Positions 1 to 64,000 of a stretch of 64,000 bases of DNA are shown one piece after another. Position 1 is the first letter of the stretch; the number at the start of each line of letters is the position of its first letter. The notes under the pieces are model-generated. The model was not told where the DNA came from. It saw only the letters and a program-made list of their open reading frames with translations, and did not search any database. The position numbers and the translations under genes were made by a program. This DNA comes from Flavobacterium ammoniigenes. Its GTDB lineage: Bacteria; Bacteroidota; Bacteroidia; Flavobacteriales; Flavobacteriaceae. The stretch lies in contig NZ_AP025184.1 of assembly GCF_020886055.1 (NCBI RefSeq), forward strand, positions 868,001 through 932,000. The letters run 5' to 3'.

Positions 1-834
1 AATATTATTGCGGTAGCCTCTGGTAAAGGGGGTGTAGGTAAATCTACTACTACAGCTAATTTAGCTGTGTCTTTAGCAAGAATGGGTTTTTCAGTTGGAG
101 TTTTAGATGCCGATATTTATGGACCTTCTATGCCGATCATGTTTGATGTAGAAAACGAGAAACCGATTTCTATTGAAGTCGATGGCAAATCTAAAATGAA
201 ACCTATCGAGAGTTACGAAATAAAAATTTTGTCAATAGGATTTTTCACTTCACCAAGCCAAGCAGTTATTTGGCGCGGGCCAATGGCCGCCAAAGCATTG
301 AACCAAATGATTTTTGATGCCGATTGGGGCGAACTGGATTTTTTATTAATTGATTTACCTCCAGGAACCGGCGATATTCATCTTTCAATTATGCAATCTT
401 TGCCTATTACAGGAGCAGTTGTGGTAAGTACACCTCAAGCGGTAGCTTTGGCCGATGCCAAAAAAGGAGTAGCGATGTTCTTATCCGAAGCGATTAACGT
501 ACCTGTTTTAGGAATTATAGAAAACATGGCTTACTTTACTCCTGAGGAATTACCAAATAATAAATACTATATTTTTGGACAAGAAGGTGCTAAAAACTTA
601 GCGACTGATTTGAATGTGCCTTTCCTAGGCGAAGTGCCAATCGTTCAATCTATTCGCGAAGCGGGAGATTACGGTCGACCAGCTGCCATGCAAGAAGGTT
701 CGGTTATTGAATCAGTTTTCCAAGAAATTACTCGTAATGTAGTACAACAAACGGTGGCTAGAAATGAAAGTTTACCAGCAACAGAAGCCATAAAAATTAC
801 TACTATGGCTGGTTGTTCAGCAGTTAAAAAATAA
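1..834 (+). CDS. mrp: Mrp/NBP35-family iron-sulfur carrier ATPase (5' end cut by window)
   Basis: P-loop ATPase of the Mrp/ApbC/NBP35 family, which binds and hands on Fe-S clusters in the cytoplasm. The reading frame is open from base 1, so the gene starts outside the window and the usual N-terminal DUF59/MIP18 domain is missing here. The deviant Walker A motif GKGGVGKST lies at bases 28-54, followed by the DLPPGTGD motif and the switch-like STPQAVALADA. In many family members a CxxC follows the ENM.YF motif; here ENMAYFTPEELPNNK has no cysteine, and the only late Cys is near the C-terminus (MAGCSAV). The next two genes, 11 and 48 bp downstream, are a NifU-type scaffold and a ferredoxin, which supports the Fe-S role. 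Sure of family, less of exact biochemical activity. Confidence 0.93.
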   Translation, partial: NIIAVASGKGGVGKSTTTANLAVSLARMGFSVGVLDADIYGPSMPIMFDVENEKPISIEVDGKSKMKPIESYEIKILSIGFFTSPSQAVIWRGPMAAKALNQMIFDADWGELDFLLIDLPPGTGDIHLSIMQSLPITGAVVVSTPQAVALADAKKGVAMFLSEAINVPVLGIIENMAYFTPEELPNNKYYIFGQEGAKNLATDLNVPFLGEVPIVQSIREAGDYGRPAAMQEGSVIESVFQEITRNVVQQTVARNESLPATEAIKITTMAGCSAVKK

Positions 835-845
835 TTTTTAAAAAT

Positions 846-1085
846 ATGACAACAGAAGAAGTATTGGCTAATGTGCTAAAAGCCTTAGAAGAAATTAGAC
901 CGTTTTTGAATTCGGATGGTGGCGATATTTCATTAGTCGAAATTGAAGACGATAAGCATGTCAAAGTTCGTTTGGAAGGCGCATGTACAAGTTGTAGTGT
1001 CAACCAAATGACTTTAAAGGCAGGAGTTGAAACTACAATCAAAAAATACGTTCCGCAAATAGAAACCGTAGTAAACGTGCTTTAA
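846..1085 (+). CDS. NifU C-terminal-domain Fe-S scaffold protein
   Basis: 79-residue stand-alone NifU C-terminal (Nfu) domain, a cytoplasmic scaffold or carrier that holds a [4Fe-4S] or [2Fe-2S] cluster between subunits. The family signature is plain: LNSDGGDI near residue 22 and the cluster-binding CTSC at Cys47 and Cys50, inside LEGACTSCS. The length fits the Nfu domain without an extra N-terminal domain. It lies 11 bp after mrp and 48 bp before a ferredoxin gene, so the three are probably one transcript. ATG start at 846 follows an A-rich stretch; no Shine-Dalgarno is visible, as is normal in this phylum. Confidence 0.93.
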   Translation: MTTEEVLANVLKALEEIRPFLNSDGGDISLVEIEDDKHVKVRLEGACTSCSVNQMTLKAGVETTIKKYVPQIETVVNVL

Positions 1086-1133
1086 TTAACTTTACTAAAT
1101 ACACACACAACTAAACAAGAGAATAAATACAAA

Positions 1134-1451
1134 ATGGACGTTTTAATAAAGATCAAAGATAGAGAAGGAGTCGTACATGAATTACAGGCGCCCACCGATA
1201 TGGCAATGAATATCATGGAATTATGTAAAGCCTATGAGCTTCCGGTGGAAGGGACTTGTGGTGGAATGGCCATGTGTGCTTCTTGTCAATGTTATGTATT
1301 AAACGATGTGCCTTTGCCAGAAAAAGGCGATGATGAAGAGGCGATGCTGTCGGAAGCATTTTATGTAAAATCCAATAGCCGTTTGGGTTGTCAAATCCCA
1401 ATCACCGAAGAATTAGAAGGATTGGAGTTGGAATTGGCTCCAGAAAATTAA
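1134..1451 (+). CDS. 2Fe-2S ferredoxin, adrenodoxin type
   Basis: Small electron carrier of 105 residues. The cysteine pattern Cys42-x5-Cys48-x2-Cys51-x34-Cys86 is that of vertebrate/bacterial (adrenodoxin-like) [2Fe-2S] ferredoxins, with the loop GTCGGMAMCASCQC around the cluster. Acidic residues are abundant (PEKGDDEEAM and an acidic C-terminus), as expected for docking to a reductase or to an Fe-S assembly partner. Position after mrp and the NifU-type gene suggests that it delivers electrons for cluster assembly or repair, as Fdx does in the ISC system; this is inference from context. A terminator hairpin follows directly. Confidence 0.92.
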   Translation: MDVLIKIKDREGVVHELQAPTDMAMNIMELCKAYELPVEGTCGGMAMCASCQCYVLNDVPLPEKGDDEEAMLSEAFYVKSNSRLGCQIPITEELEGLELELAPEN

Positions 1452-1457
1452 ATAAAC

Positions 1458-1487
1458 GCCCTGTCATTTGATGGGGCTTTTATTTTT
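1458..1487 (+). terminator. Rho-independent terminator after ferredoxin gene
   Basis: An 8-bp stem (1458-1465 with 1470-1477, including two G-T wobbles, loop of 4) is followed by a T-rich run TTTTATTTTT. It ends the mrp-nifU-ferredoxin transcript. The last bases overlap the stop codon of the convergent SGNH gene. Confidence 0.7.
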
Positions 1488-2253
1488 GAACCACTTCACT
1501 TGCTTTGGGAGCTATTCTATCTACAAATAAAGAATAAGCCTTTTCTGATGGATGAAGTCCATCGGTAGCCACTAAATCGGGTTCTGTTAATCCTAGTCTA
1601 GTGATGTCGGTGATGTTTATGAAAGTAACGCCATTGGTTTCACAATAATTTTTGGCAAATGCATTATAACGATCAATTTCTGTTGAAGTTTTGGAGGGAT
1701 TTCCAAATTGTTGGCCAAATGAAGAATATGCATAATCAGGAATAGAAACAACAATAACATTGTTTTTATCCCCTTTGGCTAATGTGATTGCTGTTTGAAC
1801 TAATTGCGGGAACTCACTTCCATAAATACTGAATTCCTTATTTTGGAATTGATTATTCACTCCAATAAGTAAAGTCACCAATTTATAATCAGGTGTTGGT
1901 TGCTGTTCTTTAATTGCTTGGATTAAATTAGAAGTCGTCCATCCTGTTTGTGCAATGATTTTTAAATCTACCGATAAATTAGGGATAGTGGATTCAAGTT
2001 TTTTCTTTAATTGTTCGGGAAAACGACAGGTAACACAAACACTTTGTCCAATGGTATAACTATCTCCGAGGGCAATGTAAGAAACTTTCTTACTTACAGG
2101 TTGAGGCAGAGGTTGAGGAGCAACTACTGGTTTAATTTCGGCTATGGAAACAAAATTTGTGTTTTCGCTAGAACATTGGTTAAAAAAAAACACTACAACC
2201 ATCAAAACGAATAGGTGTAGTGCAGTCTTTATATGTATTGAAAAGTTGGCCAT
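1480..2253 (-). CDS. SGNH/GDSL hydrolase, probable lipoprotein
   Basis: Esterase/lipase-fold hydrolase of the SGNH superfamily, probably exported. From the ATG at 2253 it has 257 residues: a hydrophobic N-terminal segment ending at Cys27 (FFFNQC, a poor but possible lipobox), then block I GDS at residues 63-65 with the nucleophile Ser65, block III GVNN at 131-134, and block V DGLH with the Asp231/His234 pair. A TTG five codons further upstream (2268) would overlap the preceding gene by 8 bp; the ATG leaves a 7-bp gap and is preferred. Probably co-transcribed with the DUF3050 gene. Substrate unknown. Confidence 0.82.
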   Translation of the reverse strand: MANFSIHIKTALHLFVLMVVVFFFNQCSSENTNFVSIAEIKPVVAPQPLPQPVSKKVSYIALGDSYTIGQSVCVTCRFPEQLKKKLESTIPNLSVDLKIIAQTGWTTSNLIQAIKEQQPTPDYKLVTLLIGVNNQFQNKEFSIYGSEFPQLVQTAITLAKGDKNNVIVVSIPDYAYSSFGQQFGNPSKTSTEIDRYNAFAKNYCETNGVTFINITDITRLGLTEPDLVATDGLHPSEKAYSLFVDRIAPKASEVVQK

Positions 2254-2260
2254 TACTTGT

Positions 2261-3043
2261 TTAGGCAATTTCCATTGTCAAACTCAGTTGTTCTTCAATT
2301 GCATCCCAAAGGCCAATGCGTTTTTCCAATGCGGCTATTGAAATTTGCTCTACTTCACTCCATTTTTTGGTGTCGTTTCCACATAATTCGGTAATCATTC
2401 CCATAGCCATTGGACCGTGTTCATCGGCATCTAATTCAATATGTCGTTCGAAATAGTAGATTAGTTTTTTCAAGTCGGTTTCAGGGAAATTGGCTTGAAA
2501 ATTTTTCAAAATGGCGGTAAACATACTCGGAATCAAATCTTCTCTTCCAAAGGTAAATGCGGCTGCAATTTCGTGTGCTTTTCCTTCTTCAATTACTCTA
2601 AAAGTAAAATCTAAAAAGGCTTTGATATTCGGATGTAAATCACTGGTTTTAATGGCAACAAAAATATTGTTAAGCGAACTTAAATTGGCTAAAAAAGCTT
2701 CAATTTCATTGGTATTAGCGCCACAATCTTGCATAGCCTCAAGGTACATTTCAAAATGACTTTGGCGACGGCCGTCTAAAGTCAAATCGCTTTCTTCAGC
2801 TACAACAATTTCATTAATTAAATAACGCGTTTGTGTATTGGCTGTTGGAAACCAAGGCGTAGTGGTGCAAGTTAATTTAGACTGCAATGCTTTCAATAAA
2901 GACATAAAATCCCAAACCGCATAGACATGACTTTCTAAAAAACGGTGTAAGTCTTCAATGGTTTGAACTTTATTGTATAAAGGGTGTTGTAATAAGGCCT
3001 CTTTTTGAGTTTGAATACTATTGTTGATTGTATCGATAGTCAT
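2261..3043 (-). CDS. DUF3050 protein, heme-oxygenase-like fold
   Basis: 260 residues of the DUF3050 family, all-helical and soluble, with no signal peptide. I recognise the opening HPLY...L..F..SHVYAVWDFMSLLK and the segment VVAEESD...GRRQSHFEMY, and later YYFERHIELDADEHGPMA. The spaced Glu, His and Asp residues (EES, SHFE, FERHIELD, DEH) resemble the metal ligands of heme-oxygenase-like diiron oxidases, so a metal-dependent redox role is plausible, but this is inference. The SGNH lipoprotein gene follows 7 bp later. No pathway can be assigned from context. Confidence 0.8.
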   Translation of the reverse strand: MTIDTINNSIQTQKEALLQHPLYNKVQTIEDLHRFLESHVYAVWDFMSLLKALQSKLTCTTTPWFPTANTQTRYLINEIVVAEESDLTLDGRRQSHFEMYLEAMQDCGANTNEIEAFLANLSSLNNIFVAIKTSDLHPNIKAFLDFTFRVIEEGKAHEIAAAFTFGREDLIPSMFTAILKNFQANFPETDLKKLIYYFERHIELDADEHGPMAMGMITELCGNDTKKWSEVEQISIAALEKRIGLWDAIEEQLSLTMEIA

Positions 3044-3133
3044 TTTTTCAAATTTTTTGTAAAAATAGAAAAGCTAATAGGTTTTCTACTTATTTCATCA
3101 TCGATTTTATGAATACTTTAATAACTGTTTGCT

Positions 3134-4312
3134 TTACTTAAATGCTGCAATTCCAGTGACATCCATTCCAGTAATTAATAAATGGATATCATGGGTTCCT
3201 TCATAAGTTATCACCGACTCCAAGTTCATCATATGACGCATAATGGAATAGTCACCCGTTATTCCCATTCCGCCTAGCATTTGTCTTGCTTCACGCGCAA
3301 TATGAATGGCCATATCCACATTGTTTCTTTTGGCCATAGAAATTTGAGCCGTTGTTGCTCTACCTTCATTTTTCAAAACGCCTAATCTCCAGGTTAACAA
3401 TTGCGCTTTGGTTATTTCGGTAATCATTTCGGCTAATTTTTTTTGTTGTAATTGAGTGCCGGCAATGGGTTTGTCAAATTGAATTCGCTCTTTTGCATAA
3501 CGCAAAGCAGTGTCGTAGCAATCCATTGCAGCACCAATCGCTCCCCAAGCAATTCCATATCGAGCCGAATCCAAACAGCCTAGCGGAGCACTTAATCCAG
3601 AATGGTTAGGTAAAAGATTTTCTTTAGGAACTTTGACATTGTCAAAAATCAATTCCCCTGTAGCAGATGCACGAAGCGACCATTTATTATGAGTCTCAGG
3701 AGTAGTAAAACCGTCCATGCCACGTTCCACAATTAATCCGTGAATACGACCTTCTTCGTTTTTAGCCCAGACAATAGCAATATCAGCAAAAGGCGCATTT
3801 GAAATCCACATTTTGGCACCATTCAAAATATAATGATCTCCGTTGTCTTTGAAATGAGTGGTCATTCCTCCAGGATTGGATCCATGATCGGGTTCGGTTA
3901 ATCCAAAACAGCCCATTAATTCTCCAGTAGCGAGTTTGGGCAGGTATTTTTTTCGTTGTTCTTCGTTTCCGTATTTCCAAATCGGGTACATTACCAAAGA
4001 CGATTGTACAGACGAAGTGGAACGGATCCCTGAATCTCCGCGTTCTATTTCTTGCATTAACAACCCATACGAAATTTGATCTAGACCTGCTCCTCCGTAT
4101 TCTTCTGGAATGTAGGGGCCAAAACCACCAATCTCTCCAAGCCCTTTGATGAGTTGTTTGGGAAATTCGGCACGCTGAGCAAAATCTTCAATTATAGGTG
4201 AAACTTCCCGTTTTACCCAGGCTCTTGCCGATTCACGAACTAATTTGTGTTCTTCGGTTAATAAATCGTCAAGGTTGTAATAATCAGGAGCTTGAAAAAG
4301 GTCAGGTTTCAT
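3134..4312 (-). CDS. Acyl-CoA dehydrogenase, glutaryl-CoA dehydrogenase type
   Basis: FAD-dependent acyl-CoA dehydrogenase of 392 residues, matching the length of glutaryl-CoA dehydrogenases (lysine/tryptophan breakdown, oxidative decarboxylation of glutaryl-CoA to crotonyl-CoA). Diagnostic stretches are RGDSGIRSTSSVQSSLVM, which carries the Arg that binds the distal carboxylate, CFGLTEPDHGSNP for FAD/substrate, and ITYEGTHDIH near the C-terminus with catalytic Glu371. The ATG at 4312 is preferred: the longer frame from 4345 would run upstream through the candidate promoter box at 4333-4340. It stands alone between convergently or differently spaced neighbours. Confidence 0.88.
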   Translation of the reverse strand: MKPDLFQAPDYYNLDDLLTEEHKLVRESARAWVKREVSPIIEDFAQRAEFPKQLIKGLGEIGGFGPYIPEEYGGAGLDQISYGLLMQEIERGDSGIRSTSSVQSSLVMYPIWKYGNEEQRKKYLPKLATGELMGCFGLTEPDHGSNPGGMTTHFKDNGDHYILNGAKMWISNAPFADIAIVWAKNEEGRIHGLIVERGMDGFTTPETHNKWSLRASATGELIFDNVKVPKENLLPNHSGLSAPLGCLDSARYGIAWGAIGAAMDCYDTALRYAKERIQFDKPIAGTQLQQKKLAEMITEITKAQLLTWRLGVLKNEGRATTAQISMAKRNNVDMAIHIAREARQMLGGMGITGDYSIMRHMMNLESVITYEGTHDIHLLITGMDVTGIAAFK

Positions 4313-4332
4313 CTTTGTGTATTTAGTACTAA

Positions 4333-4340
4333 CAAATGTA
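4333..4340 (-). promoter_or_regulatory. Candidate -7 box TACATTTG for acyl-CoA dehydrogenase gene
   Basis: TACATTTG on the minus strand matches the Bacteroidota sigma-ABfr -7 element TAnnTTTG. It is 20 bp ahead of the ATG at 4312. No convincing -33 TTG at ideal spacing. Confidence 0.45.
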
Positions 4341-4389
4341 CACAAAGAAATAGAACAAAATAAAACGAAGATGTTGTGTTATCTGGATT

Positions 4390-5103
4390 TTACATTTTCA
4401 AGTAAAATTCTTTTGTCAAAGCTATGTATTCAGAGGTATAATCATGACGACCGATTTCGATAATCAACTCGTAAATAGGATAATTTTCAATCTGAATTCG
4501 GCTTAAAGCCAAAAGGCTACGCTTTATTTCAGAAGAAGGGGTGCCTTTTACACGGGTAATTTGCATTGGATACAATTCAAATTCATTGGCTATGGTCAAA
4601 AATCGTTCTTCTTCTTTAAAAGGAATGATTACTGCAAAAATTCCGTTTTCAGACAATAACAAATCAGCGGCTTCAATCAAATCTTCAAAGGGAAGTGCGT
4701 CTTGAAAACGGGCCAAATCGCGTTGGTCGTCATTAGTTTTGTAATCTTCGGCATAGAACGGCGGATTGGAAACAATTAGATCGTATTCGTCTTCGGGTTC
4801 TTCCATAAATTCATCTAAGCCAGCATGAAAACAAAATAAGCGATCGTTCCATGGAGAGTTTTCAAAATTGTTTGTCGCTTGTTCGTATGTTTTTTCGTCA
4901 ATTTCCAACGCGTCTATTTGTGCAGCATTGGAACGTTGTGCCAACATTAAAGCGATAATACCTGTTCCGGTACCAATATCTAGAATACTATAAGGTTGTT
5001 GTATGATAGGAGCCCAAGCACCCAATAGTACACCATCGGTGCCAACTTTCATTGCGCATTGATCTTGCTGAACAGAAAATTGTTTGAATTGGAATTTAGA
5101 CAA
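4390..5103 (-). CDS. trmN: tRNA1(Val) A37 N6-methyltransferase (TrmN6/YfiC)
   Basis: Class I SAM-dependent methyltransferase that makes m6A at position 37 of tRNA-Val1. Family hallmarks are the N-terminal F.FKQF.V.QD.CAMKVGTDGVLLGAW, the SAM-binding ILDIGTGTGIIALM and the catalytic SNPPFY of N6-adenine methylases. The 237-residue length is typical. The start is a TTG at 5103: the conserved FKQF region begins only a few residues in and the first ATG lies inside it at codon 18, so no later start would keep the domain whole. It follows rimM after 90 bp and may share the rpsP-rimM transcript. Confidence 0.88.
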   Translation of the reverse strand: MSKFQFKQFSVQQDQCAMKVGTDGVLLGAWAPIIQQPYSILDIGTGTGIIALMLAQRSNAAQIDALEIDEKTYEQATNNFENSPWNDRLFCFHAGLDEFMEEPEDEYDLIVSNPPFYAEDYKTNDDQRDLARFQDALPFEDLIEAADLLLSENGIFAVIIPFKEEERFLTIANEFELYPMQITRVKGTPSSEIKRSLLALSRIQIENYPIYELIIEIGRHDYTSEYIALTKEFYLKM

Positions 5104-5193
5104 CTTAGATTATTTAGACTATTAGACTTTTTGGATTCTTTCTAAAGACGCAGACGTTTCTATTAATCGAAAAGCGCAGCGAATCTAAAAGGC

Positions 5194-5718
5194 TTACAGG
5201 TACATTTCAATCAAGCCTTCTGGCAAATTCATCACAACTTTTTTGTTGTCGCGATCAATGGTTACCAAGAAATGGTCAATCATTGGAATTAGAATTTCAA
5301 CTCCGCCATGAAGCACTTCAAAAAGAGGTTGTGCGGTGGAATCGTTGATGGATTGAATGGTACCGACCACGCCAAGGCGTTGGTCTTCGACTTCAAATCC
5401 AATTACTTCGTGAAAATAAAATTTATTACCACTTAATTTCGGTAGCATACTTAAAGGAAGGTAAAGGTCATTCCCCAGTATAGCCTCGGCTTCTTCTTCT
5501 GTAGATACATCTTCAAAACGAATTCTAAGAAAGTCGTTTTTATGGAGGGAAGCGGTTTCAATAAAAAAAGGAACCAAGTGTTTGTTGCATTCAACAAACA
5601 CTGATTCCAGATTTTCGTATAACTCGGGTTCGTCTGTGTCTAAATAAGCTAAGACTTCACCCTTGAAACTAAATTTTTTAGCGATTTTACCTAAATAGAA
5701 ACAATCTTCTTTACGCAT
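5194..5718 (-). CDS. rimM: Ribosome maturation factor RimM
   Basis: 174-residue factor that binds ribosomal protein uS19 and helps maturation of the 30S head. The N-terminal beta-barrel starts with YLGKIAKKFSFKGEV, the family's G.I...G..GEV pattern, and the C-terminal PRC-barrel region includes FYFHEVIGFEV, STAQPLFEV and a run ending LPEGLIEMYL, all typical. It begins 15 bp after rpsP, the usual rpsP-rimM pairing. Unlike many bacteria there is no trmD/rplS following; a different tRNA methyltransferase gene comes next. Confidence 0.95.
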   Translation of the reverse strand: MRKEDCFYLGKIAKKFSFKGEVLAYLDTDEPELYENLESVFVECNKHLVPFFIETASLHKNDFLRIRFEDVSTEEEAEAILGNDLYLPLSMLPKLSGNKFYFHEVIGFEVEDQRLGVVGTIQSINDSTAQPLFEVLHGGVEILIPMIDHFLVTIDRDNKKVVMNLPEGLIEMYL

Positions 5719-5733
5719 TGTCGCTTAGAGAAT

Positions 5734-6393
5734 TTATGCTTCAGTTGTTTCGTTATTTTCTTCAGCAGCAGGAGCCTCTTCAGCAGGAGCTTCAACAACT
5801 TCTTCAGCAACAGCCTCAACAGCTACTTCTTCAGTAGGAGTTTCTTCTACTACTTCTTCAGATGCAGCTTCAACAGCTACTTCTTCTTCAGCAACAACTT
5901 CTTCTTCAACAGCAGGAGTTGCAGCAGCAATAGCATCAGCTTCAGCTTGAGCCGCTGCAGCTAAACGTTTTGCATTTACTTCTTTTTCTGCTTTCAAAGC
6001 TTTAGCTTTAGCATCGGCTTGCGCTTTTGATAAACCGTCTTTTTTAGCATCTACTTTACCAGCTTTTGCTTCTAACCAAGCAGCTAATTTAGCATCAGCT
6101 TGTTCTTGAGTTAAAGCTCCTTTACGAATACCTCCATCAAGGTGGTGTTTCAATAAAGCACCTTTGTAAGAAAGAATTGCTTTTGCAGTATCTGTTGGTT
6201 GTGCACCATTGTGCAACCATTTTACAGCGCTATCTAAATTTAATTCGATAGTTGCAGGGTTAGTGTTTGGATTGTAAGTACCGATTTTCTCTAAGTATTT
6301 ACCATCTCTTTTTGAGCGAGCATCAGCTGCTACTACCCAGTAAAACGGTTTTTGTTTTTTACCGTGTCTTTGTAATCTAATTTTTACTGACAT
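5734..6393 (-). CDS. rpsP: 30S ribosomal protein bS16 with long Ala/Glu-rich tail
   Basis: The first about 80 residues are bS16 (VKIRLQRHGKKQKPFYWVV, then GTYNP and AQPTDTAKAIL), a structural protein of the 30S subunit body. The protein is 219 residues against about 80-90 in most bacteria. After the ribosomal domain comes a Lys/Ala-rich, probably helical stretch (about 85-145), then roughly 75 residues made almost only of Ala, Glu, Val and Thr in imperfect EEV/AEE repeats. Long bS16 tails are common in Bacteroidota; their role is not known to me. A TATCTTTG promoter box lies 50 bp upstream. Confidence 0.95.
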   Translation of the reverse strand: MSVKIRLQRHGKKQKPFYWVVAADARSKRDGKYLEKIGTYNPNTNPATIELNLDSAVKWLHNGAQPTDTAKAILSYKGALLKHHLDGGIRKGALTQEQADAKLAAWLEAKAGKVDAKKDGLSKAQADAKAKALKAEKEVNAKRLAAAAQAEADAIAAATPAVEEEVVAEEEVAVEAASEEVVEETPTEEVAVEAVAEEVVEAPAEEAPAAEENNETTEA

Positions 6394-6442
6394 AATCTTA
6401 TGATTAAATTTTGAGGTACTCGACCTCGGTTAATTAAGGGTG

Positions 6443-6450
6443 CAAAGATA
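6443..6450 (-). promoter_or_regulatory. Candidate -7 box TATCTTTG for rpsP-rimM
   Basis: Minus-strand TATCTTTG fits TAnnTTTG and lies 50 bp ahead of the rpsP ATG, in an AT-rich spacer. Confidence 0.55.
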
Positions 6451-6602
6451 CATTTTTTATTTAAAAATGCTAATTCGAATTGTAATTTAATAATTGAAAA
6501 TTATTTTACTGTTTTTATGCCTAATTCATTGACCTTAAGGAGTATTATCATTAAATTCATCATAAATAAGTGCAATCATAGTAGATTAGGATATATTAAG
6601 AC

Positions 6603-6610
6603 TACATTTG
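6603..6610 (+). promoter_or_regulatory. Candidate -7 box TACATTTG for RRM gene
   Basis: Plus-strand TACATTTG matches TAnnTTTG, 22 bp ahead of the ATG at 6633. A TTAGG 17 bp upstream is a weak -33 candidate. Confidence 0.5.
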
Positions 6611-6632
6611 TCCCTTAATTAAACAAGTTTAT

Positions 6633-6980
6633 ATGAACATTTTTGTGGGAAGTCTTCCATTCAGTATTGAGGAAGCAGATTTAAGAGAGTCTTTCGAGGC
6701 TTACGGAGCAGTAGATTCAGTAAAAATTATTACTGATAAATTCACTGGTAGAAGTAAAGGTTTTGGTTTTGTTGAAATGCCAAGCGACGAGGAAGCTCAA
6801 AAAGCAATTGACGAATTGAATGGTGCAACTGTTCAAGGACGTTCAATCGTAGTAAACAAATCTGAGCCGAAACCAGAAGGCGAAAGAAGAAGTTTTAACA
6901 ACAACCGTGGTGGAGATTCACGCGGAGGTTACGGAAATAACCGTGGCGGTGGAGACCGTGGAGGTAGAGGAGGATATTAA
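6633..6980 (+). CDS. RRM-type RNA-binding protein with Gly/Arg-rich tail
   Basis: 115-residue protein made of one RNA recognition motif followed by a short RGG tail. RNP2 is MNIFVGSL at the N-terminus and RNP1 is KGFGFVEM, both with the aromatic residues that stack on RNA bases. From about residue 88 the chain is mostly Gly, Arg, Asn and Ser (RGGYGNNRGGG). This layout is that of small glycine-rich RNA-binding proteins in cyanobacteria and Bacteroidota, which often respond to cold and may act as RNA chaperones; that role is inferred from the family. It has its own promoter box and a strong terminator, so it is monocistronic. Confidence 0.93.
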   Translation: MNIFVGSLPFSIEEADLRESFEAYGAVDSVKIITDKFTGRSKGFGFVEMPSDEEAQKAIDELNGATVQGRSIVVNKSEPKPEGERRSFNNNRGGDSRGGYGNNRGGGDRGGRGGY

Positions 6981-6996
6981 TATTTTTTCTTTATAT

Positions 6997-7031
6997 AAAA
7001 AAAGGTGTCAATGAAAATTGACACCTTTTTT
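6997..7031. terminator. Strong bidirectional terminator between RRM gene and leuB
   Basis: A-run, stem AAGGTGTCAAT, tetraloop GAAA, matching stem and T-run (stem arms 6997-7012 and 7017-7031). The flanking A and T runs allow it to serve both the RRM gene and the convergent leuB. Confidence 0.9.
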
Positions 7032-7051
7032 ATTTTTAATCAGTTTGTAAA

Positions 7052-8113
7052 TTACAAATTAGCCACTAACCAATCGCCTACTTCGCTTGTTTTGTACGCT
7101 TTGGATCCTTTTGGAGCTAGATCTTCAGTCACAATTCCTTCTTCTAATGATTTGTTGACTACGCTTCTGATCGCTTCCGCTTCCGCTTTTAAGCCAAAAG
7201 CATCTTCAAACATCATCGCTGCTGATAAAATTGTAGCCAATGGATTTGCAATATTCAATCCGGTAGCTTGTGGATACGATCCGTGAATAGGTTCGTACAA
7301 TGAAGTGTGTTCTCCTACAGAAGCCGATGGCATCAATCCCATCGAACCAGAAATCACAGAAGCTTCATCGGTTAAAATGTCACCAAATAAATTTTCAGTA
7401 ATTAAGACATCATAGGAATTAGGCCATTGAACCAATCGCATCGCCACAGCATCTACAAATTCATAAGACACTTCCACTTCAGGATAGTCTTTTTCCATAG
7501 CTTGAACGGTTTCTCTCCACAAACGAGACGTTTCCAATACGTTAGCTTTGTCCACACAACATAATTTTTTAGAACGTGTCATGGCTAACTCAAACCCTTT
7601 TTTAGCCAAACGTTGTACTTCGGCTCTAGTGTATACACAGTTGTCAAAAGCAGTATCGCCGTTGTCTTTTCTGCCTTTTTCACCAAAGTAAATTCCGCCT
7701 GTTAATTCTCGTAAGAAAACCAAATCAGTTCCTTCAATGCGCTCTCTTTTTAAAGGAGAATTGTCAATTAAAGAAGGGAATGTAAAAGTGGGACGTACAT
7801 TGGCAAACAAACCTAATTTTTTACGCATCAACAATAATCCTTGTTCCGGACGTACTTTTGCTGAAGGATCGTTATCGTATTTTGGGTGACCAATGGCACC
7901 AAATAAAACCGCATCAGCTTTCATACAGATGTCGTGCGTTTCATCAGGGTAAGGAACTCCTACCGCATCGATAGCACAAGCTCCAGTTAAAGCGGGTGTC
8001 CAGTTGATTTCGTGATTGAATTTTTTTGCAATAGCATCCGAAACTTTTACAGCTTCATTAATTACTTCTGGTCCTATTCCGTCTCCGGCTAAAAGTGCAA
8101 TATTGAATTTCAT
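7052..8113 (-). CDS. leuB: 3-isopropylmalate dehydrogenase
   Basis: Third step of leucine synthesis: NAD-dependent oxidation and decarboxylation of 3-isopropylmalate to 2-ketoisocaproate. The 353-residue protein begins with the family's LAGDGIGPEVINEA, has the REL.GGIYFGEKGR active-site region, the metal/substrate motif ENLFGDILTDEA and the nicotinamide-binding GSMGLMPSAS and EPIHGSYP. Length is normal. Last gene of the leuC-leuD-leuA-leuB run; it lies 46 bp after leuA and ends at a bidirectional terminator shared with the RRM gene. Confidence 0.97.
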   Translation of the reverse strand: MKFNIALLAGDGIGPEVINEAVKVSDAIAKKFNHEINWTPALTGACAIDAVGVPYPDETHDICMKADAVLFGAIGHPKYDNDPSAKVRPEQGLLLMRKKLGLFANVRPTFTFPSLIDNSPLKRERIEGTDLVFLRELTGGIYFGEKGRKDNGDTAFDNCVYTRAEVQRLAKKGFELAMTRSKKLCCVDKANVLETSRLWRETVQAMEKDYPEVEVSYEFVDAVAMRLVQWPNSYDVLITENLFGDILTDEASVISGSMGLMPSASVGEHTSLYEPIHGSYPQATGLNIANPLATILSAAMMFEDAFGLKAEAEAIRSVVNKSLEEGIVTEDLAPKGSKAYKTSEVGDWLVANL

Positions 8114-8159
8114 TAGGTATTATTTTTCGTGTTATATATTATATTTCGTTCTATCTATT

Positions 8160-9683
8160 TTAGATACTTACTACATTCAGCATTTTTTGAGTGGCAACTA
8201 TTGCCGCTACTGTTTGATCGGAATCCAATCCGCGGGTTTTGAATTCTTTACCGTTGTTGGTCCAAGTAATAATAGTTTCGCACAGCGCATCCGAACTACT
8301 TCCTGGAGGGATTCGCACAGCGTAATCGATTAATTTTGGCAAACTCATTTTTTTGCTTTTGTAAATTTTGGCTAACGCATTCATAAAAGCATCAAACTGA
8401 CCGTCGCCTTGTGCATTTTCTTCAATTGTCTCACCGTCAATTTTCAGACAAAGTGTAGTCGAAGGGCGCATTCCTTTGGCGTGAACTAACACATAGGATT
8501 CTACAATAATGCGTTCCTCATAAGTTTGGCTGTCCAAAACATCTGAGATGATGTACGGTAAATCTTCTTTGGTCACCGTTTCTTTTTTGTCACCCAATTC
8601 GATAATGCGTTGGGTAACCAATTTTAAATCTTCTTGATTCAGTTGTAGTCCTAATTCTTGAAGGTTTTTTTCGATATTGGCTTTGCCAGACGTTTTCCCT
8701 AAAGCATATTTTCGTTTTCTTCCAAAACGTTCTGGAAGTAAATCATTAAAATATAAGTTGTTTTTGTTGTCTCCATCAGCATGAATTCCTGCAGTTTGGG
8801 TAAACACATTGTCACCTACAATGGGTTTGTTGGCTGGAATTCTATATCCTGTAAACGTTTCGACTAATTTACTTACCGAGTACAGTGAAGACTCTTTTAC
8901 ATTGATACTTACTTCAGGAATGAAATCATTGATTACGGCTACGGTACTTTCTAAAGGTGCATTTCCAGCGCGCTCACCCATTCCGTTAACCGTAACGTGC
9001 AAGCCGTGAATACCTGCTTTTACCGCTTCAATAGCATTGGCAACACTTAAATCGTAATCGTTGTGCGCATGAAAATCAAAATGAGTATTGGGATATTTGG
9101 CAGTAATTTTAGAAATGAATTCAAATGTCTCTGACGGAATTAACACTCCCAAAGTATCGGGCAATAAGATTCTTTTGACCGGTTGTTGTGTCAAAAAATC
9201 CAAATAGTGAAACACATATTCTGGAGAATTGCGCATTCCGTTGCTCCAATCTTCTAAATAGACGTTAGTTTCAATGTTATTAGCTTTTGCCAAAGCTATG
9301 GCTTGTGCAATTTCAGTAAAATGTTGTTCGGGTGTTTTCTTTAATTGATGGGTCAAATGATTGAGCGAACCTTTGGTCAATAAATTTTGAACTTTGGCAC
9401 CTGCTTTTTTCATCCATTCGATTGAAACGCCACCGTCAACAAAAGAAAGCACTTCAATTTTATCTGTATATCCTTTGGCCGTGGCCCACTCCATAATGCC
9501 TTTAACACCTTGAAATTCTCCTTCACTCACACGAGCTGAAGCAATTTCGATACGATCAATATGTAATTCTTCAAGCAACAATTGCGCAATGGTTAATTTT
9601 TCTGCAGCAGAAAAGGATACTCCCGATGTTTGTTCACCATCGCGAAGTGTCGTGTCCATTATTTCAATTTTTCTTTTTCCCAT
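8160..9683 (-). CDS. leuA: 2-isopropylmalate synthase (or citramalate synthase-like)
   Basis: DRE-TIM metallolyase that condenses acetyl-CoA with a 2-oxo acid. The N-terminal barrel has DTTLRDGEQTSGVSF, the metal site HAHNDYDLSVAN and GNAPLE. The C-terminal half carries the allosteric LeuA-dimer domain (about residues 370-507, including RPSTTLCLKIDG and IPPGSSSDAL). The ATG at 9683 is chosen; two codons upstream only a TTG exists. Position inside the leuCDAB cluster argues for isopropylmalate synthase, but the sequence type also occurs among (R)-citramalate synthases, so substrate is less certain than family. The spacer before it holds two hairpins that may control it. Confidence 0.88.
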   Translation of the reverse strand: MGKRKIEIMDTTLRDGEQTSGVSFSAAEKLTIAQLLLEELHIDRIEIASARVSEGEFQGVKGIMEWATAKGYTDKIEVLSFVDGGVSIEWMKKAGAKVQNLLTKGSLNHLTHQLKKTPEQHFTEIAQAIALAKANNIETNVYLEDWSNGMRNSPEYVFHYLDFLTQQPVKRILLPDTLGVLIPSETFEFISKITAKYPNTHFDFHAHNDYDLSVANAIEAVKAGIHGLHVTVNGMGERAGNAPLESTVAVINDFIPEVSINVKESSLYSVSKLVETFTGYRIPANKPIVGDNVFTQTAGIHADGDNKNNLYFNDLLPERFGRKRKYALGKTSGKANIEKNLQELGLQLNQEDLKLVTQRIIELGDKKETVTKEDLPYIISDVLDSQTYEERIIVESYVLVHAKGMRPSTTLCLKIDGETIEENAQGDGQFDAFMNALAKIYKSKKMSLPKLIDYAVRIPPGSSSDALCETIITWTNNGKEFKTRGLDSDQTVAAIVATQKMLNVVSI

Positions 9684-9705
9684 TATCAATTTGATTCTAA
9701 AGGCA

Positions 9706-9733
9706 TTTTGATTTCGTTATTTTGAAATCAAAA
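9706..9733. repeat. Perfect 10-bp inverted repeat just upstream of leuA
   Basis: TTTTGATTTC at 9706-9715 and GAAATCAAAA at 9724-9733 are exact complements around an 8-nt centre. On the leu transcript it forms a hairpin ending 22 nt before the leuA ATG. It may act on translation or mRNA stability, or be a DNA operator. Confidence 0.6.
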
Positions 9734-9759
9734 GAGTTTATTTGTATAAAACGGTAAAA

Positions 9760-9802
9760 GCAGTTACCCAGTCAAACTGTAAATTTGACAATTGGTAACT
9801 GC
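9760..9802 (-). terminator. Two-tier hairpin between leuD and leuA, attenuator-like
   Basis: Outer arms GCAGTTACC (9760-9768) and GGTAACTGC (9794-9802) enclose inner arms GTCAAA (9771-9776) and TTTGAC (9784-9789). On the minus-strand transcript the stem is followed by TTTTACCGTTTT, so it looks like a leaky intrinsic terminator within the leu operon. Confidence 0.55.
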
Positions 9803-9819
9803 ATTTGTATTGTTTGGTT

Positions 9820-10416
9820 TTAGTAAGGCAGTTGATTGGCAAAACCAACAATTTCTTCCTTCATACTTTGTAAATAATCAATATCATCAAAACCGTTGAT
9901 CATATTGTTCTTTTTGTATCCATTGATAGCAAAAGATTCGCTTTGGCCAGTGGCCAATAAGGTAATCGTTTGGGCAGGCAAATTGATTTCCAATTCGGTG
10001 TTTGGATCTGCCTCAATGGCGCTGAAAATAGTATCAGCAAATTCTGGACTTACCTGAACCGGAAGCACGCCAATGTTCAAACAATTTCCTTTGAAAATAT
10101 CAGCGAAGAAACTCGAAACTACCGCTCTGAATCCGTAATCGTAAACCGCCCAAGCAGCGTGTTCTCTAGATGAACCTGAACCAAAGTTCTTTCCGCCTAC
10201 TAAGATTTTTCCACTGTATGTTGGATTGTTTAAAACGAAATCAGCTTTTGGAGTATCGTCTCCATTGTATCTCCAATCTCTGAAAAGATTATCACCAAAA
10301 CCTTCACGTTTGGTTGCTTTCAAGAAACGCGCTGGAATAATTTGATCGGTATCTACGTTTTCTATAGGTAGTGGCACCGCACTACTTCTTAGAATATTGA
10401 ATTTATCGTATGCCAT
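9820..10416 (-). CDS. leuD: 3-isopropylmalate dehydratase small subunit
   Basis: Swivel-domain subunit that works with LeuC to isomerise 2- to 3-isopropylmalate. Recognisable parts are NVDTDQIIPARFLK at the start, the GGKNFGSGSSREHAAWA active-site loop (GSSRE) and ADIFKGNCLNIGVLPV. The 198-residue length is normal for the LeuD type with full C-terminus. It lies 87 bp after leuC; the gap to leuA downstream holds the two-tier hairpin and a second inverted repeat. Confidence 0.97.
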   Translation of the reverse strand: MAYDKFNILRSSAVPLPIENVDTDQIIPARFLKATKREGFGDNLFRDWRYNGDDTPKADFVLNNPTYSGKILVGGKNFGSGSSREHAAWAVYDYGFRAVVSSFFADIFKGNCLNIGVLPVQVSPEFADTIFSAIEADPNTELEINLPAQTITLLATGQSESFAINGYKKNNMINGFDDIDYLQSMKEEIVGFANQLPY

Positions 10417-10503
10417 TTGATTTTTATTTTTTTATTAGTAATTGAGTATTCTTTTTTAAAATGAAAATCTCAATTCACAACTTAATTATAACCTCTTTTA
10501 TTC

Positions 10504-11898
10504 TTAAAACAAATCTCTAGGATCAGTCAATTTTCCTGTAACTGCAGCGGCAGCAGCCATTATTGGACTAGCCAATAAAGTTCTTGAACCTGGACCTTGA
10601 CGACCTTCAAAGTTTCTATTAGATGTACTTACCGCATATTTTCCAGCAGGGACTTTATCATCATTCATGGCTAAACAAGCCGAACAACCTGGCTGACGCA
10701 ATACAAATCCTGCTTCGGTAAGAATGTCTAATAATCCTTCTTCTTTAATTTGTGCTTCCACAACATGAGAACCTGGAACTAACCAAGCGGTAACATTGTC
10801 TGCTTTTTTTCTTCCTTTTACAATTTCTGTAAAGGCTCTAAAATCTTCAATACGTCCATTAGTACAACTCCCTAAGAAAACGTAGTCGATTGGTTTGCCA
10901 ATCATCACATCATTTTCTTCGAAGCCCATATAGGCTAATGATTTTTTATAGGTTTCCTCGCCACCTTCTACTTGGTTGGCATTTGGAATATTTTTAGAGA
11001 TACCAATTCCCATTCCTGGGTTAGTACCATAGGTAATCATAGGTTCAATGTCCGAAGCCTTGATGTTTAGTTCAGCATCAAAAACCGCATCCGCATCTGT
11101 TTTTAAAGTTTTCCAATAGGCTACCGCTTTATCCCAAGCTTCGCCTTTTGGCGCGTGCAATCTTCCTTCTAAGAAATCAAAAGTAGTTTGGTCTGGAGCA
11201 ATCATTCCGCCTCGAGCACCCATTTCGATACTTAAGTTACACACAGTCATACGACCTTCCATTGTCATGTTTTCAAAAACATCACCAGCATATTCTACAA
11301 AATATCCAGTACCTCCAGAAGTAGTTAATTGGGCAATAATATAAAGTGCTACGTCTTTTGGACCTACGCCTTTGTTTAATTGACCATTCACGTTGATGCG
11401 CATTTTCTTTGGTTTTGGCTGCATAATACATTGAGTAGACAATACCATTTCTACTTCAGATGTTCCGATACCAAAAGCAATAGCGCCAAAAGCACCGTGA
11501 GTAGACGTATGTGAATCGCCACAAACGATAGTAGCACCAGGTAAGGTGATTCCGTTTTCAGGACCTACAACGTGTACGATTCCATTTTTTTGGTGACCTA
11601 ATCCCCAGTGAGAAATACCATATTCATTGGCATTGTCCTCTAAGGCTTTCAATTGATTAGCAGATAATGGATCTGCCACCGGTAAGTGTTGATTTATAGT
11701 TGGTGTGTTGTGATCGGCAGTAGCAAAAGTACGCTCTGGATATAAAACCGAGATTCCTCTTGTTTTTAAACCTAAAAAAGCAACAGGACTCGTAACTTCA
11801 TGAATGAAATGACGGTCAATAAAAAACACGTCTGGTCCATCCTCAATTTTGCGCACTACGTGCGAATCCCATACTTTGTCAAATAATGTTTTACTCAT
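10504..11898 (-). CDS. leuC: 3-isopropylmalate dehydratase large subunit
   Basis: Aconitase-family subunit that carries the catalytic [4Fe-4S] cluster. The cluster cysteines are seen in FLGSCTNGR and [11 protein letters not shown], and [14 protein letters not shown] and [17 protein letters not shown] substrate loops (here [18 protein letters not shown]) are intact. At 464 residues it is the standard bacterial LeuC. First gene of the leuCDAB cluster. A TATTTTTG promoter box lies about 70 bp upstream, with a small GGGTT/AACCC inverted repeat (11940-11953) in the leader between it and the ATG. Confidence 0.97.
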
Positions 11899-11970
11899 TG
11901 TAACTATTTTTTTAAATGTATTTCTGTGTTTTCACTATCGGGTTTTAGAACCCAATTGTAAGAATTGATG

Positions 11971-11978
11971 CAAAAATA
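11971..11978 (-). promoter_or_regulatory. Candidate -7 box TATTTTTG for the leu operon
   Basis: Minus-strand TATTTTTG followed by CATCAATTC fits TAnnTTTG. It leaves a leader of about 65 nt containing the GGGTTCTAAAACCC inverted repeat at 11940-11953. Confidence 0.45.
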
Positions 11979-12543
11979 AAAAAAGAATTAAAGTCGCTTT
12001 GATACAATACGCACTATATACGATACCCAAAATGGCTTAATCAATACGATTAGTATTTTAAAGAATTCTGTTTTGAATTATTTTACCTTTACCTATGTCG
12101 TTTGAGTTTATTTAAAACTTCTTTTTATTGTGTTTTGTTCTAATTTTAGAAATTGCAAATTTAGGCTTGTTTTGTCCTAATTTGATGGTTTTTAAGCATA
12201 AAAATGTAACATTTGAGCATAAAATAGTCATAATTTGGAAAATTCGGCAGAATTTAATTTTCTGTTTTGAATCATTTTTATGTGTTTTTGAGCTTCGATT
12301 TTGAAAAATAAAACAGTCAGAATTGTTGCTTTTTTTTGAGTTCATTTTACGACATCCAAAAAAATTGAATTCCATTTTTTTGTTAATAACTTCCCGATTT
12401 TTTTAGCCTAAAAAAAACTAAATTTGAAACTCATTTTTTTTGAGTTTTTCTATTAATAAAATGTTTGCAACCAGTTAAATAAACAACTCAAATCAATCCG
12501 ATTTTTGTTCCCGACGATAAGCGGCGGGCTGGGCTGAAGCTTT
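11979..12543. other. AT-rich spacer between leuC and dnaE, no credible gene
   Basis: 565 bp of very AT-rich sequence. A minus-strand reading frame at 12112-12375 (87 codons) is Lys/Asn/Phe-rich with no motif and is taken as chance. Visible items: AATAC/GTATT inverted repeat near 12042-12056, two AGCATAAAA copies about 12196 and 12218, a weak hairpin AAACTCA/TGAGTTT (12427-12447), and a near-match AATGTTTG to the promoter box at 12460-12467. The last 35 bp before dnaE turn abruptly GC-rich. Confidence 0.5.
12510..12528 (+). other. GC-rich hairpin just ahead of dnaE start
   Basis: CCCG-A-CG / CG-G-CGGG arms around ATAAG (12510-12528) make a stable small hairpin ending 15 nt before the dnaE ATG, in an otherwise extremely AT-rich region. 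It could limit ribosome access; function not shown. Confidence 0.5.
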
Positions 12544-15500
12544 ATGTACTTAATATTCGATACCGAAACCACAGGTTTACCAAAGCGTTGGGACGCACCC
12601 ATAACCGATACCAACAATTGGCCACGCTGTATTCAAATTGCTTGGCAGTTGCACGATGATATGGGAAAACTCATCGAGCATCAAGATTATTTGGTAAAAC
12701 CAGAGGGATTCAACATTCCTTATGATGCGGAACGAATTCACGGTATTTCAACTGAGTTAGCCGAGGCTGAAGGAATTTCTTTGGCCGAAGTGTTAGAAAA
12801 ATTCAACATCGCTTTGGCGAAAGCCCAATTTATTGTCGGTCAAAATTTAGGGTTTGACGTCAATATTATGGGCTGCGAATTCCACCGATTAGGAGTAGAA
12901 TCGCCAATGGCTTCGATGCCCGTTTTAGACACCTGTACCGAAGTAACAGCTTCACTTTTGCAATTGCCTGGCGGACGTGGTGGAAGGTTTAAATTACCAA
13001 CTTTAACCGAATTACACAGCTATCTTTTTAACCAACCTTTTGCCGAAGCCCATAACGCGACTGCCGATGTGGAGGCAACAACCCGTTGTTTTTTAGAATT
13101 AATTCGCCGTGATGTTTTTACAAAAGAAGAATTGGATGTTCCGGCTTCTTATTTTGAAGATTTTAAAAATAGAAACCCAAGAACGATTGAATTTATTGGT
13201 CTAAAACACATCAATTTAAAAGAAGCTTCAGATCGAATTCGCCAACAGTTCGGTGAGAAACAGACTGAGACGGTTTCAAAAGCAACGCTTTCTGAAAATA
13301 AAAAAGCATTAGTTGATACTGATTTTGTTCATCTTCATAACCACACCCAATTCTCCGTTTTACAATCTACAATTAGTATTGCTGCATTGGTAAAAGCAGC
13401 TGCGCAACAAAAAATGCCTGCCGTTGCAATGACTGATCATGCTAATTTGATGGGCGCCTTTCATTTTGTTCGGGATATTTTGGCCCATAATAAATCGGCT
13501 GCAGCCAAGAACAAGACGGCAATCGAGAATGGAGAAGAACCTACTGAAGTTCCTATGAAACCGATTGTAGGTTGTGAGTTTTTTGTGTGCGACAATCATA
13601 AAGATAAGTCTCGAAAAGACAATGGATACCAAATTGTATTATTGGCGAAGACTAAAAAAGGCTATCACAATTTGGCAAAAATGTCATCGATTGCCTATAC
13701 CGAAGGGTTTTATTATGTGCCCAGAATTGATAAAAAAGTCATTCAAGAATACAAAGAAGATATTATCGTTTTGTCTGGAAATCTATATGGAGAAATTCCA
13801 AATAAAGTTCTGAATTTGGGAGAAAACCAGGCTGAAGAAGCCTTGCTTTGGTGGAAAAACGAATTCCAAAATGATTTTTATATCGAGTTGATGCGTCACA
13901 ATCAGGAAGATGAAAATCGTGTTAATTCGGCTTTAGTAACTTTGGCAAGAAAACATGAAGTAAAGCTCGTTGCGACTAATAATACTTTTTATATTGACAA
14001 AGAAAACGCCAATGCTCACGATATTTTATTGTGTGTGCGCGATGGCGAAAAGCAAACTACACCAATAGGTCGAGGTAGAGGTTACCGATATGGTTTGCCT
14101 AATCAAGAATATTATTTCAAGTCGGGAGACGAGATGAAACAACTCTTCAACGATTTGCCAGAAGCCATTTCTAATATTGCCGAAATTGTCGATAAAATTG
14201 AAATTTACGATTTAGCTCGCGATGTTTTATTGCCTAAGTTTGAAATTCCTGCCGAGTTTTTGGTTCCCGAAGATGAGATAGATGGAGGCAAACGAGGTGA
14301 AAATAAGTATTTGCGTTACCTGACTTTTGAAGGGGCAAAAAAACGTTATCCCGAAATTACTCCCGAAATTCAAGAACGCTTGGATTTTGAGTTGATGACC
14401 ATTGAAAATTCAGGTTATCCAGGGTACTTTTTGATTGTTCAAGATTTTATCGCTGAGGCTCGTAACATGGGAGTTTCTGTGGGACCAGGAAGGGGGTCTG
14501 CTGCAGGTTCGGTGGTGGCCTATTGTTTGAAAATTACCAATATAGATCCGCTGAAATACAACCTGCTTTTTGAGCGTTTCTTGAATCCAGATCGTGTGTC
14601 ATTACCCGATATTGATATTGATTTTGATGACGAAGGTAGAAGTAGCGTTATGGATTATGTGATTCGAAAATACGGATCCAAACAAGTAGCTCAAATTATC
14701 ACCTATGGTAAAATGGCTACCAAATCGGCTATTCGTGATACGGCGCGTGTATTGGATTTGCCTTTATTTGAGGCCGATAAAATCGCGAAGTTAATTCCGG
14801 GTATGATGCCGTCAAAATGGAATTTGGCTCGTTTTCTAAACGAAGACGATGCATTAATTAAGAAAACGGTTCGTCCAGAAGAATACGATAAAATTAAAGA
14901 ATTAATAGCCTTGGCTGGCGGGAATGATTTAGGAGGCGATACCATTCAGCAAGCCAAAGTGTTGGAGGGAAACCTAAGAAATACAGGAATTCACGCTTGT
15001 GGTGTGATCATTACGCCCGATGATATTACCAATTTTGTACCAGTAGCTACAGCTAAAGATTCTGATTTGTACGTGACCCAATTTGACAACTCCGTGGTAG
15101 AAAGTGCCGGCTTGTTAAAAATGGACTTTTTGGGATTGAAAACCCTAACCCTGATCAAAGACACGGTTAAATTGGTGAAATACCGATCTGGAATTGACTT
15201 GAATCCTGATGAGTTTCCTATTGACGACCAAAAAACCTATGAACTATTTCAACGTGGCGAAACCGTAGGGATTTTCCAATACGAAAGTCCCGGAATGCAG
15301 AAATACATGAAGGAATTAAAGCCTACGGTTTTTCCTGATTTGATCGCTATGAATGCGCTATATCGCCCAGGTCCGATTGCCTACATTCCAAGTTTTATTA
15401 AGCGTAAGAATGGCGAAGAACCAATTGTTTATGATTTGGACGATTGTGAAGAATTATTAAAAGACACCTACGGAATTACAGTTTACCAAGAGCAGGTAAT

Positions 15501-17085
15501 GCTTTTGTCCCAAAAATTAGCTGACTTTTCTAAGGGGGATGCCGATGTATTGCGTAAAGCAATGGGAAAAAAGATGATCGATGTCTTGGCGAAAATGGAA
15601 CCAAAATTCATCGAGCAGGCGATGGCCAAAGGACATGCTAAAGACAAATTAGAAAAAATTTGGAACGACTGGAAAGCCTTTGCCGAATATGCGTTTAACA
15701 AATCGCATTCTACTTGTTATGCTTGGATTGCCTATCAAACCGCCTATTTGAAAGCCAATTATCCAGCCGAATATATGGCGGCGGTGCTTTCGAATAATAT
15801 GAGCGATATCAAACAAGTTTCGTTCTTTATGGAAGAATGTAAACGAATGGGATTGCAGGTTTTAGGACCAGACGTGAACGAGTCATTTTATAAATTTACG
15901 GTTAATGATGATTATGCGGTTCGTTTCGGAATGGGAGCGATTAAAGGAGTAGGTTCAGGAGCTGTTGCTACTATTGTAGAGAATCGAAAAGACGGGAAAT
16001 ACAAATCGATTTTTGATTTGACCAAACGCATTGATTTGCGAGCCGCCAATAAAAAAGCTTTAGAGAATTTGGCTTTAGCCGGAGGATTCGATTCGTTTGA
16101 AGGGACAACCCGAGCTCAATATTTTCATGATGATGGCGACGGAATTACCTTTTATGAAAAAGCGATGCGTTACGGAGCGAAGTTCCAAGAAAATGAAAAT
16201 TCATCGCAAGTAAGTTTGTTTGGAGAAAGTAGCGATGTTCAAATTGCTGAGCCCGTGGTGCCACCTTGTGAAGATTGGAGCACTATGGAAAAATTAGCCA
16301 AGGAAAAAGAAGTGGTTGGAATTTATATTTCTGGGCACCCATTGGATGATTTCAAGTTTGAGATGAAATACTTTTGCAATGCCAAATTAGAGGCGTTGAA
16401 ACACTTGGAACACTATGTAGGGAAGACACTTTCTTTTGGAGGAATTATAAATAATGTGCAGCATCGGGTGGCTAAAAATGGCAAAGGTTGGGCTTCTTTT
16501 TTTCTAGAAGGATACGATGAAAGTTACGAGTTTAGAATCTTTGGAGAAGAGTATTTGAAATTCCGTCACTTTTTGATTCAGAATAACTTTACCTACATGC
16601 GTGTATTGGTTAAAGAAGGTTGGGCGGATAAAGAAACCGGTAAAAAAGGAGAACCTCGTTTGCAGTTTACGCTGATCCAATATTTACAGGATGTATTGCC
16701 GTCATTTGCCAAAAAGCTAGTGTTATTATTGAATATCAATGATATTCAATCAGATTTTATTCAGCAATTGAACCAGCTTTTTCAAGACAATAAAGGAGAC
16801 AATACGGTAACTTTCGAAATCATGGAATTAGAGAAAATTACCAAAATTGTCGAAACGATTTCTGAAATTGCCGAAACCGATGAGGAGGTATTTGTAGAAG
16901 AAACGGATATTGAAGATGTAGATGTTCCTTTGATGGAAACCCAAAAAATAAGTACCACTACTGAAGTAGAAGAAATCAATGTAGTGACCAAATTGAGTAT
17001 GCCAAGTCGAAAATTAAAAGTTAAAATATCCAACGAGTTATTGTTGGAATTAGAAAAAAGACAGATTAACTTTAAGTTGAACTAA
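12544..17085 (+). CDS. dnaE: DNA polymerase III alpha subunit fused to 3'-5' exonuclease
   Basis: Replicative DNA polymerase of 1513 residues. Residues 1-about 205 are a DEDDh proofreading exonuclease (FDTETTG, then NLGFDVNIM and HNATADVEAT), which in E. coli is the separate epsilon subunit. A PHP domain follows from about 258 (FVHLHNHTQFS). The polymerase core has PDIDIDFDD at 688-696 and KMDFLGLKTLT with Asp861, the catalytic acidic residues. QVSLF at 1222-1226 looks like the beta-clamp binding motif, and an OB domain (GGIINNVQHR onwards) comes after. An in-frame TGA nine bases before the ATG fixes the start. The fusion is usual in Bacteroidota. A strongly acidic linker lies near the C-terminus. 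Confidence 0.96.
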   Translation: MYLIFDTETTGLPKRWDAPITDTNNWPRCIQIAWQLHDDMGKLIEHQDYLVKPEGFNIPYDAERIHGISTELAEAEGISLAEVLEKFNIALAKAQFIVGQNLGFDVNIMGCEFHRLGVESPMASMPVLDTCTEVTASLLQLPGGRGGRFKLPTLTELHSYLFNQPFAEAHNATADVEATTRCFLELIRRDVFTKEELDVPASYFEDFKNRNPRTIEFIGLKHINLKEASDRIRQQFGEKQTETVSKATLSENKKALVDTDFVHLHNHTQFSVLQSTISIAALVKAAAQQKMPAVAMTDHANLMGAFHFVRDILAHNKSAAAKNKTAIENGEEPTEVPMKPIVGCEFFVCDNHKDKSRKDNGYQIVLLAKTKKGYHNLAKMSSIAYTEGFYYVPRIDKKVIQEYKEDIIVLSGNLYGEIPNKVLNLGENQAEEALLWWKNEFQNDFYIELMRHNQEDENRVNSALVTLARKHEVKLVATNNTFYIDKENANAHDILLCVRDGEKQTTPIGRGRGYRYGLPNQEYYFKSGDEMKQLFNDLPEAISNIAEIVDKIEIYDLARDVLLPKFEIPAEFLVPEDEIDGGKRGENKYLRYLTFEGAKKRYPEITPEIQERLDFELMTIENSGYPGYFLIVQDFIAEARNMGVSVGPGRGSAAGSVVAYCLKITNIDPLKYNLLFERFLNPDRVSLPDIDIDFDDEGRSSVMDYVIRKYGSKQVAQIITYGKMATKSAIRDTARVLDLPLFEADKIAKLIPGMMPSKWNLARFLNEDDALIKKTVRPEEYDKIKELIALAGGNDLGGDTIQQAKVLEGNLRNTGIHACGVIITPDDITNFVPVATAKDSDLYVTQFDNSVVESAGLLKMDFLGLKTLTLIKDTVKLVKYRSGIDLNPDEFPIDDQKTYELFQRGETVGIFQYESPGMQKYMKELKPTVFPDLIAMNALYRPGPIAYIPSFIKRKNGEEPIVYDLDDCEELLKDTYGITVYQEQVMLLSQKLADFSKGDADVLRKAMGKKMIDVLAKMEPKFIEQAMAKGHAKDKLEKIWNDWKAFAEYAFNKSHSTCYAWIAYQTAYLKANYPAEYMAAVLSNNMSDIKQVSFFMEECKRMGLQVLGPDVNESFYKFTVNDDYAVRFGMGAIKGVGSGAVATIVENRKDGKYKSIFDLTKRIDLRAANKKALENLALAGGFDSFEGTTRAQYFHDDGDGITFYEKAMRYGAKFQENENSSQVSLFGESSDVQIAEPVVPPCEDWSTMEKLAKEKEVVGIYISGHPLDDFKFEMKYFCNAKLEALKHLEHYVGKTLSFGGIINNVQHRVAKNGKGWASFFLEGYDESYEFRIFGEEYLKFRHFLIQNNFTYMRVLVKEGWADKETGKKGEPRLQFTLIQYLQDVLPSFAKKLVLLLNINDIQSDFIQQLNQLFQDNKGDNTVTFEIMELEKITKIVETISEIAETDEEVFVEETDIEDVDVPLMETQKISTTTEVEEINVVTKLSMPSRKLKVKISNELLLELEKRQINFKLN

Positions 17086-17160
17086 TTAGCATATAAAAAA
17101 AGGCAATACTTTTATAGCCAAAACTAATTTCGTAGTGATGTTCGAATGGTTTTTAATTTA

Positions 17161-17168
17161 TAAATTTG
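17161..17168 (+). promoter_or_regulatory. Candidate -7 box TAAATTTG for trxA
   Basis: TAAATTTG fits TAnnTTTG, 39 bp before the trxA ATG and after dnaE; TTCG about 20 bp upstream is a partial -33 match. Confidence 0.5.
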
Positions 17169-17207
17169 CATCACAATAATTAAACAAAATAAATAAATAA
17201 CGATATT

Positions 17208-17525
17208 ATGGCATTAGCAATAACAGATGCTACTTTTGATGAAGTAGTTTTGAAATCAGACAAACCAGTTTTAGTAGATTTTTGGGCAGCATGGTGTGGA
17301 CCATGTAGAATGGTAGGACCAATCGTTGATGAATTAAGCAATGAATACGAAGGGAAAGTAGTTGTTGGAAAAGTAGACGTTGATGCTAACCAAGAATTTG
17401 CAGCAAAATACGGAGTAAGAAACATCCCAACGGTTTTGATTTTCAAAAATGGAGAAGTAGTTGGAAAACAAGTAGGAGTAGCTCCAAAACAAACCTATGC
17501 AGATAGCTTAGACGCTTTGTTGTAA
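17208..17525 (+). CDS. trxA: Thioredoxin
   Basis: 105-residue cytoplasmic thioredoxin with the redox motif WCGPC (Cys30, Cys33), the buried Asp24 in VLVDFWA, and the cis-proline in NIPTVLIF. It has no signal peptide, so it reduces disulfides in the cytoplasm. It has its own promoter box between dnaE and itself and a hairpin terminator after, so it is probably a single-gene unit. Confidence 0.97.
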
Positions 17526-17553
17526 TTCATAGATTACAAAATTTATATAAATT

Positions 17554-17583
17554 AGGATTGGCGAAAGTCAATCCTTTTTATTT
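17554..17583 (+). terminator. Terminator after trxA
   Basis: AGGATTG (17554-17560) and CAATCCT (17569-17575) with an 8-nt loop, followed by TTTTTATTTT. Confidence 0.85.
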
Positions 17584-17874
17584 TAGTTGATATTTCAAAT
17601 AAAGTATTCATTTCAAGAGATGGTTTGAAAACTATTAATTGTAAAACAGGCAGATAAAGCTCTGTGTATTTTGTATTACACTTTATTAGTAATCTAATAT
17701 ATATGACGTAATGTATTTTGAAAATCTAATGGGAACTTCTAGCTAAATAAGAATTCATTATGTCGTAGTTATACTGAATAAAAATTTTGAAAAAATCCTT
17801 TTAGCCTAGTTGGTTGAAAAACAAAACCTTGGTTGATTTCAAAACGAATTATTTAATTTTTTTTATAAAAACAC
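17584..17874. other. Spacer between trxA and tRNA-Asp promoter
   Basis: About 290 bp of AT-rich sequence with no open frame of note. A short direct repeat TTGGTTGA occurs twice near 17810 and 17830. I see nothing else. Confidence 0.5.
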
Positions 17875-17904
17875 TTGCGTAAACAGAAATCTGTTGTATA
17901 TTTG
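17875..17904 (+). promoter_or_regulatory. Consensus sigma-ABfr promoter of tRNA-Asp
   Basis: TTG at 17875-17877, a 19-bp spacer, then TATATTTG at 17897-17904: an exact match to the Bacteroidota promoter TTG-N19-TAnnTTTG. The mature tRNA starts 18 bp later. Confidence 0.8.
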
Positions 17905-17922
17905 CAACCGCAATTAAGCAGA

Positions 17923-17996
17923 GGTTTGGTAGTTCAGTTGGTTAGAATACATGCCTGTCACGCATGGGGTCGCGGGTTCGAGTCCCGTCCAGACCG
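17923..17996 (+). tRNA. tRNA-Asp (anticodon GTC)
   Basis: 74-nt cloverleaf. Acceptor arms GGTTTGG (17923-17929) and CCAGACC (17989-17995) pair with one G-U; discriminator G. The anticodon stem CATGC/GCATG encloses loop CTGTCAC with anticodon GTC. The T arm has GGTTCGAGTCC. The CCA end is not encoded. A consensus promoter precedes it and a terminator follows. Confidence 0.97.
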
Positions 17997-18009
17997 CTAA
18001 ATTGGGAAA

Positions 18010-18035
18010 AGCACTTCGTAAAGAAGTGCTTTTTT
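18010..18035 (+). terminator. Terminator after tRNA-Asp
   Basis: AGCACTTC (18010-18017) and GAAGTGCT (18023-18030) with a 5-nt loop, followed by TTTTT. Confidence 0.9.
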
Positions 18036-18114
18036 GCCCAAAAATGGTATCTAAGGCTAGTTGTGTTGTTTGGTCGGCCTTGTAAGCTGACCGGGTTTAG
18101 TAGTTAGACCGATG

Positions 18115-18162
18115 AAAAGCTTTCCAGAAATTCTGATTTTCAGAACTAAGGATAGCTTTTTT
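18115..18162 (+). other. Second hairpin in the spacer before the lipoprotein gene
   Basis: The 18036-18346 spacer has no gene. It contains a compound hairpin: outer AAAAGCT/AGCTTTTTT-like arms and inner TTCTGA (18131-18136) / TCAGAA (18140-18145), ending in a T-run. It may be a back-up terminator or the relic of a lost gene's end. Confidence 0.4.
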
Positions 18163-18346
18163 GATTTAGAAAGGTACTAAATCGTTATAGTTAGCTCTTA
18201 TCTGTTTAAAAGAACATCTTCTCTTACATTTTTTCACTTGTTTTTTCTATTTTCATTCTTCTATCAAGATTTGTAACTTTATAGCCCTTCTCAAATAAAA
18301 ATAATTGTATTTTTATACCCAATTAGTTCCAATCAAATACAATACA

Positions 18347-18823
18347 TTGAAGCATTATTTTCTTTTATTACTTTTTCTTTTGTTTAATTCTTGTCAGTAT
18401 TTTGGGAAGCAAGTGCCTACTGAACAGGAATTGTTGGCCAAAGAGTTAAACGAAATCAATTGGAAAGAAGTCGATGAGTTTCCTTCGCTAGTTGATTGTG
18501 AGAAAATTGAGAATAAGACCCAGCGCCAACAATGTTTTTTCGAAATTTTAACTCAGTTAATTCAAGAAAAATTAAGTGTTGATACGCTTTCGGTTTTGTA
18601 TCCAGAATTAGATACTATAGAAGTAAAAGTCACTGTCTTTCCAAATGCAACACTGCAATTTGAACCTCAGTTTCCTAAAGATTCGGTGGCCTATGATACT
18701 ATAAAAATTGACAGTATTTTAAAAGCTCGATTGGTTGATTTCCCGAAAGTAAATCCTGCTATCAAACGCGGTATTCCGGTTAAAACCCAATTTATTCTTC
18801 CGGTTATTCTAAAAGTAGAGTAA
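18347..18823 (+). CDS. Small lipoprotein, C-terminus resembling TonB
   Basis: 158 residues from a TTG at 18347. That start gives a textbook lipoprotein signal: Lys-His, ten mostly Leu/Phe residues and the lipobox LFNSC. A TTG at 18305 in frame would add 14 residues ahead of it and spoil the signal; no ATG exists. The last 60 residues (EVKVTVFPNATL..., FPKVNPAIKRGIPVKTQFILPVIL) resemble the TonB C-terminal beta fold, where the P.A..RG.PV pattern is common. Role unknown; possibly a periplasmic energy-transducer relative. It ends directly in front of ruvC, suggesting one transcript. Confidence 0.75.
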   Translation: MKHYFLLLLFLLFNSCQYFGKQVPTEQELLAKELNEINWKEVDEFPSLVDCEKIENKTQRQQCFFEILTQLIQEKLSVDTLSVLYPELDTIEVKVTVFPNATLQFEPQFPKDSVAYDTIKIDSILKARLVDFPKVNPAIKRGIPVKTQFILPVILKVE

Positions 18824-18847
18824 TTGCTACCTGTAAACAATCCTCCA

Positions 18848-19399
18848 TTGGCAAACGAACGCATCATATTAGGAATAGACCCAGGAACTACCATTATGGG
18901 TTTTGGATTGATTAAAGTAGTCAATAAAAAAATGGAGTTTTTGCAATTGAACGAACTACAACTATCCAAATACGACAATCATTACCAAAAGTTAAAAATC
19001 ATTTTTGAACGTACTATTGAGTTGATTGAAACCCACAATCCAGACGAAATAGCGATTGAAGCTCCTTTTTTTGGAAAGAATGTGCAATCAATGTTGAAAT
19101 TAGGACGAGCGCAAGGAGTGGCTATGGCAGCTGGTCTTTCACGCGGAATCCCTATTACAGAATACGAACCCAAAAAAATTAAAATGGCCATTACCGGAAA
19201 TGGAAATGCCAGTAAAGAACAGGTTGCTAAAATGCTCCAACAATTATTAGGGCTTACAACTTTGCCGAAAAACTTAGATTCTACTGATGGATTAGCTGCT
19301 GCTGTTTGTCACTTCTTTAATTCGGGTCGAGTAGAAATTGGGAAAAGCTATTCGGGTTGGGATGCTTTTGTGAAGCAAAACGAAGAACGAATCCGATAA
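18848..19399 (+). CDS. ruvC: Crossover junction endodeoxyribonuclease RuvC
   Basis: Holliday-junction resolvase acting with RuvAB. The four catalytic acids are in IDPGT (first Asp), EAPFFGKN (Glu) and [12 protein letters not shown] (two Asp). At 183-191 residues it is normal. No ATG exists before the first catalytic Asp, so the start is a TTG: the one at 18848 gives an N-terminus ([13 protein letters not shown]) of usual length, while TTG 18824, immediately after the previous stop codon, would add eight residues. It is followed 13 bp later by hemW. Confidence 0.94.
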
Positions 19400-19412
19400 A
19401 TTACAAATTAAA

Positions 19413-20558
19413 ATGTCAGGAATCTATATTCACATTCCATTTTGTAAACAAGCCTGTCATTACTGCGACTTTCATTTTTCGACTTCGATGAAGAAGAAAG
19501 AGGAAATGGTTTTGGCTTTAGCCAAAGAATTGCAGTTGCGTAAAGACGAATTTCAATTCGATGCTGAATATCCATATATCGAAACTATTTATTTTGGAGG
19601 AGGAACCCCATCTGTATTGAATGTAGAGGATGTCCGATTATTGATTGATACAGTGCGCCAAAATTATCCGGTGTCCCAAAACCCTGAAATTACTTTAGAA
19701 GCCAATCCAGATGATTTATCGGAAGAAAATTTGAAAGCATTTGCTGCAATCGGGATTAACCGACTTTCGATTGGGATTCAATCTTTCTTTGAAGAGGATT
19801 TAGAGTTGATGCATCGTGCACATGATGCGGCGCAAGCCAAAAAATGCCTAGAGTTAGCTACCCGATATTTTGACAATATTTCTTTGGATTTAATTTATGG
19901 AATTCCTGGGATGACAAACGAAAGATGGCAACAAAATATTGAAACGGCACTCTCTTTTGGAATACCACACATTTCCAGTTATTCCTTGACGGTAGAACCA
20001 AAAACGGCCTTAGATAAACTTATTCAAACAGGCAAAATTGCTTCGCCTAAGGATGAAGTAGCTCAAGAGCATTTCATAATTTTGGTTGAAACGCTTGAAG
20101 CCAATGGGTTGCTGCATTATGAGTTGTCTAACTTTGGTAAAGAAAATTATTTTTCTCGTAATAATTCGGCTTATTGGTTAGGCAAAAAATACATTGGAAT
20201 TGGCCCTTCGGCTCACAGTTATGATGGCGTTTCTAGGAGTTGGAATGTTGCTAATAATACTTTGTATTTGAAAGCAATTCAGAAGGATGAATTACCAAAT
20301 GAAGCTGAAATATTAACTCCAGAAGATCGCTATAATGAATACATCATGACCGGATTACGAACAATCTGGGGTGTTTCTTTAGTTCGAATCGAGCAAGAAT
20401 TTGGCACAGATTATTTGAATTATTTGGAACAACAATCACAAAAATTCATAGCTGATGGTTTGCTTATTATTACTGATGGTATTTTGAAACCAACATTGAA
20501 GGGTAAATTTTTAACTGACGGAATCGCTTCTGATTTGTTTTACTTAAATTTGGAATAG
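19413..20558 (+). CDS. hemW: HemW-like radical SAM protein (heme chaperone)
   Basis: 381-residue radical SAM protein of the HemW branch, often misnamed oxygen-independent coproporphyrinogen oxidase. The cluster motif is Cys11-x3-Cys15-x2-Cys18 followed by Asp-Phe (CKQACHYCDF), with FGGGTPS for SAM binding and the HemW-type C-terminal region (RYNEYIMTGLRT). True HemN has an extra N-terminal cysteine motif that is absent here. HemW hands heme to respiratory enzymes in E. coli and Lactococcus; function here is by family. Confidence 0.9.
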   Translation: MSGIYIHIPFCKQACHYCDFHFSTSMKKKEEMVLALAKELQLRKDEFQFDAEYPYIETIYFGGGTPSVLNVEDVRLLIDTVRQNYPVSQNPEITLEANPDDLSEENLKAFAAIGINRLSIGIQSFFEEDLELMHRAHDAAQAKKCLELATRYFDNISLDLIYGIPGMTNERWQQNIETALSFGIPHISSYSLTVEPKTALDKLIQTGKIASPKDEVAQEHFIILVETLEANGLLHYELSNFGKENYFSRNNSAYWLGKKYIGIGPSAHSYDGVSRSWNVANNTLYLKAIQKDELPNEAEILTPEDRYNEYIMTGLRTIWGVSLVRIEQEFGTDYLNYLEQQSQKFIADGLLIITDGILKPTLKGKFLTDGIASDLFYLNLE

Positions 20559-20581
20559 TCTAACCGTAGGGTTAAATAATT

Positions 20582-21352
20582 ATGAAAGCAACAATCAAAA
20601 ATTTCGAAATTGACTTATCAAAACCCATAGATATTTCGCTTCCAATAACAAATGACGAGCACAATCCGATTGCTTGGTACCAAAACGCACCTGAAATTCA
20701 ACCGGTAGTAATGGGAGATTGGATTGGTAAAGTTTCAGAAGGACAATCGTCTACCAATTTCAACAATCTATTTTTTAACCCGCATGCGCATGGCACGCAT
20801 ACTGAGTGTTTGGGACATATTACGAAAGAGTTTTATAGCATCAACCAATGTTTGAAGCAGTTTTTCTTTGGGGCGACATTAATTACCGTTCAACCCGAAA
20901 AAGTAAGTGAGGACGAAGTAATTTCAAAAGAGCAGATTGAAAAGGCATTGAAACTTTTTCATGACTCAGAAATGAAATCAGAAGCTATTGTAATTCGGAC
21001 ATTGCCTAATGAGGTTGCCAAAAAATCATTCAAGTATTCCAATACCAATCCGCCCTATATGTCTGAAGAAGCCGCATTGTTTCTTCGCGAAAGCGGAATC
21101 CAACATTTGTTGATTGATTTACCTAGTGTTGATAAAGAAAAAGACGGGGGGAAGTTAGCCGCACACAAAGCCTTTTGGAATGTGACAGATGTCAACCAAT
21201 TGAATAAAGGTGCGAGATTGAATTGCACCATTACCGAGATGATTTTTGTGCCTAATGAAGTTACTGATGGGAATTATGTGCTCAATTTACAAATCGCTTC
21301 TTTTGAAAATGATGCGAGTCCGAGCAAGCCCATTTTATACCCAATCCAATAA
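20582..21352 (+). CDS. Cyclase-family metal hydrolase (kynurenine-formamidase-like)
   Basis: 256-residue cytoplasmic protein of the cyclase/kynurenine formamidase family. The metal-binding signature appears as NPHAHGTHTECLGH, where the usual HxGTHxDxxxH has Glu in place of Asp; a later LLIDLPSVDKEKDGG and HKAFW are also typical. These enzymes hydrolyse amides or lactones such as N-formylkynurenine. There is no tryptophan-breakdown neighbour, so the substrate cannot be named. It lies 23 bp after hemW and 21 bp before the next gene. Confidence 0.82.
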   Translation: MKATIKNFEIDLSKPIDISLPITNDEHNPIAWYQNAPEIQPVVMGDWIGKVSEGQSSTNFNNLFFNPHAHGTHTECLGHITKEFYSINQCLKQFFFGATLITVQPEKVSEDEVISKEQIEKALKLFHDSEMKSEAIVIRTLPNEVAKKSFKYSNTNPPYMSEEAALFLRESGIQHLLIDLPSVDKEKDGGKLAAHKAFWNVTDVNQLNKGARLNCTITEMIFVPNEVTDGNYVLNLQIASFENDASPSKPILYPIQ

Positions 21353-21373
21353 AATAATTAATTACACTTTAGT

Positions 21374-21745
21374 ATGAACTTGGACTATTTTTACGAATTT
21401 TGTCTTTCTAAAAAAGGAGTTACTGAACATTTTCCATTTAACGAAGATACGCTGGTACTAAAAGTAGGCGGTAAAATGTTTTTATTGAGTTCGCTAAGTT
21501 CATGGGAAAATGGAAGTCCGCAGGTCAATTTGAAATGTGATCCAGAAAGAGCGCAAGAATTGCGGGCTGAATATGACGGAATCCAGCCAGGATATCATAT
21601 GAGTAAAAAACATTGGAACACAATTAGCATCAATAAAGATGTATCAGATGCTTTGGTCAAAGAGTTAATTGATCATTCGTATGAGCTGGTTTTTACTAGT
21701 TTGCCCAATAAAATAAAAAATGAAATCCTGACAATAGAAAATTAG
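21374..21745 (+). CDS. MmcQ/YjbR-family protein
   Basis: 123-residue protein of the MmcQ/YjbR (CyaY-like fold) family. Typical parts are the N-terminal CLSKKGVTEHFPFNEDTLVLKVGGKMF, the central VNLKCDPERAQELR and GYHMSKKHWNTI. Described as double-wing DNA-binding proteins, but the role in the cell is poorly known. Short soluble chain without signal peptide. It lies in the same direction as hemW and the cyclase gene. Confidence 0.88.
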   Translation: MNLDYFYEFCLSKKGVTEHFPFNEDTLVLKVGGKMFLLSSLSSWENGSPQVNLKCDPERAQELRAEYDGIQPGYHMSKKHWNTISINKDVSDALVKELIDHSYELVFTSLPNKIKNEILTIEN

Positions 21746-21790
21746 GTAGTATATTTACTTTCACTAAAATAATTCCCAAATAAAGCAATT

Positions 21791-22441
21791 ATGAATGAGC
21801 AACTTAAAAAGTTTTTAAACGAAGAACAAGATCCTAAAGCCATCGAAAAAGTCATGTCAAAACTGAATGATTTGTTGATGAAAAATGAAGAAATTGGATA
21901 TATTGCGGTGCAAAAAAAACCAGCTATTACGGTTTTGCCAGATAGTATTGTAGTGACGAACAAGCGAATCATTATTTGCCAACCGAAAAATTTAGGGCTT
22001 TCGATGAACTTTACGGATTATTCTTGGGACGAAATTGAAAGTACTTTTGTGAAAGAAGGAATTTTGGGTTCTGATTTTTCATTCGTTACTAAAACAGCTA
22101 TTTCGGTGACAATAGAGTATATTCCGAAAGTTCAAGCGAGAAAGATGTATGCTTTTGCAAAGGAACAAATCGATGTGTTAAAAGGTGGATTAAGTTCTAC
22201 TACTAACTCGGCAGTGGAAGAAATAGAAACAGAAGAAGTTAGTTCATTTGCAGAGATTATGCCATCTCAAACCCCTTCGTTTTCGGAATACAGCACAATG
22301 GATGTAGATAAACCACTAAATGAATTGTCCTCAGATGAACTTTTTGAAAAGTTGCAGAATTATAAAAAACTACTCGATAATGGATTGATTTTACAAGGCG
22401 AATATGATGCTTTGAAAAAGGAAATTCTGAGTTATATGTAA
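21791..22441 (+). CDS. PH-domain protein with C-terminal SHOCT motif
   Basis: 216 residues without signal peptide or membrane helix. The central part (about 35-125) reads as a bacterial pleckstrin-homology (bPH) domain, with DSIVVTNKRIIICQ and a WDEIESTFVKEGILGSDFSF run. The last 40 residues (LSSDELFEKLQNYKKLLDNG, then EYDALKKEIL) form a SHOCT helix pair, often at the C-terminus of such proteins and thought to mediate oligomerisation. A flexible Glu/Ser-rich linker joins them. Function unknown. A strong terminator follows. Confidence 0.82.
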   Translation: MNEQLKKFLNEEQDPKAIEKVMSKLNDLLMKNEEIGYIAVQKKPAITVLPDSIVVTNKRIIICQPKNLGLSMNFTDYSWDEIESTFVKEGILGSDFSFVTKTAISVTIEYIPKVQARKMYAFAKEQIDVLKGGLSSTTNSAVEEIETEEVSSFAEIMPSQTPSFSEYSTMDVDKPLNELSSDELFEKLQNYKKLLDNGLILQGEYDALKKEILSYM

Positions 22442-22443
22442 TA

Positions 22444-22473
22444 AAAAAGCGGTTTCAATTGAAACCGCTTTTT
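22444..22473. terminator. Strong bidirectional terminator
   Basis: AAAAAGCGGTTTC (22444-22456), loop AATT, GAAACCGCTTTTT (22461-22473). It serves the PH-SHOCT gene and the convergent DUF423 gene. Confidence 0.93.
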
Positions 22474-22860
22474 TTATTTTCTTGTTTTTAAAATCGAATA
22501 ACCGAGCATTCCCCATGCGAGTATCAGTAATAATCCGCCTATTGGCGTTATGAATCCGATGGATTTGAAACTAACACCTGTTATTCCCGTCGTGGACAAC
22601 AGATAAATTGATCCCGAAAAGAAAAGAGTTCCTGATAGGATTAGTGTAAAGATTGTTTTTTTAGTTTTCTCCAAAATATCCTTTTGAGTGCCTAAAAAGA
22701 ACAAAAAGAACGCTTGGTACATTTGGTAACGCACCCCTGTTTCAAAACTAATTAATTGTTCTGGAGTGAGTACTTTTTTTAAAGCGTGTGCGCCAAAAGC
22801 ACCTAATATTATGGCAACCAATCCTATAAAGGCAGCAGTTGCCGTGATTTTTTTATTCAT
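22474..22860 (-). CDS. DUF423 (YgdD-like) small membrane protein
   Basis: 128 residues with four predicted membrane helices. The N-terminus (AAFIGLVAIILGAFGAHALKK, read as the GAFGAHALK signature), FETGVRYQMYQAF and the closing TPIGGLLLILAW are hallmarks of DUF423, an inner-membrane family of unknown function. It begins 10 bp after the M20 dipeptidase gene on the same strand, so the two are probably co-transcribed. Confidence 0.9.
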   Translation of the reverse strand: MNKKITATAAFIGLVAIILGAFGAHALKKVLTPEQLISFETGVRYQMYQAFFLFFLGTQKDILEKTKKTIFTLILSGTLFFSGSIYLLSTTGITGVSFKSIGFITPIGGLLLILAWGMLGYSILKTRK

Positions 22861-22870
22861 AATAGACCAA

Positions 22871-24259
22871 CTATTTACTTAATTCTACAAAATACTTGTA
22901 AAATAACGGAATGGTTTCGATTCCTTTCAAGTAGTTAAATATTCCAAAATGTTCGTTTGGTGAGTGAATGGCATCGCTATCCAATCCAAATCCCATCAAG
23001 ATGGTTTTACTTTTCAATTCTTTTTCGAATAAAGCTACAATTGGGATACTTCCGCCGGAGCGAACCGGAATTGCAGGAACGCCAAAGGTTTCGGTGTAGG
23101 CTTTGTTGGCAGCTTGGTAGCCAATACTGTCTATTGGTGTAACATAACCTTGTCCACCATGATGAGGTGTTACTTTTACCGTTACGCCTGCAGGAGCAAT
23201 ACTCAAGAAATGATTGGTAAATAATTCAGTGATTTGTTCCCAATCTTGATTCGGAACCAAACGCATCGATATTTTGGCGAAAGCCTTACTTGCAATAACT
23301 GTCTTAGCGCCTTCACCGGTGTATCCACCCCAAATTCCATTCACGTCAAGTGTTGGACGGATTGAGTTTCTTTCGTTGGTTACATAGCCTGTTTCGCCAT
23401 AAACAGCATCTATGTCTAAGGCTTTTTTATAGTTTTCCAAACTAAAAGGGGCTTTGGCCATTTCGGCTCTTTCAGCAGCAGAAAGTTCTTCTACATTGTC
23501 ATAAAATCCCGGAATAGTAATATGATTATTTTCATCATGAAGCGAAGCAATCATTTTGCTTAGCACATTGATTGGATTAGCAACAGCCCCACCATACAAT
23601 CCAGAATGTAAATCGCGATTGGGTCCTGTAACTTCGACTTCAACATAACTCAAACCACGAAGCCCTGTCGTAATGGAGGGTTGTTGATTTGAAATCATTC
23701 CAGTATCCGAAATTAAAATCACATCATTTTTTAGTTTTACTTGGTTGCGTTCTACAAACCAACTCAAACTTTTGGAACCAATTTCTTCTTCGCCTTCAAT
23801 CATGAATTTTACATTGCAGGGCAAACAATTTGTGCTAACCATAAATTCAAATGCTTTGACATGCATGTACATTTGTCCTTTGTCATCGCAAGCGCCACGC
23901 GCAAAAATAGCACCATCAGGGTGAATTTCGGTAGTTTTGATTACAGGTTCAAATGGAGGGGAAGTCCACAGTTCCATAGGATCTGGGGGTTGTACATCAT
24001 AATGACCATACACTAAAACAGTAGGTAAATTAGGATCGATTATTTTTTCGCCATAAACGATAGGATATCCAGGAGTGTCACAAATTTCAACTAGATCACA
24101 GCCCGCTTTTTCCAAGCTTGTTTTTACGGCATCGGCGGTGTCAAAGACATCTTGAGCGTAAGCAGTATCGGCACTTACTGATGGAATTCTTAATAATTCA
24201 ATTAATTCGTTGATGAAACGCTCTTTATTTTTCTGAACGTAAGACGCAATATTTTCCAT
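22871..24259 (-). CDS. M20-family dipeptidase
   Basis: 462-residue zinc peptidase of clan MH, cytosolic, similar to carnosinase-like and beta-Ala-Xaa dipeptidases. Metal and catalytic motifs are VLVYGHYDVQPPD (His and the Asp two residues on), ARGACDDKGQ (bridging Asp) and EGEEEIGS (general-base Glu and ligand Glu). The lid domain carries DLHSGLYGG, and the last ligand His is in DAIHSPNE. Substrates are short peptides; exact specificity unknown. A TACTTTTG promoter box is 23 bp ahead of the ATG. Confidence 0.92.
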   Translation of the reverse strand: MENIASYVQKNKERFINELIELLRIPSVSADTAYAQDVFDTADAVKTSLEKAGCDLVEICDTPGYPIVYGEKIIDPNLPTVLVYGHYDVQPPDPMELWTSPPFEPVIKTTEIHPDGAIFARGACDDKGQMYMHVKAFEFMVSTNCLPCNVKFMIEGEEEIGSKSLSWFVERNQVKLKNDVILISDTGMISNQQPSITTGLRGLSYVEVEVTGPNRDLHSGLYGGAVANPINVLSKMIASLHDENNHITIPGFYDNVEELSAAERAEMAKAPFSLENYKKALDIDAVYGETGYVTNERNSIRPTLDVNGIWGGYTGEGAKTVIASKAFAKISMRLVPNQDWEQITELFTNHFLSIAPAGVTVKVTPHHGGQGYVTPIDSIGYQAANKAYTETFGVPAIPVRSGGSIPIVALFEKELKSKTILMGFGLDSDAIHSPNEHFGIFNYLKGIETIPLFYKYFVELSK

Positions 24260-24282
24260 AAATAGATTTCAGATTACACCCT

Positions 24283-24290
24283 CAAAAGTA
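24283..24290 (-). promoter_or_regulatory. Candidate -7 box TACTTTTG for M20 dipeptidase
   Basis: Minus-strand TACTTTTG matches TAnnTTTG, 23 bp ahead of the ATG at 24259. Confidence 0.45.
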
Positions 24291-24325
24291 CAAAAAAGGA
24301 GTGAAATATTTTTGTTTAATTTGCT

Positions 24326-24354
24326 TTGAAAATTAGAACTTATGTGTATATTTG
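24326..24354 (+). promoter_or_regulatory. Promoter of tRNA-Leu
   Basis: TTG at 24326-24328, 18-bp spacer, then TATATTTG at 24347-24354, matching the phylum's promoter. The tRNA starts 14 bp later. Confidence 0.75.
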
Positions 24355-24367
24355 CACCCACAATTAC

Positions 24368-24449
24368 GCGGATATGGTGAAATTGGTAGACATGCCAGAC
24401 TTAGGATCTGGTGCCGCAAGGCGTGTAGGTTCGAGTCCTATTATCCGCA
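24368..24449 (+). tRNA. tRNA-Leu (anticodon TAG)
   Basis: 82-nt class II tRNA. Acceptor arms GCGGATA (24368-24374) and TATCCGC (24442-24448), discriminator A. The anticodon stem CCAGA/TCTGG encloses CTTAGGA with anticodon TAG. A short variable arm (TGCCGCAAGGCGT) precedes the T arm with GGTTCGAGTCC. CCA is not encoded. Confidence 0.97.
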
Positions 24450-24450
24450 C

Positions 24451-24482
24451 AAAAAAAGCTTCTCAATTGAGAAGCTTTTTTT
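24451..24482. terminator. Strong terminator after tRNA-Leu
   Basis: A-run plus GCTTCTC, loop AATT, GAGAAGC plus T-run (24451-24464 and 24469-24482). Symmetric, so it can also stop the convergent 24486-25208 gene. Confidence 0.93.
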
Positions 24483-24485
24483 ATT

Positions 24486-25208
24486 TTACAATGTACCCAG
24501 GAATAAGGCAATTTTGCTAAGATCGGTTTCATTATCAAAATCCAAATCGTTCGATTTAATGAAATTTGTTATTTGATCTTTAAAATTCGGGAAGCTATTG
24601 ATTAATTGTTTTTTATTTTCAGGAAAAGCTATAATTGGATTATTCTTGATGCCAATAAAATAACGTGCCTTCATCCGAATTAATTTAGGTTGTGTTGTTA
24701 TTTCAAATGAAGTCATGGCCTCTTTGCCTGGAAGTAGTTCAATTTTATCTCTTCTAAATAAGGTGATTTCATTTCCAGAAGCAATTTCAACAAGATAGCC
24801 ATTGCTTTCTTTTTTAGAAGTACCCCAATAATTGACTAAGCGTAATTTATATGCTCCGCGATTTATTAGAATGGTATTGAATTCACTTTCTTTTTTCAAA
24901 GCATAAATTTCATTTGCACTTTTTTCTACTTCAATTTCATCCGCATAGGCATTGTATCTCATGTTGAAAGTATGTTGTATACCCACGATTTCTGAAGGGG
25001 TAAAAGCTTCAATTATATAAGGGCTGCCATCTATTTTCCTATCATTTAAATATCCTTTTCTATATTCTGAAATTTGATTTAAAGAATTGAACATCGGGGC
25101 AGTAAAATTTTTATCCCCACTATTTAATGGGGTTCCGTAATTTTTAAATTCTTGAGCTGAAGTAATAAAAGCACACAATAAAACAAATGGTAATAGCAAC
25201 TTTTTCAT
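24486..25208 (-). CDS. Secreted protein of unknown function
   Basis: 240 residues I do not recognise. Residues 1-18 form a clear signal peptide (MKKLLLPFVLLCAFITSAQ) with an Ala-Gln cleavage site typical of Flavobacteriia. The mature part is mixed alpha/beta, rich in charged residues, no cysteine outside the signal, and no repeat. The stretch RGAYKLRLVNYWGTSKKESNGY suggests a beta-rich core. Most likely periplasmic or surface, as there is no T9SS tail or lipobox. Monocistronic between tRNA-Leu and the divergent peptidase gene. Confidence 0.75.
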   Translation of the reverse strand: MKKLLLPFVLLCAFITSAQEFKNYGTPLNSGDKNFTAPMFNSLNQISEYRKGYLNDRKIDGSPYIIEAFTPSEIVGIQHTFNMRYNAYADEIEVEKSANEIYALKKESEFNTILINRGAYKLRLVNYWGTSKKESNGYLVEIASGNEITLFRRDKIELLPGKEAMTSFEITTQPKLIRMKARYFIGIKNNPIIAFPENKKQLINSFPNFKDQITNFIKSNDLDFDNETDLSKIALFLGTL

Positions 25209-25326
25209 ATCGAATTGGGTTATAATGACTTTGGCTAAAGTAATTATTTTTATTTTATTCTCTTTTCATTTTATAAGTAATTGTTTGTAGTATTTGATTA
25301 AATTTACTTTTTTAATTCTCCAATTT

Positions 25327-27468
25327 ATGATACAAAAAACTTTATTTGTTTGTCTAGTCATAGGAAGTATGCTAACCGCAAATGCACAAGAAATGACCAC
25401 TATGAACCCATTTTTCCAGGCGTATAATACGTCATTTAATGTTCCGCCTTTTGATCAAATTAAGAACGAACATTTTAAACCCGCTATTTTAGAGGGTATT
25501 AAAAGGAATGCTGCTGAGATTGATGCGATTGCAAATAATACAGCCGAGCCTACATTTGAGAATACAATTTTGGCAATGGAAAATGCGGGAGAGTTATTAT
25601 CAAATGTCAACACCGTTTTCTCTAATTTGAATTCGGCTCACACCAACAAAGAAATTCAAACTATAGCCAAAGAAGTTTCTCCCAATTTATCATCACACCG
25701 CGATAACATCTATTTGAATGAGAAATTGTTCGCAAGAGTGAAAACACTTTGGAACAAAAAAGAAACCTTAGGATTGAATTTAGAGCAAGCTCGAATTTTA
25801 GATAACGCCTATAAAGATTTTGTTCGTTCTGGCGCTAATTTGTCTCCTTCAGAGAAAGAAACGCTTCGAAAAATTAATGGAGATTTGTCTTTATTGAGTT
25901 TGAAATACGGCCAAAACATTTTGGCGGAGACCAATAAATACCAATTGGTCATTACGGATCAAAAAGAATTAGCAGGACTTCCTCAAAGTATTATTGATGC
26001 GGCAGCGGCCGATGCTAAAGCTAAAGGAAAATCAGGAAGTTGGGTGTTTACTTTAGCCAATTCAAGCGTGATGCCCTTCTTGCAATACAGTGCCAATAGA
26101 AAACTGCGTCAAGAAATTTGGAATGCTTATCAAACGCGTGCTAATCACGATGATGAAACGGATAACAAAGCCAATGCGATTCAGTTAGCCAATCTTCGTG
26201 GACAAAAAGCACGTTTGTTAGGATATGCGTCCCACTCTAATTATGTATTGGAAGAATCTATGGCCAAAACACCAGAAAATGTCAATAAATTATTGAATGA
26301 TTTATGGAAACCTGCTTTGGAAAAAGCCAAAGTAGAAGCTGCCGACATTCAAAAAATGATGGCTAAAGACGGGATTAAAGGACCGGTGCAACCCTATGAT
26401 TGGCGCTATTATACAGAGAAAATCAGAAAAGAACGATTTGATCTAGACGAGCAAGAATTGAGTCCGTATTTTAGTTTAGAACTGGTAAGAAACGGAGCTT
26501 TTCAAGTGGCGCAAAAATTATATGGATTACAGTTTAAAGAATTAAAAGACATTCCTAAATACCACGAAGCAGTAACTGCTTTTGAAGTTTTAGAAGCTGA
26601 CGGAACTCATGTTGGGGTACTGTACACCGATTTTCATCCACGTGAATCCAAAAGAGGTGGGGCTTGGATGACATCATATAGAAACCAAAAAACAGAAAAT
26701 GGCATTCGTAAAGCACCAGTAGTTTCGATTGTGTGCAATTTTACAAAACCAACAGAAAACAAACCAGCGTTATTAACTTTTGACGAAGTGACAACGCTAT
26801 TTCATGAATTTGGGCATTCTTTACATGGTTTGTTGTCCAATGTAACCTACAAAAGTTTAGCTGGAACAAGTGTGCCAAGAGATTTCGTTGAATTGCCTTC
26901 GCAAATTATGGAAAACTGGGCAGCAGAACCGGAAGTACTTAAACTATTTGCTAAACATTATCAAACTGGCGCTGTGATTCCCGATGCTTTAATTGCTAAA
27001 TTGAAAAAGTCAGGAACCTTTGATCAAGGTTTTGGAACTACTGAATATTTAGCTGCATCATTATTGGATTTGGCATACCATTCTCAAACTAAAGACATCA
27101 CCATTGACGCCAATACTTTCGAAAAACAAGCCATGAATAAAATTGGCTTAATTGAATCTATTATTCCAAGATATAGAAGTACGTACTTCAGTCATATATT
27201 TTCGGGGGGCTATTCTTCAGGATATTACAGTTATATCTGGTCTGGAGTTTTGGATACTGATGCTTTTGAAGCGTTTAAAATCACTACTCTTTTTAATCCT
27301 GAAAAAGCGAAGTCTTTCCGAAAAAATGTTTTGGAAAAAGGTGGAACAGAGGATCCAATGGTCTTGTACAAACGTTTTCGTGGTGCAGAGCCAAGTATTG
27401 AGCCCTTACTACGAAAAAGAGGCTTAGACAAGAAAGAAGAAACTCCTGTTAAAAAGTTTAAAGGATAA
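25327..27468 (+). CDS. dcp: M3-family peptidyl-dipeptidase, exported
   Basis: Zinc peptidase of the thimet/oligopeptidase family, 713 residues from the ATG at 25327. That start yields a clean signal peptide ending TANAQ; a TTG at 25294 would put 11 hydrophobic residues ahead and is less likely. The zinc site is HEFGH at 493-497 with the downstream glutamate region LPSQIMENWA. Other family blocks are GGAWMTSYR and the C-terminal FSGGYSSGYYSYIWSGVLD that shapes the substrate cleft. Dcp cuts dipeptides from peptide C-termini, here in the periplasm. Dcp rather than oligopeptidase A is the likelier name by length and motif wording, not certain. Confidence 0.9.
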   Translation: MIQKTLFVCLVIGSMLTANAQEMTTMNPFFQAYNTSFNVPPFDQIKNEHFKPAILEGIKRNAAEIDAIANNTAEPTFENTILAMENAGELLSNVNTVFSNLNSAHTNKEIQTIAKEVSPNLSSHRDNIYLNEKLFARVKTLWNKKETLGLNLEQARILDNAYKDFVRSGANLSPSEKETLRKINGDLSLLSLKYGQNILAETNKYQLVITDQKELAGLPQSIIDAAAADAKAKGKSGSWVFTLANSSVMPFLQYSANRKLRQEIWNAYQTRANHDDETDNKANAIQLANLRGQKARLLGYASHSNYVLEESMAKTPENVNKLLNDLWKPALEKAKVEAADIQKMMAKDGIKGPVQPYDWRYYTEKIRKERFDLDEQELSPYFSLELVRNGAFQVAQKLYGLQFKELKDIPKYHEAVTAFEVLEADGTHVGVLYTDFHPRESKRGGAWMTSYRNQKTENGIRKAPVVSIVCNFTKPTENKPALLTFDEVTTLFHEFGHSLHGLLSNVTYKSLAGTSVPRDFVELPSQIMENWAAEPEVLKLFAKHYQTGAVIPDALIAKLKKSGTFDQGFGTTEYLAASLLDLAYHSQTKDITIDANTFEKQAMNKIGLIESIIPRYRSTYFSHIFSGGYSSGYYSYIWSGVLDTDAFEAFKITTLFNPEKAKSFRKNVLEKGGTEDPMVLYKRFRGAEPSIEPLLRKRGLDKKEETPVKKFKG

Positions 27469-27484
27469 TCATAGTCTAAAAAAT

Positions 27485-27517
27485 AAAAAACCTGCCAAGT
27501 AATTGGCAGGTTTTTTT
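27485..27517. terminator. Bidirectional terminator after dcp
   Basis: CCTGCCAA (27491-27498), loop GTAA, TTGGCAGG (27503-27510), flanked by A and T runs. Shared with the convergent pseudouridine synthase gene. Confidence 0.9.
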
Positions 27518-27535
27518 ATGAATTGAATTTGATAA

Positions 27536-28429
27536 CTAAACGTTTTTCAAATTAATTATTTCTTGTTCTGTAAGCATTCGCCAATTGCCTCGCGGTAAAT
27601 TCTTTTTGGTTAAACCTGCAAATGCGACACGATCAATACGCAATACATTGTAATCGAAGTTTTCAAAAATAGCACGAACTACTTTTACATTGGAAGAACG
27701 TAATTTAAGACCGATTTCACTCTTAGGTTCGTTATCGATATAACTTACTTCTTCTACAAATACACGGTGTCCGTCTAAAACTAAACCTTTACTAATTTTT
27801 TCTAAATCTTCGTATTTCAAATTTTTATCTAAGGAAACTTGGTAGATTTTAGATGATTTTTGATTAGGTAAAGTAAATTTTCTAATCATATCCGTGTCAT
27901 TGGTAAACAATAACAATCCAGTAGTATTTTTATCCATTCGACCTACGGCGCCAATTTTGGCAGTGGTAGCTCCACGAACCAATTCCAAAACATTACGAAA
28001 TTCTTGGCCTTCGTCAAGTGCTGTTGTAAAGTTTTTAGGTTTGTTCAAAAGGATGTATTCTTTTTTCTCTGGCGTTAATTGGACTCCGTCAAAATTAACT
28101 GTATCGGTTATTTTTACTAAATACCCCATTTCAGTTACAGGAACTCCATTTACTTTTACATTCCCTGATTGGATGTAAATATCGGCATCGCGTCGAGAAC
28201 ATACTCCTGAGTTTGCGATGTATTTATTCAAACGAATTTCGTCAGCCGCCTTGGCTCTTTTAGGCTCTTGATTTGGTTTTTTAGCTACTTTACTAGCTTC
28301 TACTTCAGCAACCTTTGTGTTGATTTTAGCCTTTTTAGGACCCTGCGCACGCTTTTGCATCGCTGGCTTTGGCTTATTTGAATTGGGTCTAGAACTATTG
28401 GTTCTTCCACCACCTCTATTAGTATTCAT
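27536..28429 (-). CDS. rRNA pseudouridine synthase, RluB/RsuA family
   Basis: 297 residues. An S4 RNA-binding domain (about 66-110: RLNKYIANSGVCSRRDADIYI) precedes the pseudouridine-synthase core with the catalytic-Asp motif VGRMDKNTTGLLLFTND and the closing RIDRVAFAGLTKKNLPRG. This is the RluB/RluE/RsuA branch, which modifies 23S or 16S rRNA; the target base cannot be told. The first 60 residues are a low-complexity, very basic tail (Arg, Lys, Asn, Pro), common in Bacteroidota homologues and probably RNA-binding. It has its own promoter box at 28480-28487. Confidence 0.92.
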   Translation of the reverse strand: MNTNRGGGRTNSSRPNSNKPKPAMQKRAQGPKKAKINTKVAEVEASKVAKKPNQEPKRAKAADEIRLNKYIANSGVCSRRDADIYIQSGNVKVNGVPVTEMGYLVKITDTVNFDGVQLTPEKKEYILLNKPKNFTTALDEGQEFRNVLELVRGATTAKIGAVGRMDKNTTGLLLFTNDTDMIRKFTLPNQKSSKIYQVSLDKNLKYEDLEKISKGLVLDGHRVFVEEVSYIDNEPKSEIGLKLRSSNVKVVRAIFENFDYNVLRIDRVAFAGLTKKNLPRGNWRMLTEQEIINLKNV

Positions 28430-28479
28430 GATAATTGGTAATTTAATGCTGCATTCGGACGAAATTGTCCTTCAGCCTG

Positions 28480-28487
28480 CAAAGATA
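28480..28487 (-). promoter_or_regulatory. Candidate -7 box TATCTTTG for the pseudouridine synthase
   Basis: Minus-strand TATCTTTG matches TAnnTTTG, 51 bp ahead of the ATG at 28429 and just downstream of the UbiA gene. Confidence 0.5.
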
Positions 28488-28542
28488 GTATTTATATCCT
28501 TGAGAAACGATTTTAGCATCAAAGAGTTGAAATCAGCAGTTG

Positions 28543-29499
28543 TTACATAAAATGCAACAATCGTTTTCCGTGCCACAAAACGGATGGATTAATTAACACG
28601 ATACAAAAGACTCCGGCTACAATGAGGAACTTTAAAACATTATGCAATCGAAGAAATTGTTCTTTTTGCGTTGCTTTTTGTAAAGCCAAAACAAAGAAGA
28701 GGAGTACAATTAAACAACCGTAAAAGTAAGTGTCCATATAACCTACATCGTAAATTTCAATTAATATATACACAGGAAGAACTGTAGCAATAATTAAAAC
28801 CGAGATTATATTTTTCGAAAATTTTTCACCATAAACAATGGGGATAGTTTTGTAATTATTGGCTAAGTCCCCTTTTAGATTTTCTAAATCCTTTATCATT
28901 TCTCGAATGAGTAATAACAAAAATAAAAAGCTAGCATGAGCAAAAATTACTGCCAATTGATTGCTGTAGTTTTCAATTGCTTCAAATGGGATTTGGTTGT
29001 AATAATATAAGAGGATGGCAAAAAAAGGCAATACCGCTAAAAAGGCCGACATTAAATTCCCGATAAAAGGCTGTTTTTTTATTTTATGGGAATAGAACCA
29101 AATCAGGAAAATGTACACTGAAAAAAATAGAAAGGCACGCCAGGAAACAAATAAGGCCATTAATGCGACTATGAAATTGAGCGTGAAATAGACATTCAGT
29201 TTGGTTTTTTGACTCACCAATCGATCGAGCATGGATTTATTAGGGCGATTGATTAAATCTTTTTTACTGTCGTAAAAAGAATTGATAATATAACCAGAGG
29301 CAATTGTCAAACCTGAAGCAAAAACCAAGATAAATAAATTAAAGTCGAGTAGAACGTTTAGCGCTCTTTGCTCAGGTGCCAAGATAAAAACGGCTGATAG
29401 GTATTGCGCTAAGATAATAATGGGAATGTTGTACCCTCTTACTACAGAGAACAAGCTGATAATTTTCTTAATCACCAATTTGTTCGCTTTGCTTAGCAT
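28543..29499 (-). CDS. UbiA-family prenyltransferase
   Basis: 318-residue membrane protein with about eight or nine helices and the two Asp-rich motifs of UbiA enzymes: NSFYDSKKDLINRPNK (N-x3-D-x3-D) and DLENLKGDLANNYKTIP. It moves a prenyl group from a polyprenyl diphosphate to an acceptor inside the membrane. The sequence type resembles proteins annotated as geranylgeranylglycerol-phosphate geranylgeranyltransferase in flavobacteria. It is the third gene after mvaD and mevalonate kinase (24-bp gap), which make the isoprenoid donor; acceptor identity is uncertain. Confidence 0.85.
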   Translation of the reverse strand: MLSKANKLVIKKIISLFSVVRGYNIPIIILAQYLSAVFILAPEQRALNVLLDFNLFILVFASGLTIASGYIINSFYDSKKDLINRPNKSMLDRLVSQKTKLNVYFTLNFIVALMALFVSWRAFLFFSVYIFLIWFYSHKIKKQPFIGNLMSAFLAVLPFFAILLYYYNQIPFEAIENYSNQLAVIFAHASFLFLLLLIREMIKDLENLKGDLANNYKTIPIVYGEKFSKNIISVLIIATVLPVYILIEIYDVGYMDTYFYGCLIVLLFFVLALQKATQKEQFLRLHNVLKFLIVAGVFCIVLINPSVLWHGKRLLHFM

Positions 29500-29523
29500 G
29501 GTAAGGTTATTAAATGATTGGAA

Positions 29524-30462
29524 TTAGAATTGGTATACCACTTCTAATTTGTAGTCTTTCAGAGAAGTTTTGGCACGTTCTAAATCTTCGGTAAATCCTA
29601 AGATATAGCCACCGCCACCTGAACCACACAATTTTAAATAGTAGTCATTGGTATCAATTCCTTTTTGCCAAATCGCGTGAAATTCTTCTGGGATCATCGG
29701 TTTGAAATGGCTTAAAACTACTTTAGATAGTTTTTTAGTATTGGCAAACAATGATTTAATATCGCCACCTAAGAAATTCTCTACACACGAATCCGTATAT
29801 TTTACAAATTGTGTTTTAAGCATGTTTCGGAAACCTTGGTCTTTCAAATTTTCCATGAAAATATTTACCATTGGAGCAGTTTCACCTACAATTCCAGAGT
29901 CGATTAAGAAAACCGCTCCTTTGCCATCTAGGCTTTGTGTTGGAATGCCCGTCGCTTCAATATTGTCTTTGGAGTTGATTAAAATTGGGATGCTTAAATA
30001 ACTGTTTAACGGATCTAAACCAGAACTTTTTCCATGAAAAAAGCTTTCCATTTGAGAAAAAATGGTTTTTAATTCTAACAATTTTTCACGAGTTAGGTTT
30101 TCTAAAACGGTGATTTTATGTTGGGCATATTTGTCGTAAATAGCTGCAACTAAAGCACCGCTACTTCCCACTCCATATCCTTGCGGAATGCTGGAGTCAA
30201 AGTACATACCTTTATTTACATCTTGTTCTAAAGTAACTAAATCAAATTGTACTAGAGTAGGCTGTTCAACGGCTAAATTTTTCAAATGCGCCACAAAACG
30301 TTTCAAATGTCCGTTAGAGGTAATAGCTTCTTCCGAAGGATTTTTGTCGGTTTTTAAGGCACCGTTATAAAAATTATAGGGAATTGAAAGTCCTTTGGAG
30401 TCTTGAATAATTCCGTATTCTCCAAAGAGTAATATTTTTGAATAAAATAAAGGTCCTTTCAT
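29524..30462 (-). CDS. Mevalonate kinase (GHMP family)
   Basis: 312-residue GHMP kinase. The N-terminus YSKILLFGEYGIIQD is the family opening, GYGVGSSGALVAAI is the phosphate-binding loop and LCGSGGGGYILGF the C-terminal glycine motif. Placed between diphosphomevalonate decarboxylase (8-bp gap) and a prenyltransferase, it most likely phosphorylates mevalonate; phosphomevalonate kinase is the alternative, and only one kinase gene is present in this cluster. Confidence 0.87.
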   Translation of the reverse strand: MKGPLFYSKILLFGEYGIIQDSKGLSIPYNFYNGALKTDKNPSEEAITSNGHLKRFVAHLKNLAVEQPTLVQFDLVTLEQDVNKGMYFDSSIPQGYGVGSSGALVAAIYDKYAQHKITVLENLTREKLLELKTIFSQMESFFHGKSSGLDPLNSYLSIPILINSKDNIEATGIPTQSLDGKGAVFLIDSGIVGETAPMVNIFMENLKDQGFRNMLKTQFVKYTDSCVENFLGGDIKSLFANTKKLSKVVLSHFKPMIPEEFHAIWQKGIDTNDYYLKLCGSGGGGYILGFTEDLERAKTSLKDYKLEVVYQF

Positions 30463-30470
30463 ACTGTTGA

Positions 30471-31562
30471 TTAATCAATTAATTGACTGCCATTTCCAAT
30501 TTGATCACAAATATACTGACCATTTTGACAATAGCCAACTAATTCGTCCTGAATAAATTGCAAGACTTTTTCTTTCACTTGATATGGGTAGAGAACATGA
30601 ACGTTAGCACCGGCATCTAAGGTAAAACAAACAGGTATTTGAGTTGCATTTCTGAATTGCCAAATACGATTGATAATTTCTAATGTATTCGGTTTCATTA
30701 AGATAAAATATGGCATCGAAGTCATCATCATGGCATGTAGTGTCAAGGCTTCGCTTTCCACAACAGCGATGAACTGTTCTAGATTTCCCGATTCAAAAAT
30801 AGCAATCAGTTGGTCTAAATTTTCATGTGCTTGTGTAAATCGTCTTTCGGCAAATGGATGGTGGTGCATCAAATCGTGACCCAATGTGCTAGATACTTGT
30901 TTTTCGCCTTTATCTACTAAAAGTATCGTGTCTTGGTAATTCTTGAAAGTATCATGAATTGTGTGTGGAAATTCTACTCCAAATAAATCCGAACTTCCAG
31001 GAATATTCGCTTGATTACCCCAAACTACTAGTTCTCCTTTAACACTTCGACAGGCGCTACCCGAACCTAAACGTGCTAGCAAAGAGGCTTTTTGGTAAAA
31101 ATACGCTTCGGTCATTGCAGGATTCAATTCCTTTTCCAAACTCATTAAATTCATGGCTAACGCTGCCATTCCAGAAGCCGAAGAAGCAATTCCGGAACTG
31201 TGTGGAAAGGTATTTTGAGTATCAATTGTAAAATGATAGTCTTTCAAAAAAGGCAAATAGATTTCAATTCGCTCTAAAAACTTTTGAATTTTGGGTTTAA
31301 AATCTTCTTTTGGCTTTCCTTCAAAAAGTAAGTCAAAAGAAAAAGTCGATGGGTCTTGATTCTGTTTTTTGGCGAAAGCCAATTGGGTAATGGTTTTACA
31401 ATTATTCAAGGTAAAACTTACCGAAGGATTCGCGGGAATTTGATTTTCTTTTTTCCCCCAATACTTTACCAATGCAATATTACTTGGCGCCGACCATTGA
31501 AAAACACCCTGATCAATCGAATGGGTATAGGGAGCTGGAATAAAATCGTTTGCTGTGGCCAT
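30471..31562 (-). CDS. mvaD: Diphosphomevalonate decarboxylase
   Basis: 363-residue GHMP-fold enzyme that converts mevalonate 5-diphosphate to isopentenyl diphosphate with ATP. Diagnostic are APSNIALVKYWGKK, NPSVSFTLNN, HSSGIASSASGMAALA (ATP loop) and GSGSACRSVKGE; the catalytic Asp is in FTLDAGANVHVLY. A promoter box TATCTTTG lies only 15 bp ahead, so this gene probably heads the mvaD-mevalonate kinase-ubiA transcript. It marks use of the mevalonate route, as is usual for Flavobacteriia. Confidence 0.95.
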   Translation of the reverse strand: MATANDFIPAPYTHSIDQGVFQWSAPSNIALVKYWGKKENQIPANPSVSFTLNNCKTITQLAFAKKQNQDPSTFSFDLLFEGKPKEDFKPKIQKFLERIEIYLPFLKDYHFTIDTQNTFPHSSGIASSASGMAALAMNLMSLEKELNPAMTEAYFYQKASLLARLGSGSACRSVKGELVVWGNQANIPGSSDLFGVEFPHTIHDTFKNYQDTILLVDKGEKQVSSTLGHDLMHHHPFAERRFTQAHENLDQLIAIFESGNLEQFIAVVESEALTLHAMMMTSMPYFILMKPNTLEIINRIWQFRNATQIPVCFTLDAGANVHVLYPYQVKEKVLQFIQDELVGYCQNGQYICDQIGNGSQLID

Positions 31563-31577
31563 GAATCAAAATTTTAG

Positions 31578-31585
31578 CAAAGATA
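31578..31585 (-). promoter_or_regulatory. Candidate -7 box TATCTTTG for mvaD operon
   Basis: Minus-strand TATCTTTG, matching TAnnTTTG, 15 bp from the mvaD ATG; implies a very short leader. Confidence 0.5.
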
Positions 31586-31610
31586 CTTTTTTTGCTGAAT
31601 TGGTTTTGAC

Positions 31611-31618
31611 TAAATTTG
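31611..31618 (+). promoter_or_regulatory. Candidate -7 box TAAATTTG for TspO gene
   Basis: Plus-strand TAAATTTG, 16 bp before the ATG at 31635; TTG at 31592-31594 could be the -33 element with a short 16-bp spacer. Divergent from the mvaD promoter 25 bp away. Confidence 0.5.
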
Positions 31619-31634
31619 ATTCAAAATAAACAAA

Positions 31635-32111
31635 ATGAATAAATTCTCTCGTGTTGCCATTGTTGTTGTTATTTGTTTAGTAGTGGGCTATGTGTCTGGT
31701 ATGGTCACCCGTACTTCAATAACCACTTGGTATCCTACTTTAGTCAAACCTAGTTTTAATCCTCCCAATTGGATTTTTGCTCCGGTTTGGACTTCGTTGT
31801 ATGTGATGATGGGTGTTGCAGCGGGATTCATTTGGAATCAAATTACAACGCAAAAAGTAGCAGTTACTAAAGCCTTGCAAATTTTTGCCATCCAATTGGT
31901 ATTGAATGCGCTTTGGTCGTATTTATTTTTTGGATTGCACAATCTGATGTTGGCAACTATCGAAGTAGTTTTGCTTTGGCTTATGATTTTTGAAACCTAT
32001 TCTCAATTTGCTAAAATTAACAAAACAGCGAGCTATTTAATGCTGCCGTATTTGGCTTGGGTAAGTTTTGCTTCGGTATTGACGGCTAGTATTTGGTGGT
32101 TAAATAGGTAG
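31635..32111 (+). CDS. TspO/MBR-family membrane protein
   Basis: 158-residue five-helix membrane protein of the TspO/translocator-protein family, which binds porphyrins and tryptophan-rich ligands. The pattern WYPTLVKPSFNPPNWIFAPVWTSLY is the family opening; the later WSYLFFGLHNLMLATIEVVLLW and YLMLPYLAWVSFASVL are also typical, with the Trp-rich loop needed for ligand binding. Role in Bacteroidota is unknown to me; stress or porphyrin handling is inferred from other bacteria. It is a single gene, divergent from mvaD. Confidence 0.93.
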   Translation: MNKFSRVAIVVVICLVVGYVSGMVTRTSITTWYPTLVKPSFNPPNWIFAPVWTSLYVMMGVAAGFIWNQITTQKVAVTKALQIFAIQLVLNALWSYLFFGLHNLMLATIEVVLLWLMIFETYSQFAKINKTASYLMLPYLAWVSFASVLTASIWWLNR

Positions 32112-32142
32112 TTGCCTTTCTAGTTTGTAAGCAATACCATTT

Positions 32143-33360
32143 TTATAATTCTGCTATAGCATTCGCTACAATAAACCCAGATGTCCAGGCATTTTGGAAG
32201 TTAAAGCCACCTGTAATGGCGTCTATATTGACGATTTCGCCAGCAAAATATAAGTTAGGATGTAATTTACTTTCCATAGTTTTGAAATTAATTTCTTTCA
32301 AATCAATGCCGCCCGCTGTGACAAATTCTTCTTTAAAAGTACTTTTGCCGTTGACTTGAAAAATCCCTTTAGTAAGTTGGTTGGCTAGGTTTTGCAATTG
32401 AATTTTGGATAAATCAGCCCATTTGGTTTCTGCACCAATTCCGGAAGCGAGAACCAAACTTTCCCACAACCGATTTTGCACTTCCAATGGCGATTTTTTG
32501 GCTACTGTTTTTTTGGCATGTTCTTGTTTGAGTTCTTTCAAAAGAGTTTCTGCTTCTTCAGTATCGATATCGTTGAGCCAATTCACTTCTATCGCAAATT
32601 GGTAGTTTTTATCGTGTAAGATGCGTGCTCCCCAAGCCGATAATTTTAAAATGGCAGGACCGCTCATTCCCCAATGGGTAATTAATAAAGGGCCTGTTGA
32701 CTCTAGTTTGCTGCCTATTACTTTGACGTTCACTTGAGTTGCAATACCCGGTAATTCCTTAATTCGAGGATCTTTGACATTAAAGGTAAATAGAGAAGGA
32801 ACAGGTGTAATTATAGCATGGCCGAAGGTATGCAACATATCCCAAATTTTCGGATTGCTTCCAGTAGCTAAAATCAATTTTTCGGCTAGATAATTTTCGG
32901 TTTGTGTTTCAATTTTCCAGCAATTTTCTTTTTTGAAAATGGATTGAACACTTTGTCCTGTCAAGATGGTAATGCCTAATTTGTGACTAGCATGTAAAAA
33001 ACAATCGATGATGGTTTGTGAAGAATTGGAAACAGGAAACATTCTACCATCGTCTTCAATTTTAAGTTCGATACCATGTTTTTCAAACCATTCGATGGTA
33101 TCACCAGAACAAAATTGATGAAACGGACCGCGTAGTTCTTTTTCACCCCTGGGATAAAATTTCACTAATTCGTTGGGATCAAAACAGGCATGAGTGACAT
33201 TGCAACGACCTCCTCCTGAAACCCGCACTTTGGAAAGTACTTCTTTCCCGCGTTCTAGAATCGCCACTTTGAGTTTAGGATTGCGCTCTACGATATTGAT
33301 CGCCGAAAAAAATCCAGCAGCGCCACCTCCCACAATTAGTATATCAAAGTTTTGATTCAT
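32143..33360 (-). CDS. FAD/NAD(P)-dependent oxidoreductase, HI0933/BaiN-like
   Basis: 405-residue flavoprotein. The N-terminus DILIVGGGAAGFFSAI is the FAD-binding Rossmann loop, followed by KVRVSGGGRCNVTHACFD, which is the mark of the HI0933 (YhiN) family, and near the end TAGGIDLKEINFKTMES and LYFAGEIVNIDAITGGFNFQNAW for FAD contact. Family members related to BaiN act on bile-acid or other steroid-like substrates in gut bacteria, but most have no known substrate, and nothing nearby suggests one. A terminator separates it from the amylase operon upstream. Confidence 0.88.
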   Translation of the reverse strand: MNQNFDILIVGGGAAGFFSAINIVERNPKLKVAILERGKEVLSKVRVSGGGRCNVTHACFDPNELVKFYPRGEKELRGPFHQFCSGDTIEWFEKHGIELKIEDDGRMFPVSNSSQTIIDCFLHASHKLGITILTGQSVQSIFKKENCWKIETQTENYLAEKLILATGSNPKIWDMLHTFGHAIITPVPSLFTFNVKDPRIKELPGIATQVNVKVIGSKLESTGPLLITHWGMSGPAILKLSAWGARILHDKNYQFAIEVNWLNDIDTEEAETLLKELKQEHAKKTVAKKSPLEVQNRLWESLVLASGIGAETKWADLSKIQLQNLANQLTKGIFQVNGKSTFKEEFVTAGGIDLKEINFKTMESKLHPNLYFAGEIVNIDAITGGFNFQNAWTSGFIVANAIAEL

Positions 33361-33390
33361 TTATTGATTTTGAACGACAAAGTTAAGAAT

Positions 33391-33419
33391 AAAAAAACGC
33401 CTTTATTCTTAAAGGCGTT
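33391..33419 (-). terminator. Terminator at end of the GH13 gene pair
   Basis: AACGCCTTT (33396-33404) and AAAGGCGTT (33411-33419), loop of 6; on the minus strand a T-run follows. It closes the esterase-GH13-GH13 transcript before the flavoprotein gene. Confidence 0.88.
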
Positions 33420-33438
33420 GCTATAATTGAATTGTATT

Positions 33439-35106
33439 TTATTTTTTTAATTCCAAAAGAACCAAATCATATTCTGAATCAACTGTTACTTTTCCATTGG
33501 TAACAACCGCCTCTTTTCCAGAATAAGCATCTATTAGTTTAGCTCCATTTTGAAAGATAGTTCCGGTTGGAATCGTTTTTTTGCCTTTGGTTAGATCCAA
33601 TCCTACAACTACTTGATCCGTGTAATTTTCTTGAAAAAAAGTACGACTAAACACATAAGGACTAGCTGAAATTTTTTGATGAACACCAGCTCCTACTGCA
33701 GGATGATTTTTTCGAAATTGACCTAATTTTTGCCAGTGTGCCAAGGTTTTTTGAGTAGTTGGGTTGTTTTTGATATCCTCCCAATTCATGAATGAACGCA
33801 AAGTCGCATCGCCTTTAGTTCCTTCAATTACTAAATTACGGCCTGATTCGTCTCCGTAATAGACTTGTGCCGTTCCAGGAGTTAGCAATAATTTGGTAGC
33901 ACTTTCAAAAGTTTTTTCTCTTTTACCATCAAAAGGAGTGGAGTCGTCGTGAGAAGAAACATAATTCAATACCCCAAATCCTTTTAACTCTTTTTGCAAT
34001 GTATTGGAGTAGTAAGAAAACAAACTTTCGTAGTCTTTTTTGGCTTCGTTTTTAAATTCAAAATTGATTAAACTATTGAATCCATTAGCAAAGTAGTTTA
34101 CTTTTTTATCGCCAAAATCATAGTATAAACCACCGCTAATGTTATAACCAGAAACTTCACCAGTAGTGTAAAAAGCTGTGTTGTCCAATACTTTTGCAGG
34201 ATTATTTTTCTTCCAAGTTACAAAAGCATAGTCGCATTGTTTTTTGAATTCGGCCCAAACACCTTCCTCCAAATGTTTTGTAGTATCAGCACGGTAACCG
34301 TCAATTCCGTATTCAGTAATGTAATCCGTCAACCATTTAATAATATAGTATTTAGGTGCTCTTGGGTAACCAGTACGCGCAAAGAACTCGTCTAATTCTT
34401 TTACTTCTTGTTCGTAGCGACCTTCTTTTTTCCATTTTTCGACTAAAGCTGCAGGCAATTCTACGTTTTGTTCGCTCTCCGTTAGAATGTCTGGAAGATT
34501 GGCAACTAAGGTACAAGCCGTAGTATTTTTATAATTTTTATAATCGCAAGCTGGAGATGTTCGTACCCAATTTTCTGGCCAAACGGCATCTTGTGGTGTA
34601 ACAGGACCGGTGTGATTAATTACCCCATCAAATACGATTCGAATACCGTGTTGGTGTGCTTTTTCAACCATGTTTTTTACTTCTTCAGGAGTGCCAAAGT
34701 TAGGATCTAAAGCAGTCCAGTCTTTGGCCCAATACCCATGAAAACCATAGCTATATCCAGTTCCTTCATCTGTTCCATCGTGAATTTGCTCCACTAAAGG
34801 CGTCATCCAAATCGCATTAATTCCCAATTGGTCAAAATAGCCTTCTTCAATTTTTTGAGTTATTCCTTTAACATCACCACCCATGAAACCACGTAATTTA
34901 CCTGTTTCTTTATTTCGGTTGTAATTGCTATCATTGCTTGAATCTCCGTTGTTAAAACGGTCGGTCAATAAGAAATAAAGATTGGCTCCTTCCCATACAA
35001 ATGGAGTGGAGTTCGTTACTTTTTTAGTTTGCGCTTGAGTTGCATTTGGCACAACGAATGCCGCCAAAAGGGCAACTAATAGAATATTTTTTTTCATGGT
35101 ATTCAT
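33439..35106 (-). CDS. Exported GH13 alpha-amylase-type hydrolase (A)
   Basis: 555 residues of glycoside hydrolase family 13, periplasmic by its signal peptide (MKKNILLVALLAAFVV..., cut after TQAQ). The catalytic acids are the nucleophile Asp in GYRADTTKHLEE, acid/base Glu in TTGEVSGY and the third Asp in SSHDDSTPF, with FDGVINHTG as region I. The chain ends with a beta-sandwich C domain. It is not a lipoprotein and has no T9SS tail. Its ATG overlaps the stop of the preceding GH13 gene as TAATG, so translation is probably coupled. A second ATG three codons on (35097) gives the same signal peptide. Substrate: alpha-1,4-glucan oligomers, by context. Confidence 0.93.
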   Translation of the reverse strand: MNTMKKNILLVALLAAFVVPNATQAQTKKVTNSTPFVWEGANLYFLLTDRFNNGDSSNDSNYNRNKETGKLRGFMGGDVKGITQKIEEGYFDQLGINAIWMTPLVEQIHDGTDEGTGYSYGFHGYWAKDWTALDPNFGTPEEVKNMVEKAHQHGIRIVFDGVINHTGPVTPQDAVWPENWVRTSPACDYKNYKNTTACTLVANLPDILTESEQNVELPAALVEKWKKEGRYEQEVKELDEFFARTGYPRAPKYYIIKWLTDYITEYGIDGYRADTTKHLEEGVWAEFKKQCDYAFVTWKKNNPAKVLDNTAFYTTGEVSGYNISGGLYYDFGDKKVNYFANGFNSLINFEFKNEAKKDYESLFSYYSNTLQKELKGFGVLNYVSSHDDSTPFDGKREKTFESATKLLLTPGTAQVYYGDESGRNLVIEGTKGDATLRSFMNWEDIKNNPTTQKTLAHWQKLGQFRKNHPAVGAGVHQKISASPYVFSRTFFQENYTDQVVVGLDLTKGKKTIPTGTIFQNGAKLIDAYSGKEAVVTNGKVTVDSEYDLVLLELKK

Positions 35107-36941
35107 TATTTAAGTTCTAATATTAAAGCTGATTTGGCCTCAATATTAATGTTGTTTTTAAGGTTAATTATTTGTCCAGTAATCACATCTTTTCCAGTTG
35201 AATAATTCTGAGTGTTTTCTCTAAAACGAGCAACGTTTACTTCTTGTTTTTCATCCGAATTGTTCAGCAAAACCATAACACTTTCCGAATCATTGTATCT
35301 AAAATAAGTGTAGACATTGTTTTCAGGAACAAAATGTGTAGTTTTTCCTGTATGAATCACTGATTTTCCTTTCCTCCAGTTGAATAATTGCGCTGTAAAA
35401 TCATAATACTGTTGTTGTTCCATGGTACGACCCACAGCAGAAAAAGCATTGTTAGTATCGCCTTTCCATCCCCCTGGGAAATCGTGACGAATATCGCCAT
35501 CCCCTACATTTTTATCCCCTTTCATACCAATTTCAGAACCGTAATATAATTGCGGAATCCCACGAACTGTAGCGACCAAACTCATGGCCATTTGGTATTT
35601 TTTAAAATCGCCTTGGTATATTTGGTTAAAACGACTGGTATCGTGATTTTCGGCAAAAACCAAGAGATTATTGGTGTTTGGATATAGGAAATCATTCGTA
35701 AAATTTTCATATACTTTGATAATTCCTTTGTCCCAATTGGCTTTACTTTCGTTAAAAACACCTCCGTTAATAGCATCATGTAAGGTAAAATCCATTACCG
35801 AAGGCAGGTTGGAATTGTAGCTTTGGATCGCTCCAATTTTACTGTCTTTTTGCCAATAAGCCATTTGCGCTTGATCGTGCATCCACACTTCTCCTACAAT
35901 ATTAAAATGCGGGTACTCGTCGGTAATAGCTTTAGTCCAAGTTGCAATACCTTTCTTATCGCAATACGAATAAGTGTCTACTCTAAAGCCGTCTAAGTCG
36001 GCATATTCAATCCACCAAATAGCATTTTGAATTAGGTAATTTAATACTAATGGATTCGACTGATTCAAGTCGGGCATCGATTTGACAAACCATCCGTCCA
36101 TGCACATGGCAGCATCTGTTTTGGATGCATTGGGATCAAATTGAGATGTCATTCTATAATTGGTTTGTTTAAAACCTGGAAATTGATGAATCCAATCGTA
36201 AGTTGGTAAGTCATTCATCATCCAATGTTTGTACCCCCAATGATTCGTCACATAATCCATAATATTTTTCATGCCGCGTTGGTGTAATTCGGCACTCAAA
36301 CGAACATAATCTTCATTGGTTCCAAAACGGGAATCGATTTTGTACACATCGGATTGACCGTAAGTATGGTACGAACCTCTTTCGTCATTGTCTTCGCAAA
36401 GTGGAGTAGGCCAAATGGCAGTGGCGCCTAATGACTTGATGTAATCTAAATTATTGATGATACCTTCGATATCCCCACCGTGTCGACCGTCTTTATTGGC
36501 ACGATTGGCTTTTTCAATCGTTTCTTTGGTGCTGTCATTATTTGGGTTGCCGTTTGCAAAACGATCGGGCATCAACAAATAAACCATGTCTGAGCTATCA
36601 AATCCTTTGCGAAAGCGGGAATTTTCTCTTCTTGATTTCAAGCTATAAGGCTTTGTAAAGGCTACTTTTTTATTTTTGGAAAACGAAAAAACAAGCTCTT
36701 GTGCCGGTTGATTTTTAGTGTCAATCGTTACAAATAGATAGTTAGGATTTTCTGTTTTCTGAATGGTTTTAATCACCACTCCATTGGAAACAGCTACTTC
36801 ATTTTGGGCAATATTTTTTCCGTAAAACATAATCTGTACTTCTGATAGATTCATGTCGGCATACCAAAACGGCGGTTCCACTCGATCGATTTGAGCAAAT
36901 GCAAAGCTTGTGGTCAGTAATAAAAAGAGAAACTTTTTCAT
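35106..36941 (-). CDS. Exported GH13 neopullulanase/cyclomaltodextrinase-type enzyme (B)
   Basis: 611 residues from the ATG at 36941, which yields signal peptide MKKFLFLLLTTSFAFAQ; a longer frame would overlap the esterase gene and hide the signal. Residues about 20-110 are an N-terminal Ig-like module of cyclomaltodextrinase type, then the GH13 barrel: YVTNHWGYKHW (region I), nucleophile in DGFRVDTYSY, acid/base in IVGEVWMHD, third Asp in FAENHDTSRF, and a C-terminal beta domain. This is the SusA-like layout that cuts maltodextrins in the periplasm. It lies 11 bp after the esterase and overlaps GH13 A by 1 bp. Confidence 0.93.
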   Translation of the reverse strand: MKKFLFLLLTTSFAFAQIDRVEPPFWYADMNLSEVQIMFYGKNIAQNEVAVSNGVVIKTIQKTENPNYLFVTIDTKNQPAQELVFSFSKNKKVAFTKPYSLKSRRENSRFRKGFDSSDMVYLLMPDRFANGNPNNDSTKETIEKANRANKDGRHGGDIEGIINNLDYIKSLGATAIWPTPLCEDNDERGSYHTYGQSDVYKIDSRFGTNEDYVRLSAELHQRGMKNIMDYVTNHWGYKHWMMNDLPTYDWIHQFPGFKQTNYRMTSQFDPNASKTDAAMCMDGWFVKSMPDLNQSNPLVLNYLIQNAIWWIEYADLDGFRVDTYSYCDKKGIATWTKAITDEYPHFNIVGEVWMHDQAQMAYWQKDSKIGAIQSYNSNLPSVMDFTLHDAINGGVFNESKANWDKGIIKVYENFTNDFLYPNTNNLLVFAENHDTSRFNQIYQGDFKKYQMAMSLVATVRGIPQLYYGSEIGMKGDKNVGDGDIRHDFPGGWKGDTNNAFSAVGRTMEQQQYYDFTAQLFNWRKGKSVIHTGKTTHFVPENNVYTYFRYNDSESVMVLLNNSDEKQEVNVARFRENTQNYSTGKDVITGQIINLKNNINIEAKSALILELK

Positions 36942-36952
36942 AGAAGTAAAAT

Positions 36953-37867
36953 TTATTTTTTTAATAAAAATTGCAAAGGAATGTGTAGACGTTCTGCCCA
37001 CGATTTTTCGGAATGGTCTTTTCCATCAAAAAATTGGGTCGACCAATTGGTGTTGGTAAAACCTTTTTTCTGCATAAGAGCATCTACTTTTTTCTGTAAC
37101 TCAGGATACAACGCATCTAGTGTTTTATTGCCATAATCGAAATAGATTTGGTGTGTTTTTGGATTGGGTAAATGGGACTCCATATACTTTATAAAAGCGT
37201 TTGGAATAGGGTTATTCTCAGAGGAAAATGTTCCAGGCCAATGGGTTGAAATACAAGCAGCACCGCCAAAAACTTCCGGATATTCGCAAATGGCATACAT
37301 GGAAATTAATCCGCCCATACTGGATCCCGCAATAACAGTATTTTCTTTGTTTTTTATAGTAGCAAAATGACTATCGATATAGGGTTTTAATTCGGTCACC
37401 ACAAATTTCAGATACAAATCGGAGATAGGATGAAAGATTTCTTTTGTCCTTCCAGCTTTTTGTAATTGTGCCGTAATCGTGTCTTTTTGTGTTTGATTTA
37501 AACTTTCATAGGGCTTTTGCGGAAAATATTCAGGATGGCGTTTTTGTGAATTATTCCAAATACCTACTACAATGAATTTTTTGATCTTGCCTTCTGAAAT
37601 CAATTTTCCAGCTACTTCATCCACTTCCCATGATTGCTTGTTCCAAGTTGTGGCTGCATCGTACAACATTTGTCCATCGTGCATATACAAGACAGCATAT
37701 TGTTGTGTGTCAGAATACCCATCCGGCAGCCAAACATCAATAGTTCTTGAATCAACATAGTTGGATTTAAAGTTGTCAATGCGCTGCACTTTGCCAGAAC
37801 TCACTTGAGGACTTTGAGCTTGCATTTGCATGGAAAGTAAAACGATTAATAGGATTATTTTTTTCAT
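36953..37867 (-). CDS. Exported alpha/beta-hydrolase, esterase D/Fes-like
   Basis: 304-residue serine hydrolase of the putative-esterase family (PF00756), with signal peptide MKKIILLIVLLSMQMQAQ. The nucleophile elbow is AGSSMGGLIS (Ser in GSSMGG); a late DGKDHSEKSWAERL supplies the catalytic His, and DGYSDTQQYAVLYMHDGQ is the family's typical start. It is first of the three-gene group with the two GH13 enzymes, after a terminator. It may remove acyl groups from glycans, but sequence alone does not show the substrate. Confidence 0.87.
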   Translation of the reverse strand: MKKIILLIVLLSMQMQAQSPQVSSGKVQRIDNFKSNYVDSRTIDVWLPDGYSDTQQYAVLYMHDGQMLYDAATTWNKQSWEVDEVAGKLISEGKIKKFIVVGIWNNSQKRHPEYFPQKPYESLNQTQKDTITAQLQKAGRTKEIFHPISDLYLKFVVTELKPYIDSHFATIKNKENTVIAGSSMGGLISMYAICEYPEVFGGAACISTHWPGTFSSENNPIPNAFIKYMESHLPNPKTHQIYFDYGNKTLDALYPELQKKVDALMQKKGFTNTNWSTQFFDGKDHSEKSWAERLHIPLQFLLKK

Positions 37868-37876
37868 TGTATCTCA

Positions 37877-37914
37877 ATTAAAAACCCTTTTAGAATTATC
37901 GTCTAAAAGGGTTT
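37877..37914 (-). terminator. Terminator between GH65 and esterase genes
   Basis: Perfect 13-bp inverted repeat AAACCCTTTTAGA (37882-37894) and its complement (37902-37914), loop of 7; on the minus strand it ends in TTTTTAATT. It splits the locus into two transcripts or lowers read-through. Confidence 0.82.
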
Positions 37915-37928
37915 CTTACCATTTTTGT

Positions 37929-40232
37929 TTAAACCGTAACTGCAGCATTTGCAGCTACAGCAATTTCTTTTCCATTAACGACAACTGTAATAGCGGTGTT
38001 ACCCTCTAAAGCAATTTGAGTTGCTTTTTGATCAACCGTTACTTTTACAATTTGGTTTCTGAAATTAATTTTGAAGGAGTATCCTTCCCATTCTTTTGGA
38101 ATTTTTGGCGCAAAATGTAAGCTGTTATCCTTTACACGCATACCGCCAAAACCTTCAACAATGCTCATCCATGTACCTGCCATGGAAGTGATATGACATC
38201 CTTCTTCTACTTCTTTGTTATAATCATCTAAGTCCAAACGAGAAGTTCTCAAATAGAAAGTATATGCCATGTCCATTTTATCCAAAACAGCTGCCTGGAT
38301 GGAGTGAACACAAGGTGAAAGCGAACTTTCATGAACCGTAAACGATTCGTAGAATTCAAAATTATTTTTCAATTGTTCTTTAGAGAAATGATCTTCAAAG
38401 AAGTAAAAACATTGCAAAACATCGGCTTGTTTGATATAAGGCGAACGTAAAATTCTATCCCAAGACCATTTTTGGTTGATCGGGCGTTGACTTCTGTCTA
38501 AATCGGCAACGCGAACTAATTCTTTATCCAAGAATCCGTCTTGTTGCAAATACACTCCCAATTCTTCTGATTGCGGGAAGTACATATTATCCGCCACTTT
38601 TTTCCAATCTTGTAATTCGGCATCGGATAAATTTACTTTTTCGATAACGCGTTTGTGATCAGATGGGTATTCTAAAGATACTTTCTGAATTTGTTCAGCC
38701 GCATAATCAATACACCATTTGGCAATGTAATTAGTGTAGAAATTATTGTTGACATTATTTTCATATTCATTTGGACCGGTAACTCCTAAAATCACATACT
38801 GATTTTTATGGGTTGAGAAAGTAGCTCTTTGGTGCCAAAAACGAGCAATACCAATTAATACTTCCAATCCTTTTTCAGGAATATAACTATAATCTCCTGT
38901 AAAACGGTAATAGTTAAAAATGGCAAAAGCGATTGCACCATTTCTATGAATTTCTTCGAAAGTAATTTCCCATTCGTTATGGCATTCTTCACCGTTCATG
39001 GTTACCATTGGGTACAAAGCGGCGCCATTAGTGAATCCTAATTTACCAGCATTTTCTATGGCTTTGTCCAATTGGTTGTAACGATAGGTCAATAAATTAC
39101 GAGCCACTTCTTGGTCTTTGGTTGCCATATAGAAAGGAATACAATAGGCTTCAGTATCCCAATAGGTAGAGCCACCGTATTTTTCTCCGGTGAATCCTTT
39201 GGGGCCAATATTTAAACGAGAATCTTTTCCTAAATAGGTTTGGTTCAATTGGAAAATATTGAAACGGATTCCTTGTTGTGCTTTCACATCACCTTCGATA
39301 GTGATATCTGACATTTCCCAGATTTTAGCCCAAGCTGTTTTTTGTTCTTCTAAAAGGACATCATATCCTTTAGCTAAAGCCAATTTAATTGCATTTTCAG
39401 CTGCAGATTGGGTATTAGCATGATTCATAGAAACGGTATAGCCACCAATTTTTTGAATCGCTGAGGTTTGTCCTTGTGCAATTACGGTTTCGTAACTGTG
39501 TTGGATTTTTTCGTTAGTCGCATCTATGGCTACTGGAGAAATATTTTCGTTTTTTCCATTGGCCCAAATGCTATTGTGCATGAAAGTAGTTGCTTTGAAA
39601 TGCGTCTTGAACGTTTGAGCCGTTACAAAAGCTTCATTGCTTCCTTTTTTCACTTCCAATGGTTCCCAAAATTTTTCTTCCCAGTTCGCATCTTCATTGG
39701 TTACACCTGCGTCGATGAAGGGTTTGTATACAATTTTGGCATCTTTATTTATAGGAGAAATTTCATAATTGATCATTCCCACTTCGTCCAAATCGATTGA
39801 TAAGAAGCGTTTTACATTGACTGCAATCTCGGTTCCGTTTTGCAAAGTAGCTTCAAAAGAACGTTGGTACCAACCTTCTTTCATATTCAATTCACGGCGG
39901 AATTTTCGAACAGAAGCACATTGATGTAAATCTAAATTTTCTCCATTGATTTCAATATCGATTCCAATCCAATTGGGTGCATTCAATACTTTGGCAAAAT
40001 ATTCTGGATAACCATTTTTCCACCAGCCCACTTTGGTTTTGTCTGGATAATAGATTCCGGCAATATAAGATCCTTGAAAGGTTTCGCCAGAATAGGTTTC
40101 TTCAAAATTGGCACGTTGCCCCATGGCACCGTTTCCAATACTAAAAAGACTTTCGGATGATTTTACTCTTTCTACATCAAATCCTTCTTCAATAATCGAC
40201 CAGTTGTCTGGTTTAATATAATCTTGATTCAT
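37929..40232 (-). CDS. Glycoside hydrolase family 65 maltose-phosphorylase-like enzyme
   Basis: 767-residue cytoplasmic GH65 enzyme. The general-acid motif is VTGPNEYENNVNNNFYTNY with Glu489, and TYWDTEAYCIPFYM and KWSWDRIL-type phosphate/substrate loops are present. It has no signal peptide. GH65 phosphorylases split maltose, trehalose, kojibiose or nigerose with phosphate to glucose plus beta-glucose 1-phosphate; the beta-phosphoglucomutase gene 57 bp upstream uses just that product, and the starch locus makes maltose the likeliest substrate. Specificity among the disaccharides is inferred from context only. Confidence 0.92.
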   Translation of the reverse strand: MNQDYIKPDNWSIIEEGFDVERVKSSESLFSIGNGAMGQRANFEETYSGETFQGSYIAGIYYPDKTKVGWWKNGYPEYFAKVLNAPNWIGIDIEINGENLDLHQCASVRKFRRELNMKEGWYQRSFEATLQNGTEIAVNVKRFLSIDLDEVGMINYEISPINKDAKIVYKPFIDAGVTNEDANWEEKFWEPLEVKKGSNEAFVTAQTFKTHFKATTFMHNSIWANGKNENISPVAIDATNEKIQHSYETVIAQGQTSAIQKIGGYTVSMNHANTQSAAENAIKLALAKGYDVLLEEQKTAWAKIWEMSDITIEGDVKAQQGIRFNIFQLNQTYLGKDSRLNIGPKGFTGEKYGGSTYWDTEAYCIPFYMATKDQEVARNLLTYRYNQLDKAIENAGKLGFTNGAALYPMVTMNGEECHNEWEITFEEIHRNGAIAFAIFNYYRFTGDYSYIPEKGLEVLIGIARFWHQRATFSTHKNQYVILGVTGPNEYENNVNNNFYTNYIAKWCIDYAAEQIQKVSLEYPSDHKRVIEKVNLSDAELQDWKKVADNMYFPQSEELGVYLQQDGFLDKELVRVADLDRSQRPINQKWSWDRILRSPYIKQADVLQCFYFFEDHFSKEQLKNNFEFYESFTVHESSLSPCVHSIQAAVLDKMDMAYTFYLRTSRLDLDDYNKEVEEGCHITSMAGTWMSIVEGFGGMRVKDNSLHFAPKIPKEWEGYSFKINFRNQIVKVTVDQKATQIALEGNTAITVVVNGKEIAVAANAAVTV

Positions 40233-40289
40233 TTTGTTAATTTGAAAATTTGAAATTCGAAAAGGAACTAATGAGTCCTAATTCTCATT

Positions 40290-40946
40290 TTAATTATTTA
40301 TAAGTGAATTTAAAAAGGCTTCATCGATATAAGTGAAGTCTTGAAAATTGAATTTTGCTTCGTTTAAAATAGCCGCTTCTCCAATACCAATACTGGTCAT
40401 AGCCGCAATGTTAGCGGCTTGAATTCCGGCAACCGAATCTTCAAAAACAATTGAGTTTTCGTTGCTAATGCCTAATTTTTGAGCCGCTTGAAGAAAAACT
40501 TCTGGATCAGGTTTAGCGTTACTTACGTCATTTCCGTCCACAATGGCATCAAAATAAGATAAGATTCCTGTTTTTTCTAAAATAGGTCGGGCATTTTTAC
40601 TCGCTGATCCTAAGGCGATAGGTTGATGATTGGCTTTCAAAAATTCCAAAACCGTCATCACTCCAGGAAGAATTTCACTTTGATCCATATCCACTAAATA
40701 GGATAAATACTCTTCGTTTTTTTGTATCAACCATTGGTCTTTTTGCTCTTGAGAAGCATCTACGTTTCCTAAACCTAATATAATATCGAGTGAGCGTACG
40801 CGGCTTACTCCTTTTAATAATTCGTTGTGTTCGTGTGTAAATTCGATACCTAAGGCGGTTGCAATTTTTTTCCAAGCCAAATAATGGTATTTAGCCGTAT
40901 CTACAATTACGCCGTCAAGGTCGAATATGAATGCTTTTTTTGTCAT
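40290..40946 (-). CDS. pgmB: Beta-phosphoglucomutase
   Basis: 218-residue HAD-superfamily mutase that converts beta-glucose 1-phosphate to glucose 6-phosphate. Motif I is FDLDGVIVDTAKYHYLAWK (nucleophile and acid Asp), LLKGVSRVRSLDIIL is the cap signature, LGSASKNA motif II, and FEDSVAGIQAA the metal-binding motif. The length is normal. It sits 3 bp after the sugar transporter and directly before the GH65 phosphorylase, completing the maltose to glucose 6-phosphate route. Confidence 0.95.
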   Translation of the reverse strand: MTKKAFIFDLDGVIVDTAKYHYLAWKKIATALGIEFTHEHNELLKGVSRVRSLDIILGLGNVDASQEQKDQWLIQKNEEYLSYLVDMDQSEILPGVMTVLEFLKANHQPIALGSASKNARPILEKTGILSYFDAIVDGNDVSNAKPDPEVFLQAAQKLGISNENSIVFEDSVAGIQAANIAAMTSIGIGEAAILNEAKFNFQDFTYIDEAFLNSLINN

Positions 40947-40949
40947 TAT

Positions 40950-42287
40950 TTATTTTTTTACTACGTCATCTACATCTTTAACACGTGTCACTAAAAGTGC
41001 AGCGATGATGAAACTCACTCCACTAGTTACAATGGCATAAATAGCGTTGTCTTGATACACATATTTAACTAAAGGACCACCAATTAAGGCGTTTACGATT
41101 TGTGGCAATACCACAAAAAAGTTGAATATTCCCATGTACACTCCCATTTTAAAAGGAGAAATAGAACCTGCAAGAATAGCAAATGGCATAGATAAAATAC
41201 TAGCCCAAGCAATTCCTATTGCGATCATAGAAAGAATTAACCAATTTTCATTGGGCATAAAATACATTGAAATTAATCCAAGACCCCCAATTGTTAGTGA
41301 GATAGCATGAGTTGATTTTCGTCCAATTTGTTTAGCGATGTAGGGCAAAGCAAAAGCATAGATAGCCGAAACTAAGTTGTACACGCCAAATAAAACCCCT
41401 ACCCAGTCGCCTGCATTTTGATAGGCATCACTAGAGTTATCACTGATAGGCAATCCATAAATATGATGTGCAATAGCTGGAGTAGTAAATACCCACATCC
41501 CAAACAATCCAAACCATGAGAAAAACTGAACAAAAGCCAATTGTCTCATCGTAGAGGGCATTTGTCTAAAATCGTCAATTACATCAAAAAGGCTAGATTC
41601 TTTTTCTGAAATTGGTTTTTCATCAGCAAATTGTGCTAATTCTTCAGGTGAATATTCTTTGGTGCTAAAAATAGAAATCAATACTGATCCTACTAATACG
41701 ACAGCTCCAATGATAAAGGATAAGATTAAATTATAAGGAACACCGCCTTCTTCGTTTTTGTTGGAAATTCCAAACCAATTGGTTAATACATAAGGAAGCC
41801 AAGACCCAATAACGGCTCCAAATCCAATTAAGGCCGTTTGCACGCTGAATCCTGCAGTTCTTTGATCGGTTCTTAGGTTGTCGCCCACTAAAGCTCTGAA
41901 AGGTTCCATCGCAATATTGAAGGAGGCGTCCATAATCATTAACATTCCGGCACCCACCCATAAAGCAGGAAGTACAGCAATGAAGATTTCGGCTTGCGGC
42001 ATAAGGATTAAGCCTATTGAAGCTAGTACTGCACCGGCAAAGAAAAATGGTTTTCTTCTTCCAAATCTTCCCCAAGTTTTGTCACTGTAGTAACCGATGA
42101 TAGGTTGTACAATCAATCCCATTAAAGGTGCAATTATCCAAAACCATGAAAGTTCGTGCACATCGGCACCAAAAATTTGAAGAATTCGGCTGGCATTAGC
42201 ATTTTGCAATGCAAAACCCATTTGTATCCCCAAAAATCCAAAACTCATTGTCCAGATTTCGGCGGTACTTAATTTACGCTTTTCCAT
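40950..42287 (-). CDS. MFS sugar transporter, SLC45/maltose type
   Basis: 445-residue inner-membrane protein with 12 predicted helices. The motif YYSDKTWGRFGRRKPFFFAGA in the first cytoplasmic loop is the mark of the SLC45/GPH-like sucrose and maltose symporters (key part DKTWGRFGRRKP), and a second half-repeat (IAKQIGRKSTHAISL) is present. It probably takes maltose or short maltodextrins from periplasm to cytoplasm with protons. First gene of the transporter-pgmB-GH65 unit, transcribed away from susC next to lacI. Its leader holds overlapping hairpins that involve the start codon. Confidence 0.9.
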   Translation of the reverse strand: MEKRKLSTAEIWTMSFGFLGIQMGFALQNANASRILQIFGADVHELSWFWIIAPLMGLIVQPIIGYYSDKTWGRFGRRKPFFFAGAVLASIGLILMPQAEIFIAVLPALWVGAGMLMIMDASFNIAMEPFRALVGDNLRTDQRTAGFSVQTALIGFGAVIGSWLPYVLTNWFGISNKNEEGGVPYNLILSFIIGAVVLVGSVLISIFSTKEYSPEELAQFADEKPISEKESSLFDVIDDFRQMPSTMRQLAFVQFFSWFGLFGMWVFTTPAIAHHIYGLPISDNSSDAYQNAGDWVGVLFGVYNLVSAIYAFALPYIAKQIGRKSTHAISLTIGGLGLISMYFMPNENWLILSMIAIGIAWASILSMPFAILAGSISPFKMGVYMGIFNFFVVLPQIVNALIGGPLVKYVYQDNAIYAIVTSGVSFIIAALLVTRVKDVDDVVKK

Positions 42288-42329
42288 TATCGTAAGGTTT
42301 AAATTAATACGATAAGCGCTATGCTTATC
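42287..42329 (-). promoter_or_regulatory. Transporter leader with mutually exclusive hairpins
   Basis: On the minus-strand RNA, arm A GATAAGC (42329-42323) can pair with B GCTTATC (42317-42311), loop ATAGC. The overlapping TTATCGTA (42315-42308) can instead pair with TACGATAA (42294-42287), whose last A is the first base of the ATG. The two folds share TTATC and exclude each other. The same DNA may alternatively hold regulator sites. Confidence 0.5.
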
Positions 42330-42376
42330 AAAACTTAACTGTAATTTTCGAAGTAATAGTAAAAGCTTTGATGGTC

Positions 42377-42384
42377 CAAATATA
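42377..42384 (-). promoter_or_regulatory. Candidate -7 box TATATTTG for the transporter-pgmB-GH65 unit
   Basis: Minus-strand TATATTTG matches TAnnTTTG, 90 bp before the ATG, leaving a leader of roughly 80 nt that contains the paired hairpins. Confidence 0.55.
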
Positions 42385-42438
42385 AATAAATACCTATAAC
42401 TTTTATTTCAAAACTCGTTTTTTTACATGAAAAATTGA

Positions 42439-42454
42439 ACTACAAGGTTGTAGT
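42439..42454. promoter_or_regulatory. 16-bp palindrome between lacI stop and transporter promoter
   Basis: ACTACAAGGTTGTAGT is symmetric apart from its two central bases. It lies about 55 bp upstream of the -7 box, and could be an operator for the neighbouring LacI-type regulator. No second copy was seen in the window. Confidence 0.4.
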
Positions 42455-42478
42455 ACTGAATGAATTAACAAATTGGTT

Positions 42479-43504
42479 CTAATTTGTAGATTCTCTTTCT
42501 ATTAAATGGGTGGAAATTACTTCGGTGACATAATTCTCTTCCCCTTCATTATAATCATCAGCTTCTAATCGCTTGATGAGTATTTTAGCAGCTTTAGCTC
42601 CCATTTTTTTTCCATTCTGACTTACGGTGGTGATGGTAGGAGTTGAATATTTTGAAATAATACCGTCTGTAAACGCAATTACCGCAACATCATTAGGTAC
42701 CTGAAGTCCCATTTTGTTGGCCATTTTTATAATGGTTACCGCAAATAGTTCATTCACTGCAAAAATAGCATCAATAGTTTTGTCTTCTAATAATTTACTA
42801 ATGGTAATTTCGCAGGTATCCACATTTTCAATTTTGATAATTAAATTTTCATCAAAAGGGATGTCGTTGTCTAATAATGCTTTAATATATCCGTCAGTGC
42901 GCAGTTTTCCAACACTCACATAATCGACAGTTGTAACCAGCGCAATTTTTTTCTTCCCTTTATCTATTAGGCTTTGTACCGCTTCGTAGGCTGCAGCTTG
43001 ATCGTCAATAATCACTTTGTCGCAAAGAATATCATTAGTAACTCGATCAAACATAACTACTGGCATGCCTTGGCTAATCACTTCAGTAATGTGGTGAAAG
43101 TCGCCTTTGAATTGTGTTTCTTTAGATAAGGACATGATAAAACCATCAATACTTCCATTGGCTAGCATTTCCATATTTAATACTTCCTTATCGAAAGAGT
43201 CGTCTGATAAACAGATAACGACACTATAGCCATTTTCATTGGCTACATGTTCAATTCCGTTGATTACCGTAGAAAAGAAATAATGTACAATTTCAGGAAT
43301 AATGATGCCGATGGTTTTAGTTTTTCGATTTTTTAAACTCAGGGCAATATTGTTGGGTTTGTAGTGATACAATTTAGCAAAAGCTTGAACCTTTAAACGA
43401 GTTTCTTCACCAATTTCGTGGCTGTTCCTCAATGATTTGGAAACAGTAGAAATAGAAACGTCAAGTTCCTTAGCAATTTGTTTTAGCGTGACTTTTCTTT
43501 TCAT
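42479..43504 (-). CDS. LacI-family transcriptional regulator
   Basis: 341 residues. The N-terminal helix-turn-helix is VTLKQIAKELDVSISTVSKSL followed by the hinge region (YKPNNIALSLKNRKTKT), then a periplasmic-binding-protein-like sensor domain (GIIIPEIVHYFFSTVINGIE onwards; DGFIMSLSKET; VTEVISTHLIERES at the end). It lies between the divergent susC operon and the transporter operon, so it most likely senses maltose or a maltodextrin and controls both. The best-studied Bacteroides starch locus uses SusR, a hybrid unlike this protein. Own promoter box at 43561-43568. Confidence 0.95.
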   Translation of the reverse strand: MKRKVTLKQIAKELDVSISTVSKSLRNSHEIGEETRLKVQAFAKLYHYKPNNIALSLKNRKTKTIGIIIPEIVHYFFSTVINGIEHVANENGYSVVICLSDDSFDKEVLNMEMLANGSIDGFIMSLSKETQFKGDFHHITEVISQGMPVVMFDRVTNDILCDKVIIDDQAAAYEAVQSLIDKGKKKIALVTTVDYVSVGKLRTDGYIKALLDNDIPFDENLIIKIENVDTCEITISKLLEDKTIDAIFAVNELFAVTIIKMANKMGLQVPNDVAVIAFTDGIISKYSTPTITTVSQNGKKMGAKAAKILIKRLEADDYNEGEENYVTEVISTHLIERESTN

Positions 43505-43560
43505 TGTAAAAGGGAGAAATGGTTATTGTGAATAAAAGTATTGTTAAATTATTTCAATTG

Positions 43561-43568
43561 CAAAAATA
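43561..43568 (-). promoter_or_regulatory. Candidate -7 box TATTTTTG for the lacI-type gene
   Basis: Minus-strand TATTTTTG fits TAnnTTTG, 57 bp before the ATG; TTTG sits 23 bp further upstream as a possible -33 element. Confidence 0.5.
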
Positions 43569-43611
43569 CCCGATATTAATTGTTGTCAGTGCAAACTTTT
43601 CAACACTATCA

Positions 43612-43659
43612 CGTTTTCGTAAAAAGAAATCGTTTTCGTGCTTTCGAAATCGTTATCGT
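43612..43659 (+). repeat. Three phased CGTTWTCGT direct repeats upstream of susC
   Basis: CGTTTTCGT at 43612-43620 and 43631-43639 and CGTTATCGT at 43651-43659, start-to-start distances 19 and 20 bp, or about two helix turns. The last two are part of longer AAATCGTTWTCGT units. The third copy lies between the -33 and -7 regions of the susC promoter. Likely operator sites, probably for the adjacent LacI-type protein. Confidence 0.65.
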
Positions 43660-43664
43660 TTTAT

Positions 43665-43672
43665 TATGTTTG
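43665..43672 (+). promoter_or_regulatory. Candidate -7 box TATGTTTG for susC operon
   Basis: TATGTTTG matches TAnnTTTG; TTTCG 18-20 bp upstream is the nearest -33 candidate. It leaves a leader of about 60 nt before the ATG at 43739. Confidence 0.6.
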
Positions 43673-43738
43673 TTATTCGAAGTAATGTAATAGTTTATTA
43701 AAGTAAACCAAAATTTCAATTAATTTAAACAAACAAGT

Positions 43739-46657
43739 ATGAAAACAATTTACAAAAAGTTGTTAGTTTTATTACTACTCTTACCAGCAAGTTTGTTGGC
43801 ACAGAGTTCATTTAATGGTGTTGTTGTTGATGCTAAATCAAATCAACCAATTCCAGGAGTAAATGTGGTAGTAAAAGGAGCGCAACAAAGTGTTACTACT
43901 GATTTTGACGGTAAATTTAAATTGTCAAAAATTAAACAAGGTGATGCTGTGGTATTCTCATTTGTAGGATACAAAGGACAAACCATTACCTATTCTAACC
44001 AAGCTAACCTAACGGTAAAACTTCAAGAGGCTGAAAATCAACTTCAAGAAGTAGTAGTTCAAGTAGGGTACGGGTCTGTTAAAAAGAAAGATGCGACAGG
44101 ATCAGTTGCTGTAATTACGGCAAAAGATTTCAACAAAGGAGCTATTACAAATACTGAAAACTTACTGAATGGTAGAGTTGCAGGTGTTGTAGTAACTCAA
44201 GGCGGTCGTCCTGGAGATGGTGCTGCAATCCGAATTAGAGGAGGAGCTTCTTTAGGAGCATCTAATGATCCTTTGGTAGTTATCGACGGTTTACCAGTTA
44301 ATAACGGATTGTCTTCTATCAACCCAAATGACATTGAATCATTCTCTATTTTGAAAGATGCTTCGGCTACAGCCATCTACGGTTCTCGTGGATCGAATGG
44401 TGTAGTATTGATCAAAACTAAAAAAGGAACAAAACAAGACGGTGTAAAAGTTTCATTTAACTCATTAACTACATTGAATACAGTTGCTAAAAAAGTAGAT
44501 GTATATACAGCGGATGAGTTTAGAAATATTATTACTACTTACGTACCTTCAAGAGTAGGTTTGTTAGGAACTGGAAGTACTGATTGGCAAGATGAAATTT
44601 ACCGTAATGGTATTACATTTTCAAATGATTTGTCTTTAAGAGGTAATTTCTTAAAAGTAATTCCAACGAGATTATCTGTTGGTAAAACTAATATTGATGG
44701 GGTTTTAGAAACTTCTTCATTCAAAAGAAATACCATTGCGTTGTCTATGACACCATCATTTTTAGACAATCACTTGAAATTTGAAGTGAATGCTAACTAT
44801 GCTACTGAAAAAAATAGATATGCTGATGAAGGAGCTATCGGTTCAGCTATTTCATTCAATCCAACTTATGTAAACTACGACGCTAATTCACCATTTGGGG
44901 GTTATAAAGAAAGTTTCACATTAAATTCTCCTAATAACTATACTGTTTATGGAGCAGCTAACCCAGTAGCTTTATTGCAACAAAAAGACAATCAAGGGAA
45001 AAGCACTCGTGTTTATGGAAACATTCAAACGGAATATAAGTTACACTTCTTTGAAGACATCAAAGCGGTGGCTAATTTAGGGTATGATAGAATTGAAAGT
45101 AAAGGTACCAATGTTACAAGTGCTAATTCTAGAGCAGGACTATATAATGCGGGAAAATTAGGATACAATCAAAACACATGGGGTAACTCAACCAATACAT
45201 TGTTAGATGGTTATTTGAATTACAACAAAAAATTTGGTAATGTAAAAGTGGATTTAACAGCAGGTTATTCATATCAAAACTTTGATTCAGAGAGCTATTA
45301 TTCAACTAACACTTTATTGCCAGCTGCTGAACAAAAACCAGATGTTGTAACAAGTCCAGGTGTAAATTTGCAAGCGTATTATTCTAGATTGAATGTAGAC
45401 TTAAGTGAAAAATACTTACTTACACTTAACTTTAGACGTGATGGTTCTTCAAGATTTTCTGAGTTAAACCGTTGGGGTAATTTCCCTGGAGCAGCTTTTG
45501 CTTGGAAAGTGTCTAGCGAAGAATTCTTGAAAAATTCTAAAACTGTTTCTGAATTGAAATTACGTTTAGGATGGGGGGTTACAGGTCAACAAGATATTGG
45601 AGGAGCAGCTTATGATTATTTCCAAAGATATAATTTAAGTGCTTTAACTTCAGGAGCTACTTACCAATTTGGAAGTCAATTCTATCAATTGGGTCGTCCT
45701 GAAGGATACAATGCTAACTTGAAATGGGAAGAAACTACAACAGTGAATGCTGGTTTGGATTTCGGATTGTTTAACGATAAAGTAACAGGTTCGTTAGATG
45801 TATACAGTAAAACTTCAAACGATTTGATTGCTTATGTTCCTGAAGGTTCATTACAGAACTTTAGAACTGCTGGTTTCCAAAACATTGGTTCATTAACTTC
45901 AAAAGGGGCGGAATTAAACATTAATTATAAAGCAATTGAAACTGCTAATTCATCTTTGAATTTTAACTACAACATTGCTTACAATGATATCAAAATTAAA
46001 AATCTTGGTGGTCTTGAATTTTTCCAAGGTTCAGTTGGTTTAGATGTGTATTCACAAATTCACCAAGAGCGTTTAGCTCCAAATACTTTCTGGTTGTATG
46101 AGCAAGTGTATGATGCTGCAGGAAAACCAGTAGAAGGGGTTTATGTAGATAGAAATGGTGACGGTCAAATAACATCATTAGATAAACATGCATTTAAAAA
46201 ACCAAATGCTGATATCACAATGGGATTCATGACGAACTACAACTACAAAAAATGGGATTTCTCAATGGCTTGGAGAACAAGTTTAGGGAATTATATTTAT
46301 GATAATGTAAATGCAAGTAGAAGTTTCTTATCTCAAAGTATCTCTGATAACAATGTTAATGCTATCAACAATACTACTGTTGATTTTGACAATACATTGT
46401 TTACTCAAAAAAGAGCTGAATCTGATTACTACGTTAAAGATGCTTCTTGGTTAAAATTAGATAACGTAACAATTGGATACTTAATTGAAGCGCCATTTAA
46501 TGTTCAATCATCCTCTTTACGTTTGTACTCTGGAGTTCAAAACGTATTGACAATTTCTAAATACAAAGGAATGGATCCTGAAGTTTTTGGAGGTATAGAT
46601 AGTACAATTTATCCACGTGCAAGAATGTTCTTATTCGGATTAAACTATAATTTTTAA
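43739..46657 (+). CDS. susC: SusC-like TonB-dependent outer-membrane transporter
   Basis: 972 residues. A signal peptide (MKTIYKKLLVLLLLLPASLLAQ) is followed by a carboxypeptidase-D-like regulatory domain (about 25-100, FNGVVVDAKSNQPIPGVNV), the plug with VVVQVGYGSVKKKDATGSV and RIRGGASLGASNDPLVVIDG, and a beta-barrel ending in an aromatic residue (LFGLNYNF). It imports oligosaccharides bound by its SusD partner, driven by TonB. The SusD gene follows after 11 bp. Enzymes around it point to starch or maltodextrin as cargo. The promoter is overlapped by three phased repeats. Confidence 0.96.
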   Translation: MKTIYKKLLVLLLLLPASLLAQSSFNGVVVDAKSNQPIPGVNVVVKGAQQSVTTDFDGKFKLSKIKQGDAVVFSFVGYKGQTITYSNQANLTVKLQEAENQLQEVVVQVGYGSVKKKDATGSVAVITAKDFNKGAITNTENLLNGRVAGVVVTQGGRPGDGAAIRIRGGASLGASNDPLVVIDGLPVNNGLSSINPNDIESFSILKDASATAIYGSRGSNGVVLIKTKKGTKQDGVKVSFNSLTTLNTVAKKVDVYTADEFRNIITTYVPSRVGLLGTGSTDWQDEIYRNGITFSNDLSLRGNFLKVIPTRLSVGKTNIDGVLETSSFKRNTIALSMTPSFLDNHLKFEVNANYATEKNRYADEGAIGSAISFNPTYVNYDANSPFGGYKESFTLNSPNNYTVYGAANPVALLQQKDNQGKSTRVYGNIQTEYKLHFFEDIKAVANLGYDRIESKGTNVTSANSRAGLYNAGKLGYNQNTWGNSTNTLLDGYLNYNKKFGNVKVDLTAGYSYQNFDSESYYSTNTLLPAAEQKPDVVTSPGVNLQAYYSRLNVDLSEKYLLTLNFRRDGSSRFSELNRWGNFPGAAFAWKVSSEEFLKNSKTVSELKLRLGWGVTGQQDIGGAAYDYFQRYNLSALTSGATYQFGSQFYQLGRPEGYNANLKWEETTTVNAGLDFGLFNDKVTGSLDVYSKTSNDLIAYVPEGSLQNFRTAGFQNIGSLTSKGAELNINYKAIETANSSLNFNYNIAYNDIKIKNLGGLEFFQGSVGLDVYSQIHQERLAPNTFWLYEQVYDAAGKPVEGVYVDRNGDGQITSLDKHAFKKPNADITMGFMTNYNYKKWDFSMAWRTSLGNYIYDNVNASRSFLSQSISDNNVNAINNTTVDFDNTLFTQKRAESDYYVKDASWLKLDNVTIGYLIEAPFNVQSSSLRLYSGVQNVLTISKYKGMDPEVFGGIDSTIYPRARMFLFGLNYNF

Positions 46658-46668
46658 TATACACTATT

Positions 46669-48273
46669 ATGAAAAAGATAAAATCAATTAATTTTAAATT
46701 ATTTGTATTTCTTGGATTAATTGCATTTTTTGTATCATGTACTAATGATATGAATGTGTCTCCAAAAGATGATGATGATTTTACATCAGAAGCTTTCTAC
46801 AAAGACCCAAGTTCTTACAAACAGTTTTTAGCTAAAATCTATGCAGGTTTAGCTGTTACAGGTCAAAATGGACCTGATGGAAGTGCTGATATTCAAGGTA
46901 TTGACGAAGGTTTTGGTCAATATTTAAGAGGATACTGGCAATTACAAGAGTTGCCTACTGATGAAGCTATGGTTTCATGGGGAGATCCAACTTTACCAGA
47001 ATTGAACAATCATACTTGGAATGCAGACAACCGTTTTGTAAAAGCGTTTTATGCAAGAGTATTTTACCAAGTAGGATTATCTAACGAATTTTTGCGTGCT
47101 ACAACTGACGAAAAATTAGCTTCAAGAGGAGTTAGTGATGCAGTAAAAGCAGAGATTAAAACATATAGAGCTGAGGTGCGTTTCTTGAGAGCATTATCGT
47201 ACTATCATGGTATTGATTTGTTTGGAAAAGTAGCATTTGCAACTGATGCAGATTTAGTTGGTACTAAACCAGTTGAAAAAGACAGAGCGTTTGTTTTTGA
47301 CTTTTTAGTTAAAGAATTGAATGCTATTGATGCTGATTTAAAAGATGCTAGAACTAACGAGTACGGAAGAGTTGACAAAGTAGCTGCTAAAATGTTATTG
47401 GCTAAATTGTATTTGAACGCTAAAGTATACATTGGAACTAGTAAAGATGCGGAAGCACTTGCAGCTATAAACTCTGTAATTGGATCTGCTTATACAATTG
47501 CTAATGTTCCTTATAGCAACTTGTTTATGGCTGATAATGATAGAACTGCAGTACAATCTGAAATTATTTTTCCAATTCGTTTTAACGGTGTAAACACTAA
47601 AACATGGGGTGGAACTACTTTCATTATTCATGCTGCAACTGGAGGTTGGAATACTGAAGTTGGTGTTGATGGTGGTTGGTACGGATTAGCTGCTCGTAAA
47701 GAGTTTGCTAACGTATTCTCTGATTTGACAGGTACGACTGATAGAAGAGCGATGTTTGATGCTGGATCTACTTCAACTTTGACAATTAATACTGTTTCTG
47801 ATTTCTTTGGAAATGGTGGATTGAAAGTAAAAAAATTCTCTAACAAAACTTCTGCTGGAGCTAATGGTAGTAATTTAACACACACAGATACTGATTTCCC
47901 ATTATTTAGATTAGCAGATGCGTATTTAATGTATGCAGAATTAGCAGCTAACAATGTGGCTTCTGCATCTAAATCTGTTGCTAGAGGTTATGTTAACGCA
48001 TTAAGAACTCGTGCTGGAGCAGCTGCAGTAGCAAATGATTCAGATATTACTCCAGATTTTATTTTGGATGAAAGAGCTAGAGAGTTATACTGGGAAGGTC
48101 ATAGAAGACAAGATTTGATCCGTGCTAACAAATTTACTGGAAGCGCTAAATTATGGCAATGGAAAGGTAATGCTTTGAATGGAGCAAGTATTGATGCTAA
48201 ATTCAATGTATACCCAATTCCTCAAACTGAATTGAATACCAATTCTAACTTGACTCAAAATACTGGATATTAA
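46669..48273 (+). CDS. susD: SusD/RagB-family glycan-binding lipoprotein
   Basis: 534-residue surface lipoprotein; lipobox AFFVSC with Cys24, then the SusD-like N-terminal region (TSEAFYKDPSSYKQFLAKIYAGL and LQELPTDEAM) and the C-terminal RagB/SusD domain with ARELYWEGHRRQDLIR. It forms the lid over SusC and captures maltodextrin. It lies 11 bp after susC. A long hairpin separates it from the SusE-like gene. Confidence 0.96.
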   Translation: MKKIKSINFKLFVFLGLIAFFVSCTNDMNVSPKDDDDFTSEAFYKDPSSYKQFLAKIYAGLAVTGQNGPDGSADIQGIDEGFGQYLRGYWQLQELPTDEAMVSWGDPTLPELNNHTWNADNRFVKAFYARVFYQVGLSNEFLRATTDEKLASRGVSDAVKAEIKTYRAEVRFLRALSYYHGIDLFGKVAFATDADLVGTKPVEKDRAFVFDFLVKELNAIDADLKDARTNEYGRVDKVAAKMLLAKLYLNAKVYIGTSKDAEALAAINSVIGSAYTIANVPYSNLFMADNDRTAVQSEIIFPIRFNGVNTKTWGGTTFIIHAATGGWNTEVGVDGGWYGLAARKEFANVFSDLTGTTDRRAMFDAGSTSTLTINTVSDFFGNGGLKVKKFSNKTSAGANGSNLTHTDTDFPLFRLADAYLMYAELAANNVASASKSVARGYVNALRTRAGAAAVANDSDITPDFILDERARELYWEGHRRQDLIRANKFTGSAKLWQWKGNALNGASIDAKFNVYPIPQTELNTNSNLTQNTGY

Positions 48274-48284
48274 TGTTTAAAAAA

Positions 48285-48313
48285 TCCAATGGTCAAAACT
48301 TTTGACCATTGGA
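48285..48313 (+). repeat. Perfect inverted repeat between susD and the susE-like gene
   Basis: TCCAATGGTCAAAA (48285-48298) and TTTTGACCATTGGA (48300-48313) are exact complements. No T-run follows on the plus strand (AAAATAAATT), so it is a poor terminator and better read as an RNA-stabilising or processing hairpin. Confidence 0.65.
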
Positions 48314-48329
48314 AAATAAATTAATAATT

Positions 48330-49487
48330 ATGAAAAAAATATATTTAAGTTTAATTTTAGTAGCAGGAATACTATCAAGTTTAGTTTCTTGTTCAGATGA
48401 TCTATTAGATCCAGTTGCTGCAAAAGGAGATGCTATTGTACTTTCTGCACCAACAGGTGGTACCTATGCTTTATCAGCTTCTACCGCTTCTGCAACTGCC
48501 TTTACAGTGAAGTGGACCTCTTCTACTTTTGGATATTCAGCTGCAGCAAGATATACATTACAAGTTATCAAAAGCACAGGTAATTTTAATGCACCTGGAA
48601 CTTTTCCATTAGGTGACTACGGTGTAGCAACTTCCATTAATTTAGAAAAAGCAATTACTAACAGACAATTAAATGCAGCTTTATTAGGAGCTGGTGGTCC
48701 AATTGGAGCATCACAAGCATACAAAGTACGTGTTGTTGGAAGTCCATTAAACCAATCTTCTTCAACTGTTACAGCCTATGAAGTTATTTCAAATGAAATT
48801 ACAATTACTGCTACTGCTTTTGATACCTATGATGAGTTTGCTAGATTATATGTACCTGGAAATTACCAAGGAGCTAGTGGTTATGGCAACAACTGGTCTC
48901 CAGATAGTCCTAGTGTAGCTAAATTGTTCTCTGCTGGGAATAATGGTGTTTATGAGGGATTTGTTTGGATGAACGATGCAAATCCAGAATTCAAATTTAC
49001 TCCAGTGCCATCTTGGTCAGGGGATAAAGGAGAATCTAACGGTTCAGGTGCTTTTTCTGGACAATTAGGAACTTCTAGTAACATTAAACCTTCAGCTGGG
49101 GCAGGTACTTATTTCTTTAATATAAACTGGAATACAGGTGCTTATACAATGGATAAAAGACAAGTATCAATTATTGGTGCAGCTACTCCAAATGGATGGG
49201 GTAATGGAACTCCTATGACATTTGACACGAATCCAAGTTCGCCTTATTACCAAATGTACACCATCACTTTAACTTTGGCTAAGGACGAATTCTTAATTCG
49301 TTTAAAAGACGATTGGTCAGTTAAAATGGGGACTCTTTCAGGAAATACTGAAAACACTACCACAGGTGGTCAATATAAAATCAAACTTGGAGGAGGTAAC
49401 ATGAAAGTGCCAACTGCGGGTACCTATAAAGTTGTTTTAGATATCAGAAACTCTGCTAACTATAACATTCGATTAATGCCACAATAA
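48330..49487 (+). CDS. susE: SusE-like starch-binding lipoprotein
   Basis: 385 residues from the ATG at 48330, which gives signal peptide and lipobox SLVSC; a TTG seven codons earlier is unlikely. The N-terminal about 150 residues form a SusE-type Ig domain (LSAPTGGTYALSAS...TAFTVKWTSS). After that come two carbohydrate-binding repeats of the SusE/SusF kind: one with FVWMNDANPEFKFTPVPSW and one with ISIIGAATPNGWGNGT-like wording (here VSIIGAATPNGWGNGTPM). It holds starch at the cell surface without cutting it. It follows susD after a hairpin and is itself followed by a terminator. Confidence 0.9.
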   Translation: MKKIYLSLILVAGILSSLVSCSDDLLDPVAAKGDAIVLSAPTGGTYALSASTASATAFTVKWTSSTFGYSAAARYTLQVIKSTGNFNAPGTFPLGDYGVATSINLEKAITNRQLNAALLGAGGPIGASQAYKVRVVGSPLNQSSSTVTAYEVISNEITITATAFDTYDEFARLYVPGNYQGASGYGNNWSPDSPSVAKLFSAGNNGVYEGFVWMNDANPEFKFTPVPSWSGDKGESNGSGAFSGQLGTSSNIKPSAGAGTYFFNINWNTGAYTMDKRQVSIIGAATPNGWGNGTPMTFDTNPSSPYYQMYTITLTLAKDEFLIRLKDDWSVKMGTLSGNTENTTTGGQYKIKLGGGNMKVPTAGTYKVVLDIRNSANYNIRLMPQ

Positions 49488-49502
49488 ACAGTAGTATGTA
49501 AT

Positions 49503-49539
49503 AAAAAGCACTAAATTTGTATAATTAAGTGCTTTTTTT
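49503..49539 (+). terminator. Terminator after the susE-like gene
   Basis: AAAAGCACT and AGTGCTTTT arms (49504-49512 and 49528-49536) with an imperfect inner stem AATT/AATT and a long T-run after. It separates susCDE from the amylase gene. Confidence 0.78.
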
Positions 49540-49564
49540 GTTTTAACTAACCAACAATACACCA

Positions 49565-52500
49565 ATGAAAAAAATTTTACTAACTTTTTTAATTCTTCTT
49601 GGTTGCCGTTCTTTTGCTCAACAGCAAACGGCTACCTATAGCGTGAGTCCTGCCGCTTTTGAGGAAAACACATCGATTACGGTTACCATTAACGGGAGTA
49701 GTATCGATGAAGCTGCTTGGGGAGTTACTGGCAATGTGTTGTACATGTGGGCTTGGGCATTTGATTTAGGTGGAGTTACTCAAAAAGGGACACCCTTGAA
49801 TGGTACTTGGAATAATTCGGATGAAGCAAGTAAATTTACTTACAATCAGGCCAATGATACCTACACCAAAACCTTTACGCCAACAACCTATTACAACACA
49901 ACAGGAATTGGAAAAATTGGATTTTTGATTAAAGCCAAAGACGGAACAGGAGACAAAAAATCGCAAGATATCTTAGTTGAGGTAGGTTCTTTTCAAGTTA
50001 ATCTAACAGCACCATTACAAAATAGTGCGACCATTATTAATTCGGGTGCTAATTTTACAATTACTGCTACTAATACCAATGGAAATGCAAGTTATAATTT
50101 GAAATCGAATGGAGTGAGTATTCATACCAACGGTTCGACTTCAAGTTATACTTTTACACAATCCAATATTACGAGTAATCAGAATTACGAATTAGAAGTG
50201 CTTCAAGGAACAACTACCATTACTAAAAAGTTTTCGGTAATTGTTAATCCAGGTGCTAATACACAAGCCATGCCTACTAATTTAGTAGACGGGATAAACT
50301 ATAATTCAACAGATGCTACAAAAGCTACCTTGGTTTTGGATGCACCTTTAAAAGATTTTGTATATGTAGCGGGAAGTTTCAATAATTGGCAACCTACCAA
50401 TGCACATGCCATGCTAAAAGATCCAACTACTGGAAAATTCTGGTTGGAATTAACTGGTTTAACTTCAGGGTCAAATTATACCTACCAATATTGGGTTGTA
50501 GATGCTACGCCAATTGCAGGAACGCCAGCCATGGTAAAAACAGCCGATCCCTATTCGACTTTAGTTTTATCTCCTTATGACGATCCAACTATCCCAGCTG
50601 CATCCTATCCAAACTTACCAGTTTATCCAACAGGTCAAGAACGTGAAGTAACTGTTTTACAAACTGGGCAAACTCCTTATGCATGGAGTACTGCGACTAC
50701 CAATTTTGTTAAACCAGCTAAGGAAAAATTAGTGGTGTATGAATTGTTGGTCCGTGATTTTGACGCTAATCGAAATTTTCAATCCGTAATTGATAAATTA
50801 GATTATTTTAAAAATCTTAAAATTAATGCGATTCAATTGATGCCTGTAATGGAATTTGAAGGCAATGAAAGTTGGGGATACAATACCGCTTATCACATGG
50901 CTTTGGATAAATTTTATGGGACTTCAAATAAATTGAAAGAGTTAATTGATAAATGCCATCAAAATGGTATTGCTGTTATTTTAGATGTGGCTTTGAACCA
51001 TGCGTTTGGCAGAAATCCTATGCTCAGAATGTGGATGAATGATCCTGATGGTGACGGTTGGGGAAGCCCTTCGACCGAAAATCCCTATTTCAATACAGTG
51101 GCAAAACACAGTTATAGTGTAGGGGAAGATTTTAACCATCAACAACCACGAACTCAAAATTATACAAAACGGGTTATTAAACATTGGATTGAAGAATTCA
51201 AAATTGATGGATTCCGTTGGGATTTGACTAAAGGATTTACTCAAGAATGTACTGCCGGGGATGACAATTGTACCAATGGATACCGTGCAGATCGTGTCGC
51301 GCTTCTAAAGTCGTATGCTGATTATTCATGGAGTTTAGACCCAACACATTACACCATTTTTGAACATTTAGGAACCGATGCTGAGGAGAAGGAATGGGCT
51401 AATTATAGAATTTCCGAATCGCCTAGTAAAGGAGTGATGTTGTGGGGTAAAATGACGACCGAATACAATGAACTTTCTATGGGATATACCGCTAATATTG
51501 CTAGAATGAATAGTTCTAGTAGAGGATTTACGAATCATCGTTTGATGGGGTATGCCGAAAGCCATGATGAGGAACGATTGATGTATAAGAACTTGCAGTT
51601 TGGAAATTCAGCAAACACAGCTCATAACGTAAAAACGTTGAACACTGCTTTGTCAAGAATGTCAGCTATTGGAGCCGTATCATTATTAGTTCCAGGGCCA
51701 AAAATGATTTGGCATTTTGGAGAATTAGGCTATGACGATTCTATTTTCACTTGTAATAATGGAACCGTTAATTCACAATCGGATACAGCTACAGGTGATT
51801 GTAAATTAGATACAAAACCACAAATACAATGGACCAATAATTGGTTAGCCAATGCTAATCGATTCAAAATCTATTCGGATTGGGCTAAAATGATTCGCTT
51901 AAAAACAGAAGAAGCCGTATTTTCTGGGACTGCAACCATAACTAATGCAAGTTCATTAGTGCAAACTATCAAAATTACCGATGCGGCACTTCCTGCTACT
52001 AGTTTAAAGGATGTAGTGATCTTGGCTAATTTCGATGTGACAAGCAAAAGTGTTCCCACAGGATTCCCTTATGCAGGTGAATGGTTTAATTTAATGGATA
52101 ATTCAACTTTGAATGTGGTCAATGTAAACGATCCAATCACCGTTTTACCAGGTCAGTTTAAAATTTACGGAAACAAACAAGCTTTTGGGGCGAATGCTGC
52201 TTTTGCATTACCTGCTGATAATTTTAGTATAGAATCTAGAGCGGAGACTTGTGCCAATAAAAATAATGGACAAATCGTAATTAATGCTGCTCAGACCTAT
52301 GCTTATGTAGCCACCATAAACGGGACCAATTATAATTTCACCAATAATAGTTTGACGATTTCTAATTTAGCGCCAGGTGTATATCCCGTTTGTATTTCTA
52401 TTCCGGGTAAAACCTTTGAACAATGTTATAGCTTAACAATTACTAGAGGTTCTTCCCTAGCTGGAAAATCATCAGTATCTTCAAATCTTGCCTCAGTGCA

Positions 52501-52903
52501 AATAACCGAGGGAACAGCTCCTTTTGAAGTTTTTGTTAATGGGTTGCCTCAATTTGAAACCTCGGCATCGAGTTTTTCAATTCCTGTAAAACAAGGCGAT
52601 TATTTAGAAATAAAAACAGCAAAAGCTTGCGAGGGGATTTATGCCACTAGCATAATGGATCCATTAAACGGTATTGCAGCGTATCCTAATCCAACTCATG
52701 GATTAATTGAAATTGCCATACCTACTCTTAAAACAGCCATTGCGATTGAATTGTATAATTTGAATGGGCAATTAATTTCAAAAGGGATCTATACTGTTTT
52801 GAATGGAAAAGTACAATTGAATTTAGAAAAAGAATCGGCTGGAGTGTATTTTGCAAAAGTACATTTAGATACTCCAATAAGTTTAACTATTGTAAAAGAA
52901 TAA
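49565..52903 (+). CDS. Multidomain GH13 alpha-amylase with T9SS sorting tail
   Basis: 1112 residues. Signal peptide ends SFAQ near residue 19; it is not a lipoprotein. Next come an N-terminal Ig/CBM-like part (about 20-230), a CBM48-like module (about 245-330, FVYVAGSFNNWQP), and the GH13 barrel (about 380-790): region I VILDVALNHAFG, nucleophile Asp553 in DGFRWDLTKG, acid/base Glu600 in FEHLG and third Asp668 in ESHDEER. After linker domains the last about 75 residues (YPNPTHG at 1040, GVYFAKVHLD) are a type A T9SS sorting domain, so it is secreted or anchored through the type IX system. It starts the attack on starch outside the cell, the role SusG has in Bacteroides. Confidence 0.93.
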   Translation: MKKILLTFLILLGCRSFAQQQTATYSVSPAAFEENTSITVTINGSSIDEAAWGVTGNVLYMWAWAFDLGGVTQKGTPLNGTWNNSDEASKFTYNQANDTYTKTFTPTTYYNTTGIGKIGFLIKAKDGTGDKKSQDILVEVGSFQVNLTAPLQNSATIINSGANFTITATNTNGNASYNLKSNGVSIHTNGSTSSYTFTQSNITSNQNYELEVLQGTTTITKKFSVIVNPGANTQAMPTNLVDGINYNSTDATKATLVLDAPLKDFVYVAGSFNNWQPTNAHAMLKDPTTGKFWLELTGLTSGSNYTYQYWVVDATPIAGTPAMVKTADPYSTLVLSPYDDPTIPAASYPNLPVYPTGQEREVTVLQTGQTPYAWSTATTNFVKPAKEKLVVYELLVRDFDANRNFQSVIDKLDYFKNLKINAIQLMPVMEFEGNESWGYNTAYHMALDKFYGTSNKLKELIDKCHQNGIAVILDVALNHAFGRNPMLRMWMNDPDGDGWGSPSTENPYFNTVAKHSYSVGEDFNHQQPRTQNYTKRVIKHWIEEFKIDGFRWDLTKGFTQECTAGDDNCTNGYRADRVALLKSYADYSWSLDPTHYTIFEHLGTDAEEKEWANYRISESPSKGVMLWGKMTTEYNELSMGYTANIARMNSSSRGFTNHRLMGYAESHDEERLMYKNLQFGNSANTAHNVKTLNTALSRMSAIGAVSLLVPGPKMIWHFGELGYDDSIFTCNNGTVNSQSDTATGDCKLDTKPQIQWTNNWLANANRFKIYSDWAKMIRLKTEEAVFSGTATITNASSLVQTIKITDAALPATSLKDVVILANFDVTSKSVPTGFPYAGEWFNLMDNSTLNVVNVNDPITVLPGQFKIYGNKQAFGANAAFALPADNFSIESRAETCANKNNGQIVINAAQTYAYVATINGTNYNFTNNSLTISNLAPGVYPVCISIPGKTFEQCYSLTITRGSSLAGKSSVSSNLASVQITEGTAPFEVFVNGLPQFETSASSFSIPVKQGDYLEIKTAKACEGIYATSIMDPLNGIAAYPNPTHGLIEIAIPTLKTAIAIELYNLNGQLISKGIYTVLNGKVQLNLEKESAGVYFAKVHLDTPISLTIVKE

Positions 52904-52905
52904 AC

Positions 52906-53610
52906 ATGAGAAATATTTTATATCTAGCGAGTATGGCCTTTTTGTTTGTCTCTTGTGGAGGAGGTGGTTCAGATGGAGCTACTCCAACACCAGAACCAGC
53001 AAATACAGCACCATCTGTTCCAAGCTTAGTTGCGCCAACAAATAGTTTGTTGTGTATTAATAACGTAGTTACTTTTGAATGGGGAGCTTCAACAGATGCC
53101 GAAAATAACCCAATAGTATACCAATTACAAATTGCGACAGATAATCAGTTTAGCCAAATTGTAAGTACAAATGAAGTGTCTTCTAGAACCCAAGCCGTTA
53201 CATTAGACAAAGGCAAAGCCTATTATTGGAGAGTGAAAGCTACTGATAGTAAAAATGCATCAAGTGCGTATTCAGGAACTTATAGTTTTTATACCGAAGG
53301 TGCGGCTGTAGCCAATCATTTGCCTTTTTTGCCAGAGATAATACAACCAGAAACTAACACTACAATTAGCGGTGTTACAGCTACCTTAAAATGGTTTGCT
53401 TCTGATGTTGATGCTTCTGATGTGCTGACATATGATGTATATTTTGGAACTGCGAATCCTCCAACGATAAAAGTCGCAGAAAATAGGACTACTCCAGTTT
53501 ATGAGGCTACTTCATTACAAGCCGCAACCCAATATTATTGGAGAGTGGTAGTTAAAGACAATAAAGGAGGAGCAACAACGGGACAAGTTTGGAACTTCAG
53601 AACTAATTAG
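52906..53610 (+). CDS. Surface lipoprotein with two fibronectin-III-like domains
   Basis: 234 residues. Lipobox LFVSC with Cys17 followed by a Gly/Ser/Pro linker (GGGGSDGATPTPEP), then two FnIII-like beta domains: about 38-130 and 138-234, each with the Y.WRV.A/V.D pattern (YYWRVKATDSK, YYWRVVVKDNKGG). It begins only 2 bp after the amylase stop, so it is made together with it. No catalytic motif. I infer a non-catalytic surface partner, possibly sugar binding or amylase docking, in the place where SusF stands in Bacteroides, but it is not a SusF homologue by sequence. Confidence 0.82.
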   Translation: MRNILYLASMAFLFVSCGGGGSDGATPTPEPANTAPSVPSLVAPTNSLLCINNVVTFEWGASTDAENNPIVYQLQIATDNQFSQIVSTNEVSSRTQAVTLDKGKAYYWRVKATDSKNASSAYSGTYSFYTEGAAVANHLPFLPEIIQPETNTTISGVTATLKWFASDVDASDVLTYDVYFGTANPPTIKVAENRTTPVYEATSLQAATQYYWRVVVKDNKGGATTGQVWNFRTN

Positions 53611-53631
53611 AGAATCCTACATTAGTAAAAC

Positions 53632-53666
53632 AAAAAAGCTACTCCCCGAAAGGAGTAGCTTTTTTT
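53632..53666. terminator. Strong bidirectional terminator between starch locus and acs
   Basis: A-run plus GCTACTCC (to 53645), 6-nt loop, GGAGTAGC plus T-run (53652-53666). Stops both the starch operon and the convergent acs operon. Confidence 0.93.
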
Positions 53667-53693
53667 AACTACAATTAACACATTAACTAAAAA

Positions 53694-55601
53694 CTAAATT
53701 TTGCCATCTTTGATTTCATCCACAATTTCTGGATTTAATAAAGTGGTAATGTCTCCAAAATTGGAGAAGTCGCCTTCTGCAATTTTACGCAAGATTCTAC
53801 GCATGATTTTTCCAGATCTTGTTTTTGGTAAACCGGATACGAATTGGATTTTGTCCAATTTGGCAATCGGTCCAATGTGGTCTGAAATATGTTGGTTAAT
53901 CTCTTTGCTTAAGTTTTCACGGTCGCGGTATTCACCAGATTCTTTTAAGATAACAAATCCGTATAGTGCATTCCCTTTGATATCATGAGGAAAACCTACA
54001 ATCGCCGATTCAGCCACTGCTGGGTGTTCATTGATGGCATCTTCAATTGGTGCAGTACCTAAATTGTGTCCTGAAACAATTACTACATCATCGACACGAC
54101 CTGTGATTCGGTAATACCCCACTTCATCACGTAAGGCTCCATCACCGGTAAAATATTTGCCTGGGAAAGCACTAAAATAAGTGTCTTTATAACGTTGGTG
54201 ATCGCCCCAAATGGTTCTGGCAATACTTGGCCAAGGGAATTTGATACACAAACTTCCAGTTACTTGATTGCCTTCAATTTCATTTCGTTTTTCATCCATT
54301 AAAACTGGTTGAATTCCAGGTAGGGGAAGGGAAGCATAGGTTGGTTTTGTTGGTGTTACAAATGCCAAAGGCGAGATCATGATACCGCCCGTTTCGGTTT
54401 GCCACCAAGTGTCAACGACAGGACATCTTTTTCCACCAACGTGATCGTTGTACCAGTGCCAAGCTTCTTCGTTGATAGGCTCGCCAACCGAACCAATAAC
54501 TTTTAATGATTGTAATGGATATTTTTGAACGTATTCAATGCTTTCTTTAGCCAAAGCACGAATGGCTGTTGGTGCTGTATAGAATTGAGTAACTTGGTGT
54601 TTTTCGATTACTTCCCAGAAACGACTAAAGTCAGGATACGAAGGAACTCCTTCAAAAATTACGGTTGTCGCTCCGTTCAATAAGGGTCCGTACAGAATGT
54701 ACGAGTGACCAGTAATCCAACCAATATCGGCAGTACACCAGAAAATATCATTCTCTTCGTAACTAAATACATTTTTAAAAGTGTAAGCCGTATACACCAT
54801 ATATCCAGCGGTTGTATGTACCATTCCTTTTGGTTTTCCTGTAGAACCTGAAGTATAAAGGATAAATAAAGGATCTTCAGCATCCATAATTTCGGCAACG
54901 TTGGTGTTCATTGCATCGTCTAGAAGAGGTTGTAACCATTGGTCACGACCGGCTTTCATATTGACGTTGGTGTTGGTTCTTTTGGCCACCAATACTTTTT
55001 CAACTGTTGGACATTTTTCTAAGGCTTCGTCCACAATGCCTTTTAAGTCAATGGCTTTGTTACCACGGTAACTTCCATCGGATGTGATGACCATTTTACA
55101 TTCGCAATCATTGATTCTTGAAGCTACTGCCGAAGCAGAAAACCCTGCAAAAACAACCGAGTGAATCGCTCCAATTCTGGCACATGCTAAAACCGAAACC
55201 GCTAATTCAGGAATCATTGGTAAATAAATGCAGACGCGATCCCCTTTTTTGACGCCTTGCTCGCGCAAGACATTGGCCATTTTTGAGACTCGTTCGTACA
55301 ATTCATTATATGTAATATGAAGCGCTTCTTCTTTTGGATCATTCGGTTCAAAAATGATAGCCGTTTTTTCACCTCTTTTAGCAAGGTGTCTGTCGATACA
55401 GTTTTTTGTAATATTGACTTTGGCATTGGTAAACCATTTAATTTCGGCTTCGGCCATATTGAAATCAATTACATTGTCCCATTCTTGGTACCAAGTAAAG
55501 TTTTCAGAGGCAATTCGGTCCCAGAATTTTTTAGGTTCACGAATTGATTTTTTGTAATGTTTGAAATATTCTTCTAGATTTTCAATTTTATAATAACTCA
55601 T
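53694..55601 (-). CDS. acs: Acetyl-CoA synthetase
   Basis: 635-residue AMP-forming ligase that activates acetate to acetyl-CoA. The AMP-binding loop is LYTSGSTGKPKGMVHT, the adenine region VDTWWQTETGG, and near the C-terminus PKTRSGKIMRRILRK has the lysine that protein acetyltransferases modify to turn Acs off. It is the last gene of an operon headed by a CrbS/CbrA-type sensor; in Vibrio and Pseudomonas that sensor's target is acs, so the linkage is meaningful. It begins 36 bp after the propionyl-CoA synthetase-like gene. Confidence 0.95.
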   Translation of the reverse strand: MSYYKIENLEEYFKHYKKSIREPKKFWDRIASENFTWYQEWDNVIDFNMAEAEIKWFTNAKVNITKNCIDRHLAKRGEKTAIIFEPNDPKEEALHITYNELYERVSKMANVLREQGVKKGDRVCIYLPMIPELAVSVLACARIGAIHSVVFAGFSASAVASRINDCECKMVITSDGSYRGNKAIDLKGIVDEALEKCPTVEKVLVAKRTNTNVNMKAGRDQWLQPLLDDAMNTNVAEIMDAEDPLFILYTSGSTGKPKGMVHTTAGYMVYTAYTFKNVFSYEENDIFWCTADIGWITGHSYILYGPLLNGATTVIFEGVPSYPDFSRFWEVIEKHQVTQFYTAPTAIRALAKESIEYVQKYPLQSLKVIGSVGEPINEEAWHWYNDHVGGKRCPVVDTWWQTETGGIMISPLAFVTPTKPTYASLPLPGIQPVLMDEKRNEIEGNQVTGSLCIKFPWPSIARTIWGDHQRYKDTYFSAFPGKYFTGDGALRDEVGYYRITGRVDDVVIVSGHNLGTAPIEDAINEHPAVAESAIVGFPHDIKGNALYGFVILKESGEYRDRENLSKEINQHISDHIGPIAKLDKIQFVSGLPKTRSGKIMRRILRKIAEGDFSNFGDITTLLNPEIVDEIKDGKI

Positions 55602-55637
55602 GGTATTCTATTTTATATGTTCTAATTCTGTTTATTA

Positions 55638-57536
55638 TTATTTGCTATAACTTCCAATTTTGTATTTTTTTAATACTTCGATAATTTCACCTACAATCTC
55701 CTCGTCATCGATAGTAGAAGGAATTTGATAGTCTTCTCCGTCAGTAATGCTTCGCATTAATTTGCGTAGAATTTTTCCGGAACGAGTTTTTGGTAAACGC
55801 TGCACAATCACCACATTACGTAGGGATGCAACTGCACCAATTTGTTGGCGCACTAGTTTAACTATTTCTTGTTCCAATTGGAAATGCTCTATGTCTTCTC
55901 CGTGTTTGATTACTACCAAGGCCAAAGGAGTTTGTCCTTTTAATTCGTCATGTATTCCAATAACGGCGCATTCAGCCACTGACGAATGCGATGCAACAAT
56001 TTCTTCCATTTCAGCGGTAGAAAGACGGTGACCCGCTACATTGATTACGTCATCAACACGTCCGGTTATGAAAATATATTCATTGTCATCTTTGAAACCT
56101 CCATCACCTGAAAAATAATAACCAGGGAATTTTTCTAAATAACCCGCTTTAAATCTCGGGTTGTCTTTCCATAAATCCAATAAGGTTCCTGGAGGCAATG
56201 GTAATTTAATTACTACGTAGCCTTCTTCATTGGGACCCACTTCAGTTCCGTTTTCACTAAAAATTCGAATGTTGTATCCTGGAACTGCTTTTCCAACAGA
56301 TCCTGGTTTGATAGGCAAATATTCTATTCCCATCATATTGGCAACGATTGGCCAACCTGTTTCTGTTTGCCACCAGTGATCAATTGCTGGAACGGGAATA
56401 TGTTCTTGGTACCATTCGAGTGTGGCTACATCGCAACGCTCTCCGGCCAAGAATTGAATTTTCAACGAACTCAAATCGTATTTTTTGATAAATTCTCCGT
56501 TTGGATCTTCTTTTTTGATGGCACGAATGGCGGTTGGAGCTGTAAACATTACACTTACTTTGTGCTCTTCAATAATTCGCCAGAAAGTACTGGCATCGGG
56601 AGTTTTGATTGGTTTTCCTTCGAAAATAATCGTTGTATTTCTATTAATTAGCGGTCCGTATACAATATAACTATGCCCTACAACCCAGCCCACATCAGAG
56701 GCAGCCCAAAATACTTCTCCAGGTTTGGCGTTGTACACGTTTTGCATAGAGTATTTTAGCGCAGTAGCATAACCACCCGAATCACGCACGATTCCTTTGG
56801 GTTTACCAGTGGTTCCCGAGGTATACAATACATACAAAGGATGAGTAGAATTTAATGGTACGCAATCGGCTTCTTCAGATCCATAAACCAAAGCATCATA
56901 ATCTACATCGTATTTTTTAAAGGGCACTTTTGCTCCTAATTTTCTGTTAAGAATGATCACTTTTTTAGGTTTGTGCTCAGCCAATTGAATCGCTTCGTCA
57001 ACTAAAGGTTTGTAAGCAATCAATCGGTCAATTTCAATTCCCGATGAAGCTGTAATAATCGCTCTAGGTTTGCAATCGTCAATTCGGATCGCTAATTCGT
57101 GAGGAGCAAATCCCCCAAAAACTACTGAATGCGTAACACCAATTCGCGCACAAGCCAACATGGCAAAGGCAGCTTGCGGAATCATCGGCATATAAATAAC
57201 GGTGGTATCGCCTTTTTTTAAACCCAAAGATTGCATTCCTCCAGCGAGTTTAGCCACTTCGGTTTTTACTTCTAAGAAGGTGTATTTTTTAATAGTTTGT
57301 GTCACAGGCGAATCATAAATTAAAGCGATTTCATCGCCATAACCATCTTCAATGTGTTTGTCTAATGCCAAATAGCATACGTTTAATTCGCCGTCTTTAT
57401 ACCAAAGCGGATATCCATTTTCATCCGAAGATAAAATGGATTCGGGTTTTGTAAACCAACGTATAGCGTCGGCTTGATCTTTCCAGAATGCTTCTGGATT
57501 TTCAGTACTTGCGGTATAGGTATCTTTGTAATTCAT
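55638..57536 (-). CDS. prpE: Propionyl-CoA synthetase-like acyl-CoA ligase
   Basis: 632-residue AMP-forming ligase, a second Acs-type enzyme. It opens with YKDTYTASTENPEAFW, close to the PrpE form (Y...Y..S...P..FW), has VLYTSGTTGKPKGIVRD with the PrpE-like Arg-Asp after the loop, VVGHSYIVYGPL, DHWWQTETGWPI and PKTRSGKILRKLMRS. These details favour propionate over acetate, but 3-hydroxypropionate or other short acids are possible. It lies between the response-regulator gene (27 bp) and acs (36 bp), so all three are co-transcribed. Confidence 0.88.
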   Translation of the reverse strand: MNYKDTYTASTENPEAFWKDQADAIRWFTKPESILSSDENGYPLWYKDGELNVCYLALDKHIEDGYGDEIALIYDSPVTQTIKKYTFLEVKTEVAKLAGGMQSLGLKKGDTTVIYMPMIPQAAFAMLACARIGVTHSVVFGGFAPHELAIRIDDCKPRAIITASSGIEIDRLIAYKPLVDEAIQLAEHKPKKVIILNRKLGAKVPFKKYDVDYDALVYGSEEADCVPLNSTHPLYVLYTSGTTGKPKGIVRDSGGYATALKYSMQNVYNAKPGEVFWAASDVGWVVGHSYIVYGPLINRNTTIIFEGKPIKTPDASTFWRIIEEHKVSVMFTAPTAIRAIKKEDPNGEFIKKYDLSSLKIQFLAGERCDVATLEWYQEHIPVPAIDHWWQTETGWPIVANMMGIEYLPIKPGSVGKAVPGYNIRIFSENGTEVGPNEEGYVVIKLPLPPGTLLDLWKDNPRFKAGYLEKFPGYYFSGDGGFKDDNEYIFITGRVDDVINVAGHRLSTAEMEEIVASHSSVAECAVIGIHDELKGQTPLALVVIKHGEDIEHFQLEQEIVKLVRQQIGAVASLRNVVIVQRLPKTRSGKILRKLMRSITDGEDYQIPSTIDDEEIVGEIIEVLKKYKIGSYSK

Positions 57537-57563
57537 GGTGATAATTCTGTAAATAAAATGGGA

Positions 57564-57929
57564 CTAATTTTCGATCAATTCATGTACTTGTTCTACTAAT
57601 TTTTTAGCAGAAAATGGCTTGACGACATATAAATTAGCTCCTAAATTCATCCCTTTTTCAATATCACTTTCTTTATTTTTTGCCGAAAGAAAAATCACTT
57701 TGCAATGTGCTAAACGTTCGTCTTTTTTAATTTCTTCTAAGGTGGCATAACCGTCAACCATTGGCATCATAACATCAAGAATGATGACATCGGGTAATTG
57801 TTTTTCTAAAATTTCCAATGCTTCTTGTCCATCACGCGCAATGAATACTTCAAAATTATTTTTTTTGAAAGTGTATTCTAAAGCCATTACGATGTTCGGC
57901 TCGTCATCTACGATTAGTATCTTTTTCAT
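57564..57929 (-). CDS. Single-domain response regulator (CheY-like)
   Basis: 121 residues from ATG 57929 consisting only of a receiver domain: acidic pair Asp8-Asp9 (VDDEP), phospho-acceptor Asp52 (ILDVMMP), Ser82 and Lys104 (VVKPF). A longer frame reaching 58034 would run back into the kinase gene by 101 bp and begins with sequence unlike any receiver. There is no DNA-binding output domain, unlike CrbR/CbrB. It starts 4 bp after the sensor kinase gene, so it is the obvious partner; how it affects transcription is unknown. Confidence 0.92.
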   Translation of the reverse strand: MKKILIVDDEPNIVMALEYTFKKNNFEVFIARDGQEALEILEKQLPDVIILDVMMPMVDGYATLEEIKKDERLAHCKVIFLSAKNKESDIEKGMNLGANLYVVKPFSAKKLVEQVHELIEN

Positions 57930-57933
57930 CTTC

Positions 57934-60639
57934 TTAGTTGTTTTCGGTTGTGTTGTAGTTGGGTAATGTGAAGACAAAAGTGGCTCCTTCTTTGACATTG
58001 TTTTCGGCCCAAATGGCGCCTTTATGATGTTCAATAATTTGTTTGCAAATGGCTAATCCAAGTCCGCTACCAATAGGTTTTTTGACATTTTGATTTCTTG
58101 ACTGATAGAATTTATCAAAGATGGCTTCAAAATCTTCGCTTTTGATTCCTTTGCCATTATTGTGAATGGTGACGGCAACATTGGTTTCGTTTTCTGTAAT
58201 TTGAATACGTATTAAACCGTCTGTTTCAGCAGAAAATTTAATTGCATTCGACACCAAATTATGGATGACTTGGATGATGCGTTCTTCATCATAAAAGGCT
58301 TTGATTTCTTTGCCGGCATCCTCAAAAACTAGTTGTATTTTTTTATTTGCAATCAGTTGTTTAACGGATTCTAATGTTTTTTCTACTGTTAATGCAATAT
58401 TATTTCTGGAGAGATAGATCTTCTGTTTTCCTGTTTCGAATTTTTCTAAATCCAATATTTTATCAATCAAGCGATTTAAGCGATCCGATTCAGAAATGAT
58501 ATTTTGCAAGAATTGTTTGCGTACTTCATAAGGCACCTCTTCATCGTCATGTAGTATTTCACTGGCAGCTCTGATGGCTGTAATTGGAGTTCGTAATTCG
58601 TGTGTAACCGTGTCTAAAAATTCATCTTTTTGAATATCTTTTTTAACCAGCTCTTCATTGGCCACTTTTAACTGCTCTGATATTTTCTGTAATTCGTTTG
58701 AAGTATCAGTCAATTTTTTATTGATGATAATATTTTCTTTGGATTCTTCCAAAATACGTAATAATTCAGGCAAACTTATTTCGTCTTCTTTTACCACACT
58801 GGCGATTAAGATTTTGGCGGAAGCCGTACCAATATGTCCTGTCAATAAATTTTCGGCAAATTTGATAAACCGTGCGTCTGCAGTCGCTACATTTTTGTCA
58901 ATATTGTATTTCAAGTTGAAAATGGACAAGGCGCGTTTGGTTCTTTCTTCTCCAAGAAATCGCAGTAATACTTTTTCGATATCCGAAACATAGGCAGTTC
59001 CCTTCCAAACAAATGCATCTTCGTGATTGGTAATGTATTTATCGATATCGACAAACATTTCGGCATAATTACGTTCTCTATAATTACCTTTGAAACTTAC
59101 AGAAACAGCAGCAAATCCGATGGTATTGAAGAATAAACTCCAAAATAATGCATGCGGAATAGGATCTAAATAATCCAATCCAAATAGCTGAAATGGTTTC
59201 AATAATTCGATTCCCCAAGGGCCTTCTTTGAAGAATAAACTAGTCGAATTAGTAATTCCCAAAGCATAAGGGGCAAGTAGGGTGTAGCAACAAATTCCAA
59301 ATCCAATTACTATTCCTGTAATGGCACCTTTGTTAGATCCTCTTCTCCAAAATAATGCGCCAAAAAAGGCAGGTGCTAATTGCGAAATGATTACAAAGGA
59401 TACGAGTCCGATGGATACTAATGAGTAATCTAAAATAAAGATTCGATAAATGGCATAGGCCAAAATGATTAATAAAAAGATACCAATTTTCCTACTTCGT
59501 ACGATTCGATTGTTATTTTTTTCTTGTGATTTATTTCTCAATCTTCCTACAAATCCGTACGGAATTAATAAGTTGTTACTGAGCATAGTCGCTAAGGCAA
59601 TTGAAGAAACAATAATCATTGAAATTGCCGCTGAAAACCCTCCTAAAAAGACCAGTACAGTAAGTGTATTATTGTTGAAAAATTGGGGAATTAATAAGGA
59701 ATAGGTATCGGAATTGAATCCTTTTCCTTCAAATAAAATGTTACCGCCCCAGGCGATTGGGAATACAAAAATATTAAACAACAATAGGTACAATGGGAAC
59801 AACCACATGGCAGTTTTAAGATGTGTTTCTTTGTTGTTTTCTACAATGGATGTGTGGAATTGTCTTGGTAATAAGAAAATAGCAAACATCGATAGGATAC
59901 AAAGAAAAAACCAGTTGATAGCCTCATTTAAACCTCCGATGGAATTTTTCTTTGCAAAATTTTCTAATCCTGAAGCTTTAGTGTAAATATCATCAAATCC
60001 ATCAAATACAAAGTAGGTTACATAGATTCCAATAATTAAAAAGAAAACTAATTTTAGTACTGATTCTAATGCGACAGCAGTAACGATACCTCGCCTTTTT
60101 TCAGAAGCATCAACATAGCGTGTACCGTAATAAGAGGCAAAAAGTGCTAATGCAATACAGGCATAAGTGGTGGTGTCAAAAAAAATGTTAGAACTGGATT
60201 CGGTTTTGGTAACAATATGAAAAGTGTCCGAGATGGACTTTAGTTGCAAAGCAATGTAAGGCACAATACCAAAGATACACACGATGGTAACTAAGGCGCC
60301 TAAGAATCTATCATTGCCGTATCTCAAAGAAATGAAATCAGCAATACTAGAAATTTTATTTACTCTAGAAATTCGGATGATTTTTTTCAAAATAATCATC
60401 CAAGTAGGAATGATAATTATGGGACCTAAATAAATAGGCAAATAACTTAAACCGGAATTAGCTGCAACGCCAATACTTCCGTAATACGTCCAAGCGGTGC
60501 AGTACACAGCTAACGAAAGAGAATAGATGTAGGGATTATTAGTCCATTTGGAATGGTCCCTTTTTTCAGCCCAATAGGCGATATAAAAAAGGATTAGCAT
60601 GTACAATGCTACAATAAACAAAAGGCCAAAACTACTCAT
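57934..60639 (-). CDS. Hybrid SSF symporter / STAC / histidine kinase, CrbS/CbrA type
   Basis: 901-residue membrane sensor. Residues 1-515 are a sodium/solute symporter (SLC5) domain with about 13 helices (YCTAWTYYGSIG near 46, FGALFWRRGSNKGA at 426). A STAC domain follows (about 540-620; the run AENLLTGHIGTASAKILIASVV is nearly the STAC signature), then a coiled linker, the dimerisation domain with His680 in DTVTHELRTP, and the ATPase domain: N box VIHNLVSNAIKFS, G1 HNNGKGI, F FDKFYQ, G2 GSGLGLAICK. CrbS and CbrA have this order. It overlaps a small two-helix gene by 8 bp and is followed by the receiver and two acyl-CoA synthetases. No PAS or receiver domain in cis. Confidence 0.93.
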   Translation of the reverse strand: MSSFGLLFIVALYMLILFYIAYWAEKRDHSKWTNNPYIYSLSLAVYCTAWTYYGSIGVAANSGLSYLPIYLGPIIIIPTWMIILKKIIRISRVNKISSIADFISLRYGNDRFLGALVTIVCIFGIVPYIALQLKSISDTFHIVTKTESSSNIFFDTTTYACIALALFASYYGTRYVDASEKRRGIVTAVALESVLKLVFFLIIGIYVTYFVFDGFDDIYTKASGLENFAKKNSIGGLNEAINWFFLCILSMFAIFLLPRQFHTSIVENNKETHLKTAMWLFPLYLLLFNIFVFPIAWGGNILFEGKGFNSDTYSLLIPQFFNNNTLTVLVFLGGFSAAISMIIVSSIALATMLSNNLLIPYGFVGRLRNKSQEKNNNRIVRSRKIGIFLLIILAYAIYRIFILDYSLVSIGLVSFVIISQLAPAFFGALFWRRGSNKGAITGIVIGFGICCYTLLAPYALGITNSTSLFFKEGPWGIELLKPFQLFGLDYLDPIPHALFWSLFFNTIGFAAVSVSFKGNYRERNYAEMFVDIDKYITNHEDAFVWKGTAYVSDIEKVLLRFLGEERTKRALSIFNLKYNIDKNVATADARFIKFAENLLTGHIGTASAKILIASVVKEDEISLPELLRILEESKENIIINKKLTDTSNELQKISEQLKVANEELVKKDIQKDEFLDTVTHELRTPITAIRAASEILHDDEEVPYEVRKQFLQNIISESDRLNRLIDKILDLEKFETGKQKIYLSRNNIALTVEKTLESVKQLIANKKIQLVFEDAGKEIKAFYDEERIIQVIHNLVSNAIKFSAETDGLIRIQITENETNVAVTIHNNGKGIKSEDFEAIFDKFYQSRNQNVKKPIGSGLGLAICKQIIEHHKGAIWAENNVKEGATFVFTLPNYNTTENN

Positions 60640-60826
60640 AATATCGTTTAATGATTAGGTAGGTCGTGCCAATTGAAAATATCCAAGCCGAAAATATATA
60701 GATGTATACAATTGGAAAACCTAAAAAAGGTTCAGCACTATCAAACAATAACAATAGCGGCATGTTCAACGCTAATACCATTAGCATTGAAAGAATAACC
60801 AGCTTTTGTTCGTGTCTTTTTTTCAT
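60632..60826 (-). CDS. Small two-helix membrane protein overlapping the sensor gene
   Basis: 64 residues: a basic start (MKKRHEQK), two hydrophobic stretches (about 9-29 and 35-58) and a basic end (IIKRYYE). I do not recognise the family. Its stop codon lies 8 bp inside the start of the symporter-kinase gene, pointing to translational coupling. Short two-helix partners are known next to SSF transporters (DUF485, DUF3311 proteins), and the small gene cbrX overlaps cbrA in Pseudomonas, so a subunit or coupling role is a fair inference. Confidence 0.8.
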   Translation of the reverse strand: MKKRHEQKLVILSMLMVLALNMPLLLLFDSAEPFLGFPIVYIYIFSAWIFSIGTTYLIIKRYYE

Positions 60827-60905
60827 AAATTGTTCTATACTCTATTTTCGAATTTGATCGTAGTAATATACGAATTGTTATGAGGAATTCGTTGTTTTAA
60901 AAATA

Positions 60906-60932
60906 TACAAACGCTGCCAGTAATTGACAGCG
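60906..60932 (-). terminator. Hairpin between the transporter and sensor operons
   Basis: CGCTG-x-CA (60912-60919) pairs with TG-x-CAGCG (60925-60932), loop of 5; on the minus strand TTTGTATATTT follows. A modest terminator, so the two groups are probably separate units with some read-through. Confidence 0.55.
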
Positions 60933-60959
60933 ATTGCATATTTTAAACTATAAAATGAA

Positions 60960-61181
60960 TTAGTTATCGCTATATTCTCCTGTAAGAGAGTAGTATCCAA
61001 AGATACCCAAACCACCTACGATAATCGGTGAAAGAATAAAGGTATAAATAATTGCAGGAATCATATCTTCTGGTTTTCCTGACTCAAATTTTGGAATAGC
61101 TTGGTTAATCAATAGATAATATCCAGCTGCAAGACCTAAACCGATCCACACAATCCCTAATAATTTTTTTATTGCGTTCAT
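60960..61181 (-). CDS. Small membrane protein paired with the MFS transporter
   Basis: 73 residues with two hydrophobic helices (about 8-26 and 42-64) joined by a short polar loop (KFESGKPEDM). It resembles small proteins found beside MHS-type transporters in Bacteroidota (I believe the family is DUF6814, from memory). It starts 33 bp after the transporter gene, in the same operon. A role as accessory subunit is inferred only from linkage and size. Confidence 0.8.
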   Translation of the reverse strand: MNAIKKLLGIVWIGLGLAAGYYLLINQAIPKFESGKPEDMIPAIIYTFILSPIIVGGLGIFGYYSLTGEYSDN

Positions 61182-61214
61182 AATGATGTTTTTTTAAAAT
61201 TTAAATTAAGCTAA

Positions 61215-62783
61215 TTAGTGTTTGTGAGAAGTGCTTTTACCATCTACATAAATAGCTCCGATAATGAAACAGATGGCTCCAATTATAATTGGGTACCAAA
61301 GTCCTTGTAAATACGGTTCAGCTACGGCAACTGCTTGACCAGCTTCTGTTGCTGCATCGTTTGCTTTGGTTGCTGCTGCCACTAATGAAGTAGCTACCGC
61401 AGGAAGCAATCCTCCAAAGATACCGTTACCAATATGGTATGGTAAAGACATCGAAGTATAACGAATTTTTGCAGGGAACAACTCTACTAAGAAAGCCGCT
61501 GTCGGTCCGTAAACTACAGTCACTAAGAAGATTTGAATGAAAACTAACCAAACCAAAGTCCATTTGTCTGATTCATTTACCACCATTGTTTTCTTAACTT
61601 CTACTTTTGGTTTTCCATCATCACCAATTTTAGCTACACCATTTTCTAAAGTTACAGTTTTAACTTCTTTCCAAGTCGCTCCGTCTGTAAATTCTTTGGT
61701 TGTTGTATACACTGAATCTAGTGCTTTTGCTTTGTTTTCTTTTGTCTCAGCAAGAACTACTGTTTTTGCTTCGATTTCAGTTTTATTTTTGATGCTTGTA
61801 GTTTCATACATTGCTCTATAAATAGGTCTGTAGGCCACAACGGCAATCAAAATACCAGCAAGCATTAACCATTTTCTACCAATTTTATCAGAAATCCATC
61901 CGAAGAATACAAAGAAAGGAGTAGCCATTAAAATTGCATACATCATAATGTCTCCCACTTGATCAGAAAGACCCATTACTTTTTCAATAAAACTCATAGC
62001 GTAGAATTGTCCAGTGTACCAAACTACACCTTGACCCATTACGATTCCAAATAAAGCTAACAATACAAATTTAAAGTTCAATTTGTTGCCAAAACTTTCT
62101 TTCAATGGATTTTTAGACGTTTTTCCTTCTGCTTTTACTTTTGCAAATTCAGGAGACTCGCTCATGTTTTTACGAATTAAGTAAGAAACTAGAATCATTA
62201 AGATAGATACCCAAAACGGAACTCTCCATCCCCAATCTTCAAAGGCTTCTTTGGACATAGCGCTTTTTGTAGCCATGATTACCATAAGAGAAACAAATAG
62301 ACCAATTGTAGCTGTAGTTTGAATCCAAGAAGTCCAATATCCTCTTTGACCTGGTCCAGCATGTTCTGCTACATAAGTCGCAGCACCACCGTATTCCCCA
62401 CCAAGAGCAAGACCTTGAAGTAAACGTAGAACCAATACTAAGGTTGGTGCCATAAATCCAATAGTTTCATAACTTGGGATACATCCAATTAAGAAAGTAG
62501 CTCCCCCCATTAATACTAAAGTAACCATGAACGTATATTTACGTCCGATTAAATCGCCTAGACGTCCAAAGAATAAGGCTCCAAAAGGACGCACAACAAA
62601 ACCTGCAGCAAATGTTGCCAAAGTAGATAAGAAGGCAGCAGTTGGATTGTCTGAAGGGAAAAATTTAGTTGAAATAATAGTAGCTAAACTACCAAAGATG
62701 TAAAAGTCATACCATTCGATCATGGTACCTACTGAAGACGCTCCAATTACGGTCCATAAGGAGCTTTTTTTGTGTTGATTCAT
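61215..62783 (-). CDS. MFS transporter, metabolite:H+ symporter type, with long loop
   Basis: 522-residue inner-membrane transporter of the MHS branch (relatives move 2-oxoglutarate, shikimate, proline/betaine or citrate). Recognised by MIEWYDFYIFG in helix 1, GRLGDLIGRKYTF in loop 2-3, LQGLALGGEYGGAATYVAEHA and GWISDKIGRKW in loop 8-9. Between helices 9 and 10 (about residues 325-406) is an unusual hydrophilic insertion of some 80 residues, rich in Lys, Glu, Thr and Val, which should face the periplasm. Flanked by a porin gene (37 bp) and a two-helix protein (33 bp). Substrate most likely an organic acid, by family and neighbours. Confidence 0.9.
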   Translation of the reverse strand: MNQHKKSSLWTVIGASSVGTMIEWYDFYIFGSLATIISTKFFPSDNPTAAFLSTLATFAAGFVVRPFGALFFGRLGDLIGRKYTFMVTLVLMGGATFLIGCIPSYETIGFMAPTLVLVLRLLQGLALGGEYGGAATYVAEHAGPGQRGYWTSWIQTTATIGLFVSLMVIMATKSAMSKEAFEDWGWRVPFWVSILMILVSYLIRKNMSESPEFAKVKAEGKTSKNPLKESFGNKLNFKFVLLALFGIVMGQGVVWYTGQFYAMSFIEKVMGLSDQVGDIMMYAILMATPFFVFFGWISDKIGRKWLMLAGILIAVVAYRPIYRAMYETTSIKNKTEIEAKTVVLAETKENKAKALDSVYTTTKEFTDGATWKEVKTVTLENGVAKIGDDGKPKVEVKKTMVVNESDKWTLVWLVFIQIFLVTVVYGPTAAFLVELFPAKIRYTSMSLPYHIGNGIFGGLLPAVATSLVAAATKANDAATEAGQAVAVAEPYLQGLWYPIIIGAICFIIGAIYVDGKSTSHKH

Positions 62784-62820
62784 AATATAATTGTTTTTTG
62801 GTTTGGTTAATTAATTGTTA

Positions 62821-64000
62821 TTAAAAGGTGTATACACAAGATACCATTGTTCTAAAGTTGCTTACGTTAGTTAAAGCACCTGTTGCTTTTCCATACGAAT
62901 CTGAAGCACCCCAATCAGCTGAAGTCAATTCCAACTCTGGAGTAATTCTAAATTTATTTTTCTTAAAGTCAATACGTCCAGATACTCTCCAAACATTATC
63001 AACCATTCTAGCGCCATTTACACCAATTCCTCTTCCGTAAGCCACGGTTCCGACTTTGTCAGCTCCATTGTTTTGTGATCTTCCGAAGAAAATTCCAGGA
63101 GCCACTGATTTTCCATTACTAGCAATGTCTATCCAAAAAGCAGATGTTTTGGTAGCCTCATAAGATTCGATCCCATTTGCAGTTGAACCAATGTATCCTC
63201 CTAACATGACCATGTTGAATAAGTTGCCACCTGAAATACCATACGCTTTAATAGTGATATTGTCGTTAGCATATTTTCCATATCCAAAAACCGATGTGCT
63301 GTTTGCTTTTTCTGTAGAGTTTAATTTTGAAGCGCCAGTTAAACCATTGTCTGTTCTTGGTTGTAGTGATTTAATTTCAACACCGGCACCCATAAATAGA
63401 TTTTTACCTTTGTATTGTAGTTGGGTATTGATAGAAGGAATAGCCGAGTTAATCGAAGCTGAATTTTGTGTTCCAGGTCCAGAAGTAGTAAACTCACGTT
63501 CTTTGTAGGCAGTAAAACTAATCGAAAGGTCTTTACTTAAGTTTTGTTTCAATTTCACTTGAGAAGCCCATCCAAAAGGATTGAACATAATTCCGGTACT
63601 AAAATTGGCTACCCCAGGAAAAACCTCTGGAATAAAAGTAGGGTACCAAGTTTGTCCCATGGTTAAGGAAGTTTTTTTCCAATCTAATTGTGCATAGGCA
63701 TGACGCAAACGCAACATTCCAATTGATGATCCTTCAAAGTTTCCGAAGAAATCACCTTCAAGAGTCCCACTTACTTTGGCACCCCATACATCTGGGCCTT
63801 TAACTTTAACGCCTAAACGAGATACAACAGATAAAAAGTTAGATTGTCCAACAGCGTTAGCATCTTTCCCGTCACCTGCATTTATTGATTTATCTAAAGG
63901 GTATAAATTCAAATGGTCTTCTCTTACTTGAGCTGATTTTCGGGTGTCCCACATATAATCAGTTCTTACAAATCCGTACCAAGTGATACTGTAGTCATTT
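62821..64000 (-). CDS. Outer-membrane porin-like protein (5' end beyond window)
   Basis: At least 393 residues; the frame stays open to base 64000, so the signal peptide and start lie outside. The visible start reads WYGFVRTDYMWDTRKSA, typical of the first strands of porin-like barrels (DcaP or related Bacteroidota porins), with alternating beta strands throughout, GMLRLRHAYAQLDW, TSLTMGQTWYP and the aromatic C-terminal strand ending CVYTF. It probably lets small solutes across the outer membrane for the MFS transporter encoded 37 bp downstream. The exact porin family was not resolved. Confidence 0.85.
   Translation of the reverse strand, partial: NDYSITWYGFVRTDYMWDTRKSAQVREDHLNLYPLDKSINAGDGKDANAVGQSNFLSVVSRLGVKVKGPDVWGAKVSGTLEGDFFGNFEGSSIGMLRLRHAYAQLDWKKTSLTMGQTWYPTFIPEVFPGVANFSTGIMFNPFGWASQVKLKQNLSKDLSISFTAYKEREFTTSGPGTQNSASINSAIPSINTQLQYKGKNLFMGAGVEIKSLQPRTDNGLTGASKLNSTEKANSTSVFGYGKYANDNITIKAYGISGGNLFNMVMLGGYIGSTANGIESYEATKTSAFWIDIASNGKSVAPGIFFGRSQNNGADKVGTVAYGRGIGVNGARMVDNVWRVSGRIDFKKNKFRITPELELTSADWGASDSYGKATGALTNVSNFRTMVSCVYTF

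Follow-up and report, generated by a model that had tools for sequence, protein, structure and literature searches.

A truncated transposase as candidate DNA-binding output of a putative acetate/propionate sensor cluster in Flavobacterium

Genes at the locus

We analysed a window of 64,000 nucleotides from the 2.26 Mb genome of Flavobacterium ammoniigenes (contig NZ_AP025184.1, positions 868,001–932,000). Five minus-strand genes follow one another with spacings of −8, +4, +27 and +36 bp, in the order and with the gaps given in an earlier note on this DNA: a small membrane protein that we call X (60826–60632, 64 amino acids, two hydrophobic stretches by eye), an SLC5-STAC histidine kinase (60639–57934, 901 amino acids), a receiver-only protein (57929–57564, 121 amino acids counted from the ATG at 57929; the Pfam and NCBIfam searches used a version with one additional upstream codon), a PrpE-like acyl-CoA synthetase (57536–55638, 632 amino acids) and the acetyl-CoA synthetase Acs (55601–53694, 635 amino acids). 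Gene order and domain content bear out the note's reading that a sensor kinase of this type, a receiver and two short-chain acyl-CoA synthetases are packaged together. Minus-strand hairpins flank the genes, one terminator-like and 3′ of acs (53665–53632, 15 pairs; folded stretch −22.4 kcal/mol), the other terminator- or attenuator-like (60932–60912; folded stretch −17.4 kcal/mol) in the gap between X and an uptake half that lies upstream of the kinase block. The five genes form a hairpin-bounded block, conserved both in Flavobacterium and in many further Bacteroidota, which belongs to a larger conserved module.

The uptake half comprises ZHTH (a DNA-binding candidate described below), a porin, an MFS importer and a DUF6814 protein. 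The DUF6814 small membrane protein (61181–60960, minus strand) is encoded next to the MFS importer (62783–61215, minus strand), which is closest to metabolite/H+ symporters (TIGR00883, 354.9, below the cut-off of 443.45), and the DcaP-like porin (64000–62821, minus strand) is cut by the end of the window. ZHTH (139 amino acids) is encoded outside the window, at 932194–932613 of the contig (window-equivalent 64194–64613), about 107 bp upstream of the porin, and the intergenic stretch between the two carries a conserved element (window-equivalent 64170–64193). The earlier note did not include the porin and the DNA-binding gene with which the cluster continues; most of that part lies outside the window.

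The kinase carries HisKA (670–737, with His680) and HATPase_c (784–894) domains that both pass Pfam, as does the REC domain of the receiver protein; its SSF match is slightly under the Pfam cut-off (19.8 versus 22.8). A profile of the kinase family (ten relatives, N-terminal 650 residues each) matches the SLC5-STAC chain of CbrA (10ed) over profile positions 4–617 (E = 8e-113), and this match together with HisKA and HATPase_c identifies the protein as an SLC5/STAC histidine kinase. It gave no match in Pfam (E 0.01) to PAS, which CbrA has between STAC and HisKA, and no REC, and ends after HATPase_c; a hybrid relative (L318) does give REC with the same Pfam library. All 120 aligned sequences carry the equivalent of Lys196, as do the eight proteobacterial relatives and CbrA, so that this residue marks the class and not acetate. 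In CbrA, Lys196 has been proposed to govern or drive proton-dependent transport steps (PMC13022988). The kinase is 94–97% identical to those of several Flavobacterium MAGs in the named collection and 94% identical to that of F. ammonificans, the nearest species-named record, in a collection from which near-identical records may be absent.

X gave no match in Pfam or NCBIfam, and a search for homology to CbrX found nothing among PDB sequences up to E = 10. By analogy, it resembles CbrX in its size and in its overlap with the kinase gene: it is a small membrane protein, with two helices by eye, encoded upstream of and overlapping the gene of an SLC5-STAC kinase. Every one of the 74 genus-set loci with a called X shows an overlap of exactly 8 bp; elsewhere this holds for 19 of 30 loci, and the remainder span −50 to +87. 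CbrX is described as a peptide that binds CbrA and is dispensable for growth on histidine (PMC13022988); in another study, it is described as needed for CbrA translation through coupling (PMC6591292). The receiver protein conserves the phospho-acceptor Asp and has no output domain, REC being the only domain found in Pfam. Among the 120 surveyed loci, the kinase partner is receiver-only in 111 (those measured), with 115–125 residues between the conserved start and the stop.

Acs passes the equivalog model TIGR02188 (956.6 versus 724.95). The PrpE-like protein lies under the propionate–CoA ligase equivalog cut-offs (740.6 versus 955; 698.9 versus 827.4) and under that of the acetate ligase TIGR02188 (657.5 versus 724.95), and above the acetate–CoA ligase subfamily model NF001208 (666.4 versus 657); because it fails the propionate and acetate equivalog cut-offs, we leave its substrate unassigned. 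A second Acs copy, 90% identical, is encoded elsewhere in the genome beside genes resembling ilv genes, and 100 of 101 genus genomes have an Acs, irrespective of whether they carry the kinase. Isocitrate lyase was not found in the F. ammoniigenes genome, which makes growth on acetate as sole carbon doubtful; acetate probably supplements other carbon. Two methylmalonyl-CoA mutase matches in the same genome represent a possible route for propionate, which could feed the TCA cycle.

Conservation, importer slot and control DNA

The gene-neighbourhood survey that the earlier note had proposed covered 120 loci: 80 Flavobacterium or relative records (best 80 of 91) and 40 from further genomes, the latter being the non-genus matches of the family and phylum scans except G477, plus six genus loci (L190–L195) that may duplicate records among the genus 80. 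Loci with enough flank were counted, on tblastn matches at E ≤ 1e-4. The block recurs beyond chance. In the genus set, X was present in 78/78 loci, REC in 79/79, Acs and/or PrpE in 64/67 (Acs 64, PrpE 55; both absent in L107, L137 and L154) and ZHTH in 68/70. The extra genus loci gave X and REC in 6/6, ZHTH in 6/6 and Acs or PrpE in 4/4; other loci at the level of Flavobacteriaceae gave X, REC and Acs in 13/13 each, PrpE in 11/13 and ZHTH in 12/12; and in other families of the order and class, X, REC, Acs or PrpE, and ZHTH were each found in 10/10. Distant families of the phylum retained X (9/11) and REC (10/11), with Acs in 4/11, PrpE in 0/11 and ZHTH in 0/10; in these loci, a protein of about 315–719 amino acids, kinase-like by eye, often follows the receiver, in some cases with an exonuclease-like fusion. 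The kinase itself is patchily distributed, occurring in 37 of 101 genomes of the genus sample, in 13 of 120 of the family sample and in 32 of 296 of the phylum sample (E ≤ 1e-100; at most 9, 7 and 3 candidates per genome, respectively, were scored in the scans).

Three unrelated importer types occupy one slot of the uptake half: SatP, DUF4212 with SSF, and MFS with DUF6814. Across 70 testable genus-set loci, the slot holds MFS in 45, SSF in 18 and SatP in 5, with none found in 2. The SSF importer and its small partner pass TIGR03648 and TIGR03647, and one SatP copy passes the NCBIfam model 'acetate uptake transporter' (NF038013, 256.1 versus 50). We infer acetate as the substrate of the cluster mainly because the carriers that replace one another next to Acs are unrelated and include an acetate carrier.

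Of 104 importer–X gaps, 63 contain a terminator-like hairpin, where base shuffling of the gaps predicts 1.1. A second count with slightly different limits gave 61 such gaps, in 31 of which fewer than 30 bp separate the end of the hairpin from X, a space that would hardly fit a promoter of its own; in the window, the distance is 85 bp. The Bacteroidota promoter pattern TTG-N17-20-TAnnTTTG was absent from the importer–X gaps (0/104 versus 0.8 expected). The hairpins at this place suggest partial read-through. A transcript end between the kinase and prpE, which the earlier note had named as evidence against its reading, left little sign when checked by hairpins, which are almost missing inside the block (1 of 72 receiver–PrpE gaps and 0 of 79 PrpE–Acs gaps) and lie within 120 bp 3′ of 69 of 90 Acs genes. 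Positive feedback on the kinase, PrpE and Acs, which the note had also raised, stays plausible because in those 31 loci the hairpin leaves so little space for a separate promoter before X.

The conserved element is about 24 bp long (consensus CTATAGTACTTTACACATATATAT) and occupies the ZHTH–porin gap, directly behind the stop codon of ZHTH. It scored above threshold in 71 of 79 loci, with a matrix built from these same sites. A scan of the 120 loci on both strands gave 76 matches of at least 12, of which 72 were at the ZHTH–porin place (71 listed before a porin; L092 placed by position) and 4 elsewhere, and none before X, PrpE or Acs. SatP loci fall under the threshold, probably through a one-base spacing difference; by eye, the element is visible in three of them (L113, L114 and L117). 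In genomes in which the two halves are separated, the element stays with the uptake half (score of 26.9 in L326; by eye in L325) and none was found before X. A search of the whole F. ammoniigenes genome gave 9 matches versus 8 in a reversed control, with a fixed spacing that misses the genome's own copy (one extra base) and makes this a weak test; as the element is not enriched, no wider regulon is visible.

A transposase-derived DNA-binding candidate

Judged by its profile matches and alignments, ZHTH is a truncated IS1-type transposase that has retained the zinc ribbon and HTH and lost the catalytic core. It passes the NCBIfam model NF050000 (IS1/IS1595 zinc ribbon; 40.1 versus 28) and gives a partial match to the IS1 transposase model NF033558, covering profile positions 1–111 of 199 (79.3 bits versus 100). 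In Pfam, the F. ammoniigenes copy lies under the cut-offs of Zn_ribbon_InsA (20.5 versus 26.1) and HTH_23 (23.1 versus 24.6), and only the HTH-type Terminase_5 passes (20.8 versus 20.3); a homologue (L168) passes HTH_28 and HTH_23. ZHTH has the zinc ribbon and HTH of IS1-family transposases and, unlike them, breaks off where the catalytic domain begins: it aligns with two annotated IS1 transposases up to this point and ends soon after. A complete catalytic domain is absent by both the NF033558 profile and the alignment, and the Asp at the start of that domain, which we take to be a catalytic residue, is not kept. The last stretch of the protein (GMIITELGDKFMLIKWERFK and variants) shows strong conservation from family to family, unlike what would be expected of a dead remnant.

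Of 98 testable loci of the same class, 96 have ZHTH upstream of the kinase. Among 101 genus genomes, 37 have the kinase and 36 have ZHTH, with one ZHTH match per genome; ZHTH is present in 36 of the 37 genomes with the kinase and in 0 of the 64 without (E ≤ 1e-15). The single kinase-bearing genome without it (G150) is a 590-contig assembly in which the kinase match covers residues 120–900 only. In the phylum sample of 296 genomes, 21 have both genes, 11 the kinase only and 5 ZHTH only. The co-occurrence gives Fisher p = 1e-26 (genus) and 9e-20 (phylum), values that ignore relatedness. As to the ZHTH-only genomes, the contig ends inside the cluster in one (L291), and in another (L290), about 2 kb separate ZHTH from an Acs and the 18 kb that were read contain no kinase; the remainder are two matches with stop codons and one weak match in a 400-amino-acid frame.

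Two of the 70 genus-set loci, those of F. aciduliphilum and F. zepuense, have the kinase locus without ZHTH. Both genomes encode an 86% identical ZHTH elsewhere, where it heads a porin–MFS–DUF6814 unit, a pattern seen in these two cases only. The kinase half of F. zepuense has no PrpE or Acs nearby.

Proposed circuit, alternatives and related systems

We hold it about evenly balanced whether the two halves form one cluster for short-chain carboxylate sensing, uptake and activation—with acetate as the most likely substrate and perhaps propionate—in which the signal passes from kinase to receiver to ZHTH. X would be seated on the kinase's SLC5 domain in the way that CbrX is on CbrA. Binding of the substrate, whether or not it is also transported, would be relayed through STAC to the kinase, which would phosphorylate the separate receiver; the receiver, directly or through an intermediate, would alter the activity of ZHTH, a presumably domesticated IS1 transposase remnant acting at the element upstream of the porin and importer. 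Read-through past the hairpin would yield more kinase, PrpE and Acs, and so a positive feedback, and PrpE and Acs would trap the acid as its CoA ester. The transposase-derived regulator candidate is the unusual part of the module; co-occurrence supports the kinase acting through ZHTH, which we consider to be probably the DNA-binding output of the acetate/propionate sensor module. The full circuit—a two-component system in which the kinase and its CbrX-like subunit signal to the receiver, and a domesticated transposase remnant serves as DNA-binding output at the element, switching on acetate/propionate uptake and activation in Flavobacterium and further Bacteroidota—is put forward tentatively, as one that we would sooner doubt than affirm.

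ZHTH could instead be an independent local regulator of the porin–importer unit that responds to a metabolite through its C-terminal remnant, with the kinase and receiver acting elsewhere, for example on transporter or enzyme activity. The strong conservation of the C-terminal stretch fits such a regulator, as do the genomes with separated halves, in which the uptake half keeps both the element and ZHTH and no element precedes X, and the X–kinase–receiver units that occur without ZHTH. Eleven of the 32 kinase-bearing genomes in the phylum sample and the plasmid-borne Paracoccus units described below lack ZHTH, which counts against the kinase–ZHTH link, and the receiver must have another output there. 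Against an independent regulator stand the genus distribution of ZHTH (36/37 kinase-bearing versus 0/64 kinase-less genomes) and its retention in both genomes in which the halves are unlinked, and we consider it somewhat unlikely.

In a circuit closer to CrbS/CrbR, the receiver would relay phosphate or compete, and an unlinked LuxR-type regulator would turn on acs. CrbS of Vibrio has been described as an orphan kinase whose own REC is dispensable or inhibitory (PMC5436829), and the F. ammoniigenes genome has four GerE matches, two of them in proteins that look like REC-LuxR by eye. Neither of these two genes adjoins acetate genes in the approximately 3 kb read (by eye)—one lies between synthetase-like and primase-like genes, the other beside a TPR-kinase-like gene—and the kinase is not a hybrid and has a receiver-only partner in the 111 loci measured; we find this arrangement improbable. 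It is possible that the SSF domain imports the acid itself, as the earlier note had suggested, and both the invariance of Lys196 (120/120) and the uptake of histidine described for the transporter domain of CbrA (PMC7918813) are consistent with this. That the SLC5 domain is the physiologically important importer, with the kinase mainly reporting flux, seems very improbable to us: a dedicated importer is encoded next door here and adjoins in 68 of 70 testable genus-set loci, Lys196 is a class marker shared with the eight proteobacterial relatives and CbrA, and chimaeras in P. fluorescens are described as indicating signalling independent of transport (PMC5715377).

Experiments on SLC5-STAC kinases have mostly concerned Proteobacteria, as described in PMC7918813. 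Here, one compact cluster brings together a kinase and its CbrX-like small protein, a receiver encoded on its own, importers of exchangeable type, the enzymes and a mobile-element-derived candidate switch. Because both halves are kept in two genomes in which they are unlinked, the link from kinase to ZHTH is testable with few gene deletions. If true, a transposase would here have been co-opted into a two-component system, in a phylum that is widespread; among the matches listed in our literature searches, there was no description of the cluster or of an IS1-derived bacterial regulator.

Several known systems share parts of this design. The CrbS/CrbR reading of the earlier note is borne out in part: an SLC5-STAC sensor kinase is present, and membership of CrbS/CrbR was rejected, given a kinase without fused REC and a receiver-only partner without HTH. 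CrbS is described as a hybrid that carries REC at its C-terminus and whose signal goes to CrbR, a regulator of the LuxR type (PMC5715377, PMC7918813). In CrbS/CrbR (MxtR/ErdR) of Vibrio and Pseudomonas, an SLC5-STAC kinase is likewise tied to control of acs and an acetate transporter, whereas here the receiver-only protein is encoded apart from the kinase, X accompanies them and the enzymes and importer lie in the same cluster. CbrX/CbrA/CbrB of Pseudomonas provides a small membrane protein whose gene overlaps that of the kinase (by 17 nt, according to PMC6591292, versus 8 bp here), the SLC5-STAC match to 10ed and Lys196; it differs in its SLC5 domain (30% identity), has a CbrA with PAS, which was not found here, and a sigma54-type CbrB, and is tied to histidine. 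RpuS/RpuR–mctP of Sinorhizobium fredii also has an SLC5-STAC kinase adjoining a monocarboxylate symporter gene pair, and differs, as described in PMC9100948, in its LuxR-type regulator, in responding to pyruvate and in having the transporter in a separate operon 220 bp away.

Relatives of the kinase are also found on plasmids (64 records, E ≤ 1e-30), those of Paracoccus and Cupriavidus being 36–42% identical among the matches listed. Plasmid units of both genera have the same core of X, kinase and receiver-only protein. Two Paracoccus records encode a DUF294-type protein, a small protein, the kinase, a receiver-size response regulator and an exonuclease-domain protein (domains tested for one of the two records), and a Cupriavidus record has much the same order, read by eye from unannotated frames, with an SSF-like frame upstream. 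In a third Paracoccus record, the receiver, small protein and kinase lie beside an ScfR-type short-chain acyl-CoA regulator. No ZHTH, PrpE or Acs was noted in the stretches read from these units. The receiver-only partner thus recurs in this branch, ZHTH, PrpE and Acs look like an addition of Bacteroidota, and the lack of ZHTH in these units counts against it as the ancestral output. One plasmid kinase of P. aeruginosa shows a PAS-plus-REC plan, the layout described for CrbS.

Second Acs copy

The F. ammoniigenes genome encodes a second acetyl-CoA synthetase (Acs; G000:C1:1798626-1800530, locus L289, where C1 is the contig carrying the cluster) that is 90% identical to the Acs of the cluster. 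Genes resembling ilv genes adjoin this copy. Despite the two Acs copies, no match to isocitrate lyase (PF00463) was obtained in the whole genome. Two Acs matches (counted per genome at E <= 1e-150) were found in 13 of the 101 genus genomes, and the kinase was present in all of these (13/13).

Surroundings and variants of the sensor genes

Convergent with acs lies a starch-use-like gene set (48309-53610) that comprises an alpha-amylase bearing a type 9 secretion tail, an Ig/fn3-like protein that matches SusE weakly and one lipoprotein-like gene; a hairpin at 53632-53665 could act for both acs and this set. In other family-level loci (L157, L159, L161-L164, L166 and L167), the interval between the receiver and PrpE/Acs genes contains an additional ORF of 72-76 aa, the L159 copy of which had no match in a Pfam search. 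One Paracoccus unit (L320:937-5559) consists of consecutive genes for an ScfR-type XRE regulator, a receiver-only protein, an X-like small protein and an SLC5-STAC kinase.

Importers

The MFS importer (61215-62783) carries an insert of approximately 70 residues, so that the match to its family falls into two separate parts. In some clusters, an SSF importer occupies the MFS place, as at L102:7976-9727, where it contains an EF-hand-like loop (DKNGDGKIQYYND). Uptake units also occur in tandem: at L096, porin-DUF4212-SSF is located immediately upstream of ZHTH-porin-MFS-DUF6814 (ZHTH, truncated IS1-type transposase).
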